Shown: positions 1-64,000 of the stretch, piece by piece
Numbering within the stretch: the stretch's first letter is position 1
How the letters are laid out: each line of letters starts with the position of its first letter
Source: Lentilactobacillus sunkii DSM 19904
GTDB lineage: Bacteria; Bacillota; Bacilli; Lactobacillales; Lactobacillaceae
Direction of reading: 5' to 3'
Assembly (NCBI RefSeq): GCF_001435575.1
Contig: NZ_AZEA01000001.1
Span: 310,001-374,000, forward strand
DNA length: 64,000 bases
Position numbers and translations under genes: made by a program
Notes under the pieces: generated by a model
What the model was told of the DNA's origin: nothing
The model's database searches: none
What the model saw: the letters and a program-made list of their open reading frames with translations, nothing else

Positions 1-1584
1 TCAAGAATCGGCGGCGGTGTAGGAATTAACCTTTCCAACCTCCGGGAAGCCGGTGCCCCAATTAAACATATTGAAGGCGCTGCTTCAGGTGTTGTGCCGG
101 TTATGAAATTATTGGAGGACAGCTTCTCATACTCAAACCAGTTGGGCCAACGTCAAGGCGCCGGGGTTGTGTATCTGTCAGTCTTCCACCCGGATATTAT
201 TGAATTTTTGGGTGCAAAAAAGGAAAACGCCGACGAAAAGATTCGTCTAAAGACACTTTCGTTGGGTGTGACCGTGCCCGACAAGTTCTATCAATTGATT
301 AAAGCCGACGCTGATATGTATCTTTTCAGCCCTTATGATGTAGAACGTGAGTACGGTGTTCCATTTTCATACGTGGACATTACCAAGGAATACGACAATT
401 TGGTTGCCAATGACAAGATCTCAAAAACCAAGATCAAGGCTCGTGATTTGGAAACTGAAATCAGTAAACTCCAGCAGGAATCCGGTTATCCATACATTAT
501 CAACATTGACACCGCCAATCGTGACAACCCGATTGCCGGCCGAATCGTTATGAGTAACTTGTGTTCCGAAATTCTCCAGGTTCAAACGCCATCAACGGTT
601 GATAACCAACAGCATTACATCAAAATGGGAAAAGACATTTCATGTAACTTGGGTTCGACCAACATCAACAATATGATGGACGGGAAAGATTTTGGCCATT
701 CTGTTGAAAGTATGGTCCGTGCCTTAACCTTTGTCACTGACCATTCCAACATCGACGTGGTACCTTCTATTCAAAAAGGTAACAAGGAATCCCACTCAAT
801 CGGCCTTGGTGCTATGGGATTACACAGTTTTCTCGCCAAGCATCATATGTATTATGGTTCCCCAGAGTCAGTTGAATTTACCAGCGTTTATTTCATGCTG
901 CTTAACTACTGGAGCTTAGTTGCATCTAACAAGATCGCTAAAGAACGCAACGAAACCTTCGTCAACTTTGAAAACAGCAAATATGCCGACGGTAGTTATT
1001 TTGATAAGTATCTCGACGAATCCTTCGCACCAAAATCTGACGAAGTAAAATCCCTCTTCAAAGACGACTGGATTCCATCAAAGGAAGACTGGGAGAATCT
1101 TAAAGAAGCAGTTATGAAAGATGGCCTTTACCATCAAAATCGAATGGCCGTTGCTCCTAATGGTTCGATTTCATACATTAACGATACAACTGCCAGCCTT
1201 CATCCAATTATCAACCGGATTGAAGAACGTCAGGAATCAAAGATTGGAAAGATTTATTATCCCGCTCCATACCTTTCAAACGACACAATGCCATATTATA
1301 CGTCTGCGTATGATATGGATATGCGTAAGGTAATTGACATCTACGCGGCTGCCCAGCAGCATATTGATCAGGGAATGGCGCTTACCCTCTTCATGCGTTC
1401 AACCATCCCAGAAGGCTTATATGAGTGGAAAAATGGTCGGACTGATAAGATGACGACACGTGATCTCAATATCTTAAGAAATTACGCATACAAAAAAGGT
1501 GTAAAATCAATTTATTACATTCGAACTTTCACAGATGATCAACAAGAAGTTGGCTCAAATGAATGTGAAAGCTGCGTCATTTAA
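1..1584 (+). CDS. nrdE: Ribonucleoside-diphosphate reductase class Ib, alpha (large) subunit, 5'-truncated by window edge
   Basis: Catalytic subunit that reduces ribonucleoside diphosphates to deoxyribonucleotides together with the NrdF radical subunit. The frame is open from base 1, before the first Met at 94, so the N-terminal part lies outside the window and 527 codons are visible. The fragment contains the NLCSEI segment that carries the thiyl-radical cysteine in this family, a CNLGSTN segment, the APNGSISYINDTTASLHP loop, and a C-terminal CESC pair (ECESCVI) that is re-reduced by a glutaredoxin-like NrdH. nrdF starts 11 bases after the stop behind AAGGAG, so the two are co-transcribed; nrdH and nrdI may lie upstream, out of view. 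Confidence 0.97.
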   Translation, partial: SRIGGGVGINLSNLREAGAPIKHIEGAASGVVPVMKLLEDSFSYSNQLGQRQGAGVVYLSVFHPDIIEFLGAKKENADEKIRLKTLSLGVTVPDKFYQLIKADADMYLFSPYDVEREYGVPFSYVDITKEYDNLVANDKISKTKIKARDLETEISKLQQESGYPYIINIDTANRDNPIAGRIVMSNLCSEILQVQTPSTVDNQQHYIKMGKDISCNLGSTNINNMMDGKDFGHSVESMVRALTFVTDHSNIDVVPSIQKGNKESHSIGLGAMGLHSFLAKHHMYYGSPESVEFTSVYFMLLNYWSLVASNKIAKERNETFVNFENSKYADGSYFDKYLDESFAPKSDEVKSLFKDDWIPSKEDWENLKEAVMKDGLYHQNRMAVAPNGSISYINDTTASLHPIINRIEERQESKIGKIYYPAPYLSNDTMPYYTSAYDMDMRKVIDIYAAAQQHIDQGMALTLFMRSTIPEGLYEWKNGRTDKMTTRDLNILRNYAYKKGVKSIYYIRTFTDDQQEVGSNECESCVI

Positions 1585-1595
1585 AGGAGAAATTC

Positions 1596-2552
1596 ATGAC
1601 TGAGAATTATAAAGCAATCAATTGGAATGCAATTGATGATCAAATTGATAAAGCAACATGGGAAAAGCTGACTGAACAGTTTTGGCTGGATACGCGAATT
1701 CCGCTATCAAACGACTTATCCGATTGGCGAACACTGGACCAGGATCACCAGTGGGTAGTCGGCCACGTATTTGGTGGTTTAACCTTACTGGATACTCTCC
1801 AATCACAAGAAGGAATGGCATCTTTGCGTAAAGATGTTCAAACCCAACACGAAACTGCCGTGTTAAATAACATTCAATTTATGGAGTCCGTTCATGCAAA
1901 AAGTTATTCCTCAATCTTCTCAACTTTGAACACACCAGATCAAATCGATGAAATCTTTGACTGGAGTGACAGTGAAGAATTCCTCCAGAACAAAGCAATT
2001 AAAATCCGTGATATCTATGCCAACGAACCTGATCCATTGAAAAAGAAGGTCGCCAGTGTATTTCTCGAAACCTTCCTGTTCTATTCTGGATTTTATACAC
2101 CACTTTGGTATCTTGGTCACAACAAGATTCCAAACGTTGCTGAAATCATTAAGCTCATCCTTCGTGATGAATCCGTCCATGGTACTTATATCGGGTATAA
2201 ATTCCAAATTGGCTACAACCAGTTGCCTAAGGAAAAGCAAGATGATATGAAAAATTGGATCTACGATTTCTTGTACAAGTTGTATGGAAATGAAGAAAAA
2301 TACACGCATATTTTATACGACCAAACAGGTTGGACAGAAGATGTGCTGACATTTATCCGCTACAACGCCAATAAAGCGCTCATGAATCTTGGTCAAGATC
2401 CGCTCTTCCCAGATACAGCGGAAGATGTTAACCCCGTTGTTATGAACGGAATTTCCACTTCTACCGCAAACCATGATTTCTTCTCACAGGTGGGAAATGG
2501 TTATTTGTTAGGGAACGTTGAGTCAATGAAAGACTCAGATTACGATATTTAA
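1596..2552 (+). CDS. nrdF: Ribonucleoside-diphosphate reductase class Ib, beta (radical) subunit
   Basis: 318-residue ferritin-like subunit that houses the di-metal centre (Mn or Fe in class Ib) and the tyrosyl radical that starts NrdE catalysis. Metal ligands of the family are visible in the helix FMESVHAKSYSSIF (about residue 90) and in LRDESVHGTYIGYKF (about residue 190). The start is supported by AAGGAG eight bases upstream. It is the last gene of the nrd operon: a strong bidirectional hairpin terminator follows at 2573-2620 and the next gene is convergent. Confidence 0.97.
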   Translation: MTENYKAINWNAIDDQIDKATWEKLTEQFWLDTRIPLSNDLSDWRTLDQDHQWVVGHVFGGLTLLDTLQSQEGMASLRKDVQTQHETAVLNNIQFMESVHAKSYSSIFSTLNTPDQIDEIFDWSDSEEFLQNKAIKIRDIYANEPDPLKKKVASVFLETFLFYSGFYTPLWYLGHNKIPNVAEIIKLILRDESVHGTYIGYKFQIGYNQLPKEKQDDMKNWIYDFLYKLYGNEEKYTHILYDQTGWTEDVLTFIRYNANKALMNLGQDPLFPDTAEDVNPVVMNGISTSTANHDFFSQVGNGYLLGNVESMKDSDYDI

Positions 2553-2572
2553 CTACTAACATTTAAATAATT

Positions 2573-2620
2573 AAAAAATGACTGATGCACCCTTCCGGGA
2601 AACTGCATCAGTCATTTTTG
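2573..2620. terminator. Bidirectional intrinsic terminator between nrdF and ldh
   Basis: AAAATGACTGATGCA and its exact complement TGCATCAGTCATTTT flank a short loop, with A/T runs on both sides. It lies between the convergent nrdF and D-2-hydroxyacid dehydrogenase genes and can end both transcripts. Confidence 0.9.
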
Positions 2621-2634
2621 TATATAACAAAATC

Positions 2635-3630
2635 TTAATCCACCAGGTCCTCGGGTGTTTGACCCTCAACCATTTGTTTCAGATTTCCAAGGGAAATATC
2701 AATCATATTTTTCACTGCTTCACTGGTATGGAATGCAGAATGAGGTGTAATTAAAACGTTTGGCATCATTGAGAATTTCAAGATATCAGGGTCAGTCACT
2801 TGCTTTGTCGACCTTGAATCCTGTAAATCTGCCGATTCGTTTTCAATGGTATCGATCCCGGCTCCCGCAATTTCGCCGCTTTGAAGGGCATACATTAAAT
2901 CGTTTGTGTCCACAATCGATCCTCTTGCCGTATTAATCAATAACGCCGTATCCTTCATTTGTTCAAAAACTTCATGATTAAACTGATGATAATTATCGTC
3001 AGTCGCCGGCATGTGAATGCTGATAATATCACTCTGAGCATATATTTCGTCAAGACTCTTGACATATACATATTGTCCATTGGTTGATTTCTGTGGATAC
3101 TTGTCATAGGCAATAACGTTGGCTCCCAAACCTTTAAATAACTTAATGGCTGCCCTGCCGATTCGGCCGGTTCCAATAACGCCGACCGTTTGCTCACTGA
3201 TCAACCGCCCCATAAAGCTCGGTGAAAAGTGGTACTGATGGTTTTGATTCAATTGCTGACGCATATAACCAACTTTTCTGGATAGATACAATGCCATCAT
3301 CACAGCAAATTCAGCAATACTGTCTGGACTGTATGCCGGAACGTTGGTAATTTTAACATCATTTGATTTAGCCGCTGGTAGGTCAATGTTATCAGTTCCA
3401 ACATTTCGCAGTGAAAGATATTTAATGCCAAGGTTATTGAGTGAGTCAAACAACTCCTTGGAATATGGAATCGTCTGGAGGCAGGAAATCCCATCAAATC
3501 CGGCAGCCTCTTCAACTGTCTCTTGGTTTAAGGTCGTCGTGGTATATTTAACTTCAACTCCATGATCTTTACCCCACTTCTCAACAAATGGGATTTCATC
3601 ATCCCTGACGTTATACACGATAAATTTCAT
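2635..3630 (-). CDS. D-2-hydroxyacid dehydrogenase (D-lactate dehydrogenase family)
   Basis: 331-residue NAD-dependent enzyme that interconverts a 2-ketoacid and the D-2-hydroxyacid; pyruvate to D-lactate is the likely main reaction. The Rossmann motif GVIGTGRIGRA is near residue 150, with the catalytic Arg in RNVGTDNID (about 78), NTARGSIVD (about 233) and the catalytic His in TPHSAFHT (about 296). The pattern is that of D-LDH/D-hydroxyisocaproate dehydrogenases, and which substrate is preferred cannot be read from sequence. AGGAGG lies seven bases before the ATG. A perfect CcpA cre site lies 29 bases upstream, so carbon-catabolite control is expected. It is a single-gene unit downstream of the gal operon terminator. 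Confidence 0.9.
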   Translation of the reverse strand: MKFIVYNVRDDEIPFVEKWGKDHGVEVKYTTTTLNQETVEEAAGFDGISCLQTIPYSKELFDSLNNLGIKYLSLRNVGTDNIDLPAAKSNDVKITNVPAYSPDSIAEFAVMMALYLSRKVGYMRQQLNQNHQYHFSPSFMGRLISEQTVGVIGTGRIGRAAIKLFKGLGANVIAYDKYPQKSTNGQYVYVKSLDEIYAQSDIISIHMPATDDNYHQFNHEVFEQMKDTALLINTARGSIVDTNDLMYALQSGEIAGAGIDTIENESADLQDSRSTKQVTDPDILKFSMMPNVLITPHSAFHTSEAVKNMIDISLGNLKQMVEGQTPEDLVD

Positions 3631-3658
3631 AATTGCCTCCTAAAAGTATGATCCAAAT

Positions 3659-3674
3659 TTGTTTCCGCTTCCAT
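3659..3674 (-). promoter_or_regulatory. cre site (CcpA operator) for the D-2-hydroxyacid dehydrogenase gene
   Basis: Read on the minus strand, ATGGAAGCGGAAACAA matches the cre consensus WTGNAARCGNWWWCAW at every position. It overlaps a -10-like TAAAAT, about 30 bases upstream of the start codon. That position suits catabolite control of lactate production; the direction of the effect cannot be told. Confidence 0.8.
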
Positions 3675-3679
3675 TTTAC

Positions 3680-3729
3680 CAAAAATAAAGGATTCCACAC
3701 AAACATTCTTGTTTGCTGGAACCCTTTAT
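3680..3729 (-). terminator. Intrinsic terminator of the galKET operon
   Basis: On the minus strand AAATAAAGGGTTCCA pairs with TGGAATCCTTTATTT (one mismatch) around a loop containing CAAACAAGAATGTTTG, followed by T-rich sequence. It starts directly after the galT stop codon. Confidence 0.85.
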
Positions 3730-3731
3730 TT

Positions 3732-5198
3732 TTATTTGAGTTGATTAATGAAGCGATCAAAGGCTGCTTGGCCCTCGTCATTCCACTTATAAACACCGGC
3801 ATCTTCCAAAACTCTGCCGAAGACCTTGCCGACTTCCTCGTCAACTAACTCTTCCACATTATCTTTCGTAAAATTGTCGCGTTTCATCAATTCGTCTGCC
3901 CATGGTTTATGATAGTCAGCAATCTGATTATCTTCGCCAAGAACATACTTTTGAACTTCTTTCATTTCAGTCTTTAAACGGGCTGGCAAAATTGCCCTTC
4001 CCATTACTTCAATCAGTCCAATATTTTCCTTCTTAATATGCTGAACGTCCTTGTGAGGATGGAAAATTCCGTCAGGATACTTGTCTGAAGTCTGGTTATC
4101 ACGTAAAACGATATCCATTTCAAACTTGTCTCCGTTCATTCGAGCGATTGGTGTAACCGTGTGATGACGGGTGCCATCTGTGTATGCACGAATATCAACG
4201 GATTCATCAGAATAGTTTTTCCAGCTTTCGGCAATCTTAGTAGCTGCATTTACCACCTTATTAGCATCTTTACTGAGAAGACGAATCGTTGCCATTGGCC
4301 ATTTAACAATCCCTGCTTCCAAGCCATCGACACCAAGATCAACTGATCGGTCGATCACAGCCTTCATCATTGGGAATGTATGACGACCGCCTTGATAATG
4401 GTCTTGTGCAAGCAGCGAACCACCAACAATCGGTAAATCAGCATTACTGCCGACAAAGTAGTGTGGGAACTGCTTAATAATATCAGTCAGGTTTACAAAT
4501 GTTCGCTGATCGATGGACATTGGCACATGGGCCTGATTCAGGAAAATTGCGTGTTCACCAAAATATGCATATGGTGAGTACTGGAATCCCCATGGCTCGC
4601 CATTGATCATCATTCTGATAACCCGATGATTGCTTCTGGCAGGGTAACCCAAACGACCAAGGTAGCCTTCATTTTCAATGGCCAAAGGTCCAACAGGATA
4701 ACTGGTCGATTTAGCGCGACCGGCAGCTGCAATTGCCTTAGGGTCCTTCTCAGGCTTCGAGAGGTTGATAGTGATTTCCAAATTGCCGTAATCAGTCTTC
4801 GTTTCATACGAAATATTTTTGGCAATTGCACGAGTCTTAATGTAATCATTATCCTGACTCATGTGATAGAAATAGTTGGTTGCTTCATCAGGTGACTGCT
4901 GATACTTATTCCAGAAAATGTGATTCAGAGTTGATGGAATTGGTGTCAGAAGATCCATGAGTTGATCCTCAAGAATCTCGCGGTTGGTAATTGAATCCTC
5001 AATTTTACCATGTTCGATTGCTAACTCAACGAGGTCATTGGCCAGATCGACTGCAGAGGCATCTTGGGTTGGATCGCCAAAACCATCCCCAATCAGCCTG
5101 AAAATAAGGTTTGTCACATAAATTCGGTCAACATCTGAATATGGCGAATCGGATTTAATCGCTAAGTCAACGAATTTTTCAACTGCTGATTGATTCAT
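3732..5198 (-). CDS. galT: Galactose-1-phosphate uridylyltransferase (class II, Firmicutes type)
   Basis: Leloir-pathway enzyme that swaps UMP between UDP-glucose and galactose-1-phosphate, giving UDP-galactose and glucose-1-phosphate. At 488 residues it has the length and character of the Firmicutes class II GalT rather than the shorter E. coli type. The GGSLLAQDHYQGGRH segment (about residue 255) is the histidine-containing region typical of the family. It is the third gene of galK-galE-galT, two bases after galE, with AGGAAA upstream of its ATG, and is followed by the operon terminator. Confidence 0.96.
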   Translation of the reverse strand: MNQSAVEKFVDLAIKSDSPYSDVDRIYVTNLIFRLIGDGFGDPTQDASAVDLANDLVELAIEHGKIEDSITNREILEDQLMDLLTPIPSTLNHIFWNKYQQSPDEATNYFYHMSQDNDYIKTRAIAKNISYETKTDYGNLEITINLSKPEKDPKAIAAAGRAKSTSYPVGPLAIENEGYLGRLGYPARSNHRVIRMMINGEPWGFQYSPYAYFGEHAIFLNQAHVPMSIDQRTFVNLTDIIKQFPHYFVGSNADLPIVGGSLLAQDHYQGGRHTFPMMKAVIDRSVDLGVDGLEAGIVKWPMATIRLLSKDANKVVNAATKIAESWKNYSDESVDIRAYTDGTRHHTVTPIARMNGDKFEMDIVLRDNQTSDKYPDGIFHPHKDVQHIKKENIGLIEVMGRAILPARLKTEMKEVQKYVLGEDNQIADYHKPWADELMKRDNFTKDNVEELVDEEVGKVFGRVLEDAGVYKWNDEGQAAFDRFINQLK

Positions 5199-5200
5199 GA

Positions 5201-6205
5201 TTACTTATTTCCTTTCTGATCGTCATAACCCTTTGGATGGGTTTGTTTCCAGTTCCAGGCTGTCTTGATGATTTCGTGAACATCATCGAATTGTGGCTTC
5301 CAGCCGAGGACTTTACGAGCTTTATCACTTGCAGCGATCAACGTACTTGGGTCACCGGCACGACGTGGACCCATTTTTGCTGGAATCGGTTTGCCGGTAA
5401 CATCTCTGGCAGCATCCAACATCTGTTTGTTGGAGAATCCAGTTGATGAGCCCAAGTTAAACGCATCACTGTCATGGCCTGCCTGCAGGTACTTTAATGC
5501 AAGAATATGAGCATCTGCCAAATCAAGGACATGAACATAGTCACGGACGTTGGTACCATCTGGTGTATCATAATCGTCACCGAAAATAGTCAATTCGTCA
5601 CGCTCACCTGAGGCAACTTGTAAAATAATCGGAACTAAATGGGTTTCAGGATGATGATCTTCACCAATTGAGCCATCAGGCTTAGCGCCGGCAACGTTGA
5701 AGTAACGTAATGCCACAAATTTGATGCCATATGCGACATCGCTCCAATGCATAATTTTCTCCATAGCCAGCTTACTCTCACCATAAGGGTTGGTTGGTAC
5801 TTGAGGATCTGTTTCTTTAATTGGAATTTGTTTTGGTTCGCCGTAAGTTGCGGCTGTTGATGAGAAGACAATCTTCTTAACGTTATGAGCATTCATAACT
5901 TCAAGCAGGCTGATCATGCCGCCAGTATTATTGTCAAAATACTTTAATGGTTTTGCCATGGATTCTGGCACAACTGAGAATGCTGCAAAATGGATAACAC
6001 CTTCAATGTCTTCTTTGTCGAAAACGTCGTTCATGAATTTCTTATCACGGACATCGCCTTCATAGAAACGGGCTTTGGGATTGATTGCTGCTTTGTGTCC
6101 GGTAACCAAATTGTCGACAACCGCAACGTCATAACCATTTTCAACTAACCGATCAACTGTATGTGAGCCAATGTAACCTGCTCCACCAAGTACTAAAATT
6201 GACAT
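5201..6205 (-). CDS. galE: UDP-glucose 4-epimerase
   Basis: Short-chain dehydrogenase/reductase-fold enzyme that interconverts UDP-galactose and UDP-glucose with bound NAD. The nucleotide-binding motif [10 protein letters not shown] is at the N-terminus, the catalytic Ser/Tyr/Lys in [10 protein letters not shown] and YGESK lie near residues 125-150, and RYFNVAGA near 170. Length (334) is normal. It is the middle gene of the gal operon, 26 bases after galK, preceded by AGGAGG. Confidence 0.97.
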
Positions 6206-6231
6206 TTAAATATCCTCCTTCTAATCAATAA

Positions 6232-7407
6232 CTACTTAATCTCTTTAGGACCGTCTGAAATTTCGGCGATATAGAATTCTGCTGGATGGCCGATCTCTTT
6301 CTCATAAACCTTGCCGACGTTTTCCTTGAAGGCATCCACCTTGTCACGGTCAACAATCGCAATTGCACATCCACCAAATCCGGCACCGGTCATTCGGGCA
6401 CCAATAACACCAGGCTGTTTCCAAGCAGTTTCTGCCAAAGTATCCAGTTCTTTACCGGTTACTTCAAAATCATAATGTAAGGAAACGTGAGAAGCATTGA
6501 TTAATTTACCAAAGGTTTCAAGGTCGTTATTAACAAGCGCATCTTTTGCCTGAAGTGTCCGTTGGTTTTCAAATACCGCGTGACGGGCACGACGAATGAG
6601 GATGTCATCATTAATCAAGTAACTGTTCTCGTCAAATTCGCTTTCGGTCAAATCGCCTAATGACTTAATTGGTAACCCAACTTGAAGTCGTTTCAACGCT
6701 TCTTCACATTGGGCGCGACGTTCATTATATTTAGAATCAGCCAATTCACGATGTTTCTTGGTGTTCATGATAACGATTACCCGATCGCCCATTTCAACTG
6801 GAACGTAATCATAATCAAGGGTGTTGGTATCAAGCAATACTGCCTTATCCTTTTTACCCATTCCAATTGCGAACTGATCCATGATTCCAGAGTTAACACC
6901 AATGTATTTGTTTTCAACTAACTGGCCGTATTTTACAAGGTCGAGTTCACTAATTCCAAGTGAGAAGACGTCGTTGATAATTTCACCGGTTAATAATTCA
7001 ATCGCAGCTGATGATGATAAACCAGCAGCGTCAGGAAGATTACCATAAACCGCCAAATCAAAACCATGACCAATCTTATAGCCGTGTTCAATGATTTGAA
7101 CCATCATACCCTTGGGATAGTTGGTCCAGCTGTCAGCTTTGTTATAAGCTAAATTGTCCAGCGAAATCTCAACAATTCCAGCATCCGGAACATTTCCTGA
7201 AAACATTCGGATGGTATTGTCTTTTCGTTCGCCGTAAGCAGCATAAATTCCCATACTGATTGCACATGGGAAAACATGGCCACCGTTAAAGTCGGTATAT
7301 TCACCGATCAGGTTAATACGACCGGGTGAAAAGAACATCCTACTTGAATCATAACCAAACTTGTCATTAAATTCTTTTTTTACGTCATCAGAAATCATAA
7401 GTTTCAT
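6232..7407 (-). CDS. galK: Galactokinase
   Basis: GHMP-family kinase that phosphorylates galactose to galactose-1-phosphate, the entry step of the Leloir pathway. It shows the galactokinase signature RINLIGEYTDFNGG (about residue 30), the ATP-binding loop GLSSSAAIELLTGE (about 130) and GARMTGAGFGGCA (about 335). Length (391) is normal. It is the first gene of the operon; a promoter and a palindromic operator lie immediately upstream, at 7424-7473. Confidence 0.97.
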   Translation of the reverse strand: MKLMISDDVKKEFNDKFGYDSSRMFFSPGRINLIGEYTDFNGGHVFPCAISMGIYAAYGERKDNTIRMFSGNVPDAGIVEISLDNLAYNKADSWTNYPKGMMVQIIEHGYKIGHGFDLAVYGNLPDAAGLSSSAAIELLTGEIINDVFSLGISELDLVKYGQLVENKYIGVNSGIMDQFAIGMGKKDKAVLLDTNTLDYDYVPVEMGDRVIVIMNTKKHRELADSKYNERRAQCEEALKRLQVGLPIKSLGDLTESEFDENSYLINDDILIRRARHAVFENQRTLQAKDALVNNDLETFGKLINASHVSLHYDFEVTGKELDTLAETAWKQPGVIGARMTGAGFGGCAIAIVDRDKVDAFKENVGKVYEKEIGHPAEFYIAEISDGPKEIK

Positions 7408-7423
7408 CCCTCTACATATATTT

Positions 7424-7440
7424 TTAGTAAACTTTACTAA
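7424..7440. promoter_or_regulatory. Palindromic operator of the gal operon (GalR/LacI-family type)
   Basis: TTAGTAAACTTTACTAA is a perfect 17-bp palindrome with one central base. It begins four bases downstream of the galK -10 element and covers the predicted transcription start, a position expected for repression. The half-site resembles GalR/LacI-family operators of lactobacilli; the cognate regulator is not in the window. Confidence 0.75.
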
Positions 7441-7444
7441 CCAA

Positions 7445-7473
7445 AATTTAACTCATTTTGGCAGCGTTGTCAA
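7445..7473 (-). promoter_or_regulatory. Promoter of galKET
   Basis: On the minus strand a consensus TTGACA (-35, 7468-7473) is followed after exactly 17 bases by TAAATT (-10, 7445-7450), just ahead of the palindromic operator and 38 bases before the galK start codon. Confidence 0.85.
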
Positions 7474-7578
7474 CCTTAAGTTCAGAATTTTCTCACTAAT
7501 CAAATATAAATTGGAATCGTTGGTATGCTTGAATAGTAAGATTAAAATTACTGTTTTTGTGAATGGAAATGGATTTTT

Positions 7579-7594
7579 ATGAAAACGCTTAATA
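7579..7594. promoter_or_regulatory. Imperfect cre-like site upstream of the gal promoter
   Basis: ATGAAAACGCTTAATA keeps the ATGAAAACG half of a cre site but departs from the consensus in the other half. It lies about 110 bp upstream of the gal -35. The rest of the 324-base gap between galK and mprF shows no gene: it holds this site, the gal promoter region and the mprF terminator. Confidence 0.35.
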
Positions 7595-7683
7595 CTTTTC
7601 CAAATAAATCCTTTTATCTCGGGGTAAACTTCAGTAAACATTTTGAGTAATGAAAGTTCCAACGGTCGGCTTGAATTTTGATG

Positions 7684-7722
7684 GCCAAAAAGCCCAGCGA
7701 TAATCCATATCACTGGGCTTCA
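7684..7722 (-). terminator. Intrinsic terminator of mprF
   Basis: Minus strand: AAGCCCAGTGAT and ATCGCTGGGCTT form a stem with one G-T pair, followed by TTTTTGG. It starts about ten bases after the mprF stop codon. Confidence 0.88.
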
Positions 7723-7731
7723 TCGATAAAA

Positions 7732-10323
7732 CTATTTTGTTTGATTCGCATTCATAACAAACCAGAGAGCTTTTGAAAACCCGGCCGGCTTCTTGTTTCG
7801 CGGCTGGTTAACAACCAAGATGATTTGAAGAACCGCATACAACAACCCGCTGCGTCGGTAGTATGCAATATACTTTGATTCCCACTTATCGACATATTTA
7901 TCTTTATAGGAACGCAAGCCTTCAAAACTGTACAACTTGTAGCCATATTGATAAATCAAATGAACAATCCGTTCCTGAGTAAAACTGAACCGGGAAGTCC
8001 CAACATTGGAGAACGGTGACATGCCGAGATCAAAGTATTGATAGCCTTTGTCATGAGCCACCCGATACAAATTAATCAAAATACCATCCATGATCCCTGA
8101 TGGTGCGTCAGATGAGGAACGCATCAAATCAATCGAAGTCGTTATCTTATTCCCATCAGGCATCAAGTTGGCGAATGCCACAATCTTCCCACTGTCGTCT
8201 TTCATAATGGCAATTGGGGCCTGCTGGAGATAATACTCGTCAAAAAATCCTAGCGAGAACCCCTTCTCGGCCTTGTTGTTCAGCCATTCATCCGATATCC
8301 TTTTTAACTTAGCTATTAAGTCACCGGAGAATGGCGGCTGAAGGATTTCAAACTGATACCCTTCACGATCAAATTTATGCATCAAGGCTCGTTCACCGCG
8401 ATGCCGCTTCCCGCTTAGTGTAAACTCGTTCAAATCAACCAAGCCATCCTCACCGGTTTTAATAAAATCAAATCCGGTTTCATGCAGGCTCATCGTTAAT
8501 GCTTCATTGATTTCATAGAAAACCAATTTCAGATCTGACTTATCGGCTTCCTTTACAAAATCTTCGATAGCATCAGAGAATTTATCTTTGTTGCCAATGG
8601 GTTCTCCCATAATCACGAGTTTATCGGCAATCTGTTGATACATAAAAAAGACTTGATCAACATGATCCTCAATGTAAAAGTAAATTTGTTTATCACGAAG
8701 AAACGCCAAATGGCTGTCTTCATTACCGCCAAAACGATCGATGACTGACCGCACCCTATCGGCGTCAAATCGCTGTGTAAGCCATTCTGGTCTACCAGCG
8801 GTGAGATAGGCATTAATGCCAACAAGGACTATTAAGGCGATAATCAGGCCCACAAATCCGACCAACCAGGCACCAGCCGACGGAAATAGGTACGCTTTAT
8901 CAAAATGAAGTGGCGTTTTTTTGTTGGCAGCAATCCCAATTAATGTGTAAATTGTAAAAGTCACGATAAAAATCGAACTGTTGAATAACAAAACTCCCCA
9001 AGAATTGGCCATTCGTTCTCGATAAAGCACAGTTCTTGAAAGCCATAACGTGATCAGAATGATCACGAAGAGCAACACCATTCGCCAAGTAAATGCTTCA
9101 TTAAACCAAGTGTTGAAAATTGAAACAATCAGCACAAAAACTGTCGGTCCGTAAGCTCGTTTGTTTCGTGTCCAAATCCCGCTGGCCAAGCCAATCAGTA
9201 AGAATGCCACGACAATATTCATAATATGGCTAACAAAGAATATCGAATATGGGATCAATTTGACGTAGAGCTTGTTCACAACCACAACGTTAGGAACCGT
9301 TGCAAAGAGTAACATCATGATTCCAGAGAAATACATAAATGCGGTGAGAAAAGTTTGAGCAATTCGTTGAATTAATAATCTCGGTAAATCATCCAGAAAA
9401 GCATTCAGTTTGCTCCCGGTGTCATGTACGAATAATCCGGTCCCAACAATAAATGGCAATAAATAATAAAACAGCCGGTATAACAGAATCCAAACTAAAG
9501 CGTCACTCCGAGCCACACCGATAAATCCCAAACCGATAATGACGAAAATATCAAAGGATCCTAGCCCGCCGGGAATCATCGAAACGACCCCGGCTACGTT
9601 GGCAACAACAAAAATTGGGACAACCATTCTTAAATCAATCGGAAGATTCATCAAATGACCGATTAGGATAAAGAACCCCAGTGCGCTCCCCCACTCAAGA
9701 AATGACCCTGCAGTCATCACCAACTCCTGCTTAGTCGTCAAATCACTAAAAAATTGGGAGTTGGTTACCTTGGTAAAAATCATCACGCCAGGAAAATAGA
9801 GGGCGCCACCCAAAAGCCAAATCCAGTAATGGGCAAAGGGTGTCCCAATTCCGAACCCGAAAATCATAATCAATGCCACTAAACACAATAAGGAAAGTCC
9901 GGAAATTAAAAATAAAGCAACTTTTGAAATTGCATAAAGAATTTGTTTCCTTGTGGCATCTTTGCCATAAAAATGAGCCCTAAGACTGGCACCAAGCAGG
10001 CCACCAAAACCCAATAAATTGGTGAAGGTATTGACTACCCAGCCACTACGTACTATGTACATTGGCGAAAATTTAGTCGGCAAAAACTGAACAATGGAAT
10101 AATCGTAAACAAGCATCGGTAGGATTGAAATGAATCCTACTACCAGCATAATTAACAAAGCACTTTTACTTTGACTGGCTAATACAGATTTGAATTGATC
10201 TCCATTCACTTCACGAATGATCTTGGCCAGCTGTCGAACAACAAAGATTAAGACTGAAAAAACAAAGATGAGCTTAATCATGGTCATGCGTTTATCTATA
10301 AAATCTCGGATTCTTTTAATCAT
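7732..10323 (-). CDS. mprF: Bifunctional phosphatidylglycerol aminoacyltransferase/flippase MprF
   Basis: Adds an amino acid (usually lysine) from aminoacyl-tRNA to phosphatidylglycerol and flips the product outward, making the membrane less anionic and more resistant to cationic peptides. Residues about 1-530 are hydrophobic with many membrane segments (flippase plus linker); about 540-863 form the cytosolic DUF2156 GNAT-like synthase domain (for example LDLNEFTLSGKRHRGERALMH region). The frame is open upstream, but the chosen ATG at 10323 has GGTGG before it and a good promoter at 10366-10394 lies between it and the earlier possible starts, so the longer form would not be fully transcribed. 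It is a single-gene unit. Confidence 0.93.
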   Translation of the reverse strand: MIKRIRDFIDKRMTMIKLIFVFSVLIFVVRQLAKIIREVNGDQFKSVLASQSKSALLIMLVVGFISILPMLVYDYSIVQFLPTKFSPMYIVRSGWVVNTFTNLLGFGGLLGASLRAHFYGKDATRKQILYAISKVALFLISGLSLLCLVALIMIFGFGIGTPFAHYWIWLLGGALYFPGVMIFTKVTNSQFFSDLTTKQELVMTAGSFLEWGSALGFFILIGHLMNLPIDLRMVVPIFVVANVAGVVSMIPGGLGSFDIFVIIGLGFIGVARSDALVWILLYRLFYYLLPFIVGTGLFVHDTGSKLNAFLDDLPRLLIQRIAQTFLTAFMYFSGIMMLLFATVPNVVVVNKLYVKLIPYSIFFVSHIMNIVVAFLLIGLASGIWTRNKRAYGPTVFVLIVSIFNTWFNEAFTWRMVLLFVIILITLWLSRTVLYRERMANSWGVLLFNSSIFIVTFTIYTLIGIAANKKTPLHFDKAYLFPSAGAWLVGFVGLIIALIVLVGINAYLTAGRPEWLTQRFDADRVRSVIDRFGGNEDSHLAFLRDKQIYFYIEDHVDQVFFMYQQIADKLVIMGEPIGNKDKFSDAIEDFVKEADKSDLKLVFYEINEALTMSLHETGFDFIKTGEDGLVDLNEFTLSGKRHRGERALMHKFDREGYQFEILQPPFSGDLIAKLKRISDEWLNNKAEKGFSLGFFDEYYLQQAPIAIMKDDSGKIVAFANLMPDGNKITTSIDLMRSSSDAPSGIMDGILINLYRVAHDKGYQYFDLGMSPFSNVGTSRFSFTQERIVHLIYQYGYKLYSFEGLRSYKDKYVDKWESKYIAYYRRSGLLYAVLQIILVVNQPRNKKPAGFSKALWFVMNANQTK

Positions 10324-10365
10324 CGTTCCACCATCGTTTCGTATCAAATATGTCACTCTCGTACT

Positions 10366-10394
10366 ATTATGCCAATTAATTGAGAAGTGTACAA
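10366..10394 (-). promoter_or_regulatory. Promoter of mprF
   Basis: TTGTAC (10389-10394) and CATAAT (10366-10371) are separated by 17 bases on the minus strand, about 45 bases before the mprF start codon. Confidence 0.75.
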
Positions 10395-10403
10395 CCAACC
10401 TGC

Positions 10404-10447
10404 ACAAAAAAAGCCGTGCATCGACATATGCCGATACACAGCTTTTT
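10404..10447 (-). terminator. Intrinsic terminator of the rplJL operon
   Basis: Minus strand: AAAAGC-TGTG-ATCG pairs with TCGAT-GCACGGCTTTT around GCATATG, followed by an uninterrupted run of seven T. It lies downstream of rplL. Confidence 0.88.
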
Positions 10448-10471
10448 GGAATGTTATCTGTAATTTTAAAA

Positions 10472-10837
10472 TTACTTCAAAGTAACAGTTCCACCAACTG
10501 CTTCAAGTTGTTCCTTGATCTTGTTGGCTTCGTCTTCTGAAGCGCCTTCCTTGATGATTGATGGAACCTTATCAACAAGTCCTTTAGCGTCCTTCAAACC
10601 AAGACCGGTGATGTCACGGATAGCCTTGATGGCTTTAACCTTTTGGTCACCAGATTCAGTTAATTCAACATCGTATGAATCCTTGGCAGCACCGTCGCCA
10701 CCAGCAGCACCTGCAGCAGCAACTGGTGCAGCTGCTGAAACGCCGAATTCGTCTTCAATTGACTTAACCAGGTCGTTAAGGTCAGAAATTGAAGCATCTT
10801 TTAATTGGTCAATAATATTATCTTTATCAAAAGCCAT
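10472..10837 (-). CDS. rplL: 50S ribosomal protein L7/L12
   Basis: Stalk protein that recruits and activates translation GTPases. The 121 residues comprise an N-terminal dimerisation part ([14 protein letters not shown]), an Ala/Gly-rich flexible hinge (about 37-52) and the conserved C-terminal globular domain ([20 protein letters not shown]). The ATG at 10837 is chosen over an in-frame ATG five codons upstream because AGGAGG overlaps the earlier codon and is ideally spaced for this one. It is the last gene of rplJ-rplL, followed by a strong terminator. Confidence 0.97.
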
Positions 10838-10876
10838 TATATTTTCCTCCATTAATTGGAATTTATTTAGTTCTGA

Positions 10877-11389
10877 TTAGGCAGCGTCGCCATCATCAGA
10901 TTGTTTCTTATCAGCAATAGCTTTAACACCATATGCAAAGTTACGTACAGGTGCTTGAAGAATGTTAGCAAGAGTAGATAACAATTCTTCACGGCTAGGC
11001 AATGCAGCATAGGCAGTAATTTCATCAAGACTGGCAACTTCACCATCGATAACGCCACCCTTAAGCTTAAGTTTGTCGTTGGTCTTTGCAAAGTTGTGGA
11101 CAATCTTAGGTCCTGCAACAGGATCTTCTGAAGAGAAGATAACAGCAGTTGGGCCGCTGAAAGTTGGTTTCAAATCTTCAAAGCCAGCATCAGTAGCAGC
11201 ACGATCCATTACCTTGTTCTTGATAACTTCCATCTTAACGCCTTCATCACGTAATTGCTTACGTAAGTCAGTAACTTCGGCAACAGTTAAGCCACGATAG
11301 TTAATAATCACGATAGATGAAGCATTTTTCAATTCTTCAGTAACAGATGCAACCTTTTTTGCTTTTACAGCAACAGCTTGTTCACTCAC
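10877..11389 (-). CDS. rplJ: 50S ribosomal protein L10
   Basis: Base of the ribosomal stalk, binding 23S rRNA and L12 dimers. 170 residues, with the family pattern SSIVIINYRGLTVAEVTDLR near residue 30 and NKVMDRAA near 60. The GTG at 11389 is preferred over an in-frame GTG three codons earlier: GGGAGG runs straight into the earlier GTG but is eight bases from this one. The gene is preceded by the L10 leader, through which the L10-L12 complex represses its own synthesis. Confidence 0.97.
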   Translation of the reverse strand: MSEQAVAVKAKKVASVTEELKNASSIVIINYRGLTVAEVTDLRKQLRDEGVKMEVIKNKVMDRAATDAGFEDLKPTFSGPTAVIFSSEDPVAGPKIVHNFAKTNDKLKLKGGVIDGEVASLDEITAYAALPSREELLSTLANILQAPVRNFAYGVKAIADKKQSDDGDAA

Positions 11390-11424
11390 GAATTTCACCT
11401 CCCAAAAATATTTGTTGGGACTTA

Positions 11425-11540
11425 ATAAAAAATCCCTATGCCCACCCAGACATAGGAAAAAAGTAAGATTACTTTCCTCGGCAGGATATTAAGGCATGGA
11501 AGCCACCTGAGTCTTAGGCGAATATATCAGCAACTAACAG
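11425..11540 (-). ncRNA. L10 leader (autoregulatory 5' UTR of rplJL) with attenuator terminator
   Basis: The untranslated leader of rplJ holds the conserved Firmicutes L10-leader segment, including GGTGGCTTCC and TTAATATCCTGCCGAGG (about 11475-11510). A terminator hairpin follows at 11435-11456 (CCTATG/CATAGG) with a GATTTTTT tail. Binding of L10(L12)4 to the leader is known to promote termination in this family. Confidence 0.85.
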
Positions 11541-11568
11541 TCTATCACACGAAGTGATTAACCGTCAA
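11541..11568 (-). promoter_or_regulatory. Probable promoter of rplJL
   Basis: TTGACG (11563-11568) and GATAGA (11541-11546) are 16 bases apart on the minus strand, directly ahead of the L10 leader. The -35 is good and the -10 is weak. Confidence 0.5.
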
Positions 11569-11598
11569 TCAGGGATTTTTTATTTAAATCAAAACGAT

Positions 11599-12306
11599 TT
11601 ATGCATCAAGGCTTGCAAATGAATCAAGATCAACTTTGACGCCAGGGCCAAATGTAGTTGAAATTGAAACATTGTTAACGTAAACGCCACGAACAGATGC
11701 TGGACGAGCCTTTACAATAACATCCTCAATTGTCTTTAAGTTACCGACAAGTTTGTCGGTATCGAATGAAACTTTACCAACGGGAACAGCAACGTTACCA
11801 TCACGGTCAGTCCGGTAAGTAACCTTACCAGCTTTTGATTCTTGGACTGCTTTGGCAACATCCATCGTAACAGTTCCAGTCTTAGGGTTTGGCATCAAAC
11901 CTTTAGGTCCAAGAACACGACCTAAACGTCCAACTTGAGCCATCATATCAGGTGTTGCAATGGCAACATCGAAGTCAAGCCAGCCACCCTGAATCTTTTG
12001 AACCAAGTCAGCTTCACCGACAAAGTCTGCACCAGCGTCTTGCGCTGCTTTAGCATTGTCACCTTTTGCAAATACGACAACGGTTTGTTCCTTACCAGTT
12101 CCATTAGGTAAGACAACGGCACCACGTAATTGCTGATCAGCCTGCTTAGTATCAACATTTAATTTAAACACAATTTCAACAGTTGAGTCGAATTTTGCAA
12201 AATCAATATCTTTAATCAATTCAACAGCGTCTTTGATTGGGTATGCTTTTTCAGCGTCTACCTTTTCAACAGCTGCCTTGTAGTTTTTACCTCTTTTACG
12301 AGCCAT
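11599..12306 (-). CDS. rplA: 50S ribosomal protein L1
   Basis: 235-residue protein of the mobile L1 stalk, which helps eject E-site tRNA and can repress its own mRNA. The family signature is seen in [19 protein letters not shown] and in [19 protein letters not shown] (about residue 130). The ATG at 12306 gives [12 protein letters not shown], the usual L1 N-terminus, with AGGAGG upstream; the frame is open for 23 more codons but those lack a ribosome-binding site. It follows rplK. Confidence 0.97.
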
Positions 12307-12326
12307 GTGTGTTTTCCTCCTTGCTT

Positions 12327-12354
12327 TGTGGTTATAACGGATTAACCTCCCACG
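12327..12354 (-). promoter_or_regulatory. Hairpin motif between rplK and rplA (possible L1-binding mRNA element)
   Basis: The minus strand reads CGTGGGAGG (12346-12354) and, shortly after, ACCACA (12327-12332), able to form a GTGG/CCAC stem before the rplA ribosome-binding site. The same arrangement occurs in the rplK leader (12854-12891), suggesting a shared regulatory element. Confidence 0.4.
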
Positions 12355-12405
12355 CGATGTGAAACAGTGCATCATCGTTGAAAGTACTGGTATAGCTGGA
12401 TTGAA

Positions 12406-12831
12406 CTATCCTTCGACAGTAAAGCCCATGCTGCGTGCAGTACCTTCAACCATGCGCATTGCTGCTTCAACATCAGCTGCGTTTAGGTCTTTCATTTTAG
12501 TTTCGGCAATTTCTTTAACTTGGTCTTTGGTAACAGTTGCAACCTTGTTAGTATTTGGTTCGCCGGAACCCTTTTGAACACCAGCAGCTTTCTTGAGTAA
12601 CACAGCAGCAGGTGGAGTCTTGGTGATGAAGTCGAATGAACGATCTTCATACACAGTGATAACTACAGGAATAATCATCCCTGCCTGATCGGCAGTACGT
12701 GCATTAAATTCCTTAGTGAATCCCATGATGTTGATACCTGCTTGACCTAATGCAGGACCAACTGGAGGGGCAGGTGTTGCTTTGCCCGCTGGAATTTGCA
12801 ATTTAACAATATTCGCTACTTTTTTAGCCAC
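12406..12831 (-). CDS. rplK: 50S ribosomal protein L11
   Basis: 141-residue protein of the GTPase-associated centre, also needed for stringent-response RelA activation. The N-terminus shows the proline-rich switch [26 protein letters not shown]; the C-terminal RNA-binding domain carries [15 protein letters not shown]. Length is standard. AGGAGG precedes the ATG, and an extended -10 promoter lies at 12917. Confidence 0.98.
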
Positions 12832-12853
12832 GAGACATAACCTCCTTAAGTCC

Positions 12854-12891
12854 GTGTGTGGTAAATGGAGATCAAAATTTCTCCTCCCACG
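12854..12891 (-). promoter_or_regulatory. Hairpin motif in the rplK leader (possible L1-binding mRNA element)
   Basis: The rplK untranslated leader contains CGTGGGAGG (12883-12891), a GGAG..CTCC mini-stem, and ACCACAC about 30 bases later, followed by AAGGAGG. This repeats the motif order seen between rplK and rplA. A separate stem GGTATG/CATACC lies just upstream. Confidence 0.4.
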
Positions 12892-12916
12892 TTGGTATGC
12901 TTAAACATACCATACT

Positions 12917-12945
12917 AATATAACATAAACCCTTTCGTTCAACAA
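12917..12945 (-). promoter_or_regulatory. Promoter of rplKA
   Basis: Extended -10 TGT-TATATT (12917-12925) with a weak TTGTTG 17 bases upstream (12940-12945) on the minus strand, about 85 bases before rplK. Confidence 0.6.
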
Positions 12946-12951
12946 CCTAAA

Positions 12952-13800
12952 TTATATATTCCAAATAAACTTTGCAATATTTTCATCCACAATCGCGTTT
13001 TCATGCAAAAGCCGATGGGTCGCCCGCTTACCGCGAATGAGAATTTCGTGATATTGGGTTGCTGGGTCGTGAAGCAGATATCTAAGGGAAAACGCGCTGT
13101 TTACCGATACTTCTCCATCATCCTGTTGACTATTACTGATTCTACCGGCGATATTCAGGACTTTGATGTCTTTTGGAATTTCGAATATCTGTTTGGAAAG
13201 CTCTCGATAAATCGGCATTCGTTTCGTGGGACCTTTGGGACTCAATGGGTAAGCATCAACCTTATCAGTACTCTTGGCAATTTCAGAATCATTAAACGGA
13301 CCCGCAATCGTCACAACACGTTTGACTGCAACTGCGCTCTGCCTGATCTGATGAGTTAGGAACCAAAAGATCGTGATACAGCCCATCGAATGGCCGACCA
13401 AATTAACCTGTTCAACTCCATAACGGGTATGAAGCAGGGCACAGATTGCCATTACCCACTCTGCCTGTTCCTGAGGCCTGGATGACTTTTTTGCAAACAA
13501 CACCTGAATCAGCGGTTTGGATTTACTCAGCGTTCCCAAGACTTGAATTCTACCATGGCGATCGACTTTGACCACCATCGACTTGTGAGCACCGTATCGA
13601 TGAGCAAGCCGGTTCAACAACCGACCGAATGATAATCGATTACCAAAGTATCCTGGAATGAATAGCGTTGGTATCCCTTCCAGCTGATTAAGTGGATCTT
13701 CTCTGGTACCTCTTGTTTTGGGTTTTCCAAATCTGATAATCTTGATGACTGCAAATATCAAAGCAGCCAACACCATTAAAGAACCAGCCATCCGTACCAT
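12952..13800 (-). CDS. Alpha/beta hydrolase, DUF915-like, membrane-anchored
   Basis: 282-residue serine hydrolase; the substrate is unknown. A hydrophobic segment at residues about 4-24 looks like an uncleaved signal anchor. The oxyanion region IPTLFIPGYFGN follows at about 46, and the nucleophile elbow LVGHSMGC near residue 140 supplies the catalytic Ser. A late His (ATHRLLHEN) and an Asp are present. The pattern fits the DUF915 lipase/esterase-like family of lactobacilli. The ATG at 13800 has AGGTGG five bases upstream and is preferred over a GTG three codons earlier. It lies between nusG (19 bases upstream) and the rplK promoter, inside the transcription/ribosome block. Confidence 0.75.
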   Translation of the reverse strand: MVRMAGSLMVLAALIFAVIKIIRFGKPKTRGTREDPLNQLEGIPTLFIPGYFGNRLSFGRLLNRLAHRYGAHKSMVVKVDRHGRIQVLGTLSKSKPLIQVLFAKKSSRPQEQAEWVMAICALLHTRYGVEQVNLVGHSMGCITIFWFLTHQIRQSAVAVKRVVTIAGPFNDSEIAKSTDKVDAYPLSPKGPTKRMPIYRELSKQIFEIPKDIKVLNIAGRISNSQQDDGEVSVNSAFSLRYLLHDPATQYHEILIRGKRATHRLLHENAIVDENIAKFIWNI

Positions 13801-13819
13801 CGCAGCCACCTACTTTAAA

Positions 13820-14368
13820 TTAAAGGGCAGTATCAATCTGGTTAAAGTCAAGGTCGGTACTGGTTTCACGGCCAAACATCTCAATATTAACTTTCAGTCG
13901 TTGCTTCTCGTTATCGACCTCAGTCACTTTGCCATCAAGACCGGTAAAGGCGCCATCAACAATTTTGACAGTGTCGCCGATGCTGACATCCAAGTCTTCA
14001 TGACGTGAGCTCATGCCGATCCGTTTCAATACCAAGTCAACTTCATCTGGCAAAAGCGGCGTTGGCTTGCTGCCTTGGCCATGGGAACCAACGAATCCGG
14101 TTACCCCGGGAGTATTTCGAACGATGTACCAAGCTTGGTCGGTCATAATCATTTCAACTAGAACATAGCCGGGAAATGTCTTGTCCATTTTGACTTTGTC
14201 CTTACCGTTCTTAACTTCATGTTCCTCTTGTTCCGGAACAACCGTTCTGAAGATGTAATCCTGCATCCCCATTGATTCCTTCCGGCTGTCAAGGTTCATC
14301 TTAACCTTATTCTCATATCCGGAATAAGTATGCAATACGTACCATTGTTTTTCTGCTGACTCGACCAT
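13820..14368 (-). CDS. nusG: Transcription termination/antitermination factor NusG
   Basis: 182-residue elongation factor that binds RNA polymerase. The NGN domain begins EKQWYVLHTYSGYENKVK; the C-terminal KOW domain has GDTVKIVDGAFTGLDGKV (about residue 130). It follows secE as usual in Firmicutes, about 106 bases downstream, in the rpmG-secE-nusG group. Confidence 0.97.
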   Translation of the reverse strand: MVESAEKQWYVLHTYSGYENKVKMNLDSRKESMGMQDYIFRTVVPEQEEHEVKNGKDKVKMDKTFPGYVLVEMIMTDQAWYIVRNTPGVTGFVGSHGQGSKPTPLLPDEVDLVLKRIGMSSRHEDLDVSIGDTVKIVDGAFTGLDGKVTEVDNEKQRLKVNIEMFGRETSTDLDFNQIDTAL

Positions 14369-14474
14369 GTTTTCTGCTCCTTCGTAAAATCATCTAAAAT
14401 GAGTTCAAATAAAAAAACCTGACACTTTTCGCAGGTTTCAACAACTTAACTATATCAAAGTTTTGCCAAAATGG

Positions 14475-14651
14475 CTATGCAAGAAATTGCAATGCCCATT
14501 GAACGATCCAATCTACCAAGCCTAAAAAGATGGCCATGATAATTGAAGTACCAATAACGGTACTGGTATCAGTACGAGTCTGATTAACATCAGGCCACGT
14601 AACCATTTTCATTTCTTGAACAACCTTTTTGAAAAAATTAATTAATCGCAA
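14475..14651 (-). CDS. secE: Preprotein translocase subunit SecE (TTG start)
   Basis: Small essential subunit of the SecYEG channel. The 58-residue product begins LRLINFFKKVVQEMK and has the conserved MKMVTWPDVNQTRTDT amphipathic segment, then one membrane span (TSIIMAIFLGLVDWIVQWAL). The TTG start at 14651 has AAGGGG eight bases upstream. The gene is easy to miss because it lacks an ATG start; its place between rpmG and nusG is the usual one. Confidence 0.93.
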   Translation of the reverse strand: MRLINFFKKVVQEMKMVTWPDVNQTRTDTSTVIGTSIIMAIFLGLVDWIVQWALQFLA

Positions 14652-14675
14652 AATTTTATCCCCTTACATTTATGA

Positions 14676-14825
14676 TTAGCGAGTCTCTTTGTGCAAAGTA
14701 TATTTACCGCAATACTTGCAAAACTTATTAAGCTCCAGGCGTTTTGTTCGGTTGGGGTTGGCAGGAATCGTATAATTCCTTGAACCACAAACGGTACATG
14801 CCAGAGCAACTTTTCTTTGTGCCAT
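14676..14825 (-). CDS. rpmG: 50S ribosomal protein L33
   Basis: 49-residue ribosomal protein with two cysteine pairs, CTVC (about residue 10) and CKYC (about 36), so it is the zinc-binding (C+) form. The sequence [18 protein letters not shown] and [14 protein letters not shown] match L33. The start has AGGAGGTG seven bases upstream. secE starts 24 bases after its stop. Confidence 0.96.
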
Positions 14826-14876
14826 CGTGGCACCTCCTTACAAGCATAGTAATAATAGCATTCAAAAACAATTCAG

Positions 14877-15434
14877 TCAATTTATCCCGCCGTTAAACTT
14901 TCGACGACAGCGTTCAAACGCATTGATGATTCCCCGTTGTTCGCTGGGATCCAAATGTGTATACCCACTTTTCTTCAACATTAACCGAAATGCTTCTTTT
15001 TCAAGTGGCGAACAGCTGCTCATCAGTTCATGAAAAGCCTCAGCGACGATTGCCGAATCAATTGGACTACTCGCAGAATTGTCGGCAATCGTTGTCGAAT
15101 AAAGATTTTCATTGGCTTCAATTGACGTCAAAGGTTCGCAGGGAACTCTTTTCTTGGCGTTATTTACCCGGATCAAGTCAAATACTTGGTTTCTAAGATT
15201 AAAGCGGTAAAACGTCCCAAAATTCACTTTCCTGGCGCGCTCAAATCGACAGGCAGATCGGTATAAAACTATCCTGGCCTCTTGATCCAAGTCCTCTTTG
15301 TCATAACCGTTGATATAATACTGTCTTTTGAACTTTCGAACAATTGGATAGTACTTTTTGAACAGTTCGGTAAAAGCATCCTCGTCCCTGTCAGCAGTCC
15401 GCTGAACCAAATTGAATGTTTCGTCTGATATCAT
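14877..15434 (-). CDS. sigH: Sigma-70 family RNA polymerase sigma factor (SigH/ComX-like)
   Basis: 185-residue alternative sigma factor. Region 2 is visible as DEDAFTELFKKYYPIVRKFKRQYY and DKEDLDQEARIVLYRSACRFE; region 4-like helices follow (SPLEKEAFRLMLKKSGYTHLD). It has the size and the chromosomal position, between rae1 and rpmG, of SigH in Bacillus and its competence-related homologues in lactobacilli. The ribosome-binding site ATGAGGGGG is unusually G-rich. No promoter of clear quality is seen in the 143 bases before it. Confidence 0.85.
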   Translation of the reverse strand: MISDETFNLVQRTADRDEDAFTELFKKYYPIVRKFKRQYYINGYDKEDLDQEARIVLYRSACRFERARKVNFGTFYRFNLRNQVFDLIRVNNAKKRVPCEPLTSIEANENLYSTTIADNSASSPIDSAIVAEAFHELMSSCSPLEKEAFRLMLKKSGYTHLDPSEQRGIINAFERCRRKFNGGIN

Positions 15435-15577
15435 TGTGTTTCCCCCTCATGTTTTTTAATCAAAATAATTGATAAAAAAACATTAACGAAGAAACCCGGC
15501 TCCGACAAGACGAACCATTGTTCACCAGGTCATTATCACACCTATACCAATTTTAAAATATCAAAATAATGATATTT

Positions 15578-16111
15578 TTATTGATCGTCGTGCATCATTT
15601 TGTCCCGCAGCTTTTCCAACTCAAGCAATTGTTTGGCATCAAATGGTGTGTGCCTAAACACTTGCCCTTTATCGGTCATCTTACGAGCTTCTGTATCAAC
15701 TTCCTGCTTGGCCCGCTGAACATCACGCAAAAGTTCTCTGGCTGGAATTCTGAGCGCGCCAGCCGCAAAGATCGTCCATTGCTCGGCCTGATCACTTGTC
15801 GCAACGATCACCTGGGTGAAACGATTCTGTTTCTTGTGGGCCAAGGCTTCAATATAACTGTCAGCCGTCTGATCTTTACTTGTCCAAACAATTTCCATAT
15901 CAAACTTGCGAAAACTCTTGGAATTGCCAGGTACATACATTGCATCAAAAACAACAATCATATTGATGTCACGATACTTTTTATATTCAGATAATTCTGC
16001 CAAAAGCTGATCTCTAGCGTCTTCCAGTCGATTGGCCTGTTTGAGTTTATTCAGATGTGGCCAATTTCCAATCATGTTGTAAGCGTCGACTATTAGCAAG
16101 TCTTCTTTCAT
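15578..16111 (-). CDS. rae1: NYN-domain endoribonuclease (YacP/Rae1)
   Basis: 177-residue PIN-like nuclease. LLIVDAYNMIGNWP at the N-terminus and VVFDAMYVPG (about residue 55) carry the acidic catalytic residues, with VATSDQAEQW near 115. In Bacillus the homologue (Rae1) cuts mRNAs in a ribosome-dependent way. It sits in the conserved mrnC-rlmB-yacP order, 22 bases after rlmB. Confidence 0.88.
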   Translation of the reverse strand: MKEDLLIVDAYNMIGNWPHLNKLKQANRLEDARDQLLAELSEYKKYRDINMIVVFDAMYVPGNSKSFRKFDMEIVWTSKDQTADSYIEALAHKKQNRFTQVIVATSDQAEQWTIFAAGALRIPARELLRDVQRAKQEVDTEARKMTDKGQVFRHTPFDAKQLLELEKLRDKMMHDDQ

Positions 16112-16133
16112 TCTTTATCACCGACTTTTATTT

Positions 16134-16925
16134 TTATAGTGGATGTCGGGAATTGAAGCCTTGATAAATGAGGATGCTTGCAGCAACACTGGCATTCAAG
16201 CTCTGAATGTCCCCAACCATTGGAATAGTCAGCATTTCATCGACTTGTTTCTTGAGTAATGGCGAAATTCCCTTTCCCTCATTACCAATAATAACTGCAA
16301 CTGAACCCTTGGCATCCCAGCGACGATAGTCCGTTCCGGAAATATCCGTTCCAAATACCCACATGCCGCGGTCTTTCAATTCCTTAATGGTTGCCGACAA
16401 ATTGGTTACTCTGGCAACCGGCACTCTTTCAATTGCCCCGGCCGATGTTTTGGAAACTGTTGCTGTCAGTCCCACTGCTCGATGCTTGGGAATAATAATT
16501 CCAGTAACGCCGGCAGCATCCGCAGTCCGAATAATCGAGCCCAGATTATGGGGATCTTCAATATTATCGAGAATCACGAAAAATGGTTCAGCTTCCTGCT
16601 TCTTGGCATTAGCAAATAACTCATCAATCGTTGCATACTTAAATGCAGCGATAGACAAAACCACCCCTTGATGATTTTGATTATCAGAAAGTTTATCCAA
16701 CTTTTGCTTGGGAACTTTTGAAATGACCAGCCGCTTTTTATGCGCCAGCTTCATAATTTCGGAGATGATATTATCATCGTCCTTAATTCCTGACTGAATG
16801 AACAGCTTGTTAACCGGGTTTTCGCTCTTTAATGCTGCAACCACCGGATGGCGGCCGATCACAAATTCTTCGCTGTGATCATTATCATCATTCTGATGTG
16901 TTTGATTATGATTCTCATTCTTCAT
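16134..16925 (-). CDS. rlmB: 23S rRNA (guanosine-2'-O-)-methyltransferase RlmB
   Basis: SPOUT-family methyltransferase acting on 23S rRNA (G2251 in E. coli numbering). An acidic/Asn-His-rich leader of about 20 residues precedes the substrate-binding domain ([14 protein letters not shown]). The knot region has [33 protein letters not shown] and [14 protein letters not shown], the SAM-binding signatures. The ATG at 16925 is chosen; a GTG five codons upstream is also possible. Its 5' end overlaps the end of mrnC by 11 bases, so translation is coupled. Confidence 0.94.
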
Positions 16926-17325
16926 GTTTAAGCTTCCCACTTTCTACCTGCTCAATGCACCAATTGGCAATTTCTTTCATTCGATCATTTTGGTCGCTCA
17001 AGGATAAGTATCCAAAAACGGCTTCAAATCCGGTTGAAATCCGATAAGTAATCACATCGGTATTTTTTGCATGAGTGTGACTGTTGGCATTTCGGCCGCG
17101 TTTAAAATAATCCCATTCATCTGAATTGAGCAGTCCTTCTGTTTTCATTAAATCAATCAAAGCTGCCTGGGCCTTGGCGGACACATAGTTGGTTGCGACG
17201 TGCTGCAGACGCTTGGGCTTTGTCAATCCTTGGGCAATCAGGTGACGGCGAATAAATACTTCATACGCCGCATCACCCATATACGCTAAAGCGATTCCGT
17301 TTAACTGGGAAAAATTATCAATCAT
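16915..17325 (-). CDS. mrnC: Mini-ribonuclease III
   Basis: 136-residue RNase III-type catalytic domain without a dsRNA-binding domain; it matures 23S rRNA in Bacillus. The catalytic signature is [18 protein letters not shown] near residue 13, with a second acidic cluster around DVITYR. It starts eight bases after cysS and overlaps rlmB, as in many Firmicutes. Confidence 0.93.
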
Positions 17326-17333
17326 TAAACTTA

Positions 17334-18740
17334 TTATTCCTTTCTAAACCGGGTTCCTTGTGGCGTATCTTCCAATACGATTCCACGAGCTTTCAATTCT
17401 TCCCGGATCTCATCGCTTCGAATGAAGTCTTTGTCATGACGAGCCTGCTCACGTTCATGAATCAATGCCCAAATCTCGTCATCCTTGAGCTCAGTCTGCT
17501 CCAACTTGATTCCAAACACCCCTGAGAGCTCGCGTAAGGTGTTGATAATAAACTGTAGGCTAAGTTTGAAGACCGTTTCTCTCTCGGAGTACGTGTTGGC
17601 AAATTTAGCCAATTCATAAACCGCTGCAATCCCGTTTTGGACGTTAAAGTCATCATCCATGGCATCGGTAAAGTCGGCAACAATCTGTCTGACTTCCTGA
17701 TCTGTCTTGGGATCGTCCCCCTCTTCGGCGTTGTGTAAACGATATGTGAGGTTGTTAAACGCGGTCTGAATCTTTTTAAGGTTGCTGCTGGCTTCTTGGA
17801 CACTGGCATCACTATATTGGATTGGCCGACGATAATGGGTCGTTGACATCAGCAGACGAATGACTTGACCATCCAATTTCTTCAACAGATCATGAACGGT
17901 AATAAAGTTACCAAGTGACTTACTCATCTTTTCGTTATCGTCACCGATTGTAACGAAGCCATTGTGCATCCAGTAGTTAACAAAGGTTTGACCAGTGTTG
18001 GCTTCACTTTGGGCCCGCTCATTTTCATGATGTGGGAAGATTAAATCTTCACCGCCACCATGAATATCAATAGTGTTGCCCAAATACTTTGTCGACATCA
18101 CTGAGCACTCAATGTGCCAACCGGGACGACCTTTACCCCATGGAGAATCCCAAGAGATTTCGTCACCCTTGGATTTCTTCCAGAGCGCAAAATCAATTGG
18201 GTCTTCTTTTTTTGCCATCTCTTCAGAACTGACATGCTGACTGGCACCAATTTCAAGCTGATCAACATTAATGTGCGGTAATGCGCCATAACTCGGGAAT
18301 TTGCGGGCCCGATAATAGACATCCCCGTCAACGTTATAGGCATAACCCTTATCAACCAGGGTTTTAACAAAATCAATAATTTCTGGAATATTCTGGGTTG
18401 CGCGGGGGTGAATCACATCACTGGAAATGTTGAGGGCGGCGGTATCCTGCATAAATGCATTGATATACTTATCAGCAATTGCCTCAACAGTTGTGTGATT
18501 TTCACGGGCAGCATTAATCATCTTGTCGTCCACATCTGTGAAATTCGAAACGTACTTGACCTTATACCCTCGATACTCTAAATATCTCCGGACAGTATCA
18601 AAGGCAATCGCACTTCTTGCATTCCCAATATGAATGTAATTGTACACGGTTGGGCCACAGACATACATTTTTACAACACCTGGGGTAATTGGTTCAAATT
18701 TTTCCTTTTTTCGTGTGAGGGTATTAAATATCTGTAACAT
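17334..18740 (-). CDS. cysS: Cysteinyl-tRNA synthetase
   Basis: Class I synthetase of 468 residues that charges tRNA-Cys. It has the HIGH-type motif [10 protein letters not shown] (about residue 34), zinc ligands in CGPTVYN and [10 protein letters not shown] plus [12 protein letters not shown], and KMSKSLGN (about 270). An extended -10 promoter (18773-18781) and the gltX terminator upstream make it a separate transcription unit from gltX; mrnC and rlmB follow within a few bases. Confidence 0.97.
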
Positions 18741-18772
18741 TTCGAATTCCTCTCTTTATCTTTTATACTCAA

Positions 18773-18781
18773 ATAATATCA
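18773..18781 (-). promoter_or_regulatory. Extended -10 promoter of cysS
   Basis: TGA-TATTAT on the minus strand, 33 bases before the cysS start codon and downstream of the gltX terminator. No convincing -35 is seen. Confidence 0.5.
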
Positions 18782-18819
18782 TAATTCATACTTTTTTATT
18801 GTGATTACTATAATCCATA

Positions 18820-18853
18820 ATAAAAGGTCTCGCTGTAAATGCAACGAGACCAA
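18820..18853 (-). terminator. Intrinsic terminator of gltX
   Basis: Minus strand: GGTCTCG and CGAGACC form a perfect 7-bp stem around TTGCATTTACAG, followed by TTTTATTATGG. Confidence 0.85.
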
Positions 18854-18878
18854 TCGAATCAATAATATTTTTTATAAA

Positions 18879-20372
18879 TTAATCTTTATCGATTTGAGCC
18901 AAAGTTTCTTTAATATGCTCAACCGCTTTTTCCTTACCAACGAGTTCAACCGACTCCGGCAATTCCGGACCGTGCATTTCGTGGGTAACCGCAATTCTAA
19001 TTGGCATCCATAATTGACGGCCTTTGATCTTGGTATCCTTTTGAATCGCCTTAATTGTCTTAAAGATTTCAACAGAATCAAAAATATCAAGTTTTTGAAT
19101 TCGGTCCAGGAATTCTTTTAGAACAACCGGTGCAGTGTCATTGGAAATTTCTGCCAATGCATCCCCATCGATTTGATCAGGTTCTTCAAAGAAGACAGAT
19201 GCCATATCGTTGATTTGAGCCATATAACTCATTTCGCGTTTGTACAGCATGATCAATTGACGCGCCCATTCAATGGTCTTGTTATCAGGGTTGGCAGGAA
19301 TGTTGCCACCCGCAATCAACTGACGTAAGGCAAGATCCATGATGGTGCTGTTATCAGCTTCTTTAACGTACTGGTTGTTGATCCATTCCAATTTCTTGGA
19401 ATCAAATTTGGCAGGTGACTTGCTCAAACGAGTTTCATCATACATCTTAATGAATTCTCGTTTGTTAAAGATCTCATCTTCACCAACTGGTGACCAGCCC
19501 AACAAAAGAATAAAGTTGAACATCGCATCAGGAAGATAACCCAATTTACGATACTGTTCAATAAATTGAAGAACTGATTCGTCACGTTTGCTGAGTTTCT
19601 TGCCGGTATCGGCACTAATAATTAAGCTCATATGGCCAAACTTAGGTGCCTGCCAACCGAATGCTTCATAAATCATTAACTGTTTTGGCGTATTGGCAAC
19701 GTGATCATCCCCACGGAAAACGTGGCTGATCTTCATCAAATGATCATCACAGACAACCGCAAAATTGTAAGTCGGCATGCCGTCACGTTTCCGAATGACA
19801 AAGTCACCGCCGATGGTATCAGAGTTAAAGGAAACATTGCCCTTAACGATATCATCCCATGCGTATTCATGATTCTTAGGAACGCGGAAACGAATAACCG
19901 GCTTTAAGCCTTTCGCTTTTGCATCAGCAATTGCTTGTGCCTTTTCATCGTCATTCATTCCGGCATATTCATATTCGTAATGAGGCATTTCGCCACGAGC
20001 TTTTTGGGCGTCACGATCAGCTGTTAACTGCTCTTCAGTCCGATATGATTCATAGGCTTTACCTTCATCGATCAGCTGTTGAATAAGGGGAGTATAAATA
20101 TCCTTTCGTTCAGACTGACGATAAGGACCATAGTCACCGCCAACATCGGGACCTTCGTCCCAATCAAGACCGAGCCACTTTAAATTGTCGAGTTGACTCT
20201 TTTCACCGTCGGCAACATTCCGCTTGGTGTCGGTGTCCTCGATTCGGATAATAAACTTTCCTTTGTTATGACGGGCAAATAAATAGTTGAAAATGGCTGT
20301 CCGTGCATTCCCGATATGCAAATGACCTGTTGGACTTGGAGCATAACGAACTCGAATTGCATTGTTTGCCAA
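18879..20372 (-). CDS. gltX: Glutamyl-tRNA synthetase
   Basis: Class I synthetase of 497 residues. It shows [14 protein letters not shown] (HIGH motif, about residue 15) and KKLSKRDE (KMSKS motif, about 260), with the anticodon-binding helical domain after residue 330. In Firmicutes the enzyme is usually non-discriminating and also charges tRNA-Gln. It lies 88 bases downstream of the yacL-like gene and is closed by its own terminator. Confidence 0.97.
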
Positions 20373-20460
20373 TGTATAACGCCTCTTTCTTAAAATTAAT
20401 CAAAATTTTGTCAGTGTTTTAAGTTTACAATGAACGCCGTTAAAAATAAAGGGAGCCCGA

Positions 20461-21636
20461 CTACTTCTTGTTATTCGACGAATTTTTCCCATTATTATTA
20501 TCGGATTTTCCCGAATCCTGTTTATCAGTAATATTCTTAGTTGAATGTTCAGGACGGGCAAATACCATCTTACCGGCATCTGTTTGAATCGCGCTGGTCA
20601 CAACTACATCGATATGGTCATTCAAGAAGTAACGGCCATCTTCAACTACGACCATGGTTCCGTCATCCAGATAAGCGACTCCCTGTTGACGTTCAGTTCC
20701 GTTTTTAACAACCATGACATTCAGATTCTGACCAGGTAAAATCTTCTGGCGAAGTGAATTTGCCAAAGCGTTGATATTAAATACTTTAACGTTTTGAAAT
20801 TGAATGACTTTGTTCAAATTAAAATCATTGGTGATGATCACGCCATCAACATCTTTGGCAAGCTGAATCAACTTACTGTCAACTTCAGGAATGTCTTCAT
20901 AATCCTTTTCGTAAATTTCAATTGGAATTAAGTCTTCATTCTGAAGCTTATTCAAGATGTCCAATCCACGGCGCCCACGAACTCGCTTGACACTATCACT
21001 GGAATCCGCAATGTATTGGAGTTCATACAGCACAAACTTTGGTACCAACAGTGTCCCTTCAATAAATCCGGTTTTAACAACGTCATAAATTCGACCATCG
21101 ATCAAAATATTGGTATCAAGAATTTTGTAATGATGGTAATTCTTGTCAACCGGCTTATCGATAATCTTTTCGTCAGCTTCTTTGGCATTTTCCAGCTTTC
21201 GTCGGGATTGAAACATTTTTCGCCAACGATCACTTTGAGTGTTCCCAATTCTGAAGCCAAAATATCCCAACACCAGCATCAAAATGGTTGGAATCATAGT
21301 GTTCAGGAAGAATGTATGCGTTCTAAAGAACACAATTGAAATCAAAATAGCAACAACTAATCCAACAATTAATCCCACCGTTCCGAAAAACAAAGATAGC
21401 GGACTTTGCTTGGTTAATCGAACTTCCATTCGATCAACGGCTTTCAGAATATAGTTTCCTGCCAACAACGAAATAAAATAAAAAATAATTGCACCCACAA
21501 CTGCATTAGTAGCAGTGTTGTTGAACAGAGTTCCGTAACGGACCTGGAATAACAGCCAAATCATTGGAAAATAGCTGGCACCGATTGCAGCGCCGGCTAA
21601 TGTAAATACAATTCTAACAATTCTCTTTCTCTTCAA
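20461..21636 (-). CDS. PIN/TRAM-domain membrane protein (YacL-like)
   Basis: 391 residues: four hydrophobic segments in the first about 130 residues, a PIN nuclease domain (KILDTNILIDGRIYD near 175, with later acidic residues in DGVIITNDFNLNK), then a TRAM RNA-binding domain (about 300-360) and a Ser/Asn/Lys-rich tail. Homologues sit between radA and gltX across Firmicutes. A membrane-tethered RNase role is inferred from the domains; the target is unknown. It starts 26 bases after radA. Confidence 0.88.
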   Translation of the reverse strand: MKRKRIVRIVFTLAGAAIGASYFPMIWLLFQVRYGTLFNNTATNAVVGAIIFYFISLLAGNYILKAVDRMEVRLTKQSPLSLFFGTVGLIVGLVVAILISIVFFRTHTFFLNTMIPTILMLVLGYFGFRIGNTQSDRWRKMFQSRRKLENAKEADEKIIDKPVDKNYHHYKILDTNILIDGRIYDVVKTGFIEGTLLVPKFVLYELQYIADSSDSVKRVRGRRGLDILNKLQNEDLIPIEIYEKDYEDIPEVDSKLIQLAKDVDGVIITNDFNLNKVIQFQNVKVFNINALANSLRQKILPGQNLNVMVVKNGTERQQGVAYLDDGTMVVVEDGRYFLNDHIDVVVTSAIQTDAGKMVFARPEHSTKNITDKQDSGKSDNNNGKNSSNNKK

Positions 21637-21662
21637 TAATATCGCCTTCTCTCAATTTTTAA

Positions 21663-23036
21663 TCAACCCAGTGCAAGCTTCAAAGCCTGTGACAGTGTGG
21701 AGACACCGACTACATCAATTCCCTTGGGGGGATTCCAACCCTGGAGATTGTTAGTCGGTACCAGCACCCGCTTGAATCCCAGCTTCTGAGCCTCGGCAAC
21801 CCGCTGCTCGATTCGGGTGACCCGCCGGACTTCACCGGTTAGGCCAAGTTCCCCAACATAACATTCGGTTGGGCTGGTTCCCCGATTTTTATATGACGAA
21901 GCGATGCTGACCGCCATGGCCAGGTCAATGGCCGGTTCATCAAGCTTGACACCACCGGCTGCCTTCAAATAAGCATCCTGATTTTGAAGCATCAAGCCGG
22001 CTCTTTTCTCCAAAACTGCCATGATCAATGACACCCGATTACGATCCAAGCCGGTTGCGGTCCGTTGAGCGTTTCCAAACACGGAAGCGGTAACCAGTGC
22101 TTGAATTTCAACCAGAATCGGCCGGGTTCCTTCCATGGAAACCACGATGGCCGACCCGGTCGCATCTTTGAGCCGTTCTTCCAAGAAAATTTCCGAGGGA
22201 TTTTTGACTTCCCGCAGGCCATCGGTCCGCATTTCAAATACGCCCAATTCGTTAGTCGAACCAAACCGGTTTTTAACTGTTCGCAAGATTCGATATGAGT
22301 GATGCAAGTCGCCTTCAAAATACAGAACCGTGTCAACCATGTGTTCCAAAATCTTTGGGCCGGCAATGGCACCGCCTTTAGTCACGTGACCAACAACAAA
22401 CACTGTGATCCCTTGTCCTTTGGCGATGTTCATCAAATCAGCGGTCACCTCGCGGATCTGAGCAACAGACCCGGTTGCCGACTGGAGTTCAGGAATCTGC
22501 ATGGTCTGAACCGAATCAATAACCACTGCATCAGGCTTCATATCATTAATAGTATCTTTAATCACATCCATGTCGGTTTCGGGGTAAACGTACAAGTTGT
22601 CACCGTTGACCCCCAGCCGATCCGCTCGCATTTTAATCTGGGAGGCACTCTCTTCACCTGAAACATAGAGAATCTTCCCAGATTTACTGAGCTGACCTGA
22701 AACCTGGAGCATTAGTGTTGACTTACCGATACCCGGATCGCCACCAATCAAAATAAGTGACCCTGGAACTACCCCGCCGCCCAAAACACGGTTGAGTTCT
22801 TCCATATCGGTCTTAAATCGGATATCTTTATGAAATTCCACTTTGTTGATTGGTTCGGGCTTGTTGTCATGAATACCGTTTCGACGCAAGCTTTGAGTCG
22901 CCATTGTGCTGTTTTTAGGCGCAATTGTTTCTTCTACCAACGTGTTCCATTCGTTACAATTTGGGCAGCGTCCCAGATACCTCGGGGAAATGTAGCCGCA
23001 GTTTTGACATACAAATTGAGTTTTAACTTTTGCCAA
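21663..23036 (-). CDS. radA: DNA repair protein RadA
   Basis: 457-residue RecA-like branch-migration ATPase for recombination and repair. It has an N-terminal C4 zinc finger (CQNCGY...CPNCNEW), Walker [11 protein letters not shown] (about residue 97), the RadA-specific KNRFGS motif (about 252) and a C-terminal Lon-protease-like domain ([13 protein letters not shown]). Order dut-radA-yacL-gltX is conserved in the group. Confidence 0.96.
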
Positions 23037-23127
23037 CTAAATTCTCCTCTACTTACACTATAAATATTCTAGCACTTTATGAATCCACTTTGACCGAATC
23101 TCAATGGACTTTAAATCATCTTATAAA

Positions 23128-23667
23128 TTATTTACCGGATGAACCAAATCCGCCGCTTCGGGTTTGCTTTTTTTGCTGATCGTCCTGATCGGCCAACAAG
23201 TATGGCATGAAAATGCCCTGGGCAATCCGTTCTCCTTTTTGAATCTTAATATCCGAGATGCCAAAATTCAAAATCTGAACGAAGATCTCGCCCTCATTGC
23301 CGTCATTATTGTAATAATCCGAATCGATGACACCAATCCCATTGGGAATAACCAGCCCCCGCTTGAGCGGATTGCTGGAACGATTTGCGATAATCAACAC
23401 CTCATCAGGCTGCATATATGCTTTAATACCTGTTGGAATCAAAAATGGTTTGAGAACTTGACGCGCTTTTTCAATCGAAGCCGCCTGCACATTCTTTTCG
23501 TGCTTAATTGCCCAAAGGACCTTCAAAAAGTTCAGTTTCCAAATTGATGGAATGATAATCTCCTCGGCACTTTCGAAATCATATCCGGCTGCATTATTGG
23601 TTGTTCGATAAGGTAAGGTTAGGTTCTTGGATGAATATTTTGAAACAATTTCAAATCCACGTTTCAT
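23128..23667 (-). CDS. dut: dUTP diphosphatase
   Basis: Hydrolyses dUTP to dUMP, keeping uracil out of DNA. The trimeric dUTPase motifs are visible in order: NAAGYDFESAEE (motif 1, about residue 25), RSSNPLKRGL (motif 2), GVIDSDYYNNDGNEGEI (motif 3), KGERIAQGIF (motif 4) and RSGGFGSSG (motif 5) at the C-terminus. At 179 residues it is longer than typical because of an insertion after motif 1 (about 45-80). radA follows after 91 bases. Confidence 0.92.
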   Translation of the reverse strand: MKRGFEIVSKYSSKNLTLPYRTTNNAAGYDFESAEEIIIPSIWKLNFLKVLWAIKHEKNVQAASIEKARQVLKPFLIPTGIKAYMQPDEVLIIANRSSNPLKRGLVIPNGIGVIDSDYYNNDGNEGEIFVQILNFGISDIKIQKGERIAQGIFMPYLLADQDDQQKKQTRSGGFGSSGK

Positions 23668-23812
23668 ATGTCTGGCTCCTTTTATCGATATATTCTATTA
23701 TTGTAGTATAAACTATGTGAGACGGTTTGGACAGATTGACAAAAATGTTAAAGTATCGCAGTATTGTAGTGTAGTAAAACCTTTAAACATCTTTTAAATG
23801 AGGAGACAAACA

Positions 23813-24496
23813 ATGACACATCAAGACGAATTGAAACAGTTGGTTGGCAAAGCAGCAGTTCAATTTATTGAAGACGGCATGACCGTTGGGCTTGGGACTG
23901 GATCGACAGTTAAGTTCATGATAGATGCGCTGGGTGAACGGGTGAGTAAGGAGCACCTGTCCATCGTGGGCGTTCCCACATCGGATCGTACCAGAGAACA
24001 CGCAAACAGTCTGGGTATCCCCACGAAAAGTCTGGATCAGGTTGACCACATCGATTTGACAATCGACGGTGCCGACCAAATTGACCGAAACTACCAAGGA
24101 ATCAAGGGCGGTGGTGGCGCTCATCTTCTGGAGAAAGTCGTTGCCATCAACTCCGAACAAAACATGTGGATTGTTGATGAAAGCAAAATGGTTGATAAGC
24201 TGGGGTCATTTCCACTACCGGTTGAGGTGGTTCCTTACGGCAGCCGGCAACTATTTGAACGATTAGCTGCAAAGGGATATAACCCCGTTTTTAGAACCAA
24301 TGGTGACCAACGTTTTACCACGGATTCCAAAAATTACGTGATTGATCTTCACTTAGAGCAGATTGATCATCCCCGTGATCTGGCCCTTGAACTGGACCAA
24401 ATGACCGGAATTATCGAACATGGACTGTTTCTTGATTTAGTCAACACCGTCATTGTTGGTCACGAAAATGGACCAGAAGTTATTCATGCACGTTAA
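23813..24496 (+). CDS. rpiA: Ribose-5-phosphate isomerase A
   Basis: Interconverts ribose-5-phosphate and ribulose-5-phosphate in the pentose phosphate pathway, which is central in heterofermenters. Key segments: [16 protein letters not shown] (phosphate binding, about residue 28), [11 protein letters not shown] (about 82) and [12 protein letters not shown] (about 96), with the catalytic Asp and Glu. The ATG at 23813 gives 227 residues; an in-frame ATG five codons earlier overlaps the AGGAG ribosome-binding site and is rejected. Confidence 0.95.
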
Positions 24497-24503
24497 TCAT
24501 TCC

Positions 24504-24555
24504 TAAATAGCTGACTGTTAATTAATCTCCACTAATGGTCAACTATTTTATTTTG
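24504..24555 (+). terminator. Probable intrinsic terminator of rpiA
   Basis: AAATAGCTGACTGTTA pairs imperfectly with TAATGGTCAACTATTT (three mismatches) around ATTAATCTCCAC, followed by TATTTT. Confidence 0.55.
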
Positions 24556-24626
24556 CCATTTTGCCTCACTAGCCCTTTTTTATAAATGAGCGTAAAATAA
24601 GATTCTATTAAGGAGAGTGATCATTT

Positions 24627-25961
24627 TTGACAGCAGAAATTAATTTAGATCAGATCAGCAAGTACCAAAAGAATCTTGACAATCGAAAAGATTCAAAAGT
24701 GATTGAACGAGCCGTTACCCACCAGGGGATCTTGGAAAGCAGCGAGGATTTTGCCGCAGAAGGTAAAATGAATCCAGTCTTTTCAATCGACCTTTCGACC
24801 GGTAAAGTTGCCGATCAGAAACAAAGTGGCCGTTGTTGGATGTTTGCTGCATTGAATACAATGCGGATTCACCTCATGAACACTTACAATGTGCCTGACG
24901 ACTTCGAACTATCTCAAAATTACACAAACTTTTGGGATAAATTTGAAAAGTCCAACTACTTCTTGGAAAATGTATTGAAGACTGCCGATAAACCTCTTGA
25001 TTCACGAAAAGTAGCCTGGTTGATGGCAACTCCACAACAAGACGGTGGTCAATGGGACATGCTTTGTGCCTTAATTGAAAAGTACGGAATCGTGCCAAAG
25101 TCAGCTATGCCTGAAACTTTCAGCAGCAGTCGTTCCCGTGAATTAAATAAATTTTTGAACTTGAAACTCCGTCACGATGCAGTCGCTTTACGTGAATTGG
25201 TTGCTGACCACGCGTCAGACGCCAAGATTGCCGAAACAAAAGATACTATGATGAATGAAGTTTACCGAATGCTGACTTACGCACTCGGCGAGCCGGCTAC
25301 CAAATTTGACTTTGAATATCGTGACAAAGATAAAAATTATCATTTTGACGCTGGCATTACACCCCAGGAATTCTTTAAAAAGTATGTTAATTTAAATCTT
25401 CAAGACTATGTTTCCCTCATCAATTCACCTACTGATGACAAACCTTTTAACAAGACCTACACAATTGAGATGTTGGGCAACGTTGTCAACGGCAGACCGG
25501 TTAAGCATTTAAACTTGGAAATGTCAGAACTCAAAAAATTAGCCATTAAGCAACTACAAAATGGTGAGTCAATTTGGTTTGGTAGTGACGTTGGTCAAAG
25601 CTCCAATACTAAAAAAGGCATCATGGACACTGACTTATATGCACCGGATGAACTGTTCGACTCAGATTTGTCGATGTCAAAAGCAGAACGCCTCGATTAT
25701 GGGGAAAGTCTTATGACCCATGCCATGGTCATTACTGGTGTTGATCTGGTAGATGGCAAACCAACCAAATGGAAAGTTGAAAACAGTTGGGGCGAAAAAG
25801 TCGGTACCAAAGGCTATTTCGTCATGAGTGACGATTGGATGAATGAATTCGTCTATCAATTCGTTATCAACAAGAAATACCTCACCGATGCACAACTTGA
25901 AGCACAAAAACAAGAACCAGTGGTCTTGAAGCCATGGGATCCAATGGGCGCCTTAGCTTAA
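24627..25961 (+). CDS. pepC: Aminopeptidase C (bleomycin hydrolase family)
   Basis: Cytoplasmic C1-family thiol aminopeptidase that releases N-terminal residues from peptides, part of the proteolytic system of lactic acid bacteria. The catalytic Cys is in QSGRCWMFAALN (about residue 70), the His in THAMVITGV (about 363) and the Asn in VENSWGEK (about 384). It starts with TTG at 24627, preceded by AGGAGAG; no better start exists. Single-gene unit ending in a bidirectional terminator. Confidence 0.95.
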   Translation: MTAEINLDQISKYQKNLDNRKDSKVIERAVTHQGILESSEDFAAEGKMNPVFSIDLSTGKVADQKQSGRCWMFAALNTMRIHLMNTYNVPDDFELSQNYTNFWDKFEKSNYFLENVLKTADKPLDSRKVAWLMATPQQDGGQWDMLCALIEKYGIVPKSAMPETFSSSRSRELNKFLNLKLRHDAVALRELVADHASDAKIAETKDTMMNEVYRMLTYALGEPATKFDFEYRDKDKNYHFDAGITPQEFFKKYVNLNLQDYVSLINSPTDDKPFNKTYTIEMLGNVVNGRPVKHLNLEMSELKKLAIKQLQNGESIWFGSDVGQSSNTKKGIMDTDLYAPDELFDSDLSMSKAERLDYGESLMTHAMVITGVDLVDGKPTKWKVENSWGEKVGTKGYFVMSDDWMNEFVYQFVINKKYLTDAQLEAQKQEPVVLKPWDPMGALA

Positions 25962-25981
25962 TCATTTAGCTCTTTAAAGTT

Positions 25982-26020
25982 AAATACGACAAATCAGTTA
26001 TTCTGATTTGTCGTATTTTT
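25982..26020. terminator. Bidirectional terminator between pepC and gpmA
   Basis: AATACGACAAATCAG and CTGATTTGTCGTATT form a perfect 15-bp stem around a short loop, with T-rich ends on both strands. The two flanking genes converge on it. Confidence 0.92.
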
Positions 26021-26691
26021 TATTCCATAAATTTTTTATTAATGATGTTGAGATGTTCGTCAAAGTCATATTGAATTGGCTTGCCGTTTGGAACTTCAAC
26101 GTTGGGGATATCTTCATCGGAAATGTTTTCCAGAAACTTGATGAGTGCCCGCAGCGTGCTGCCATGAGCCACAATCAACTGGTTGTGCCCATCTAACAAC
26201 CTTGGGGCAATATTATCCACCCAGTAGGGAATCAGACGCTGTTGAGCCATTTGTAAGCTCTCACCCAACGGAATCTGGACACCATACCGATCGTATCGGC
26301 TGTCCTCGTCTCGTTTATCTAATAACGGTGGGACGACTGTGAAGCTTCGCCGCCAAATTTTGAGCTGTTGGGCACCTACTTGCTCTTTGACTTTTAATTT
26401 GTTTTTACCACGAAGGCCACCGTAATGGCGTTCATTAAGCCGCCAAGACTTATGTTCGGGTATGAAGTTTTGACCAATCTCATCCAAAACGATATGGGTC
26501 GTGATAATCGCCCGCTTCAAGAATGACGTATGGACATCGGCAAATTGAATACCCGATTTGGCGATTAACTTTCCTGCACTATGGGCCTGCTCAACCCCCT
26601 TATCAGTCAATGGCACATCACTCCAACCGGTAAATATGTTGTCACGATTTGCTTCACTTTCCCCGTGGCGCATGATCACTAATGTCGGCAC
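26020..26691 (-). CDS. gpmA: 2,3-bisphosphoglycerate-dependent phosphoglycerate mutase
   Basis: Glycolytic mutase that interconverts 3- and 2-phosphoglycerate through a phosphohistidine. The N-terminal motif [26 protein letters not shown] carries the catalytic His; [10 protein letters not shown] (about residue 90) and [13 protein letters not shown] (about 183) follow. The GTG at 26691 has GAGGATG seven bases upstream and gives a 223-residue protein starting as the family does; an in-frame ATG 28 codons earlier would add unrelated sequence. The first residue pair of the motif is HGES rather than the usual HGQS. Confidence 0.92.
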
Positions 26692-26820
26692 GTTTACATC
26701 CTCTTTACTCAAATGAATTTGTTCACAAATAATATCATAAAAAAGATGACCGAAGTCACCTTCCAATTCCTTCAAGATTCTCTCTTGGATCTTGCAAACA
26801 AATTCAGTTTAGCATTTCTT

Positions 26821-27765
26821 CTACAGCTTCTCAACCAACACCATCAGAATAGGAATCACAACCAAACTTAACAAGGTCGTTTCGGCAACCATAATTGAAG
26901 CATATTCGGAATCGGCGTGATACAGCCTGGAAACAACTGGTGCATTGGTCATAATTGGCATGGCCGCCTGCATGATGAAGACCTGCTTCATTAAGACCGG
27001 CAGTGGTGTCGGAATAACGAGCAATGACATAATCACTGGTGCAAGTAAAAACCGGCCGAATAAGATCAAAAAGTTGCTGCGGTCAAAATGAATATTGGTT
27101 AGGTCAACACTGTTAATTGAGATGCCTATAAAAATCATTGAAAGCGGAATTGTTAAATTCCCTATGTAATTAAAATCCTTCATTAAAAAATCAGGCAACG
27201 AAACATGCAGCAAAACCAGCACCACCCCAACCATGAACCCGAGCAATGGTGGAGAAAAAACCTTTTTCAGGGTTTGCTTCCAGTTGAAAGTCCCCTCACC
27301 CTTCCCATCCTTTTGAATTAAATAAACACCCAACGTCCAAAAGAAGGTTGTGTTGGCCATGTAATAAACCAGCACAAAAGGTAAACTTGATTTGCCGAAC
27401 AGGGCCATATTCACTGGCAATCCAACAAAAACGGTATTGGAATTGGAGAACATCGACATGAACAGCCCTGAATGCATCTTTGGAATCTTGGCAAATTTGA
27501 CGATCAAGATCGACACAATGTATAACAAAAGCATCGAAATGATTGGAAAAAATAAGTCAGGCAGTGTTGTCAGCAGCTTCCTGGCGGTAAATTTTTCCAT
27601 GATGGTTGAAATCATGTATGCCGGCAAGGCAACCTGGGTAACCAACCGGGCAATCATGCTGGTCATCTTACTATCAAACCAATCATTTCTGGCTAATATG
27701 AATCCCAAAGCGATCATGATAAGAATGATCAAAACTCCGGAAACTGCATTATAAAATACTCCCAT
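26821..27765 (-). CDS. AEC family transporter (auxin efflux carrier type)
   Basis: About ten hydrophobic segments in 314 residues, with the two five-helix halves of the AEC/BASS-like fold. Members in lactobacilli often export or exchange organic acids such as malate, but the substrate cannot be told from sequence. The ATG at 27765 is chosen because GAGGA is six bases away; an ATG two codons earlier is too close. A good extended -10 promoter is at 27804. Divergent from the LCP gene. Confidence 0.85.
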   Translation of the reverse strand: MGVFYNAVSGVLIILIMIALGFILARNDWFDSKMTSMIARLVTQVALPAYMISTIMEKFTARKLLTTLPDLFFPIISMLLLYIVSILIVKFAKIPKMHSGLFMSMFSNSNTVFVGLPVNMALFGKSSLPFVLVYYMANTTFFWTLGVYLIQKDGKGEGTFNWKQTLKKVFSPPLLGFMVGVVLVLLHVSLPDFLMKDFNYIGNLTIPLSMIFIGISINSVDLTNIHFDRSNFLILFGRFLLAPVIMSLLVIPTPLPVLMKQVFIMQAAMPIMTNAPVVSRLYHADSEYASIMVAETTLLSLVVIPILMVLVEKL

Positions 27766-27803
27766 AAACATTCCTCAATTCTAAAAATCAATAACAATGA
27801 ATT

Positions 27804-27812
27804 ATTATAGCA
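27804..27812 (-). promoter_or_regulatory. Extended -10 promoter of the AEC transporter gene
   Basis: TGC-TATAAT on the minus strand, 38 bases upstream of the start codon; the -35 region is poor. On the plus strand TATAAT at 27846-27851 and TATACT at about 27938 are candidate -10 elements for the divergent LCP gene. Confidence 0.55.
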
Positions 27813-27976
27813 CAATTAGAATCCACAGCCGGTTATAATTTTTGGTATAATTGAGGATGTTCGCTGCAACAGATGTTACAATTATTAAATAATGTTTAAA
27901 TAACCTAACATTTCCGCAAACCAGTGCAAATCTGCAATATACTTTTGTAAGAATTTTTTGTAAACGAGGAGTCATT

Positions 27977-29068
27977 ATGCCATCAGATAAAGATAACAAT
28001 AACGAATTTGAACCAGTATATTCACGTCGGGCTGATAAGAAGCCCCACTACAAGCAAAAAAATCACCGTCGAAGAAGAATCATTGGCTGGAGCATCTTCT
28101 TTGTCCTCTTAATCGCACTTGGCGGTGGATTGGTTTGGGGATATGGGGCCTACAACAGTGCCAAAAATACATTCAAGAAGACCTATGATTCCACAAATGT
28201 TACCAAGGCAAGAAATGTCTCATCGGTTATTCAAAAAGGCAAGCCGCTTTCAATTCTGCTTCTTGGAACTGATACCGGTGCTCTGGGACGTCACGACACT
28301 GGACGAACGGATACCATGATCGTCGCTTCTGTCAATCCAAAGAAAAAGACCATCCATTTGACCAGTATTGCTCGTGATACCAAAGTCGTAGTTCCCGGTG
28401 ATACCCAGCCATATGAGAAAATCAACGCTGCCTATACAATTGGCGGTGCTGGAACTGCCGTTAAGACCGTTCAGAATCTTTTAGATGTCCCAGTTGATTT
28501 CTATGCCATCATTAACATGGGTGGCTTGGAACGAATGGTTAACGCCGTTGGTGGTGTCGATGTTAAGCCACCACTGACCTTCCAATATGGCGCAGCAAAC
28601 GTTGTAAAGGGTAAGAAGATCCATCTCAACGGTAAACAGGCATTGGATTATTCCAGAATGCGTGACGATGATCCCCTTGGTGATTACGGTCGACAGGCGC
28701 GTCAACGCCAAATTATCAAAAAGTTGGTCATGAAGGGACTTAACATTACCTCCCTACCACGTTATAAATCAATTCTTTCATCATTATCTGGGAATATGAA
28801 AACTGATATGACTTTTGACGATATGATCGCCATTCGGGCTAAATATGGCGATGCAACTCACCATATCAAATCACAAACCCTGCAAGGTGAGAATGCCATG
28901 ATTGATGGACTTTCTTATCAAGTCGTTCCTCAAAAAGAACTCTTACGAGTATCAAATGATATTCGAGCATCACTTGGTCTAAGCAAGTCAACTAAGCTTC
29001 AAACCAGTCAGACCAGTACCGATAGTGACCAGGGTACAACCCAATCATCCACTTATAACGGTTATTAA
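27977..29068 (+). CDS. LytR-CpsA-Psr (LCP) family cell-wall glycopolymer ligase
   Basis: 363-residue membrane-anchored phosphotransferase that attaches teichoic acid or polysaccharide to peptidoglycan. It has a basic cytosolic N-terminus, one membrane span (about 36-58) and an extracellular LCP domain: ILLLGTDTG, RTDTMIVAS, LTSIARDTKV (about 130) and DYSRMRDDDPLGDYGRQARQRQ (about 225), where the Arg/Asp residues bind the lipid pyrophosphate. A Ser/Thr/Gln-rich tail ends it. AGGAG lies seven bases before the ATG. Single-gene unit. Confidence 0.92.
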   Translation: MPSDKDNNNEFEPVYSRRADKKPHYKQKNHRRRRIIGWSIFFVLLIALGGGLVWGYGAYNSAKNTFKKTYDSTNVTKARNVSSVIQKGKPLSILLLGTDTGALGRHDTGRTDTMIVASVNPKKKTIHLTSIARDTKVVVPGDTQPYEKINAAYTIGGAGTAVKTVQNLLDVPVDFYAIINMGGLERMVNAVGGVDVKPPLTFQYGAANVVKGKKIHLNGKQALDYSRMRDDDPLGDYGRQARQRQIIKKLVMKGLNITSLPRYKSILSSLSGNMKTDMTFDDMIAIRAKYGDATHHIKSQTLQGENAMIDGLSYQVVPQKELLRVSNDIRASLGLSKSTKLQTSQTSTDSDQGTTQSSTYNGY

Positions 29069-29110
29069 TTAGTACAACCTATGACAGATCATCATCTGTA
29101 TCAAGGTCAA

Positions 29111-29166
29111 CAAAAAGCAGTGGGAATCAAAACATCATGTTTTGATTCCCACTGCTTTTTGATTTT
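29111..29166. terminator. Bidirectional terminator between the LCP gene and the PTS operon
   Basis: AAAAAGCAGTGGGAATCAAAAC and its complement form a very long, almost perfect stem of over 20 bp with T/A runs at both ends. The flanking genes converge on it. Confidence 0.93.
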
Positions 29167-29173
29167 GTTTAAG

Positions 29174-30025
29174 TTATGCAAGAATTCTGACAGAGTATCC
29201 CAAGATTCCCAAGACAAACAGCCCAAGAATAATCCAGACCGGTGAAATCTGCTTTCTAATCAGCCAAACGCAGATAAATGTCAATCCTATTGGCGCAATC
29301 ACGTCGACACTTTCATTGCTTAGCACAGTGAGCCAATGTCCATTTGGCATGCTGGCAAATACATTTGCAAATGATGCAAAATCAACTTTAACCCATCTGG
29401 CAACAATCACACCCATCATGAAAACGCCAAACACTGAAGTGACATTCCCGACATTCTTGATAATACCTGTGTTAAAAAGGGTAATGATGTCGGCACCACG
29501 ATGGTAGCCCGCCATCTGACTCATGTAGCGGAAAATCAACCGTAAGATGTTCCATCCGAGGAAAAAGAGAATTGGTCCAAAAATACCATAACCGCTTAAG
29601 ACCAAGCTGACCGCAAAGGCTGACAAGACCGGTCTGATCGTTCCCAGCCACAAGGGATCACCGAAGCCTCCCATCGGTCCCATCATCGCAGTCTTCACGG
29701 CATTGATATTGGCGTCCGAAATGTCAGCCCCATTTGCGCGCTGTTCTTCCATTGAAAGAACAACACCAGTAATCAAAGACTGCATAATTGGTGATGTATT
29801 AAAGAACCCCAAGTGACGTTTCATCGCTGACTTGCGTTGTTCAATATCCGGATACAATCGTTTGATTGCGGGTGCCATTATGTATGCAAAGCCTAAATTC
29901 TGCATCCGTTCAAAATTCCAAGACCCCTGTTCAATTCCAGATCGCCAAAAAATTTTGAAAAAGTCCATTTTATGCAAGCGAAGTGGCTGATGGGACGTTA
30001 AGTTATTTTGTTGATTATGATCCAT
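29174..30025 (-). CDS. PTS mannose/fructose/sorbose family, EIID component
   Basis: 283-residue membrane subunit of a mannose-family phosphotransferase system. HKMDFFKIFWRSGIEQGSWNFERMQNLGF at the N-terminus is the IID signature, and the GPMGGFGDPLWLGTIRP loop lies near residue 135; membrane spans are in the C-terminal half. It is the last gene of the IIA-IIB-IIC-IID operon, starting 16 bases after IIC. Confidence 0.94.
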   Translation of the reverse strand: MDHNQQNNLTSHQPLRLHKMDFFKIFWRSGIEQGSWNFERMQNLGFAYIMAPAIKRLYPDIEQRKSAMKRHLGFFNTSPIMQSLITGVVLSMEEQRANGADISDANINAVKTAMMGPMGGFGDPLWLGTIRPVLSAFAVSLVLSGYGIFGPILFFLGWNILRLIFRYMSQMAGYHRGADIITLFNTGIIKNVGNVTSVFGVFMMGVIVARWVKVDFASFANVFASMPNGHWLTVLSNESVDVIAPIGLTFICVWLIRKQISPVWIILGLFVLGILGYSVRILA

Positions 30026-30041
30026 TTAATCCCACCAGCTC

Positions 30042-30845
30042 CTATAAGTCATCAAGTTCTTTGTCAAAATCGTCCAAATCATCGTTACCGTTACTGCTAC
30101 TATCGGATGAACCATGGTGTTTGTTTTGAATCCAAACAAAACTGAATGCAATAACAATCCCGAAAACCGCCAGGATGAAGATATCAATTTTCGTAAAGAT
30201 GGCAATGAGGAACCCCACAATAAACCAAATCCACAATGTTTTACTGACCATCATGTTGATCAGATTTGCAAAGCCGACTGCCGCAACCATCCCAATGGAG
30301 ACTGCAATCCCATTTGTAATAATTGTTGGGACCTGTTGCATCCATTGATGAATGAGCTGTGGCGGAACCATCATGACCAAAATTGTCGGTATCAAAACTC
30401 TTAATCCTTGAATACCCAAGCTCAATAAATGAATCCGGCCCATGCGGGAAATTTCCCCTGCTTGAGCTGCCTTATCGGCATCATGTACCAGTCTAACGAT
30501 TGATTTACGAATCCAAACATTTAGCAATTGGCCAATCACTGCAATGGGAATCGCCAACGCAATTCCATGTTTAATGCTCAAGGCCGCCGGACCACAGACC
30601 AGTAGCGCAGAAATGACAGAAGGCAGAGCAATATCGGGAGCGACTGATGCCCCAATATTGATCCACCCGATTGTAATCATCTGCAAAGTTGCCCCAAGGA
30701 TAATTCCCGCCGATAAGTTACCAACGGCAGCGCCCACCAGGGTACAAGAAATGATTGGTTGATATACCTGCCATTCATCAAGGATTCCATCCATGCCGAC
30801 GACAAATGCCACCAATATAATTAAGATAATTGAAACCACATTCAT
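30042..30845 (-). CDS. PTS mannose/fructose/sorbose family, EIIC component
   Basis: 267-residue channel subunit with about seven hydrophobic segments; the N-terminal block (VGMDGILDEWQVYQPIISCTLVG and ASVAPDIALPSVISALLV) matches the IIC family. The C-terminal cytosolic tail is Ser/Asp-rich (SSDSSSNGNDDLDDFDKELDDL), unusually acidic. Starts 19 bases after IIB. Confidence 0.93.
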   Translation of the reverse strand: MNVVSIILIILVAFVVGMDGILDEWQVYQPIISCTLVGAAVGNLSAGIILGATLQMITIGWINIGASVAPDIALPSVISALLVCGPAALSIKHGIALAIPIAVIGQLLNVWIRKSIVRLVHDADKAAQAGEISRMGRIHLLSLGIQGLRVLIPTILVMMVPPQLIHQWMQQVPTIITNGIAVSIGMVAAVGFANLINMMVSKTLWIWFIVGFLIAIFTKIDIFILAVFGIVIAFSFVWIQNKHHGSSDSSSNGNDDLDDFDKELDDL

Positions 30846-30864
30846 CCGTATTTTCCTCTATCTG

Positions 30865-31368
30865 TTAAAAACCTTTTTTATCTAATAGTGCTGATAAATC
30901 TTCTCGTTTTTCAGCGGGAATTTTCTGGGCATAAACATCCAAATTAAAGTCCTTCACCAAAGTTCGAATTTGCTTAGCGATCTGGTCGTTCATCGAAATC
31001 GCATCTGTCAGCATGGTCATTCCGTCAGTGTATGCAATACTGCCGATATTGATCCCAATGTTTGAAAAGTCAATGCCACCTTCAGCCAACTTCAGCATAT
31101 CCTCAACCGTTTCAGTAAGCAGAAGTGTATTGAACGAATCAAATCTCGAATCAAAATATGCCCGGATCATCTTGTTGATTGTAACCACGTTTGCTTTAAC
31201 ACCAGGTGGTGCAACCTGTGTGATCAACGTTTTTCGTAAGGGATCCTTGGCCACTGAATCTGAGACCACCATAATCCGGTTGGGCTTGACTGCCCGAGTC
31301 CAAAATGTGGCAACCTGTCCATGCAATAACCGGCTGTCCACTCTTGCAAGGCGAATATCCATCGTCAT
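30865..31368 (-). CDS. PTS mannose/fructose/sorbose family, EIIB component
   Basis: 167-residue phosphocarrier. The phosphorylated His is in RVDSRLLHGQVATFW (about residue 16). It is a separate polypeptide rather than a IIAB fusion as in the main glucose/mannose ManLMN system, so this is a paralogous transporter whose sugar cannot be named. Its ATG overlaps the IIA stop codon (ATGA). Confidence 0.93.
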   Translation of the reverse strand: MTMDIRLARVDSRLLHGQVATFWTRAVKPNRIMVVSDSVAKDPLRKTLITQVAPPGVKANVVTINKMIRAYFDSRFDSFNTLLLTETVEDMLKLAEGGIDFSNIGINIGSIAYTDGMTMLTDAISMNDQIAKQIRTLVKDFNLDVYAQKIPAEKREDLSALLDKKGF

Positions 31369-31790
31369 AACAAATCATCTCCCAAATCGTCATCATCTGT
31401 CGGAATCGTAAATTGACGAATTGAATCGTCTGAAATTTCATTTACTTTCTTGACCAGCTCAGTCAAAGTTGAATTTCTGGCCATGTACGCTTCAAGTAAG
31501 ATTGGCAGATTGACACCGGCAATCAGAGCGGTCTCTTTAGGATTCTCGGCTGCAATCTGGGCAGCCGCATTAAATGGCGACCCACCCCATAAATCGGCAA
31601 GAATCAGCATTGGAACGTCTTTGGGGAATTTGGCAATCTGTGTATCCAGCTTTGCTTTAAGTGAATCTACGCCGTCGTTAGGGGCCAATGATACCCAAGA
31701 GACATTTTCCTGCTTCCCGGCAATCATTTCTGCTGTCTGAATTAAGCTTTTTGCAAAGTCACCGTGACTCACAACCAGAATTGAAATCAT
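31365..31790 (-). CDS. PTS mannose/fructose family, EIIA component
   Basis: 141-residue phosphocarrier accepting phosphate from HPr on the His of ILVVSHGDFAKSL (about residue 9); LADLWGGSPFNAA near 66 is the other family signature. First gene of the operon. The 83 bases between it and the HAD gene show no strong promoter and no cre consensus. Confidence 0.94.
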   Translation of the reverse strand: MISILVVSHGDFAKSLIQTAEMIAGKQENVSWVSLAPNDGVDSLKAKLDTQIAKFPKDVPMLILADLWGGSPFNAAAQIAAENPKETALIAGVNLPILLEAYMARNSTLTELVKKVNEISDDSIRQFTIPTDDDDLGDDLL

Positions 31791-31873
31791 ACTTTCACCT
31801 ATTTTCTTAAATATTGTGTCGTCTGTTTACTCCAAATATATCACAAAAGATGATTTGAGTTAGCCTCAATTAC

Positions 31874-32500
31874 TTACTTGTCAGTCAGTAATTTCAATAA
31901 ATCTGCCGGTGTTTCAAGAAAATAATCCGTATCTTTAAAATCGGCTGATTTCTCAGTTCGCCACCCAGCCAACGCAAATTTGACTTTTGCGGCATGCGCA
32001 GCTTGAAGATCGTATTTGGTATCACCAATGTACACCGTCTTCTTAGGATCGGCGCTTAATTTCTCAATTCCCTTCAAAATCATATCAGGAGCAGGCTTGC
32101 CGTGTTTGACTTCCGTTGAAAACACAAATTCGTCAAAATACTTATCCAACCCAAACTTAATGACATCACGTTGAAATTCCGCTTCAACCTTGGATGTCGC
32201 GATTGCTGTTTTAACACTTTTATCTTCATGAAGTTTTCTGACAACATCTTCGATGCCATCGTAAACGTGGGCATACTGGGTATAATCCTTAATTTTCGCA
32301 AACCATTTGTGTTGAATATCAACCGGATCTTTGACACCCAAGATTCTAACCGTATCCATTGAAGTGATCCCAAACAGTTTTTCAACGTCTGCATATGAGA
32401 AATCATAACCATTTTCGAGTAACGTTTGATGTAACGGCAACATATACATTTTTTCCGTATCAATCAGCGTTCCGTCGACATCAAAAATAAAATCATTCAT
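31874..32500 (-). CDS. HAD-superfamily hydrolase (phosphoglycolate phosphatase-like)
   Basis: 208-residue cytosolic phosphatase. Motif I is FDVDGTLIDTEK at the N-terminus, motif II ATSK, motif III the Lys in KHGKPAPDMI and motif IV YIGDTKYDLQAA. A helical cap follows motif I, as in the PGP/beta-phosphoglucomutase group. The ATG at 32500 starts right at the HAD motif; an earlier Met ten codons upstream is weaker. It lies between a tRNA terminator and the PTS operon, so a role with sugar phosphates is possible but unproven. Confidence 0.85.
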   Translation of the reverse strand: MNDFIFDVDGTLIDTEKMYMLPLHQTLLENGYDFSYADVEKLFGITSMDTVRILGVKDPVDIQHKWFAKIKDYTQYAHVYDGIEDVVRKLHEDKSVKTAIATSKVEAEFQRDVIKFGLDKYFDEFVFSTEVKHGKPAPDMILKGIEKLSADPKKTVYIGDTKYDLQAAHAAKVKFALAGWRTEKSADFKDTDYFLETPADLLKLLTDK

Positions 32501-32552
32501 TCCTGCACCCCAATTATTTTTTATTTGCAAAAAACATCACATGTTACACAAT

Positions 32553-32597
32553 AAAAAAGTCCGAATCACTATTTAGATGATAGTGATTCGAACTTTA
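32553..32597 (-). terminator. Intrinsic terminator of tRNA-Leu
   Basis: Minus strand: GAATCACTA and TAGTGATTC form a perfect 9-bp stem, extended by AAGT/ACTT, followed by TTTTTTATTG. Confidence 0.88.
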
Positions 32598-32601
32598 ACC
32601 A

Positions 32602-32687
32602 TGCGGCCAAGAAGATTCGAACTTCCACCGGGATAATTCCCGACAAGATCCTTAATCTTGCGCGTCTGCCAATTCCGCCATGGCCGC
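32602..32687 (-). tRNA. tRNA-Leu (anticodon AAG)
   Basis: 86-nt class II tRNA: the acceptor stem GCGGCCA/TGGCCGC matches, the T arm carries GTTCGAATC, and a long variable arm (TCGGGAATTATCCCGG region) marks a Leu/Ser-type tRNA. The anticodon stem CAAGA/TCTTG encloses loop TTAAGGA, so the anticodon is AAG. CCA is not encoded. A terminator follows. Confidence 0.93.
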
Positions 32688-32743
32688 ATCAACAATTAAA
32701 AATTATAGCAGAAATTTAGGCAATTGACAAATGATTTTTGAAA

Positions 32744-33622
32744 TTATTCTCCGCGAACTGTGGCGCCTTCAGTATCAATCTGAAGTAACCGCAGACTACC
32801 ATTCAAATTTTGTTGTTCCAATTCAATCCGAAGCTGTGTTAAGACCGGTTTTTCACCCAAAGTGGCAACTGTTGGACCGGCACCGCTCAAATATGTGCCA
32901 AAAATACCGAGCTTATGAGCGGTCGATCTGATTTGATCAATTTCTGGGACCAATTCTTTGCGGTAGGGTTCATGCAATTGATCATTTTCAATAAGTGATA
33001 CAGCCTGGTCCCATTTGCCTTGAGCAACGAGCCCAACAAATACGTTCTCTTTGCTGCTTGCATGAACGGCCAAATCATAATCGATTTGTTTCGGCAACTT
33101 CTTTCGGCTTTCCACTTCGCTGACACCATCTGGTCTAATGTACATCAATGCCGAAATCTCCGGAACCGGAAGAGCAGCTGAAGTAACCTTTTCACCATCA
33201 AAAGTGGAAATAACCATATTTCCCAATAATGCCGCTGCAACGCTTTCGGGATGGCCTTCAATTTGCGCACCAATATCTACTTGTTGATCGATGGTAAGCC
33301 CAAGGTCACCCAATTTGTTTGCAATCTTAATTCCCGCCACAACCGCTGTTGTACTGGAACCCAATCCATGAGCAATTGGAACGTCGGAAATGACAGTCAG
33401 CTGATGAGGGTGAATATCCGGATTGACTTTCAAGATCGTTTGGACAATCAAATTATGCTCATCAGTTGGAATGTCATTGCCCAATGCATGGTTAACCTTC
33501 CACTCATCAGTTTTTTCTTCAACGATAACCGTAAAATAAAGTTGCAGTGCCAATCCAACCGAGTCAACACCAGAACCTAAGTTGGTGGTTGTTGCCGGTA
33601 CTCTGATAATAATTTTTGCCAT
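32744..33622 (-). CDS. thrB: Homoserine kinase
   Basis: GHMP-family kinase that phosphorylates homoserine in threonine synthesis. It has RVPATTTNLGSGVDSVGLAL at the N-terminus, the ATP loop PIAHGLGSSTTAVVAGI (about residue 86) and GTYLSGAGPTVATLG near 250. 292 residues is normal. It follows sprT by 14 bases rather than hom, so threonine genes are not clustered here. Confidence 0.92.
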   Translation of the reverse strand: MAKIIIRVPATTTNLGSGVDSVGLALQLYFTVIVEEKTDEWKVNHALGNDIPTDEHNLIVQTILKVNPDIHPHQLTVISDVPIAHGLGSSTTAVVAGIKIANKLGDLGLTIDQQVDIGAQIEGHPESVAAALLGNMVISTFDGEKVTSAALPVPEISALMYIRPDGVSEVESRKKLPKQIDYDLAVHASSKENVFVGLVAQGKWDQAVSLIENDQLHEPYRKELVPEIDQIRSTAHKLGIFGTYLSGAGPTVATLGEKPVLTQLRIELEQQNLNGSLRLLQIDTEGATVRGE

Positions 33623-33636
33623 GTGGAATCTCCTTT

Positions 33637-34104
33637 CTATGCACCCTGCTGCTGAACTTCTTTTATCAGATGAAGCTTACCATGACATCGGCCACAGACA
33701 AACTTCGCCAAATTAATCTTTCGTATTCTATGATACTCCAAGCCACAGTGTTCACAGCGATAAATATATTTAATTTGAGAGGTGCGATTTTGAGTCCTGG
33801 GAGCATATCGAGACCCACCCACTGCTCTTAAAAGCTGCTTGAACTGCCTAGTGTTGTGTTTTGCGGAATAACCTGCCAAATGCAGATGGTAATGACACAA
33901 CTCATGCTTAATAATGCCAATCAAAACTTCATGGGTGTTTCCATCATCCATTCGAGGATTGATATCAATATTGTGATCATTGAGATGATACCGGCCACCC
34001 GTTGTTTTCAGACGACCATTAAAGTATGCCCGGTGATTAAACGGCTTGGCAAAATATTTAATTGAAATGTTTTCGACCAGCTGCTGTAATTCTTCGTTAG
34101 TCAT
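33637..34104 (-). CDS. SprT-like zinc metalloprotease-family protein
   Basis: 155-residue protein with the HExxH zinc motif in IIKHELCHYHLHLAG (about residue 68) and a C-terminal zinc ribbon (YRCEHCGLEYHR and FVCGRCHGKL). The family resembles the SprT/Spartan proteases; its bacterial role is unclear. It lies between tex (15 bases upstream) and thrB, as in other lactobacilli. Confidence 0.9.
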   Translation of the reverse strand: MTNEELQQLVENISIKYFAKPFNHRAYFNGRLKTTGGRYHLNDHNIDINPRMDDGNTHEVLIGIIKHELCHYHLHLAGYSAKHNTRQFKQLLRAVGGSRYAPRTQNRTSQIKYIYRCEHCGLEYHRIRKINLAKFVCGRCHGKLHLIKEVQQQGA

Positions 34105-34119
34105 TGATTAATTGTCCAC

Positions 34120-36288
34120 CTAACCTTCAGGATCGACCATGCTCAACTGAATTCGATGCCGATCGAGGTCAACGGATTCAATCCAAACTGTCACAACATC
34201 GCCAACGGAAGCCACCTTGCTTGGATCTTTAACAAAGGTTCGGCTCATCTTAGAAATATGAACCAAACCATCCTGCTTAACGCCGATATCAACAAAGACA
34301 CCAAAGTCGACGACGTTACGAACCGTTCCTTGAAGTTTCATCCCCGGCTTCAAATCTTCCATTGTCAAAACATCTTTTCGCAACAACGGTGCCGGCATTT
34401 CATCACGGAGGTCGCGACCAGGCGTTTCTACGCCTTTAACGATATCTTTCAAGGTTTCAACACCAACCCCAACTGCTTGAGCTTCCTGATCCAAATTTAA
34501 ATTACTCAATGCATCAGAAACGGCAGGCTGCCCAAGCTGAGCAATATCAAGACCGTGATTCTTCATCAGCTTCTTAGCTGCCAGATAACTTTCGGGATGG
34601 ATATCGGTATTATCAAGCGGGTTTTTTCCGCCGATGATCCGCAAAAATCCGACTGATTGTTCAAATGCTTTCGGCCCTAATCTGGGAACTTTTTTGAGAC
34701 CGGAACGATCGCTGAATTCGCCGGATTCATTCCGAAACTTCACAATATTTTTCGCAGTTGTTTTGGTTAATCCCGAAATATGAACCAGCAAGTCCGGACT
34801 GGCGGTATTGAGGTTGACACCCACACGATTAACCGCCGTTTCAACAACTGTGTCTAACTGCTCACCCAACTGCTTTTGAGGGACATCGTGCTGATATTGG
34901 CCGACTCCGATCGCCTGGGGATCGATTTTAACCAATTCAGCCAACGGGTCCTGAATTCTTCGGGCAATGCTGACAGCTGACCGCTGCTCGACACTAAAGT
35001 CCGGGAACTCATCTCTGGCAACTTGACTGGCAGAATAAACTGAAGCGCCGGCCTCATTGACAATGACGTAATAAATCGGCGTTTTGATCTCTTTGATTGC
35101 ATCGGCCACAAACTGTTCGGATTCACGACTGGCCGTTCCGTTTCCGATGGCAATCATCTCAACGTGATTTTTGTTGATAAAATCGATGAACAGACCTTTA
35201 GCCGCTTTTCGTTTAGCTTCACTGGCCGGCTTATGGGGATAAATCACCGTTTTATCCAGGTACTTCCCGTTTTGGTCCACGACGGCCAGTTTACAGCCGG
35301 TCCGGTATGCCGGGTCAAAACCCATGACAATCTTTCCTTTTAACGGTGCCTGCATTAACAAATTATATAAATTCTTACCAAAAATATCGATCGCATGATC
35401 AGCCGCAACTTCAGTCAGTTGCTTACGAATTTCACGTTCGATAGCGGGTCCAATGAAGCGATGATAAGCGTCTTCGATGGCATCAGTTACCACATTGGCG
35501 GCAAATCCCTGGTGATTGGCCACGGTGTTAGCTTTTAAATGCCACATAATTGGCGCTTCATTGACGTCAATTTTAACATTTAGAATCTTTTCTTTCTCGC
35601 CACGGTTAATGGCCAGTGTTCTGAATGATGGGATTGATTTGATGGGCTGATTAAAATCATAATATTGCTGGTAAGTTCCCTCTTCATCGAGGTCCTTGCC
35701 GCCACGCTTAACTTTGACAACCAGTTGACCATATTGCTGAGTGTTGTTTCGAACCCATTCACGGAAATCAGCTCGGTCACCGGCATCTTCTGCAATAATT
35801 TCATGAACTCCGGCCAAGACGGCTTCGGTATTAGGCAAATCTTTTTCAGGATCAACATATTCAGGGACCTGTTGTTCCAAATCACCCGCAAATGCCATTG
35901 CAGCCTTTGCTAATGGTTCAAGCCCGTTTTCCTTGGCAATGGTAGCTTTGGTGCGGCGCTTCTGTTTATATGGCAGATAAAGGTCTTCCACCTGCTGAAG
36001 AACAGGTGCCTGCTCGATTTTCTTTTTGAGTTCGGGAGTGAGTTCCTGCTGCTCATCAATGATCTTAATAACTTCCTGCTTCCGTTTATCCAAAGTTTGG
36101 ATCCGGTGGGCAGCATCTTGAATATCTCTTATTTCAACTTCATCAAGATTGGAAGTGCGTTCTTTTCGATACCGGGCAATGAAGGGAACAGTGTCTCCTT
36201 CATCAAGCATCTTTAAGGTTTCGACAATTTGTTTCTCTCTTATGTGTGGTAAATCATGTTGTATTTTATGTGCAAGTGTTTCGTTCAT
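34120..36288 (-). CDS. tex: Tex family RNA-binding transcriptional accessory protein
   Basis: 722 residues: helical N-terminal region, YqgF/RNase H-like domain (GFDPAYRTGCKLAVVD about residue 330), helix-hairpin-helix repeats (SPDLLVHISGLTKTTAKNIV and RLGPKAFEQSVGFLRI) and a C-terminal S1 domain (GMKLQGTVRNVVDFGVFVDIG). The ATG at 36288 has GAGGTGG six bases upstream and a TGCTATAAT promoter lies at 36320, so the in-frame extension of 63 codons reaching into the next gene is not used. Confidence 0.94.
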   Translation of the reverse strand: MNETLAHKIQHDLPHIREKQIVETLKMLDEGDTVPFIARYRKERTSNLDEVEIRDIQDAAHRIQTLDKRKQEVIKIIDEQQELTPELKKKIEQAPVLQQVEDLYLPYKQKRRTKATIAKENGLEPLAKAAMAFAGDLEQQVPEYVDPEKDLPNTEAVLAGVHEIIAEDAGDRADFREWVRNNTQQYGQLVVKVKRGGKDLDEEGTYQQYYDFNQPIKSIPSFRTLAINRGEKEKILNVKIDVNEAPIMWHLKANTVANHQGFAANVVTDAIEDAYHRFIGPAIEREIRKQLTEVAADHAIDIFGKNLYNLLMQAPLKGKIVMGFDPAYRTGCKLAVVDQNGKYLDKTVIYPHKPASEAKRKAAKGLFIDFINKNHVEMIAIGNGTASRESEQFVADAIKEIKTPIYYVIVNEAGASVYSASQVARDEFPDFSVEQRSAVSIARRIQDPLAELVKIDPQAIGVGQYQHDVPQKQLGEQLDTVVETAVNRVGVNLNTASPDLLVHISGLTKTTAKNIVKFRNESGEFSDRSGLKKVPRLGPKAFEQSVGFLRIIGGKNPLDNTDIHPESYLAAKKLMKNHGLDIAQLGQPAVSDALSNLNLDQEAQAVGVGVETLKDIVKGVETPGRDLRDEMPAPLLRKDVLTMEDLKPGMKLQGTVRNVVDFGVFVDIGVKQDGLVHISKMSRTFVKDPSKVASVGDVVTVWIESVDLDRHRIQLSMVDPEG

Positions 36289-36319
36289 TTCTTCCACCTC
36301 ATCAATAGTGTCAGGTTTA

Positions 36320-36328
36320 ATTATAGCA
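36320..36328 (-). promoter_or_regulatory. Extended -10 promoter of tex
   Basis: TGC-TATAAT on the minus strand, 31 bases before the chosen tex start. A clear -35 is not visible. Confidence 0.6.
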
Positions 36329-36458
36329 GAATGAGACGACCAAGGGGTGATGCGATTATGAAGGAATCTTTGAAAGTAAATTGAATAAAACTTTGTGACA
36401 GCAAAGAAATAGACTGCCAGAAACGGATGCTTCTTAAGCAGACTATTGGTGTATCTCC

Positions 36459-37073
36459 TCATTGTTGGTCGGGCCAAATGCTCACATAAATATTTTTCAA
36501 GCGGCCATTATCATCCCAGTGGCCAATCATTTTATGGTCACGGCAGGCATTTGCAAACTTTGTCATCCTTGATCTGAACAGCTTTGGCTGATTACTTTTG
36601 ATTTGAATCGTGTCAATCCGGACGCGTTGATAAAGAGGTGGACAACTACAAAAATATTGCCAGGCACCGGGTCGACGTTTTAAAGCCCGTTTGATCCGTT
36701 GATCAATTTTAAAATTGTTTGGATCCATATCCGGTAATTTTGATTTACCAGCTGTCGTCATCCGGCCCAAATGCGCCATGCGAATACATCTTGCCTTATT
36801 CAACTCAGACCAGGCACTTCCCGCTTTTCTGGGAACAAACCTTTGGACAGCTGGTTTTCCCGGAACAATCACTTTATAAGTACTGTCGATCCATCCAAAA
36901 CACATTGCTTCTTCCACTGCATCAACATACCAAAAATGATCATGATCTTTGGGAATCCCACGTTTCACGCTCACCCAGCATTCGCTTGCATGACGGTGAT
37001 TCTTGGCAAGCCATTTTCGAAAGTCTGCTCGATTGGTCACTGTCAATAAATTTTGTGGATTTTCAATACTCAT
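36459..37073 (-). CDS. YdeI/OmpD-associated family protein
   Basis: 204-residue protein of unknown biochemical role. The N-terminal half (FRKWLAKNHRHASECWVSVKRG, then VEEAMCFGWIDSTYK and QRFVPRKAGSAWSELNKARC) is the YdeI/OmpD-associated domain, in which the FGWID segment is the hallmark. A conserved C-terminal helical part follows. Basic overall. It is transcribed towards tex with an overlap of tex's unused extension only. Annotation as 'bacteriocin protection' is sometimes given to the family but is not supported here. Confidence 0.8.
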   Translation of the reverse strand: MSIENPQNLLTVTNRADFRKWLAKNHRHASECWVSVKRGIPKDHDHFWYVDAVEEAMCFGWIDSTYKVIVPGKPAVQRFVPRKAGSAWSELNKARCIRMAHLGRMTTAGKSKLPDMDPNNFKIDQRIKRALKRRPGAWQYFCSCPPLYQRVRIDTIQIKSNQPKLFRSRMTKFANACRDHKMIGHWDDNGRLKNIYVSIWPDQQ

Positions 37074-37144
37074 TTGTTAAATGTCCCCTTCACGGCTTCC
37101 CAGACTAGTGAAATGTAAACCTTGTTTTTACATAGATAAGATTA

Positions 37145-37202
37145 CATCAAAAATAAGACTGTTGGCAAAATGGTTGTTTTGTCCGCAGTCTTATTTTTGA
37201 TG
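37145..37202. terminator. Bidirectional hairpin terminator
   Basis: CATCAAAAATAAGACTG and CAGTCTTATTTTTGATG form a perfect 17-bp stem around a 24-base loop that contains GGCAAAAT. It lies between the YdeI-like gene and the manganese-regulated operon. Confidence 0.8.
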
Positions 37203-37239
37203 GGTTTGTGCTTCTATTTTACCTAGCCAAAACGTGTTC

Positions 37240-37335
37240 CCCGGGGCAATAACCTGCACCTAAGCTGACTTTTGGCAAAATCAACCTCGATTTTACCAAA
37301 AGTCAGCTTAGGCTCCGGTTATTAACCGCCCCGGC
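37240..37335. repeat. Long nested intergenic hairpin element
   Basis: An inner stem of about 22 bp (CTAAGCTGACTTTTGG-AAAATC with its complement, one mismatched pair) is nested in an outer stem GGGGC-ATAACC / GGTTAT-GCCCC. It directly follows the operon that ends at 37345 but has no U-run, so it is not a standard terminator. Its right flank, CTTAGGCTCCGG then CGGCTCAC, recurs in altered form at 44950-44985. Confidence 0.7.
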
Positions 37336-37344
37336 TCACACTTT

Positions 37345-37776
37345 CTAAATTTCTCCCATTATCCTCGTCGTCGTGCTTGATACCTTGGCGATGCTGTTTT
37401 CCTGGTCCTTTTCTGACTGGTTGAACTTGTCTGCGTCAACATTTGCTGCCTCGGCATCAATGCTGTCAGTCATTGCCTGGCAGGCGTTGGCATAGTCTTC
37501 ATAATGGCGCACCAACAATTTGTGCTTTCCCAATAATTTTACCGGTACAGCTACCTGTTGGAGCTTGTTGACATTATCCTTATATTTATCAGTTCCGGAT
37601 TGAAAATGGTCCTTAATGCCCTTCAATTCATCGCTGGTTAAATCTGCAACTGAATTATTATCAATCGCCTTTCGTAAAGTTTCATAATCATCGTTCAAAT
37701 CTTCACCATTTTTTGAAGTGGCGTCAATGACGTCAGAAACGGTTCTTGCATATCGCTGCATATCTTGTGGTTTCAA
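37345..37776 (-). CDS. Small helical protein of unknown function, in the manganese-riboswitch operon
   Basis: Not recognised. The 143-residue product is soluble, charged and predicted mostly helical, with no signal peptide, no membrane span and no cysteine; KDHFQSGTDKYKDNVNKLQQV in the middle suggests a coiled coil. The TTG at 37776 is chosen because GGAGG is eight bases before it; the in-frame ATG five codons earlier has no ribosome-binding site and overlaps that GGAGG. It begins 21 bases after the P-type ATPase stop with no terminator between, so it shares the riboswitch. Confidence 0.65.
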   Translation of the reverse strand: MKPQDMQRYARTVSDVIDATSKNGEDLNDDYETLRKAIDNNSVADLTSDELKGIKDHFQSGTDKYKDNVNKLQQVAVPVKLLGKHKLLVRHYEDYANACQAMTDSIDAEAANVDADKFNQSEKDQENSIAKVSSTTTRIMGEI

Positions 37777-37797
37777 AATATCAGCCTCCATTCATTT

Positions 37798-40461
37798 TTA
37801 TTTATGTGAAACGTGTCTCTGGACATATTTTACTACTTCTGTGATCACAACGATCATAAATCCACCAAAGACAACAACCAGCCACTGTGAAATAGTTAAT
37901 TCTGTCACATGGAACATTGAGTTGAATCCTGGAATGACAATCGTCATGATCAACAGAATTGCCGAACCCAACAATGCCCAGTTGAAAAATTTGTTTTTAA
38001 ACATGCCGACTCTAAAGATCGATTCGTGAATGGTCTTTGAGTTAAATGCATGGAACAACTGAATCAGCCCAAGAGTTGCATAGGCCATGGTCAAAGCATC
38101 GGCATGTGCCAAAGCATCTGATGCATGAACCGGATTGGTAATCGCAAATGCATAGACACTTAGGGTGATGACACCTTCGAAGAACCCTTGGTAAAGGATG
38201 TTACTCATAATTCCACCAGAGAGGAAGTTTGACGACCGCCCCCGTGGCTTACGTTTCATAATTCCGGGTTCAGCCGGTTCAACCCCCAGCGCAATCGCTG
38301 GGAAAGTATCAGTTACCAGGTTGATCCATAAAATTTGAACCGGTGCCAAAATCTGCCAACCCATCATCGTCATCACAAAGAGGGTCAAAACTTCACCCAA
38401 ATTGGCAGAAAGCAGATATTGCAAAGATTTTTGAATATTGGCAAATACTTTTCGCCCGGCTTTAACCGCGGTAACGATCGTGGCAAAGTTATCGTCAGCC
38501 AAAACCATGTCTGAAGCTTCCTTGGAAACTTCGGTTCCGGTGATTCCCATTCCGACACCAATATCGGCAGTTTTCAATGCAGGCGCGTCATTAACACCAT
38601 CACCGGTCATGGCAACAACCTTGCCTTGCTTCTGCCAAGCCTTCACGATTCGAACCTTGTGTTCGGGTGCTACTCGGGCATAAACGGAAATGTCGGCAAC
38701 TTCTTTATTAAATTGATCATCGGACATCTCATCCAGTTGGGCCCCATTGATAACCTTGCCCCCTGGATTGTCGCCATGGCCAAGGATTCCCAACCGTTTA
38801 GCAATTGCCTGAGCGGTATCTTGATGATCACCGGTAATCATAATTGATTTAATTCCGGCAGACTTAGCCTCGGCAACCGCTTGGGCGACTTCAGGCCGCT
38901 CAGGATCAATCATCCCGATTAAACCGACAAAAATCATATGATGCTCTTGGGCCTCTGAAGTCAAGTCAGTTGGGACTTCGTCAACTGAACGATAGGCGAA
39001 AGCCAGCACTCGCAACGCTTTGGTTGCCAAATCATGGTTGGTAGATGCAATTAGTTGTCTGTCAGTGTCGGTAATGTCTCGAACCTGGTCACCATCTTGA
39101 ATCTTGGTAACCCGCTGCATTAACTGGTCGGGAGCGCCTTTCATCGTCATCAAAATATTACCATCATCCATTTGATTAAAGGTCGACATCAATTTTCGTT
39201 CCGAGTCGAAAGGAATTTCCGCCAAACGTTGATGCTCGTTGACAAACTGTTGAACCGGCTGATCTTTATTTAAGTAAAAGGAAACCAGGGCCGTTTCTGT
39301 CGGATCCCCTGCCAGTTCATTTTCCTGGTACTTGGTATCATTATTCAAGACCATGATTTGAGCCAACCGATCTTTCAGTGATAAGTCAGCATCGGCAGAA
39401 TCCTGAAGCTTTTCGTTTAAGAAGACTTTTTCAACGGTCATTTTATTTTGGGTCAGGGTTCCAGTTTTATCCGAAGCAATCACATCAGTACTTCCAAGGG
39501 TTTCAACCGCTGGCAGCTTTCTAATCAAAGCCCGGTGTCTGGCCATTTGTTGGGTTCCAAGCGCCAATGTAACTGTCACAATTGCGGGTAATCCTTCAGG
39601 AATCGCAGCCACAGCCAGTGAAATGGCAGTCAACAGCATGTTAATCAGAGACTCCTGGCCACGCCACATCCCAACAGCAAACACAATCACGGCAATCACA
39701 AGGATCAGCACCGTCAGCATTTTACCCAGTGACTTCAAGTTTTCTTGAAGCGGGGTTGTGGTTTCTTCAGTAGTGTTAAGCATGTGGGCAATTTTACCGA
39801 CTTCTGTGTTCATTCCAGTTCCAATCACCACGCCGGTTGCTCGGCCGGAAGTGACATTACTGTTCATGAAACCAAGATTTTTACGATCTCCTAAAGGTAA
39901 ATCATGCTCAACAATTGGATCGACCTGCTTGTCAACGGGCACAGATTCCCCTGTCAGAGCTGCCTCTTCAATCTTAAGGGAATTGGCCTCAGTCAATCGA
40001 ATATCGGCTGGAACGACATCTCCTGCCTCCAAAAGGACAATGTCGCCAGGAACAATCTCTTCACTTTTAACTGATTTTGATTGATTGTTTCTGAGGACGG
40101 TTGCCATGGGAGCTGACATTTCTTTTAACGAATCAATTGCGTTTTCGGCTTTAGATTCTTGAAAGACCCCAAAAACGGCATTTAAAATAACAACCGCCAA
40201 GATGATAATTGCATCGACAGTTTCACCGGTAAACCCGGCGATCAGCGCTGCAACAATCAAAATAATGATCATCAAGTCTTTAAATTGGGCAATAAACTTC
40301 TCAATCAACGTTGTCCGCCGTTTTGAGGTTAGTTTGTTGGCACCAAATTGTTGGCGTCGATCGCTTACTTCCTGATCGGACAATCCTGTTGGATGAGACT
40401 TCATCTGGCTCATCACGTCATCGACCGTTCGTTGATAGAACATTTTTTTCTCCTGTGTCAT
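37798..40461 (-). CDS. P2-type cation-transporting ATPase (SERCA-like; probable Mn2+ exporter)
   Basis: 887-residue membrane pump. Present are the actuator motif TGES, the phosphorylation site ASDKTGTLTQNKM (about residue 330), MITGDH, and MTGDGVNDAPALKTADIG. The membrane helix 4 motif PEGLP and the helix 6 motif LWINLVTDTFPAIALG are those of calcium-type P2A pumps. Its mRNA leader is a yybP-ykoY manganese riboswitch with a terminator, and homologues with that leader (L. lactis YoaB) protect against manganese, so manganese export is the best guess; calcium is an alternative. Confidence 0.9.
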   Translation of the reverse strand: MTQEKKMFYQRTVDDVMSQMKSHPTGLSDQEVSDRRQQFGANKLTSKRRTTLIEKFIAQFKDLMIIILIVAALIAGFTGETVDAIIILAVVILNAVFGVFQESKAENAIDSLKEMSAPMATVLRNNQSKSVKSEEIVPGDIVLLEAGDVVPADIRLTEANSLKIEEAALTGESVPVDKQVDPIVEHDLPLGDRKNLGFMNSNVTSGRATGVVIGTGMNTEVGKIAHMLNTTEETTTPLQENLKSLGKMLTVLILVIAVIVFAVGMWRGQESLINMLLTAISLAVAAIPEGLPAIVTVTLALGTQQMARHRALIRKLPAVETLGSTDVIASDKTGTLTQNKMTVEKVFLNEKLQDSADADLSLKDRLAQIMVLNNDTKYQENELAGDPTETALVSFYLNKDQPVQQFVNEHQRLAEIPFDSERKLMSTFNQMDDGNILMTMKGAPDQLMQRVTKIQDGDQVRDITDTDRQLIASTNHDLATKALRVLAFAYRSVDEVPTDLTSEAQEHHMIFVGLIGMIDPERPEVAQAVAEAKSAGIKSIMITGDHQDTAQAIAKRLGILGHGDNPGGKVINGAQLDEMSDDQFNKEVADISVYARVAPEHKVRIVKAWQKQGKVVAMTGDGVNDAPALKTADIGVGMGITGTEVSKEASDMVLADDNFATIVTAVKAGRKVFANIQKSLQYLLSANLGEVLTLFVMTMMGWQILAPVQILWINLVTDTFPAIALGVEPAEPGIMKRKPRGRSSNFLSGGIMSNILYQGFFEGVITLSVYAFAITNPVHASDALAHADALTMAYATLGLIQLFHAFNSKTIHESIFRVGMFKNKFFNWALLGSAILLIMTIVIPGFNSMFHVTELTISQWLVVVFGGFMIVVITEVVKYVQRHVSHK

Positions 40462-40474
40462 TTACTTCCTCCTC

Positions 40475-40612
40475 TAAAAAAGAAAAGAGACCCACAAATT
40501 CCTCGCAAAAAGAATTCATAAGTCTCACCATTTAAGATTTATCCCGGAAATACGAGTATTTCACGTTGACGAGATAATCGCAATCGAAATTGCTGGTTAC
40601 TCCCTTTATTTA
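40475..40612 (-). ncRNA. yybP-ykoY manganese riboswitch with terminator platform
   Basis: The leader of the P-type ATPase gene reads AAAGGGAGTAACCAGC, then an AT-rich hairpin, CTCGTCAACGTG, a second hairpin (AAATACTCGTATTT) and CCGGGA, in the order conserved in yybP-ykoY aptamers. It ends in an intrinsic terminator, GAGAC-GAATTC paired with GGAATT-GTCTC (40487-40526), followed by TTTTCTTTTTT. Manganese binding is known to disrupt termination in this class, so the gene should switch on at high Mn2+. The start codon lies 14 bases after the U-run. Confidence 0.87.
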
Positions 40613-40617
40613 TGGTA

Positions 40618-40646
40618 ATTATACCGAACGACTAATGAAAAGTCAC
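40618..40646 (-). promoter_or_regulatory. Promoter of the manganese-riboswitch operon
   Basis: A consensus TATAAT (40618-40623) follows GTGACT (40641-40646) after 17 bases on the minus strand, a few bases before the aptamer. The nadE stop codon is just upstream. Confidence 0.65.
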
Positions 40647-40653
40647 TAAAAAT

Positions 40654-41481
40654 CTACTTCCAGAATGTGTCATAGACGTTAATTGGTGTGTGACGTTTGT
40701 GCTGGGTCTTGTTATACCAGCCTTCAATCGTCTCGGCTGCTTTTTCAGAAACTTCACGGCCCTCAAGATAAGCGTCGATATCTTGGTAAGTAACTCCCAA
40801 GGCAACATCATCAGGCAAAGCAGGCCGATTATCTTCAAGGTCAGCCGTGGGTGTCTTGTCGTAAAGATGTTCTGGAGCGCCAAGCAGCTTTAATAATTGC
40901 TTACCCTGTTCCTTGTCTAGGCGCCAAAGGGGCGTAATGTCAGCGGCTCCATCGCCAAATTTGGTATAAAATCCAGTAACGGCTTCAGCAGCGTGATCGG
41001 TTCCAACAACCGCTCCGGATTCAGCCCCGGCGATTGCATATTGAGCTATCATTCGTTGGCGGGCTTTGATGTTTCCTTTGTTGAAATCATCAACCTTGAT
41101 ATCATTTTCTTCAACCGAGGCAGTTGCCGCATCAACGGCAGGTTTGATGTTGACCTTGGCAACTTTATCAGCATTCATCCAGCTGATGGCTTCCAAAGCA
41201 TCTGATTCATCGGCTTGAACACCATATGGCAGACGAACAGCAATGAATTGATAATCAGGATTACCGGTTTCATCCCGTAGTTCGGAAATGGCCATCTGAG
41301 CCAGTTTCCCAGCCAAGGTAGAGTCCTGACCACCAGAAATGCCCAAAACCAATGTTTTTAGAAACGAAAACTTTTTTAAATAATCCTTCAGGAAATCAAC
41401 ACTCCGACGGATTTCAGCTTGTGGATCGATTGTTGGTTTGACCTTTAAGGCGTCAATTATTTCCTTTTGTTTAGCTCGCAT
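40654..41481 (-). CDS. nadE: NH3-dependent NAD+ synthetase
   Basis: Adenylates and amidates nicotinate adenine dinucleotide to [22 protein letters not shown] (about residue 45) is the ATP-pyrophosphatase P-loop; [17 protein letters not shown] (about 165) and [15 protein letters not shown] follow. No nitrilase domain is present, so it uses ammonia. The ATG at 41481 fits the GAGGG spacing better than one two codons earlier. It follows pncB, the previous step in NAD salvage, after 20 bases. Confidence 0.94.
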
Positions 41482-41501
41482 ATGCATCCCTCGATTAAAG
41501 T

Positions 41502-42959
41502 TTAGTATTTAATGCCTTGTACATAATGCCGTACCTTTTCAATAATATCGCGCTTGTTGTCCCAGCACTTTTGTGATAAATCAACCGGGTACTTTTGCGG
41601 ATTTAGTTCCCGCTTATATTCCGGCCAAAGTGACGCAAGTTCCTTGTCGGCGTAATGAACAATTTGCTTTAAATTTGGCCGATCATAAATTAATTGACCA
41701 TTTTCGAAAATTGGTTTGAGTAACGGCGTTGCATCAAAGTTCTCAACGGTCTTATTGATATAAGTGTAGTTGGGATGGAACATGAAGATCGATTTTTCTT
41801 TGCGCGGATCTTCATCAGCCAGTGTGACGTAATCGCCCTCTGACTTGCCGTCTTTACTATCCGTAATCCGCCAAACCTGCTTCTTACCAGGAGTTGAGAC
41901 CTTTTCTGCATTACCGGAAATTTTGATTGTATCAGTCATTTTGCCATTATCATCCTCAACCGAGACCATCTTATAAACAGCTCCAAGAGCCGGCTGGTCA
42001 AATGCAGTGATGACCTTGGTACCAACACCCCAAACATCAATCTTGGCATGTTGCATCTTCAGGCTGGCAATGGTTGTTTCATCCAGATCATTGGAAGCGT
42101 AAATTTTTGTCTCAGGATAACCGGCATTATCCAAGACCTCACGGACTCGTTTGGAAAGATAGGCCATATCACCGGAATCCAAACGAACACCGGCAAATTT
42201 GATCTTGTCACCCATCTCGTTGGCAACCTTGATCGCACTTGGCACCCCGCTTTTGAGGGTGTCATAAGTGTCCACAAGGAAGACACAGTCGTGATGCGTT
42301 TGAGCGTAAGCCTTAAAGGCATCATAATCATTGCCAAATGATTCAACCAGTGAATGGGCATGGGTTCCGCTGATCGGAATGCCAAATTTCTTGCCGGCCA
42401 ACACATTCGATGTCGCATTAAACCCACCAATGATTGTAGCACGAGTTCCCCAAAGCGCAGCGGAAACTTCCTGAGCACGACGGGTACCGAATTCCATTAA
42501 TGGATCATCGCCGACAACCGTTCTGATTCTTGATGCTTTGGTGGCAATTAACGTCTGATAGTTGACCATGTTCAAAATGGCTGTTTCTACCAACTGACAT
42601 TCACACAAAGTCCCTTCAACTTGTAATATGGGCTCGTTGGCAAAAACAATATCGCCCTCATATGCAGACTTGATGTTGCCCTTAAATTCAAAGTTTCTTA
42701 AATATTCTAAAAAACTGTCGGGATAATCTGTTACCTCTTTTAAATAATCGATATCATCATCAGTGAAGTGTAAATTTTCCACATATTGAATCACATGTTC
42801 CAGTCCGGCAAAAACTGCATAGCCGTTACCAAAAGGAAGCTTTCGGAAAAAGACTTCAAAAACTGCTTTTCGATTTTCCATGTGCTTCTCAAAGTAGGTT
42901 GCCATCATATTAATCTCATAAAAATCAGTATGAAGTGTTAAATTATCGTGTTCTGACAT
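41502..42959 (-). CDS. pncB: Nicotinate phosphoribosyltransferase
   Basis: Makes nicotinate mononucleotide from nicotinate, PRPP and ATP, the entry to Preiss-Handler NAD salvage. 485 residues; [16 protein letters not shown] at the N-terminus, [20 protein letters not shown] (about 150), [15 protein letters not shown] (about 197) with the phosphorylated His, and [18 protein letters not shown] (about 257). AGGATA precedes the ATG. First gene of pncB-nadE with a good promoter at 43006. Confidence 0.95.
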
Positions 42960-43005
42960 ATTGTGTCAATATCCTCCCCGGAGATTTGTTATATAATTAA
43001 TGTAT

Positions 43006-43033
43006 ATTCTATCATTTTTATGATTATTAACAA
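43006..43033 (-). promoter_or_regulatory. Promoter of pncB-nadE
   Basis: TTGTTA (43028-43033), 16 bases, TGA-TAGAAT (-10 at 43006-43011) on the minus strand. On the plus strand TATAAT at 42992-42997 may serve the divergent tagA. Confidence 0.7.
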
Positions 43034-43080
43034 AAGCATTGATAACATTTGCACATTTATCATGCTTTAAAGGAGCTATT

Positions 43081-43833
43081 ATGAATAACCAAAGTTCTAC
43101 GCACACCGTTGATATTTTAGGAATTCCCTTTCTGAATACAACCGAAAAAGATTTTCAAAATATTTTACACACTAAAATTGACGAACACGCGAATACATTT
43201 GTGGTGACCGCTAATCCGGAGATCGTTATGTATGCAAAAGCAAATCCTGCTTATGAAAAATTAATTCAAACTGCCGATTACATTATTCCAGATGGTATTG
43301 GAATCGTGATGGGAGCTAAAATGTTAAAAACACCACTTCAAGAACGGGTTACCGGTTATGATTTGTTCATCCACCTCTTGGAATGGGGCAACGCACACCA
43401 AAAGTCTGCTTATTTTCTTGGTGCCCAGCCAGGCGTCATTCGAAAAGTTCGAAAAATCGTTGAAGATAATTATCCATTTCTGACCATTGCCGGGATTCAC
43501 GATGGTTATTTTGGTGATGACCGCAATATTGTCCATGACATTGAACGGACCAACCCGGATATGGTCTTTGTAGCTACTGGTTATCCCAAGCAAGAAGAAT
43601 TCATTGATAAGAATCGAAGCGCTGCAGATGCACTTTGGATTGGCATTGGCGGCTCATTTGACGTGTTAACCGGAACCGTCAAGCGGGCACCAAAATCGTG
43701 GCAGCAAATGCACCTGGAGTGGCTTTATCGAGTGGTTAAAGAGCCAAGTCGAATCAGTAGATTGACAGTTCTACCAAAATATTTATGGCAGATTGTGAAG
43801 CAAAGGTTTTCGAAAAAGAAACAGGTGGATTGA
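43081..43833 (+). CDS. tagA: WecG/TagA/CpsF family glycosyltransferase
   Basis: 250-residue enzyme that in the TagA branch adds ManNAc to undecaprenyl-linked GlcNAc, the second step of the wall teichoic acid linkage unit. Family blocks: VVTANPEIVMYAKANP (about residue 38), ADYIIPDGIGIVMGAKML, RVTGYDLFIHLLE, ATGYPKQEEFI and GVGGSFD-type GIGGSFDVLTGTVKRAPKSWQQMHLEWLYRV. The ATG at 43081 has AAAGGAG nine bases upstream; an ATG 14 codons earlier lacks one. A small membrane protein gene follows after one base. Confidence 0.9.
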   Translation: MNNQSSTHTVDILGIPFLNTTEKDFQNILHTKIDEHANTFVVTANPEIVMYAKANPAYEKLIQTADYIIPDGIGIVMGAKMLKTPLQERVTGYDLFIHLLEWGNAHQKSAYFLGAQPGVIRKVRKIVEDNYPFLTIAGIHDGYFGDDRNIVHDIERTNPDMVFVATGYPKQEEFIDKNRSAADALWIGIGGSFDVLTGTVKRAPKSWQQMHLEWLYRVVKEPSRISRLTVLPKYLWQIVKQRFSKKKQVD

Positions 43834-43834
43834 A

Positions 43835-44203
43835 ATGAAACAAATCACCCCTAAAAATATGACGTACTTTTTTCTTATTTATCTTAGCGTCGCAATTATT
43901 TGGAACCTTTTCGACCATGAAGCACCTATTCAGGATTCTCAATACACAATGATTGGGCTGTGGGGACTGGGGTATGTTACAAGTTACTTAAAAATGCCCG
44001 ACATCAGCTTTTATGGTATTTACTTTGTATTATGGATGGTCATTGAACGTCAAACAGGCGGTTACTATGACTGGACTTCTTGGATCATATTTGCTTTGGT
44101 TGCGGTCCTAATGACCTGGATCACGAATTTGGTTCGAGTAACGTATGCCAGTCGGTATGATAAACCAAAAAAGAAAGATCAGAAAAACGAATCCCTCAAA
44201 TAA
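43835..44203 (+). CDS. Small polytopic membrane protein, unknown function
   Basis: 122 residues with four hydrophobic segments (about 10-25, 38-52, 59-72 and 83-100) and a lysine-rich cytosolic C-terminus (KPKKKDQKNE). No family recognised. It starts one base after the tagA stop, within its AGG-containing 3' end, so it is translated with tagA; a role in wall polymer assembly is possible only by association. Confidence 0.75.
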   Translation: MKQITPKNMTYFFLIYLSVAIIWNLFDHEAPIQDSQYTMIGLWGLGYVTSYLKMPDISFYGIYFVLWMVIERQTGGYYDWTSWIIFALVAVLMTWITNLVRVTYASRYDKPKKKDQKNESLK

Positions 44204-44204
44204 T

Positions 44205-44243
44205 AAAGAACTCAGACATCATCGAATGTCTGAGTTCTTTTGC
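44205..44243. terminator. Bidirectional terminator between the tagA unit and the GNAT gene
   Basis: AAAGAACTCAGACAT and ATGTCTGAGTTCTTT form a perfect 15-bp stem around a six-base loop. The last codons of the convergent GNAT gene lie in it. Confidence 0.92.
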
Positions 44244-44701
44244 TTAATATCAGTTAATAATCTCATTTCCAACAATGGATATGGTCTACCCTGGTCATCC
44301 AGAGGAAAACGTTTAACTTCATAAAAACCCATGTGCTGATAAAATTCAAGTGCCTGGGTATTTTGTTCGTTGACGGTCGTTTGGGTAACACCATACCTGG
44401 ATATACCCAGTTGGATCAGCTGTTTTCCAATCCCCTGTCCACGATGGCCGGGCTCGATAAACAACATTTCAAGTTGATTCTGATCAATCCCCATGAATCC
44501 AACCGGAAAATGCTCTGAATCAAACATCACCACTAAAGTTGGAACCAATTTGAGGGCAGCCATTGCGTCAGGTTTAATCTGCTGGATTTCTTCATCTGAT
44601 AAAAAATGATGCGTTTTTTTGACCGAACTTTCCCACACCCATATTAATTGGGCAAGCATTTTTGTTGTCCGCTTTTCTTTTGTGAGCAATTGAGCCTGCA
44701 T
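44219..44701 (-). CDS. GNAT family N-acetyltransferase
   Basis: 160-residue acyltransferase; substrate unknown. The acetyl-CoA binding loop is GHRGQGIGKQLIQLG (about residue 93), preceded by MLFIEPG and followed by EQNTQALEFYQHMGFYEV, the usual GNAT motifs A and B. AAGGAG lies seven bases before the ATG. Single gene; its 3' end overlaps the terminator. Confidence 0.85.
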   Translation of the reverse strand: MQAQLLTKEKRTTKMLAQLIWVWESSVKKTHHFLSDEEIQQIKPDAMAALKLVPTLVVMFDSEHFPVGFMGIDQNQLEMLFIEPGHRGQGIGKQLIQLGISRYGVTQTTVNEQNTQALEFYQHMGFYEVKRFPLDDQGRPYPLLEMRLLTDIKQKNSDIR

Positions 44702-44768
44702 GTTGTCTCCTTATAAAACCAATCGTTAATGAATCGCTAAGATCTCTGACAACTTTTCACGCCCCTCT

Positions 44769-44890
44769 TGGCAACGACCGGTCCCCTCGGCTTTTGAGGA
44801 CAGCTCCGACGGCCGGCTGAAAGCCTGCCTAGCCTACTTGGCGACGACCCAGGTCTCGTCAGCTTTTGAGGACAGCTCCGACGACCCTGC
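44769..44890. repeat. Tandem GC-rich intergenic repeat, two copies with 70-base period
   Basis: Copy 1 begins TTGGCAACGACC (44769) and copy 2 TTGGCGACGACC (44839); both continue into GGTC-CTCG and the identical block GCTTTTGAGGACAGCTCCGACG. A partial third copy, CCCGGGTCTCGTCGCTCAC, lies at 44969-44987. The 282-base gap between the GNAT and GntR genes holds this repeat and the hairpin at 44901; its high GC stands out from its surroundings. Confidence 0.75.
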
Positions 44891-44900
44891 CCCCTGCTAC

Positions 44901-44955
44901 ATAAGGTAAAAAATATCGATGAACCAAAATCGTTCATCAATATTTTTTACCTTAT
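44901..44955. repeat. Long intergenic hairpin (terminator-like)
   Basis: ATAAGGTAAAAAATATCGATGAAC is followed, after a short loop, by its complement with a single mismatch: a stem of about 24 bp. It lies downstream of gntR on the minus strand. The right flank CTTATGCTCCGG resembles that of the hairpin element at 37240-37335. Confidence 0.75.
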
Positions 44956-44983
44956 GCTCCGGGAGCAACCCGGGTCTCGTCGC

Positions 44984-45688
44984 TCACTCTTTTTCCAAAT
45001 AAAACTCAAACCGATCCCCTACATACTGGGTTCGGACATATTCGAATGGTCGGCCATCTTGCAGTGATGTGATTTGGCGCAGCCTTAAAATGGCATCCCC
45101 ACGCTTGATATTTAAGTATTCTGCGATTCTTTCCGAAGCGAGCATGGCCGAAACCGTCTGTTGCGCTTTTCCAATTCGCAAATCTTTTTTCTGTTCCAAA
45201 GTACGGTACAGGGAGCTGGTGACTTCAGCTTTTTCCAATCCCTCGATAATATTTTCTGGAACCGTGGCCACTTCAAAACAAATCGGTACCTCATCGCCAT
45301 ATCGGATTCTTTCCATTCTCAGAACAGACTGGTCCTGAGTAATATTCAGTTTTTCCATTTCACTCAGAGACGGCTCCATTGTGTGATAAGAAATTGTTTT
45401 ACTGGATGGCTTTTTACCCTGAGCCAGCATTAAATCCGTAAATCCGGTTACCCCGGACATTTTTTCTTGAACTTTTTGGTTGGCAACAAACGTCCCCGAT
45501 CCAACTCGACGCTCCAAAATTCCTTCATCAACCAAGGTCTGAATCGCTTGTCGGAGTGTCATTCGACTGACACCAAAATCGGTCGACAATTCGCGTTCAG
45601 AGGGAATCCGATCACCAATTTTCCACTTATTTGCCTCAATATTTCGTTTAATCTCATTATGAATTTGAATATAAATTGGTAAACCCAC
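44984..45688 (-). CDS. GntR-family transcriptional regulator (HutC/NagR-like)
   Basis: 234 residues: N-terminal winged helix (YIQIHNEIKRNIEANKWKIGDRIPSERELSTDFGVSRMTLRQAI) and a C-terminal UTRA ligand-binding domain (from about 80). The UTRA type senses sugar phosphates, and the gene follows nagA, so control of amino-sugar use by GlcN-6-P or GlcNAc-6-P is likely. The GTG at 45688 has GGGAG nine bases upstream and is preferred over a TTG three codons earlier. Confidence 0.88.
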   Translation of the reverse strand: MGLPIYIQIHNEIKRNIEANKWKIGDRIPSERELSTDFGVSRMTLRQAIQTLVDEGILERRVGSGTFVANQKVQEKMSGVTGFTDLMLAQGKKPSSKTISYHTMEPSLSEMEKLNITQDQSVLRMERIRYGDEVPICFEVATVPENIIEGLEKAEVTSSLYRTLEQKKDLRIGKAQQTVSAMLASERIAEYLNIKRGDAILRLRQITSLQDGRPFEYVRTQYVGDRFEFYLEKE

Positions 45689-45702
45689 TGATACCAACTC
45701 CC

Positions 45703-46840
45703 TTAGTCTTTATTCAATAATTTTCCATAACTATACGTTGCCATAAGGTCTAGGTGCTTGTCAAACAAATTCAAATCGGCATCATACCCATTCTCAAGGA
45801 ATCCTTTACCGTTTAAGTGAAACTCGGCTGCCTGATTGGTCGAGGTCATTTTGACTGCTTCAGCTATCGAACAGTTGGTGAAGGCCATAATATTTTTAAA
45901 TGCATCAACAAACTTGAGAACCGAACCAGCCAAGTGGCCATCCGCTGTCATTGCTCGGCCGGCATGAACGTCAACGGGCTGACCGCCGAGATAATACATG
46001 CCATCAGGCCGACCCTTTGCTTCCATGGAATCAGTAATCAATTCCAATCGATCCGGGCCAATTGCTTGGTAGGCAATCTGGATGGCTTCAGGTGATACAT
46101 GAATGCCATCACAAATCAGTTCAACCTTGGCTATTTTAGAGAGCATCGCATATCCGACAACCCCGACCTCGCGATGATGGAATCCTTTTTGTGCGTTAAA
46201 CAGGTGGGTGACATGCTGGATATCAATATTCTTCAGTAATTGATATGTCGCATCGCTATGGCCGACCGCAGTTTTAATTTGATGAACCTGACAATAATCA
46301 TCGAAATGTGGACTCCACCCCACTTCCGGGGCATAAGTCAAAATCTTGATCATTCCACCTGAAAGCTTGTACCACGTTGCAAGTTTTTTAATATCCATCT
46401 CTTGGATATAATCAATCGGTTGAGCCCCAGGATATTTGGAAGAGATGAACGGGCCTTCCAGATGAATACCAAGAATTCTAGGATTGTTCTCAGCGGCCAT
46501 TTTGATAGTGTCCATGCTCTTTGAAATAAGGTTGGGGCGTTGAGTCATGGTTGTCAGAAAAACGCTTGTAATGCCCTCCTGTGCCATTTGATCAACCGAT
46601 TCACTGATTGCATGCTCATCCGGGCTCATGGAATCGACGCCATAATCCCCCATGCGTATGAATATCAATAAATCCGGGAACAATTGTGAGGCCTTCTGCA
46701 TCGTGGATATCATCCTCATCCTGCAGCTTAAAGGCACTAAACGACCCCACTGAAATAATGTGTCTATCAAATCTTAAATAACCATCTGCAATCGTCCGTT
46801 TGCCAGTATAAATGATTGGATGAATTAATACGGTTGCCAT
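45703..46840 (-). pseudogene. nagA: N-acetylglucosamine-6-phosphate deacetylase, frameshifted
   Basis: Amidohydrolase that deacetylates GlcNAc-6-P. The N-terminal part (46840 down to about 46650) encodes MATVLIHPIIYTG up to VPGFIDIHTHGG, the metal-binding motif, and then runs into nonsense and a stop at 46616. The rest, in another frame, continues YGVDSMSPDEHAISESVDQM through HLEGPFISSKYPGAQ, ITDSMEAKGRPDG and ends at 45703. The break is at a run of five G (plus-strand C5, 46647-46651); four G would give HGDYGVD in one frame. Either a real inactivating or phase-variable change, or a sequencing error. Confidence 0.85.
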
Positions 46841-46867
46841 TCCGAATCCCGAGCTTTCGTTTATTGA

Positions 46868-47665
46868 TTATGATTTACCGGTTGACTTTGCGATTGTTGC
46901 ATCAATTCCCTTGATAACTGATGGTAGAAAGCCAGCCTCTTCCATGGCAAGAATTCCGGCAATTGTGTCGCCACCAGGTGAACATACTTTATCAATCATT
47001 TCAGCTGGTGTTTGTCCCGAAGCCATCAAAGAATGAGCAGAACCCAAAGTGGTTTGAGCAGCAATCTTTGTTGCCATTTCCTTACTGAATCCGTATTTAA
47101 CACCGGCACGACTTAAACTGTCAATGAAGAAGTCAACGTAAGCAACGGCGCTGCCAGAGATTGCACTAAATGCTGCAAATTGACTTTCATCTAGTTCGCT
47201 CACACTCCCGGTTGCCTCGTACATCGAAATTGCTTGAGCTTTTCGTTCTCCAGACAAGTTTTCATTTGCGGCAACCGCAGTCATCCCTTGCCCGAATTCG
47301 GAGTTGATGTTTGGCAGACTGCGAAGAATCGGTAGATTATAATCCGTCAATTCTTCCAGGCGATTAAGTGATACACCGGAAACGATTGAGATCAGCGTTT
47401 TCTTCGGTGACAACTCACCACGAATTTCAGCCAGGACATCGGCAGCGATTGCAGGAACAACGGCCAAGACAACCAAGTCACTGTTTTTTGCTACTGCCTG
47501 ATTGGTTGCTTCGGCAGTTAAACCAAATTTCTTTGCATAGTTCTCGTAATGATTCTTATGAGCACTATGTACCAAAATATCTTTGTTTGGTACAAACTTC
47601 GCATTTAACAGCCCCTGGATAATTGCCTGAGCCATTGCGCCGACACCAATAAAACCTATTTTCAT
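46868..47665 (-). CDS. proC: Pyrroline-5-carboxylate reductase
   Basis: Last step of proline synthesis, using NAD(P)H. 265 residues: Rossmann motif IGFIGVGAMAQAIIQGL at the N-terminus, VLAVVPA near 68, and the C-terminal dimerisation helix with SPGGDTIAGILAMEEAG (about 228). AGGAGG lies six bases before the ATG. It is 27 bases upstream of the broken nagA and could be co-transcribed with it. Confidence 0.94.
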   Translation of the reverse strand: MKIGFIGVGAMAQAIIQGLLNAKFVPNKDILVHSAHKNHYENYAKKFGLTAEATNQAVAKNSDLVVLAVVPAIAADVLAEIRGELSPKKTLISIVSGVSLNRLEELTDYNLPILRSLPNINSEFGQGMTAVAANENLSGERKAQAISMYEATGSVSELDESQFAAFSAISGSAVAYVDFFIDSLSRAGVKYGFSKEMATKIAAQTTLGSAHSLMASGQTPAEMIDKVCSPGGDTIAGILAMEEAGFLPSVIKGIDATIAKSTGKS

Positions 47666-47772
47666 AATGTACCTCCTGAATTTTCAATCGGACTATTCCA
47701 ATTCTTCTAACTTTGACAATAGCGGAAATGAATTCATTTTGCAATATCAAATTGGTCGATAGTTGAAAATAC

Positions 47773-47813
47773 AAAAAAACGCCCGCGACGAGTTCCTGTC
47801 GTCACAGACGTTT
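47773..47813 (-). terminator. Intrinsic terminator of the tRNA-Tyr/tRNA-Gln unit
   Basis: Minus strand: ACGTCTGTGACGA pairs (with several G-T pairs) with TCGTCGCGGGCGT, followed by TTTTTTTG. Confidence 0.82.
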
Positions 47814-47818
47814 AGTAA

Positions 47819-47890
47819 TTGGGCTAGCTGGGTTCGAACCAGCGCATCACGGGATCAAAACCCGTTGCCTTACCTCTTGGCTATAGCCCA
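47819..47890 (-). tRNA. tRNA-Gln (anticodon TTG)
   Basis: 72-nt cloverleaf: acceptor TGGGCTA/TAGCCCA, anticodon stem ACGGG/CCCGT enclosing TTTTGAT (anticodon TTG), and T arm GCTGG-TTCGAAC-CCAGC. CCA is not encoded. It follows tRNA-Tyr by ten bases. Confidence 0.95.
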
Positions 47891-47900
47891 AAAATAAAAA

Positions 47901-47983
47901 TGGAGGGGAGTGGATTCGAACCACCGAACCCGAAGGAGCGGATTTACAGTCCGCCGCGTTTAGCCAGACTTCGCTACCCCTCC
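47901..47983 (-). tRNA. tRNA-Tyr (anticodon GTA)
   Basis: 83-nt class II tRNA: acceptor GGAGGGG/CCCCTCC, anticodon stem GCGGA/TCCGC enclosing CTGTAAA (anticodon GTA), a long variable arm (CTCCTTCGGGTTC region) and T arm GGTGG-TTCGAAT-CCACT. CCA is not encoded. Confidence 0.95.
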
Positions 47984-48054
47984 AAAAGAGTGTTTGCTAT
48001 CAAACCAACGAATATAATAATACAAAATTTTAGTGATTCCGTCAAGCGCAATAT

Positions 48055-48882
48055 TCAAAAAACCTCGAACATTTTTAACTGATTTTCCCATTCAGAAATA
48101 AAATCATCGGTCTGCCATTCATTGTGCCGGCGATTATGATAGCCGACTGCAGCATTATAGTAAGTGGTTTCACCAATCTTAATAGGGTCCAGTCGCTGAT
48201 GAATGTGGCCAAAGATTACCTTCTCGACCTGAAACTCATTAATGACGTTTTGAAATTGAATGCTTCCCATCATTGCGTTGGCCATGTTCCAAAAGCGAAA
48301 ATCATCTGTGTAATGAATAAAGTGCTGGTTGGGCACAAAGTGGGTCATTAAAATGACCTTTTTATGGGCAGATTCGGCATTCTGAAGCTGCTTTCGCAAT
48401 TGATTAATAACAATGCGCTCACGATCCAGATCGCTCATAGGCTGTGAAATGAGACCATCTATCCAGTAAGCCATTTTCCAACGGTGAAATTCCTCCTCGG
48501 TTTTATCCTCATTCACTGCAAACGTGTAGTCGTACCATCCATTTAGTCCAATAATTCGGTAATCAGTATTCGGAATATCCACAAATTGATTATTTAGGTA
48601 GCCCGGCCACCTGCCATTCTCCAGTTCTTCATAGCTAATGCCCCTGATCATATCGTGATTGCCGGCAATGAAGAAAACATGTGTCGAATTCACTTGAGAC
48701 GAGAGTCGCTGGACATAGTCGGCCGACTTTTGAAAATCATTAAACAAGTCCCCTGCAATCAAGTAATAATCGATCTGCTGGTCCGTAAGATATTCTGCCT
48801 GCTGACTAATTGTTTCAGTGAGCGGAACCTTATTCAAATCAAAATGATTGTCACTGGAGACTGCGATCTTTACCATCATCAT
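48055..48882 (-). CDS. Calcineurin-like metallophosphoesterase
   Basis: 275-residue phosphatase/phosphodiesterase; the substrate is unknown. The five metal-binding blocks are present: SSDNHFD, YLIAGDLFND (about residue 42), FIAGNHDM (about 72), LMTHFVPNQH (about 178) and VIFGHIHQRLD (about 225). Three consecutive Met codons follow GAGGAG; which one is used is uncertain. No operon partner. Confidence 0.88.
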   Translation of the reverse strand: MMMVKIAVSSDNHFDLNKVPLTETISQQAEYLTDQQIDYYLIAGDLFNDFQKSADYVQRLSSQVNSTHVFFIAGNHDMIRGISYEELENGRWPGYLNNQFVDIPNTDYRIIGLNGWYDYTFAVNEDKTEEEFHRWKMAYWIDGLISQPMSDLDRERIVINQLRKQLQNAESAHKKVILMTHFVPNQHFIHYTDDFRFWNMANAMMGSIQFQNVINEFQVEKVIFGHIHQRLDPIKIGETTYYNAAVGYHNRRHNEWQTDDFISEWENQLKMFEVF

Positions 48883-48892
48883 TTCTCCTCAA

Positions 48893-48926
48893 AGTAAAAA
48901 TGTGCTATCCAAGTTAGGATAACACA
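48893..48926 (-). terminator. Intrinsic terminator of dtpT
   Basis: Minus strand: TGTGTTATCC and GGATAGCACA form a 10-bp stem with one G-T pair around TAACTT, followed by TTTTTACTTT. Confidence 0.88.
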
Positions 48927-48943
48927 TTCGTTCGATCATTGAC

Positions 48944-50437
48944 TTAATTGACACCTTCCATTAACCGTTTAATCGGTTTAACAAGGAATGCCAGCAAAAT
49001 TCCGGCAACAATGGCAACCAATCCAACAATCATGAAGTAATTAATTTCATTTTCAGGTGTATAGAATTTAACAATTTGTGAGTTAACCGCTTGGCCAGCT
49101 GAATCAGCCAGGAACCACATACTCATCATCTGTGACTCAAAAGCCTTTGGAGCCAGCTTGGTGGTAACAGAAAGTCCAATTGGTGAAATCAGCAGTTCGG
49201 CAATTTCCACGATTGCCCAACTTCCAAGCAACCAGAATGGACTGACACGTGCTTGAGAGCCAAAGAGCATGACTGGAAGTACCATAAACAAATAGGACAA
49301 TCCTGCAATCCCCAAACCAAGAGAGAATTTAGACGGTGAACTTGGCTGCTTTTTGCCAAGCTTGATCCACATCCAAGCAAAGAATGGCGTGTAGAGCATG
49401 ATAAACAGCGGATTCAACGACTGATACCAACCGGCAGGAATATTAAAGATTCCAAAGAAGTTATTGTTTGTTTGGTTTTCAGCGAACAGCGCCAACACAA
49501 CCGACCCTTGTTCTTCAATTGCCCAGAAAATTGCGGCAGCTATAAACAGTGGGATATAAGCGATCACTCGTGATCGTTCGGTATCGGATAACTTTTTGCT
49601 GGAAATAATAATGATGAAATAAACGATTGGCGTTGCAATCGCAATAATACTCAACAATGAGATGAATGAACTAAGAGATAAGCTGCCCATTGCCTGCATC
49701 AATAATAAGATAAGGACGAAAACGACAACACCTAAGCCAATTCTGATAGAAAGTTTTTTTGCATCACTCGGCTCGAGCGGATCACTTGGATAAAGGCTTG
49801 AACTAGGCAAGTGTTTTTTACCGCCACGAATATATTGTAGAAGTCCAAAGAACATTCCAATAGCTGCGAGTGAGAAACCAAGATGGAAGTTGACATTGAA
49901 GCCAAGCCAACTAACCAATAGTGGTGCGATGAAGGATCCAAGATTAATACCAAAAACAAAAATGGTAAATCCGGAATCTCGACGGTTATCGTACTCAGTA
50001 TATAAACCACCAACCATTTCAGAAATGTTTGGCTTTAGCAATCCTGTACCAACGGTGATCAACACAATTGACGCAAACAAAGCTGGTGCGCCCATAGGCA
50101 ATGACAGTGCAATATGCCCGAGCATAATCAGGACACCACCATAAAACACGGTCCGCCGACTACCTAGAATCCGGTCACTCACAAAACCACCAATTACCGA
50201 TGTTAAGTAAACCAATGAACCGTAGATCGCCATAATTGATGCAGCTAATGACTGATCGAATCCCAGTCCACCTTTTGTAACACTGAAATACATGTAGTAA
50301 AGAAGAATAGCACGCATTCCGTAGTAACTGAATCGTTCCCACATTTCGGTGAAGAACAGAGTTGACAGTCCCCGAGGTTGGCCAAAGAAAGATGTGTCAG
50401 CACGCCGTTCCTGGTCTGTTTGATCTTGTTGTTGCAT
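48944..50437 (-). CDS. dtpT: Di-/tripeptide proton symporter (POT/PTR2 family)
   Basis: 497-residue MFS-type transporter with about 14 hydrophobic segments that takes up di- and tripeptides with protons. The POT signature is [19 protein letters not shown] (about residue 32), with [12 protein letters not shown] (about 134) and [15 protein letters not shown] (about 305). GGAGGGT lies upstream of the ATG. It is a single-gene unit with a promoter at 50553 and a double palindrome in the leader. Confidence 0.94.
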
Positions 50438-50459
50438 GTGATACCCTCCAAAAAATAAA

Positions 50460-50496
50460 TCTAATCAGATTAACGAAACAAGTTAATCAGATTAGA
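50460..50496. promoter_or_regulatory. Double palindrome in the dtpT leader
   Basis: TCTAATCAGATTAAC and GTTAATCAGATTAGA form an inverted repeat with one mismatched centre; each arm itself contains the palindrome TAATCAGATTA. The pair lies about 50 bases after the predicted start of transcription. It could be a double operator or an mRNA hairpin. Confidence 0.6.
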
Positions 50497-50552
50497 TTAT
50501 CGATTTTTAAATTACTCCTGAATGTACTTAACAAGAATAAATCATACAAACC

Positions 50553-50581
50553 ATTATAAGGCACAATGAATTTTAATTCAA
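50553..50581 (-). promoter_or_regulatory. Promoter of dtpT
   Basis: TTGAAT (50576-50581), 17 bases, TATAAT (50553-50558) on the minus strand, about 115 bases before the dtpT ATG. Confidence 0.7.
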
Positions 50582-50677
50582 CAGGATCAAAGCTGAGAAA
50601 ACTGATTACAACAAGAATAAGGCGATGTATCAAGGCTGAAAATGATATTAATTATTTAGCAAAAATTAACAACCAAA

Positions 50678-50992
50678 TTAATTATCATTTAGCAAGATTG
50701 GTATGAACTTTTTAATAATAAATTCAATTGTCTCAGTATTCATCAATGTATCTTGGGCATGTGTGAACAGAACTGAATAATGAGTCTGTTCACTTTCTGC
50801 AATCACAAGGTTCTGTTGCTTATGAGCTTTGACTAACCACTGATGGACCAATGTCAGCTGGTCATTCACACCTGACGATTCTAATGTGTGCGAATTCATA
50901 TCATCCAAAATATCAGTCAAAATGTGTTTTGCCTTACCGGCATCATTTAACATCTGCATCGATATTTCATTTAACTGATCATCAGTCATCAA
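50678..50992 (-). CDS. PTS lactose/cellobiose family, EIIA component
   Basis: 104-residue helical phosphocarrier. The phosphorylated His lies in SVLFTHAQDTLMNTE (about residue 78), the family signature; NDAGKAKHILTDIL near 15 is also conserved. It overlaps the end of the IIB gene by four bases. No IIC gene is within view, so the permease partner must be encoded elsewhere. Confidence 0.88.
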   Translation of the reverse strand: MMTDDQLNEISMQMLNDAGKAKHILTDILDDMNSHTLESSGVNDQLTLVHQWLVKAHKQQNLVIAESEQTHYSVLFTHAQDTLMNTETIEFIIKKFIPILLNDN

Positions 50993-51306
50993 ACTGCCTC
51001 GACAGGGGTTGATTTTTCCATTACAAACTTAACCAACTTTTCACCATTACGCCAACCATAAATATCATCAGGAATCGTTTCCACAGGAACCGTTTCCCCA
51101 ACCTGTTGCAATTCTTCATCATGATAACTAGCTTGAGGGGCAACCAAAACAAATTCAATGTCGGTATTTAAGTAGTTTGAAACATTGTCAATATTGGTTG
51201 GAATTAATTCCAGCTGTGCGTCATATAATTCAATAAATGGTTGAGCTGCTTTGACCAAGAAGTGGCTTGAAATGCCACTTTCACAAACAACTAATACTTT
51301 TTTCAT
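50989..51306 (-). CDS. PTS lactose/cellobiose family, EIIB component
   Basis: 105-residue phosphocarrier with the phospho-Cys at residue 8 in VLVVCESGISSHFLV; family members usually read CAAGMSTS here, so the active-site loop is divergent. A long leader lies upstream with repeated TTGGTATATA motifs. First gene of a two-gene IIB-IIA unit next to the prophage end. Confidence 0.85.
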   Translation of the reverse strand: MKKVLVVCESGISSHFLVKAAQPFIELYDAQLELIPTNIDNVSNYLNTDIEFVLVAPQASYHDEELQQVGETVPVETIPDDIYGWRNGEKLVKFVMEKSTPVEAV

Positions 51307-51385
51307 TATTCTCCACTCCCTTTTTTAAGTTGATTACCCATACAGCATACATCTAATTTAGGTATACCACAAGTGGACATTTTTT

Positions 51386-51415
51386 GATATACACTGGTAG
51401 GATCTTTGTTGTCAG
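51386..51415 (-). promoter_or_regulatory. Probable promoter of the IIB-IIA pair
   Basis: CTGACA (51410-51415) and TATATC (51386-51391) are 18 bases apart on the minus strand. The palindrome GGTATACC (51361-51368) lies just downstream, and TTGGTATATA repeats lie upstream. Confidence 0.5.
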
Positions 51416-51435
51416 GATGTATTATCAGAAATTTC

Positions 51436-51471
51436 TATATACCAATTAATCATTATTCGTATATACCAATT
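51436..51471. repeat. Direct repeat TATATACCAATT, probable regulator sites
   Basis: TATATACCAATT occurs at 51436-51447 and 51460-51471, a 24-base period (about two helical turns), upstream of the IIB promoter. A third copy of TATATACCAAT lies at about 51787, on the prophage side of the gap. Confidence 0.6.
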
Positions 51472-51550
51472 TTAGTTATTGAATTGAATGTCCTAAGGTT
51501 TATGGAACAACTCTAAATTCCACCAGCTATATACTCGGTCAAAATCTTAC

Positions 51551-51600
51551 AAAAAAGAGGATATCGACAAAATATTATTTGTCAATATCCTCTATTCTTC
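51551..51600. terminator. Bidirectional terminator in the gap between prophage and PTS genes
   Basis: AGAGGATAT-GACAAA and TTTGTC-ATATCCTCT form a stem of 15 bp with one mismatch, with A and T runs outside. It can end prophage late transcription entering from the right. Apart from this, the 535-base gap at 51307-51841 holds promoter and repeat motifs but no gene. Confidence 0.8.
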
Positions 51601-51680
51601 TCGGTGATACGTCATGCCGACTGCAGGCACAAGTGCCCCTTACAAACGTTGATATAAAGGCGTCTTAAAATTTGTTTGGC

Positions 51681-51701
51681 CGTTATTTGCCCGTTATTTG
51701 C
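51681..51701. repeat. Tandem CGTTATTTGC repeat near the prophage end
   Basis: CGTTATTTGC at 51681-51690 and 51692-51701. Short tandem sites of this type beside the end of a prophage can be integrase arm-binding sites; the attachment core itself was not identified. Confidence 0.4.
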
Positions 51702-51841
51702 TATTTTTCCCGAAAAAGTGATAGTTCAATAACCAAACACTAATATATGCATAATGTTATCAAAATCACAAAATAATATTAATTAATATATACCAATATA
51801 TGTACTCCCCCCAAAAATAATCATCCAAGGGGGAATTCATC

Positions 51842-52093
51842 TCACATAAATTTCTCAATTAAATAAATAATCAACGGTACAATAATTCCCGTTGCCACTA
51901 AAGAAATTAATGCATAGTTAATATGTGTAAGATTATCAATTCGATGTTCATTTTCAATAGACTTAGCCAAAGCTTTATCTGTTTTGGCATTCAAATCAGC
52001 CTGATCATTCAGCTGTTGTTTAATGGAAGAAATATCTTCTTTAATGCCAATGAGCATTTTAGTCATATTGATTTCATCAGGAACTTCCACCAT
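51842..52093 (-). CDS. XhlA-like phage lysis-accessory protein
   Basis: 83 residues: a helical coiled-coil N-terminal part (about 10-55, EDISSIKQQLNDQADLNAKTD) and a single C-terminal membrane span (INYALISLVATGIIVPLIIYLIE). This is the layout of the haemolysin XhlA family that assists holin/endolysin lysis. Its ATG overlaps the endolysin stop (TAATG). In most related phages XhlA precedes the holin; here it is the last gene before the prophage end. Confidence 0.75.
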   Translation of the reverse strand: MVEVPDEINMTKMLIGIKEDISSIKQQLNDQADLNAKTDKALAKSIENEHRIDNLTHINYALISLVATGIIVPLIIYLIEKFM

Positions 52094-52917
52094 TACTTAT
52101 CACCAGCCTTTACTGCAAAAATAAATTTAACTTTATCTTTGTTTGCTGTATAGTAACCAGTCGGTGTAGAAAGTCGATAAATTTTACCATATTTTATTGG
52201 GGTAGCATAGAATCGACTTCCTTTAATCAGACGGGTATGCCGTTTTGACTTGAATTCAGCATCGTTAAATTGGTGAATTACGCTTTGTGTTACTTCGTAT
52301 AGGCCTGGCATTTGATAATATTCCGGTTTTGCAGGCTTAATAACTATCCCACTTCCGGACAGTGAACCATCAAAATCTAAACTGGCGTCAACACCTAATC
52401 CATTATAGTTATCGGTATATTGCCAGGCATTCGCATTATCAATTCCCGGTTGACTAACACCATACGCCGCTACCCAAATATGCTTATCAATAAGTTTCGC
52501 TCGATCAATTCGCTTTTCAGCAAACCATGAACCGGATCCATAAGTAATAACGTTGGTAAATCCGTTGGCTTTTAACTCCTTTAAAAAGGCATTTACTTCA
52601 GCTGTGGTCTTCCAAGGAAGGTCTTGTGCTTCCACATCTAGGGCCAAGACTGTGGATTTATCCAACCCAAAGCTTTTTACCCAAGCTAAGAAATACTTAG
52701 CTTCTGATGAACCATGACCATGAAAGAAATGATAAACACTCACAGTACCAAATACTTTGAATCCGTTAGCCACTTGTTCTCTAGCTTTAGGGTTAATGTA
52801 TCCAGTGCCTTCAGTTAATTTAGCAACTATGGAGTCAATTCCATGGCTTTTTAAAGATCTCATATAGGCCTCAGAACTGCCTTGATACGCAGACAAATCA
52901 GCAACCTTTTTAGTCAT
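52093..52917 (-). CDS. Phage endolysin, GH25 muramidase
   Basis: Degrades peptidoglycan glycan strands for host lysis. The GH25 domain covers about residues 1-195: VADLSAYQG with the first catalytic Asp, STVLALDVEAQDLP with the DxE pair, and DASLDFDGSL. A C-terminal SH3-like wall-binding region follows (about 205-274). No signal peptide is present, so it depends on the holin. The ATG at 52917 has AGGAG nine bases upstream; two earlier Met codons are too close. It lies 12 bases after the holin. Confidence 0.92.
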   Translation of the reverse strand: MTKKVADLSAYQGSSEAYMRSLKSHGIDSIVAKLTEGTGYINPKAREQVANGFKVFGTVSVYHFFHGHGSSEAKYFLAWVKSFGLDKSTVLALDVEAQDLPWKTTAEVNAFLKELKANGFTNVITYGSGSWFAEKRIDRAKLIDKHIWVAAYGVSQPGIDNANAWQYTDNYNGLGVDASLDFDGSLSGSGIVIKPAKPEYYQMPGLYEVTQSVIHQFNDAEFKSKRHTRLIKGSRFYATPIKYGKIYRLSTPTGYYTANKDKVKFIFAVKAGDK

Positions 52918-52929
52918 TTTCATCATCTC

Positions 52930-53397
52930 CTACTTTTGTTCAGATGATTGGGGTTCTTTAAATACTTCCGGATCGTCATCGACTGGAACGTCGGGTGTAA
53001 CGTCATTTGTATGCGCCGGAGTAACAGGTGCTTTGTGATTATCTCCCTTTAGAGTGTGTTTATAATACTGGTAAGCTTGTTCTGCTAATCCTTCAATTGT
53101 TTCTGCTTTAAAATTAAAGCCGGACTCTTTTAAGCCAGAATCAATAAATTGGTTAACCGCCTTTTTGCGATCTGAGTTACTTAAAGCAGGCATACTTGCC
53201 ACCACAGGAACGAAAGCATTCGCTAATTTCAAGCCTAATTCCATCCCTTGCTTGATATGAGTATTCTTTTCAGTTTTAATTTTAGCTTCAATCAACGGTT
53301 TAACCAATTTGTAAGTTGCTGGAATTACAGCAATTAAAAAAGCAACCAATCCGGTTGCTTTAAAGGAATTTAAAATATTTAATATTTGTGTATACAT
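52930..53397 (-). CDS. Phage holin, LLH-type
   Basis: 155 residues: one N-terminal membrane span (ATGLVAFLIAVIPATYKLVK, about 15-35), an amphipathic basic/helical middle and an acidic, Pro-rich tail (TPDVPVDDDPEVFKEP). The layout fits the LLH-family holins of Lactobacillus phages. The ATG at 53397 has TGGAGG eight bases upstream. The frame is open for 20 more codons to a TTG, which would add a basic N-terminus, but that start has no ribosome-binding site and lies in the terminator region. Confidence 0.82.
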   Translation of the reverse strand: MYTQILNILNSFKATGLVAFLIAVIPATYKLVKPLIEAKIKTEKNTHIKQGMELGLKLANAFVPVVASMPALSNSDRKKAVNQFIDSGLKESGFNFKAETIEGLAEQAYQYYKHTLKGDNHKAPVTPAHTNDVTPDVPVDDDPEVFKEPQSSEQK

Positions 53398-53421
53398 AAG
53401 ACAACCTCCATAAAATTTGTG

Positions 53422-53452
53422 TAAAAGAAAACGCCCCGCTTTAAAGGGCGTC
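53422..53452 (-). terminator. Terminator in the holin leader
   Basis: Minus strand: ACGCCC and GGGCGT enclose TTTAAAGCG, followed by TTTCTTTT. It lies 25 bases upstream of the holin ATG and downstream of a strong promoter, so it can act as an attenuator. Confidence 0.78.
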
Positions 53453-53479
53453 CTCAATTCTTATCATATTGAAGAACAT
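53441..53479 (-). CDS. Putative 12-residue leader peptide ahead of the holin
   Basis: MFFNMIRIEDAL, preceded by AAGGA at six bases. Its stop codon is in the loop of the 53422 terminator and its last codons form the 5' arm of that stem, so a translating ribosome would cover the hairpin. Translation is not proven; reading frames this short arise by chance. Confidence 0.35.
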   Translation of the reverse strand: MFFNMIRIEDAL

Positions 53480-53516
53480 GAAATTCCTTCTTGGAGGAAT
53501 GGAATTCCACAAACGC

Positions 53517-53545
53517 ATTGTATCACGATTATATAGTCGTAACAA
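53517..53545 (-). promoter_or_regulatory. Promoter of the lysis leader
   Basis: TTGTTA (53540-53545), exactly 17 bases, then TGA-TACAAT (-10 at 53517-53522) on the minus strand. It lies directly after the terminator of the upstream small-RNA unit. Confidence 0.72.
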
Positions 53546-53550
53546 CTAAT

Positions 53551-53589
53551 TATTAAAAACAAACACGCCCATCTTATGACGGGCGTGTA
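53551..53589 (-). terminator. Terminator of small-RNA unit R1
   Basis: Minus strand: ACACGCCC and GGGCGTGT form a perfect 8-bp stem around a ten-base loop, followed by TTGTTTTTAAT. Confidence 0.82.
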
Positions 53590-53688
53590 TACATCAGATA
53601 CATTGAGGGGAATGTATGAGTATGGGACATTCATAAATGCTCAGATGAATGTTGGAATGCGTAGGCACTAAAGGGGTTAATGCCTACG
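53551..53688 (-). ncRNA. Structured phage small RNA candidate R1 (four stem-loops)
   Basis: About 135 nt on the minus strand with four consecutive perfect hairpins: CGTAGGCA/TGCCTACG (13-nt loop containing ACCCCTTT), ACATTCAT/ATGAATGT (10-nt loop), ATACATT/AATGTAT (loop CCCCTC) and the terminator ACACGCCC/GGGCGTGT. An extended -10 promoter (53695-53703) would start transcription at the foot of the first hairpin. No reading frame of note. Two C-rich loops could pair with Shine-Dalgarno-like G-rich sites; that role is inference. Confidence 0.6.
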
Positions 53689-53694
53689 AAAATG

Positions 53695-53703
53695 ATTATA
53701 CCA
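53695..53703 (-). promoter_or_regulatory. Extended -10 promoter of small-RNA unit R1
   Basis: TGG-TATAAT on the minus strand, seven bases before the first hairpin of R1. No good -35. Confidence 0.55.
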
Positions 53704-53791
53704 CTGTTCCAAAAAAGTGACGGACTTTAATTTAATTAAACTTGCATTCCAAAAAAACGTCTACATGTGAGTGTACTCAACTGACCGTCAA

Positions 53792-53896
53792 TTAAGAAGC
53801 AGTTGATGAATTTTCCACCCCTGTGTCATAATTCTTACCAGTAATATCAGTAAACTGATCTTTTGTTAATTCATTCCAACCAATAACAAGTGACAA
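53792..53896 (-). pseudogene. Remnant of an XkdX-like small tail protein (C-terminal part)
   Basis: A 34-codon frame from a TTG contains VIGWNELTKDQFTDITGKNY, which matches the conserved end of XkdX-family small phage proteins (W-x-E-[IL]-T-x-[ED]-Q-[FY]-x-x-I-T-G). The usual N-terminal half is absent and the start has only a weak ribosome-binding site, so it looks like a fragment left in a different frame from the small gene that overlaps it upstream. Confidence 0.4.
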
Positions 53897-53999
53897 TTTT
53901 ATTTTTCCACAGTGTCTTAACAAGCTTAAGCAGTACCATAAAAACAACTGCACCGGTTACTTGTAATGAATTGAATGATTTTAATAATTCGTTTAACAT
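53871..53999 (-). CDS. Small holin-like membrane peptide, possibly truncated
   Basis: 42 residues, MLNELLKSFNSLQVTGAVVF and on, with one hydrophobic segment. Its first 25 residues resemble the N-terminus of the holin at 52930-53397 (LNxLxSFxxTGxVxF). AAGGAAG lies ten bases before the ATG, 21 bases after the preceding baseplate gene. It overlaps the XkdX-like fragment in another frame; a fused and frameshifted relic is as likely as a working gene. Confidence 0.45.
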   Translation of the reverse strand: MLNELLKSFNSLQVTGAVVFMVLLKLVKTLWKNKIVTCYWLE

Positions 54000-54020
54000 A
54001 AGTTTTTATCTTCCTTTATT

Positions 54021-55814
54021 TTATAAGCGATCCAATGGATAAACAATATTTACAGAAAGTGGTGTCGCGTTATTTTCAACACTTATTAATAGGCTGCCCT
54101 CATTTCTCACCATCTGATTCCCCCAATCATTAAAAGCCCAAAAACCAGATGACGTTTGATGCATTAATTCCGGACTGCTACCAAGAGTTTTAAAAGTCTT
54201 TTTAAAATCTGGATAAGCGGTGTAAAGATTAAAAATAACAGCTTCTGATACCGTAGCCCCATAAAAATAACCGTAGTAATACAGTATGTCATTATAAATA
54301 CGCCATCCGGTTGCTTCGTTACAGCCATGTGGGCCCATCGTGTTCGTTGATTGATAATTAGTCACAACCCAAGGTGTTGTTAGTTTGTCACCACCACCTG
54401 TGCTAACATCTTTACCATTAACTTGTAAGCCAGCTGTAAAGTTTGCTAACTTTGTAGTATTTGCCATGTTTGCTGTTGCAGTGTTCACTGCACTGCTTAC
54501 ATCTGACGTAGTTGCCACATCAATTCCAGACTTTTGAAGTTTTCCTGTAAAATTGGCATCCTTAGTTGTATCCGCAAGTGTTGATGGGACTGCTGGTACA
54601 CCATCTTTAGTGATATATGGATTACCCGTTGTTTTATCAATTGGCGCAGTATCAAAAGTATTTTTACCCGTAAACTCCTGATCTGAACCCGTTCGTGCTA
54701 GGTCACTTGGCAAACTGCTTGCTAGTAATAACGGATTATTATTAACAGTTGGAACGGTATCAAAGTTGTTAGCACCAGATAGGTGGGCAACTTTGGAATC
54801 ATCAGCAGGTGTGTAACCAATTTTATCTTGTTTGGCGTTAACTTCTTCAATCCCGGCTACATCACTTGCTGGTTTACGCATATCAGTAACATTAACTTTA
54901 GTGTTTAAAGCATTGTTCATATCAGCCACTTTTACATAATCAGCTAAATTAGGCGTAATGCTTCCCATGTTTTGCCATGAACCATCTATCCAGATATATA
55001 AGTCTGTTCCAACTAAGTAACCATCACCCTGGTTGTTACCCGTTGTGGGTAAATTTTCCTCTTTATCAGCTTTCCCCCTAACAACCAAACCATTTCCTTG
55101 TTTTCCTTGTGGTCCCACTGGTCCAATTGGTCCCTGACTACCAGTATCACCTCGGCTGGAAACAAAATTAATTTCTTTAGTAGTCCCGTCATCGTAGGTA
55201 AAAATAATTTTAGTCCACAGATAAGGAAGTTGATCAGTTGTTGCCAAAATAGTATCTGACCAGCCCCCTGTGGGAACTGTAACTGGTGAATCACTTAACT
55301 GATACTGATTGTTGGCAGACTTAATACCATTACCAGGGTTACCTTGGTCACCCTTATGCACATTTTGAACTGCATTCTCCATTTGGCTACTTAGATCATC
55401 AAATTGTTGCTGAAAATCATTCAAAGTGATTGTCGGAATTACTTCACCAGTATCACTCATTAGGTTCTCTTCAATTGAAAAGCCTAATGTACCATCACTT
55501 GGAAAGATGGCCTGCGTACCATCATTCATAGTAACCCAAACTTCAATATCATAATCATCTGGAACCAATGTGTTCATGATATCCTGATTAATTGGAAAGC
55601 TTAGTGTTCCACCAAGCGGACTAGTTACAGTGGTTAAATCAATAGCTTCTTGCATGATATATCCATCGTCATTAGCTATTTTAACCAGAATTGACTTAGC
55701 ATTAGTTAAATCAAAGGCCACCCCGTCGGCCGTGAGTGCCAGATTAAAAGCAGTGGTTGTATCTAAATATTTAACCACATCATTATCATCCGTGAATGCG
55801 AGCTCCTTACTCAT
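54021..55814 (-). CDS. Phage baseplate/receptor-binding protein (BppU-like N-terminus, collagen-like segment)
   Basis: 597 residues. The N-terminal about 120 residues resemble the BppU upper-baseplate domain that docks on the tail tip (ending FPSDGTLGFSIEENL). A short collagen-like Gly-x-y stretch (GPIGPVGPQGKQG) lies near 240, a carbohydrate-module-like WIDGSWQNMGS near 280, then repeated segments (NNFDTVPTVNNNPLL, NTFDTAPIDKTTGNP, ANFTGKLQKSGIDV, ANFTAGLQVNGKDV) and a beta-rich C-terminal head (about 490-597). It probably binds host wall polysaccharide. It overlaps the preceding small gene by eight bases. Confidence 0.78.
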   Translation of the reverse strand: MSKELAFTDDNDVVKYLDTTTAFNLALTADGVAFDLTNAKSILVKIANDDGYIMQEAIDLTTVTSPLGGTLSFPINQDIMNTLVPDDYDIEVWVTMNDGTQAIFPSDGTLGFSIEENLMSDTGEVIPTITLNDFQQQFDDLSSQMENAVQNVHKGDQGNPGNGIKSANNQYQLSDSPVTVPTGGWSDTILATTDQLPYLWTKIIFTYDDGTTKEINFVSSRGDTGSQGPIGPVGPQGKQGNGLVVRGKADKEENLPTTGNNQGDGYLVGTDLYIWIDGSWQNMGSITPNLADYVKVADMNNALNTKVNVTDMRKPASDVAGIEEVNAKQDKIGYTPADDSKVAHLSGANNFDTVPTVNNNPLLLASSLPSDLARTGSDQEFTGKNTFDTAPIDKTTGNPYITKDGVPAVPSTLADTTKDANFTGKLQKSGIDVATTSDVSSAVNTATANMANTTKLANFTAGLQVNGKDVSTGGGDKLTTPWVVTNYQSTNTMGPHGCNEATGWRIYNDILYYYGYFYGATVSEAVIFNLYTAYPDFKKTFKTLGSSPELMHQTSSGFWAFNDWGNQMVRNEGSLLISVENNATPLSVNIVYPLDRL

Positions 55815-55947
55815 TAGTTTTCACCTTCTTTCTAAGCTGATTATTTTCAATTTTTAATAACGCAATTTGTTGATTTTTTGCTGCCATATCTTGACTGTAC
55901 TCATTAACCAATTGGTTAATTAAATCTTGTGCGTTAATATCATTCAT
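55807..55947 (-). CDS. Small phage coiled-coil protein, unknown function
   Basis: 46 residues, MNDINAQDLINQLVNEYSQD and on, with a leucine-zipper-like helix (IALLKIENNQLRKKV). AGGTGAT precedes the ATG. It overlaps the start of the next gene by eight bases (ATGAGTAA), which is good evidence that it is translated. Small proteins of this kind are common between tail fibre genes. Confidence 0.7.
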   Translation of the reverse strand: MNDINAQDLINQLVNEYSQDMAAKNQQIALLKIENNQLRKKVKTNE

Positions 55948-55956
55948 CAGATCACC

Positions 55957-56787
55957 TTACATCTTCAATTTCTTTTCAATCTTATTAATTTCACTAAGTA
56001 AATTGGTTCCATGTGAGTAAACCCCGCCGGCATGAATGTCAATACCATCTTCACCACCATCAGAACCTCCTTCAAAATACAAAGCTCCATAATCATTGCT
56101 GTGAATTATGTGTTTAGAATCTATTTGAATGTTATCTGAAATTGTAATAGCAGGCCAATTAATATTCGTAGGCCAAATAGTTCCTGTTCCACCACCACCA
56201 GACATTTTAATTTGTTCTGGTTGAATATCAGCCTTATAATTTCCATCAGAAATTGAAATTCCTGATTCATTAATCCAAACATCTTTTTTTACATATCCAT
56301 TAAATATATCGTTTCCATAATAACTGTCATGAAACCCGTTCTGATCTAACCAATAATTAGTATTTCCATTTGTTAACGACAAAGATGAACCAGAAATACT
56401 GCCAGCTTTAATGATTGATGAATCAATTTCTACCGAATTTAAATATCCGGCTTCAATGGTTCCTAAATCAGCAGATAACGCTGAAAGCTGGCCAACTGAC
56501 AAGGCTGTTTGGGACATCTTAGTCTTAACCCAATCAGATCCATCATAGGTGTACATTTCACTAGTTATATGGTTACTGTCTTGGACGTACCAAATATCAC
56601 CTTCATCATGACTTTTCCCATCATCAAATGGTTCTTGAGATGAAACAGTGATTTTCCCATCCAACGATGTTTTAACCTTACCCGCTTCATCAGCTGCAGA
56701 ATTAGCGGCACTTTTGGCATCGTCAGAAGCTTGCTGGGCAAGCTTAGCATTTTCATCAATATTTAAAGTTCCCGTTGCAATAATCAA
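55957..56787 (-). CDS. Phage tail fibre/baseplate protein
   Basis: 276 residues: an Ala/Asp-rich helical start (AKLAQQASDDAKSAANSAADEAGKV), a small beta module (DEGDIWYVQDSNHITSEMYTYDGSDWVK, about 60-90) and a long Gly/Ser/Asn-rich beta region with GTIEAGYLNSVEIDSSIIKAG, typical of phage host-interaction proteins. Its ATG overlaps the stop of the upstream tail gene by four bases. Function beyond tail attachment is not clear. Confidence 0.65.
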   Translation of the reverse strand: MIIATGTLNIDENAKLAQQASDDAKSAANSAADEAGKVKTSLDGKITVSSQEPFDDGKSHDEGDIWYVQDSNHITSEMYTYDGSDWVKTKMSQTALSVGQLSALSADLGTIEAGYLNSVEIDSSIIKAGSISGSSLSLTNGNTNYWLDQNGFHDSYYGNDIFNGYVKKDVWINESGISISDGNYKADIQPEQIKMSGGGGTGTIWPTNINWPAITISDNIQIDSKHIIHSNDYGALYFEGGSDGGEDGIDIHAGGVYSHGTNLLSEINKIEKKLKM

Positions 56788-59366
56788 TCGTTATCACCAT
56801 CCTCAATTTTGGTTCCTTCACCAGTTAATTCATCTCCATCTTCATCACTATCAGAACTATCATCTGAATCATCAGCATTATCATTTCCGGTAATTACTGG
56901 TTGTTCAGCTTCATCATTCTCGCCTTCATCTTGTTCAGGATATTCAACAACTAAGTCTTTAGAATCATCACGGATTCCAAGTGGAGCTGTATATAGGGCA
57001 CTATGAGCAATAGAGACAGTATGTGCAGCATCCCTATATTCAGAAACGTTAAAGCCAACAATTAACCTAGAATTATTAACATCTTCATATATGCCCTCCG
57101 GCTCCAAATGACCGCCATTTTCCAACGGCACTGTTAACTTAATATCCTGCATTGGTTCCACCACATAATCAAATACCATTGACTGTGTAATTAAGTTAAT
57201 ACACATAACATGTTTGTCATCAGCATTGTTAGCATCACCCGCCGTAAAAAAAGCAAATGGGTAACTAATCCCATTTGCCTGAAGAGTGTTATAAGCGCCA
57301 TTATTAGTGGTTCCAGCTGGTAATGGCTTCCATTTAAAATCTTGCAATTTAAATTCAATGATTGGTTTGAAGTTTCCTGTCTGTAAATCGCTTATCTGAC
57401 AAACATACACTTTCCCACTCGTCGTGCTTCCCAGCCATAGATTATTTTTCAAATCAACTGCAACTCGAAAATATTGTTTTACTTGGCACCACTTGGTTAT
57501 ATTACTAGCACTTGTATTGGCTTGGTATGCCATTGTTACCAAATAATATTTCCCATCAATTGGATCTTTTATTTCTGTATAAATCGTATTGGAACTTTCA
57601 TCATAGCCGAACGATCCACAATGGCCACCACCAGTTACAAACATCATGCTCTGTAATGTTCCATCAGCGTTCCATTTAATAAATTCACAATCTGAATGGT
57701 TTTTGTCTTTAGAATAGTGATAACTAGACAATACTGAACCATCGCTCAATAAATATGAAAATTGTAAGGCCCCAATATGCTGATCGCCATTAAAATCTTT
57801 GTTGGCGGCATCTTTAGTTTCCCAAAGCTTATTCCAGGAACCATCAGCTGAATTGCTGGTATCAATCCACATCTCTGCCTCATCTTTCACATAAGTATCA
57901 TCAATGGTGACTAATAGTGTCCCGACAAATGGTGGTTCGATAGTAACCTGATAACCATCTTTTGCATGGTCAGCTTCCCACCCAATATCACGGGTGCCAT
58001 CCATATTAACTTTTTGCCAATTAAAAGCTTGCGGTGCTAAATGAGAAGTTACATTCTCACCTTCAATAAACAATCTCGCAATCACCCGTTTGGAAGTATC
58101 CGTGTTATACCAAGTTGAACCTAACGGCGTAATCAAACTGACTGTGGCTGCATTGGCATTTTCTCGGGCATCTTCAAATAGTTTCTTAACATGGTCATTC
58201 CAACGCTGTTCCATATTACGGATAAACGCCGGCGTAATTACTTTAACTGTGCTAAACTCTCCCAAGACAACTTTATTTTGACTTGGATCACTCTCCGAAG
58301 TGGTTTGCTGAATGACTCGCGCTTCCGTTGTTAAAATTGGGTTCATGGATAAATCAATCACCTTAATAGTATCGCCCAAGTTAGCTTGAAAATCTTGAGT
58401 AACCTCCACGGCATAGTTAATTCGTGGATGATTGTACAATCTTAATTCACGTAATCCCCAATCAAGTAATGCTTTAGGTTCAGTAATGGTATCACTCGTG
58501 ATGGTCCCTTCTAGCCAGGTATTGCTATCATTGTTATAAAGAGAATTTGCCGATAGATCGGTAATATAGTTCTTACCATTATTAACCTCTGCAATTGAAG
58601 CATTATTTGCGCCCACAATGTAAAGCTTGGTTACTAAATTAGTATCAACTGTTTCTCGTTGGACAGATAACATGTTTTGCCCATAGGTAATTGACTTGCC
58701 TTCATCTTCTCCCAATTGATCAGCTAATTCTAAAATTAGATCAGTCACAATACCGTTGGAGTCAATATGACAATAGGCATCGGCTTCTGCATCGTAAGTT
58801 GATAAGACTGTCTGCAAGGCTGCTTGACTAGAAGCCGTTCCATCAAAGTTAATATCGGCAAATAATCCTGAAGAGCAATTATTTTGTAAATCCCAACCGG
58901 TATCAGCCATGATCCACTGCATGGCTTGATCTAATTTACAATCTTTAATTTCTTTTTGTGGTGGAATGGTCTTATTAAGTTTATAGATTGCTAGGTTAAT
59001 AGCATCCACCGTTACTAAGTGAGCCCCACTAGTGGCATCAATAGTTTCATCAACCTGATAAATTCGATAAATACGCCAATGATTATGCACATCATCATAC
59101 ACAGCAACACTATTACCAACCGTTAAGTATTGAGCCGCAGGGGCACTTTGCAACATGGTTAGTCCTGTTAATGTATCATTCCAACTTTTGGAGTTAGCAT
59201 TCGGATCCGTACTATTAAAAGTGCTAACGCCAGTAATGCCATCATCCGAGTTACTGTTATCATCGGCAATTTGGCGTTCAACTACTTCACCCCAAAACGG
59301 GTTGGCGTCTGAATTAGTCGATAACGTGGCAACTCGCTTTAAATTTTTATCCAGGATAATATACAA
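56784..59366 (-). CDS. Phage tail-associated protein (Tal/prophage tail endopeptidase family)
   Basis: 860 residues. The N-terminal about 390 residues match the gp27/Tal hub domain that closes the tail tube (MYIILDKNLKRVATLST, ITYGQNMLSVQRETVDTNLVTKLYIVG, LGDTIKVIDLSMNPILTTEARV). A long beta-rich extension follows (about 400-800), then an acidic Asp/Glu-rich tail (GNDNADDSDDSSDSDEDGDE). No clear peptidase active site is visible. It follows the split distal tail genes and heads the baseplate group. Confidence 0.78.
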   Translation of the reverse strand: MYIILDKNLKRVATLSTNSDANPFWGEVVERQIADDNSNSDDGITGVSTFNSTDPNANSKSWNDTLTGLTMLQSAPAAQYLTVGNSVAVYDDVHNHWRIYRIYQVDETIDATSGAHLVTVDAINLAIYKLNKTIPPQKEIKDCKLDQAMQWIMADTGWDLQNNCSSGLFADINFDGTASSQAALQTVLSTYDAEADAYCHIDSNGIVTDLILELADQLGEDEGKSITYGQNMLSVQRETVDTNLVTKLYIVGANNASIAEVNNGKNYITDLSANSLYNNDSNTWLEGTITSDTITEPKALLDWGLRELRLYNHPRINYAVEVTQDFQANLGDTIKVIDLSMNPILTTEARVIQQTTSESDPSQNKVVLGEFSTVKVITPAFIRNMEQRWNDHVKKLFEDARENANAATVSLITPLGSTWYNTDTSKRVIARLFIEGENVTSHLAPQAFNWQKVNMDGTRDIGWEADHAKDGYQVTIEPPFVGTLLVTIDDTYVKDEAEMWIDTSNSADGSWNKLWETKDAANKDFNGDQHIGALQFSYLLSDGSVLSSYHYSKDKNHSDCEFIKWNADGTLQSMMFVTGGGHCGSFGYDESSNTIYTEIKDPIDGKYYLVTMAYQANTSASNITKWCQVKQYFRVAVDLKNNLWLGSTTSGKVYVCQISDLQTGNFKPIIEFKLQDFKWKPLPAGTTNNGAYNTLQANGISYPFAFFTAGDANNADDKHVMCINLITQSMVFDYVVEPMQDIKLTVPLENGGHLEPEGIYEDVNNSRLIVGFNVSEYRDAAHTVSIAHSALYTAPLGIRDDSKDLVVEYPEQDEGENDEAEQPVITGNDNADDSDDSSDSDEDGDELTGEGTKIEDGDND

Positions 59367-59414
59367 ATCTCTAACCTCCTTATTTATGTATAAAAAAAGT
59401 AGTCGCTTTCGTGA

Positions 59415-60164
59415 CTACTTAATTGCTGGTCGATATTCAATTGTTACATCAGCATTTTTGGGATCCGGGAAAAAGTGTAGAGTTTGTGGAACTCCACCAG
59501 TTAATTTAGGAAAAGTCGATAACCATGAAACGTATTTATCTGCCGGCTTTCCATCAATGGTAACTTTATTATTGGCTGTATCAATAATAATTTCTTGACC
59601 AGCCTTGGCAATAATATGTGGTGTATCATCCGGATCAGTAGAGCCATCACTGCGCCATTCTTCATAATTGGTTAAAGCTTCATAATCTGACTTATACGCC
59701 ACCACTGGATTAACTAAGTCCTCTTTAATATCATGCTTACCAAAGAAAACGCCTAAGTTGGCTAAAGCAAAACCAAACTTACCGGATTTATCCAACTTTT
59801 CCTTATGCATGTGAGTTTTACTTGTATTGTTAACACTATATGGCTCACCGGTTTTAGGATCCCACTGGTTAATTTCTGCTACCCAGTTGTCGTAAACATT
59901 CCCCGAACTATCCGATTTTTTCTGTCGTTCAAGAATAAATTCACCATAAAAATTCGAGTAGGCATCCTTATTCATATACGAGGTTTCAGTTACATATTCT
60001 TTTTCCTTTTTCTTCTTTGTTGTAGCTTTGGGAGCTGATGTTTTTTTACCCCCTTTACTACTACTCTTCTTGCCACCCTTTTTAGATTTCACAACTCGTT
60101 TCTTTTTAGTCTTAGTCTTTTTACGAGTTTTTCGAGTTTTTCGCGCAAAGAATTGTAGATTCAT
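59415..60164 (-). CDS. Distal tail protein, C-terminal half (split Dit)
   Basis: 249 residues. After MNLQFFA comes a very Lys/Arg/Ser-rich stretch (about 8-56), then a beta-rich domain ending ADKYVSWLSTFPKLTGGVPQTLHFFP, which matches the C-terminal end of siphovirus Dit proteins (DxxxNxVxINGKPA...). It starts five bases after the stop of the N-terminal half (60170-61402), in a different frame with an in-frame TAA just before its ATG, so it is made by reinitiation and not by frameshifting. Confidence 0.65.
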   Translation of the reverse strand: MNLQFFARKTRKTRKKTKTKKKRVVKSKKGGKKSSSKGGKKTSAPKATTKKKKEKEYVTETSYMNKDAYSNFYGEFILERQKKSDSSGNVYDNWVAEINQWDPKTGEPYSVNNTSKTHMHKEKLDKSGKFGFALANLGVFFGKHDIKEDLVNPVVAYKSDYEALTNYEEWRSDGSTDPDDTPHIIAKAGQEIIIDTANNKVTIDGKPADKYVSWLSTFPKLTGGVPQTLHFFPDPKNADVTIEYRPAIK

Positions 60165-60169
60165 TTATA

Positions 60170-61402
60170 TCACTTCTTCTTTTTAGTCGTCTTCTTCTTA
60201 ACGGTGACCGTTTTTGTGTAGGCAACTTTAACATGCTTGGTAGCCTCATTTTGTTTCTGCTGACCATTACCTTCATCAAAAAGCAACGTTAAGTAGCTAT
60301 CAGAGTTACTACTATCAAAATTATTACCTAATTGAATAAACGCCCGTGGATACCGTCCCATTGAGTAATCTTCAATCCCCATCCGGCCACAAACATTACC
60401 ATTATTATCCAATAAATAAGCTTCAATCTTTCCCATCGCCCGCTCATTTTTCATTCGTTTAACATGATGTAAGCGTACCGAAACTTTCCAATAGGGAGTA
60501 ATTTTCGGTAGACCATTATGCATAACCGCTGGTCCGTAAAAATTCTTGTGTTTCCCACGAGATCCCCATTCGTAATGATCATCTTTATCTTTAGCCACCA
60601 TAATTGAAGTACCAGTGGCTGCCGATTTTCCATCTAACTCACCCTTATAAATTGGAAAAGCTTGTGTATCCTCACCACATTGAATCCACGTGGCTAATGA
60701 GTTGCACGGGTCGTCTACCTGTTGAGTTTGGGATTGTCCCATGACTGTGACGTTGCCATCACTATCCGTAGTCGTATCACCGTCATCAACATTATATCCA
60801 ACCGCTACATAATCATCATTTGTTTCATAACCCACATAATAAAGATCGGTCTTCGGAATAATATGAATAATTGGATCAACTTCCGTATTTCCTTCAGGAA
60901 TAATTTGCTGATCATTGTCCGTAATTTTTATTTCTTTTTGCGGCAGGAAACCGCGAGGATCCGCCAGCATGAAGACTAACGTGGTTTGAAAGTCCTGAAC
61001 ACCTTCATTAATAAATGTCGGTGTTGGAATACTCGTAAAGTGTCCATAATAAGTTACATCTGGATCGTCATTAAACCTCAACGGATATTCAGTATCAGCA
61101 TCACTGCTGGTATTAACTAAAACGTTAGTTAATGTTTTAATTCGTTCGTTATATTCATCGCGGGTGGTACAGAAACAGGTAATTGGAATGTCAAATTCTT
61201 TTTCACCGTAATCTGTTCCCAAGTACACACCACCATAACGTTTAGGGACGTCTTGAAATGACTCAGTAATATTGGGGGCTAACGGTTTCGATACATGATT
61301 TAGAAATATGCCTAAATCGTCTTCCGAATTAAAACCACCATTTCCATCTTCATCAAACGCAAAATCAAATGTGTTTACATCATAATTATCGTTATTAGCC
61401 AA
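60170..61402 (-). CDS. Distal tail protein, N-terminal part (split Dit)
   Basis: 410 residues. The first about 200 match the Dit hub domain (VSKPLAPNITESFQDVPKRYGG, EKEFDIPITCFCTTRDEYNERI, LADPRGFLPQK). A carbohydrate-binding-like insertion follows (about 230-385, PYWKVSVRLHHVKRMKNERAM), then a Lys-rich end (TKTVTVKKKTTKKKK). It overlaps the tape measure gene by eight bases at its start, and its stop is five bases before the C-terminal half. Confidence 0.72.
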   Translation of the reverse strand: MANNDNYDVNTFDFAFDEDGNGGFNSEDDLGIFLNHVSKPLAPNITESFQDVPKRYGGVYLGTDYGEKEFDIPITCFCTTRDEYNERIKTLTNVLVNTSSDADTEYPLRFNDDPDVTYYGHFTSIPTPTFINEGVQDFQTTLVFMLADPRGFLPQKEIKITDNDQQIIPEGNTEVDPIIHIIPKTDLYYVGYETNDDYVAVGYNVDDGDTTTDSDGNVTVMGQSQTQQVDDPCNSLATWIQCGEDTQAFPIYKGELDGKSAATGTSIMVAKDKDDHYEWGSRGKHKNFYGPAVMHNGLPKITPYWKVSVRLHHVKRMKNERAMGKIEAYLLDNNGNVCGRMGIEDYSMGRYPRAFIQLGNNFDSSNSDSYLTLLFDEGNGQQKQNEATKHVKVAYTKTVTVKKKTTKKKK

Positions 61403-64000
61403 AGGTTACACCTCTTCCCCAATTATTCTTAGCCGTTGTTCGTTTGTTATGCTTATTGACTGCCTGAAAAACTTGCTTGTCAGTCACTACTGCCGGAATC
61501 GGATTGTTTTGGCCATCGACCAATTGACTCATAAGTTTAATCATTGTATCAAACTTAGCTTCAAGTCTTTTGACAGCCTGACCATCCGAATTGCTTGATT
61601 GGTTGGTGTGCTGATCTGTTTGCTTAAAATGAGCCATAGTATCAGCTAGCAATTCATAGGCTCGTCCTCGTTTATTAATATCCCATGGAATGATGGTTTC
61701 CGGTTTATTACGTTCGGCTACTTTAATTAACTGTTCTTGATCAACTAAGCCACCATTCGCATATCCCAAATAATTAGCAACTTTCTTCGCACCGTTAACG
61801 TGTTGCCCCGTATAGCCACCGCGTTCCCAATCTTCAGAAAACTGACTAGCTAACGAAGTGATCGAACCGTGACCCTCGAGGATTCGTTTAAATACAGAAG
61901 AATCAGAACTGTCATCGCTTAACGCAAACTTTAATTGGGTAGCTGCATTGCGCCAGTTTTCACCATGACGATGAGCATATGATTTCAAATGATTCAGTCT
62001 ACCACCTAACCACTGCCCAAGCCCAGAAGCTCCACCAGATGAATTTCTTGCGTTAGGATTTAATCCTGACTCAAATTCCCAATTACCAAGAATTGCAGCA
62101 ATTCCTGCTTTAGTTGCGCGTGGATCCAGCTTTTTCAATGCTTTAGCTAAGGTTTTAGCTCTAGCTGCCACATCACCACTTAATCCAAAGCTGCTTAAAC
62201 TACCAAACAATTTTTGCCATAATGGTTTTAAATTTTTCGATACCCAACTCCAAACCCCGGAATGCTTTAATTGAGATTTTACTAGTGTTTGTAACCCAGA
62301 ACTTTGTTTATGAGATTTAGTTGACTTTTTAACTTTGTCAATCAACCCAGGCACTCTTCGAATCCCAACAAAATCACCGAAGCCCTTGATGGTAGAATAT
62401 TTAATCCCGTCCTTTGGATTTTCGGCACTGAACATATGTCCAGAACCACTGTTATCGACCACGATACCAACGTGTTGACTTCCTCCACGACCGAAGAACG
62501 CTAAATCACCAGTCTTCGCATTCTTCCAAGATACAGGCTTAGAAAAGTTGTATTCAGGGACAGTAGTCGAGCCACCAGGAACTGTAATTCCCATGTGTTT
62601 CAAAGTCTCATAAACTAAGCCAGAACAATCATAATAATTCGGTCCTAAGCGGACATTAGAGCCTTCAGAATATCGGTGATGGGCACTATTTGCCAATTTC
62701 TTAGCTTCATTCAAAAATGCTGAATCAGTTTGACCGCCGCCTTCGGAAACCATGCCATGTAGCATATTCCAGGCAGTATCCCACCAAACCGAACCCTGTT
62801 GCTTGTCGCGTTTGCCAAACATATTGGCAAAGTTCTTCCCAACTGTTCCCTTTATATCGCCAAAATTAGGTTGAAAAACTTGTTTGAAAGTTGCATCAGA
62901 ATGATTAGCAATGTGTGATAGTGCCGACAACTTCTGTTTTAAAGAACCCCAAATGCCTTTAAAGAGTTTCCCGATACCACCAAATAAACCAGTACCTGAC
63001 GCAAAGTGCTGCATGCCATTTAAAGCCATTAACATCTTAGACTCTGTAGCATTTAAAACGCCGGAACCAGCTTCTAGGAACCGGTGAGTATCTTTACCTT
63101 CAACTGGTTCTAATTGCCCATCTGCGTGGACAATGATTTCTTTATTATGTGTTTCTGGTGAATCGTGACCATCATTAAGCTTAGCCAAAACCGGTTGGGT
63201 TAATAAACCATTTTTCAATAATCCGGTACCTGTTGCCCAGGCTACCGTTGGAATCTGATCCAAAGTTTGTGAACCACCGTATTGTTTAAAGACTTTGTTC
63301 TGGGCTGAAATGGCATTCTTATTCATCCCATTTACCAGTTTGCCAATCCAATTACCAACTGACTTCCAGATGCCATGCCAGGAGAGACTGTAATTGTCTT
63401 TGGTTTTGGAATTATTTTTCTTAATACTCTCATATTGAGAAACAGCCTGAGCTGTTACCTTCTGATTTTGATTATGCGCATAATCGTAAACCTTATCAGA
63501 CTGCTGTTTTGCTTTAGTGATTGAATCGTTTTTTTGTTTATTGGCATGATTAATCACACCAATTCTTTGTTTACGAGCCTCCTCAATAATTTTTTGGCGT
63601 TGTGCCTTGGCAGCCGAACTATTTCCCTTGTACTCTTCATCTGCTGCTTTAACTGTATTTTTATATTTCTTCCAAGCAGCGTTATAGACACTATGATATT
63701 CATCGTTGGCTTTTTTACTGACAGATTTTTGCTCTTCATCGGCATTAGCCACCAATTTAATCATTTTTTCTTTGGAATACTTTTTACTCTTTTCAGTGAG
63801 CGTTTTATAATCTTTAGCAATCTTATTAGTAGACAATTTAATCTGGCCAGCTAAGGTAGTATGCAGTTCGGCTTCCTTAGCAGTTACTTTCGTAGCAAAT
63901 TTAAGATGTTGTTTCTCAAGTGCTTCTTTCTTTTCCTTCTGCAACTTTTCAACTTGAACGGATCCCTTACCATATTTATTCTCAGCTTTTAGAATCTTTT
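61395..64000 (-). CDS. Phage tail tape measure protein with NlpC/P60 and tail-lysozyme domains, truncated by window edge
   Basis: 868 codons visible; the frame is open through base 64000, so the N-terminal part lies outside. From the edge: a charged coiled-coil region (about 1-220), a hydrophobic/Gly-rich stretch, an NlpC/P60 peptidase domain (about 430-545, YYDCSGLVYETL with the Cys and SQHVGIVVDN with the His), then a phage tail-lysozyme domain (about 610-760, LGNWEFESGLNPNARNSSGG). The two hydrolases would help the tail tip cross the host wall. Ends with an overlap into the Dit gene. Confidence 0.88.
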   Translation of the reverse strand, partial: KILKAENKYGKGSVQVEKLQKEKKEALEKQHLKFATKVTAKEAELHTTLAGQIKLSTNKIAKDYKTLTEKSKKYSKEKMIKLVANADEEQKSVSKKANDEYHSVYNAAWKKYKNTVKAADEEYKGNSSAAKAQRQKIIEEARKQRIGVINHANKQKNDSITKAKQQSDKVYDYAHNQNQKVTAQAVSQYESIKKNNSKTKDNYSLSWHGIWKSVGNWIGKLVNGMNKNAISAQNKVFKQYGGSQTLDQIPTVAWATGTGLLKNGLLTQPVLAKLNDGHDSPETHNKEIIVHADGQLEPVEGKDTHRFLEAGSGVLNATESKMLMALNGMQHFASGTGLFGGIGKLFKGIWGSLKQKLSALSHIANHSDATFKQVFQPNFGDIKGTVGKNFANMFGKRDKQQGSVWWDTAWNMLHGMVSEGGGQTDSAFLNEAKKLANSAHHRYSEGSNVRLGPNYYDCSGLVYETLKHMGITVPGGSTTVPEYNFSKPVSWKNAKTGDLAFFGRGGSQHVGIVVDNSGSGHMFSAENPKDGIKYSTIKGFGDFVGIRRVPGLIDKVKKSTKSHKQSSGLQTLVKSQLKHSGVWSWVSKNLKPLWQKLFGSLSSFGLSGDVAARAKTLAKALKKLDPRATKAGIAAILGNWEFESGLNPNARNSSGGASGLGQWLGGRLNHLKSYAHRHGENWRNAATQLKFALSDDSSDSSVFKRILEGHGSITSLASQFSEDWERGGYTGQHVNGAKKVANYLGYANGGLVDQEQLIKVAERNKPETIIPWDINKRGRAYELLADTMAHFKQTDQHTNQSSNSDGQAVKRLEAKFDTMIKLMSQLVDGQNNPIPAVVTDKQVFQAVNKHNKRTTAKNNWGRGVTFG

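Follow-up and report, generated by a model that had tools for sequence, protein, structure and literature searches.

Introduction

LhrC1–5 of Listeria monocytogenes are described as five chromosomal copies of a stress-induced small RNA (sRNA) ending in an intrinsic terminator. They are poor in G and contact Shine–Dalgarno (SD) sequences through redundant CU-rich motifs of the UCCC type, located in a loop, a linker and the terminator loop (PMC4132741). The same account places C-rich loop motifs that contact SD sequences in LhrC, RsaE, SprD, RNAIII and FsrA of low-GC Gram-positive bacteria (PMC4132741).

The RNA considered here, RNA1, lies in a stretch of 64 000 nucleotides from Lentilactobacillus sunkii DSM 19904 (the window). 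It belongs to a Lentilactobacillus prophage, where it has the tail gene XkdX on one side and the holin gene on the other. As far as LhrC has been described, RNA1 and its relatives resemble it in their multiple copies, their scarcity of G, their redundant C-rich loop motifs and their intrinsic terminators. They differ from it in being carried by prophages, in the strong divergence of the units, in forming rows with as many as about ten model matches, in having three or four hairpins with CCCC loops and in having no match in Rfam. Rfam includes an LhrC model, and homology to LhrC was not found with Rfam at the gathering score. By analogy of design, the RNA1 family would most likely work in the manner of LhrC-type sRNAs. 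SprD and the other sRNAs with UCCC motifs share the type of C-rich, SD-contacting motif, and SprD is also located on a mobile element, but in the published description it is a single RNA with a known target and without a row of units.

CsrB titrates CsrA through GGA loops. The repetition of a loop motif over many hairpins recalls the CsrB/CsrC sponges, but the motif of the RNA1 family is CCCC rather than GGA, its units are terminated separately and it has no known binding protein. GOLLD and ROOL are phage-associated RNAs. Like the RNA1 family they are non-coding RNAs of phages, also found in Lactobacillales. GOLLD and ROOL, whose structures are the subject of PMC12286853, are large, single and ornate RNAs. 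The units considered here consist of simple hairpins and span about 90–140 nt. None of the titles listed in searches of the open PMC library describes an RNA family of this kind, and RNA1 apparently belongs to an undescribed sRNA family.

Structure and setting of RNA1

The original prediction was of a single sRNA, occupying positions 53551–53703 on the minus strand and equipped with a promoter and a terminator of its own. Its sequence and coordinates are correct and the gene structure stands, but RNA1 is one unit of a larger family. As shown in Table 1, the TGG-TATAAT element and the feet of all four hairpins are located where they had been placed, and the last hairpin, followed by a U-rich tail, is an intrinsic terminator as proposed. 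The stems had been given as 7–8 bp; this holds for hairpin 2, whereas in the minimum free-energy (MFE) fold hairpins 1 and 4 are longer and the core of hairpin 3 is shorter. The −35 box matches at only three of six positions, and for this reason we class the promoter as the extended −10 type, from which transcription would start near position 53688 on the minus strand.

Table 1. Features of the RNA1 region of the window
Feature	Position	Strand	Evidence or remark
RNA1 extended −10 promoter, TGG-TATAAT	53695–53703	−	Kept in nine aligned close-clade sequences and in most of 40 units
RNA1 hairpin 1, 12 bp, loop CCCCU (C-run in AACCCCUUU)	53660–53688	−	MFE
RNA1 hairpin 2, 8 bp, loop not C-rich	53627–53652	−	MFE
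RNA1 hairpin 3, 6 bp core inside a longer stem, loop UCCCCUCA	53598–53617	−	MFE
RNA1 intrinsic terminator: hairpin 4 (53563–53588, 11 bp) and U-rich tail	53551–53588	−	MFE, terminator scan
RNA2 (probable unit)	about 53422–53522	−	−10 box TACAAT (53517–53522); directly before the holin
RNA2 hairpin, CCUCC in loop	about 53478–53510	−	Fold
RNA2 terminator, just before the holin ribosome-binding site	about 53429–53453	−	Terminator scan
Tail-fibre-like gene	54021–55814		Upstream of RNA1
XkdX-like tail frame, gene start replaced	53792–53953	−	Upstream; PF09693, 24.4 bits, residues 18–42 of 53
Holin (LLH type)	52930–53397	−	Downstream; phrog_2609, E = 5.8e-31; PF09682 below cut-off
GH25 endolysin	52093–52926	−	Downstream; profile matches

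The hairpins had been judged unlikely to arise by chance, and the folding energies bear this out. The 153 bases of 53551–53703 fold with −47.8 kcal/mol, compared with a mean of −25.4 kcal/mol (standard deviation 3.3) for 200 shuffled sequences, none of which was equally stable (z = −6.72); for 53563–53690 alone the z score is −8.08, again with none of 200 shuffles equally stable. The four Cs in the loop of hairpin 1, which corresponds to helix 1 of the family model, are kept in nine sequences of the close clade, and the loop of hairpin 3 has no change within that clade. The outer pair of hairpin 2 is missing from some close relatives. A loop of the hairpin 3 type recurs in units of L. farraginis and L. 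parafarraginis despite different stems. A 56-codon frame (53464–53634, minus strand) overlaps RNA1 mechanically. Taken with the comparative evidence presented below, these features make it very probable that RNA1 is a genuine structured RNA gene.

Between RNA1 and the holin lies RNA2, whose fold has a z score of −4.08 (about 53422–53513, minus strand). It matches the two family models weakly, R1 with E = 0.19 and R2 with E = 0.0077 over a stretch that extends into the holin gene, and is probably a second unit of the same kind. An XhlA-like protein is also encoded downstream of RNA1. On the upstream side (53792–54015, minus strand), a short frame similar to a small membrane protein takes the place of the front of XkdX, an arrangement also present in locus L030; in locus L007 the XkdX relative is intact, with 58 amino acids.

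Copies of RNA1 with 90–96% identity are present in five of the 23 other genomes of the genus that were searched (six of 24 when its own genome is counted), in one plasmid-labelled record and in the viral contigs L022–L025. The plasmid-labelled record of L007 (NZ_CP043613.1) carries its prophage beside proC, nadE and nicotinate phosphoribosyltransferase genes of chromosomal type and may be a piece of chromosome. All seven of the named genome loci with a close holin are from Lentilactobacillus. In phage records the sole near relative at the DNA level is one Providencia phage, which matches over 43 bases and is present in two records.

Family models and distribution

RNA1 had been said to resemble no known RNA family, and Rfam 15 agrees, with no match to RNA1 at the gathering score; in the window it yields only the L10 leader and three tRNAs, all of them elsewhere. 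The leader (11418–11536, minus strand; RF00557) is an ordinary L10 ribosomal-protein leader. When positions 53400–53800 were searched with E up to 10, four matches were obtained, all far below threshold. The best of these, GibS (27 of 115 bits) and GcvB (19.7 of 42 bits), cover RNA2, or RNA2 together with the RNA1 terminator. A sequence-pattern search of the window also gave no match.

Nine units from other prophages, aligned with MAFFT without structure, went into model R1; the RNA of the window was excluded. Model R1 nevertheless finds RNA1, with 44.7 bits and E = 3.7e-5, in a search set of 229 kb from 33 partly overlapping sources; 18 of these sources have no match at E = 1. The few matches on the wrong strand have E values of 0.29–0.75. 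RNA1 also follows the family plan in its extended −10 promoter, C-rich loops, final terminator and position between tail and lysis genes.

Significant family matches come almost only from Lentilactobacillus. With R1, eight of 397 genomes of the family Lactobacillaceae match at E = 0.01, seven of them from the genus of the window and one (G303, E = 0.0036) from another genus; none of the 20 other-genus genomes with such a holin is among the matches of this search. With R2, two of 395 genomes of the order match at E = 0.001, both from the genus of the window, in a set that samples the order evenly and so includes few genomes of the genus. Both searches used stricter filters, at which weak matches are lost. 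Among 24 genomes of the genus, R2 matches 13 at E = 0.01 and R1 matches 11 at E = 0.1, the latter missing the copy of the window itself. Viral-contig loci were also collected with a second pattern; eight of 13 (L135–L137 and L139–L143) were not matched by R1 at E = 0.05, look like chance and were set aside. The matches in L119–L123 are weak, and that in L123 suggests chance since both strands match.

Rows of units in related prophages

RNA1 was at one stage regarded as a lone, isolated RNA, a reading that was dropped once the regions upstream of the holin in its relatives showed rows of such units. In L. parafarraginis and L. farraginis prophages, the RNA upstream of the holin has other stems but the same plan, with CCCCUCA and CCCCCA loops. 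In an L. hilgardii-type prophage (L079), 3193 bases without an open reading frame (ORF) of 80 amino acids separate the tail gene from the holin. This row holds 14 strong terminators in the sense direction and none in the antisense direction, compared with an average of 0.25 and at most two in shuffled sequences; a strict promoter rule gives seven sense and one antisense promoter, compared with an average of 1.85 and at most five. The sense/antisense terminator counts are 11/0 in L114, 6/0 in L080, 4/0 in L081 and 2/0 in the window, and the shuffled averages are at most 0.35 across all five regions. Two control regions of late genes (10.0 and 9.2 kb) contain two terminators each.

At E = 0.1, R2 has ten sense-strand matches in the L079 row, eight in L114 and seven in L080, counts that are partly circular in that nine, six and two of these matches, respectively, were used in training R2; there is one antisense match inside the L079 row (E = 0.033). 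R1, the training set of which included four units from L079 and one from L080, has nine matches in L079 at E = 0.05 or better. A blastn search of the phage and plasmid collections with the 3.2 kb L079 row gave no match at E = 0.001. Two stretches of this row (12578–12731 and about 13900–13990) hold units that depart from the plan, for example one in which a long-range GGGGUUAC/GUAACCCC stem forms the closure, and these may represent a second unit type. In L080, two transposase-like frames (2722–3870) lie within the row, with model matches on either side.

The units are not a constant companion of the holin. By comparison of coordinates, 15 of 27 holin places in genomes of the genus are preceded within about 1 kb by an R2 match (E = 0.01), and 12 have none. 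The L033/L044 prophage, in which the holin is 91% identical, has a terminator alone before this gene and no unit; L044, which like L079 comes from genome G007, is the same DNA as the L. hilgardii locus L033 over the stretch compared. Units also precede lysis genes of other types: the order in L116 is tail genes, unit, PNPOx-like gene, a gene of unassigned function and a Hol118-type holin. In contig G001:C1 two units on the same strand, at 283159 and 295232, lie 12 kb apart. The lysis genes next to one are not of the type found next to the other, as though two adjoining prophages, or a prophage and a remnant, were present.

Conservation of stems and loops

Covariation in relatives had been proposed as a check on the stems, and two-sided changes that keep pairing were found in alignments of nine and of 40 units. 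In the nine-unit alignment, which was made without structure, 17 of the 31 predicted pairs have at least one such change. The larger set was limited to E = 1e-4 and comprises 40 distinct units; their 20 sources were chosen, so that duplicates were avoided, out of 43 that had been searched. In this set 94.1% of cells are paired, compared with 80.3% after shuffling and 29–44% when the sequences are slid; two-sided changes occur at 23 of 31 pairs and in 167 cells, compared with 17.4 and 47.7 in shuffles, none of 500 of which was equally high. These counts lean upward because the alignment was fitted to the three helices of the model, and the cells are not independent events. With a further, hand-drawn helix, itself the weakest (76.4% paired), the values become 90.2%, 31 of 42 pairs and 197 cells. 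Fold z scores are below −2 for 36 of the 40 units, and most of the 40 share the promoter-type element. Comparison of the orthologous rows of L079 and L131 (96.7% identical) gives weak support for stems and C-runs being kept: six of 18 changed pairs are broken, compared with 8.6 by random placement (P = 0.039), and none of 58 C-run positions is substituted.

The C-rich loops that had been noted in RNA1 hold across the whole family. C makes up 46.5% and G 4.4% of the apical loops in the 40 units, compared with 24.4% and 6.2% in shuffled units, and 36 of the 40 have CCCC in a loop when the closing pair is counted. Over whole units there are 109 overlapping CCCC words, compared with 9.9 in letter shuffles (at most 26), and GGGG is absent from all 40. 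The general anti-SD word CCUCC is rare, at two of 148 loops, which counts against a role in SD blocking.

Proposed function

In our view, held at roughly even confidence, the RNA1 family consists of trans-acting prophage sRNAs that block the G-rich SD sites of selected mRNAs. This reading is taken as the most likely because the units share the design of UCCC-motif sRNAs such as LhrC. RNA1 would accordingly be expected to be transcribed, to act in trans and to pair with SD sequences, with host mRNAs as putative targets; its position alone hints at a role in lysis. Each unit would be transcribed on its own, from an extended −10 promoter of host type, and comprises two to four hairpins, of which the last is the terminator. 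Selection preserves base pairing in the stems and keeps the loops CCCC-type, with almost no G. The C-rich loops would make the first contact with G-rich SD sequences of the AGGGG or GAGGGG type in selected mRNAs, translation would be blocked and the prophage would thereby exert RNA-based control over its host. As units duplicate and diverge, their dose would increase and more targets would come within reach.

The repetition of one loop word over the hairpins of a unit and over many units, with stem sequence left free, would suit a protein sponge, in which the CCCC-type loops titrate a single RNA-binding protein of host or phage and rows add binding sites. We consider this unlikely, as no protein is known to bind such loops, each unit has its own promoter and terminator, and the window holds only one or two units. 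Less probable still is control of lysis in cis, with inert RNAs whose promoters and terminators meter late transcription into the lysis genes. The units do precede lysis genes, and a terminator lies just before the holin, at the same place even in the unit-less L033/L044 prophage, but metering leaves the kept loop sequence, the stem covariation and the rows of ten model matches unexplained.

The varying number of units, their divergence and their accessory-gene position would fit a counter-defence or decoy RNA directed at a system of the host or a rival phage, such as one imitating an RNA antitoxin; we regard this as improbable, given that no likeness to a known RNA family was found in Rfam. 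Chance hairpins or a decayed, functionless remnant would agree with the stem changes in the close clade of the window, which are few and mostly one-sided, but the fold, the independent model match, the covariation, the loop bias and the strand-specific terminators make this explanation very hard to credit.

Beyond the proposed SD-blocking sRNAs, we tentatively suggest, with somewhat less than even confidence, that some prophages carry an RNA-only accessory island at the tail/lysis junction: about ten diverged sRNA genes that would reprogram the host or fend off rivals through a code of CCCC loops. Its separately promoted and terminated units would grow in number and be reshuffled like a gene family. 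Three kilobases without an ORF of 80 amino acids, full of sRNA units, are unexpected in a late region because phage genomes are compact. Should host mRNAs prove to be targets of these RNAs, lysogenic conversion would here be achieved by RNA alone, in harmless food bacteria. The family also bears on a suggestion published for a lytic Listeria phage, according to which selection in phages could act against motifs of the UCCC type (PMC12282133). Annotation centred on proteins passes over such units, and other phages may carry similar rows at the same junction.

Pairing of the loops was compared over 245 gene starts from the window and 200 kb of its own contig, called by a program that favours starts with an SD sequence. 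The hairpin 1 loop scored 47, compared with 31.3 for letter-shuffled oligonucleotides (13 of 100 equally high), and the hairpin 3 loop 62, compared with 54.3 (31 of 100). In these gene starts a sequence-specific SD match of the RNA1 loops is not apparent, their pairing being no better than that of the shuffled oligonucleotides. The RNA2 loop scored 72, compared with 11.9 (none of 100). Prophage genes show no clear avoidance of GGGG sites, with 15 of 191 compared with 25 of 191 for the host (p = 0.13), which also speaks against the SD-blocking reading.

A GAGGGG at the ribosome-binding site of sigH had been put forward as a candidate target; it is present before the sigma-factor-like gene 14877–15434 (minus strand), which among the 245 gene starts ties for the best hairpin 3 match (−15.8 kcal/mol). 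The repressor-like gene of the same prophage is a possible target of the CCCCUC loop; its GGAGGGG site has a predicted pairing energy of −12.2 kcal/mol, not outstanding among the gene starts compared. Around 6170–6200 of L162 this gene has AAGGAGGGGC before a TTG start, with a TGCTATAAT promoter nearby.
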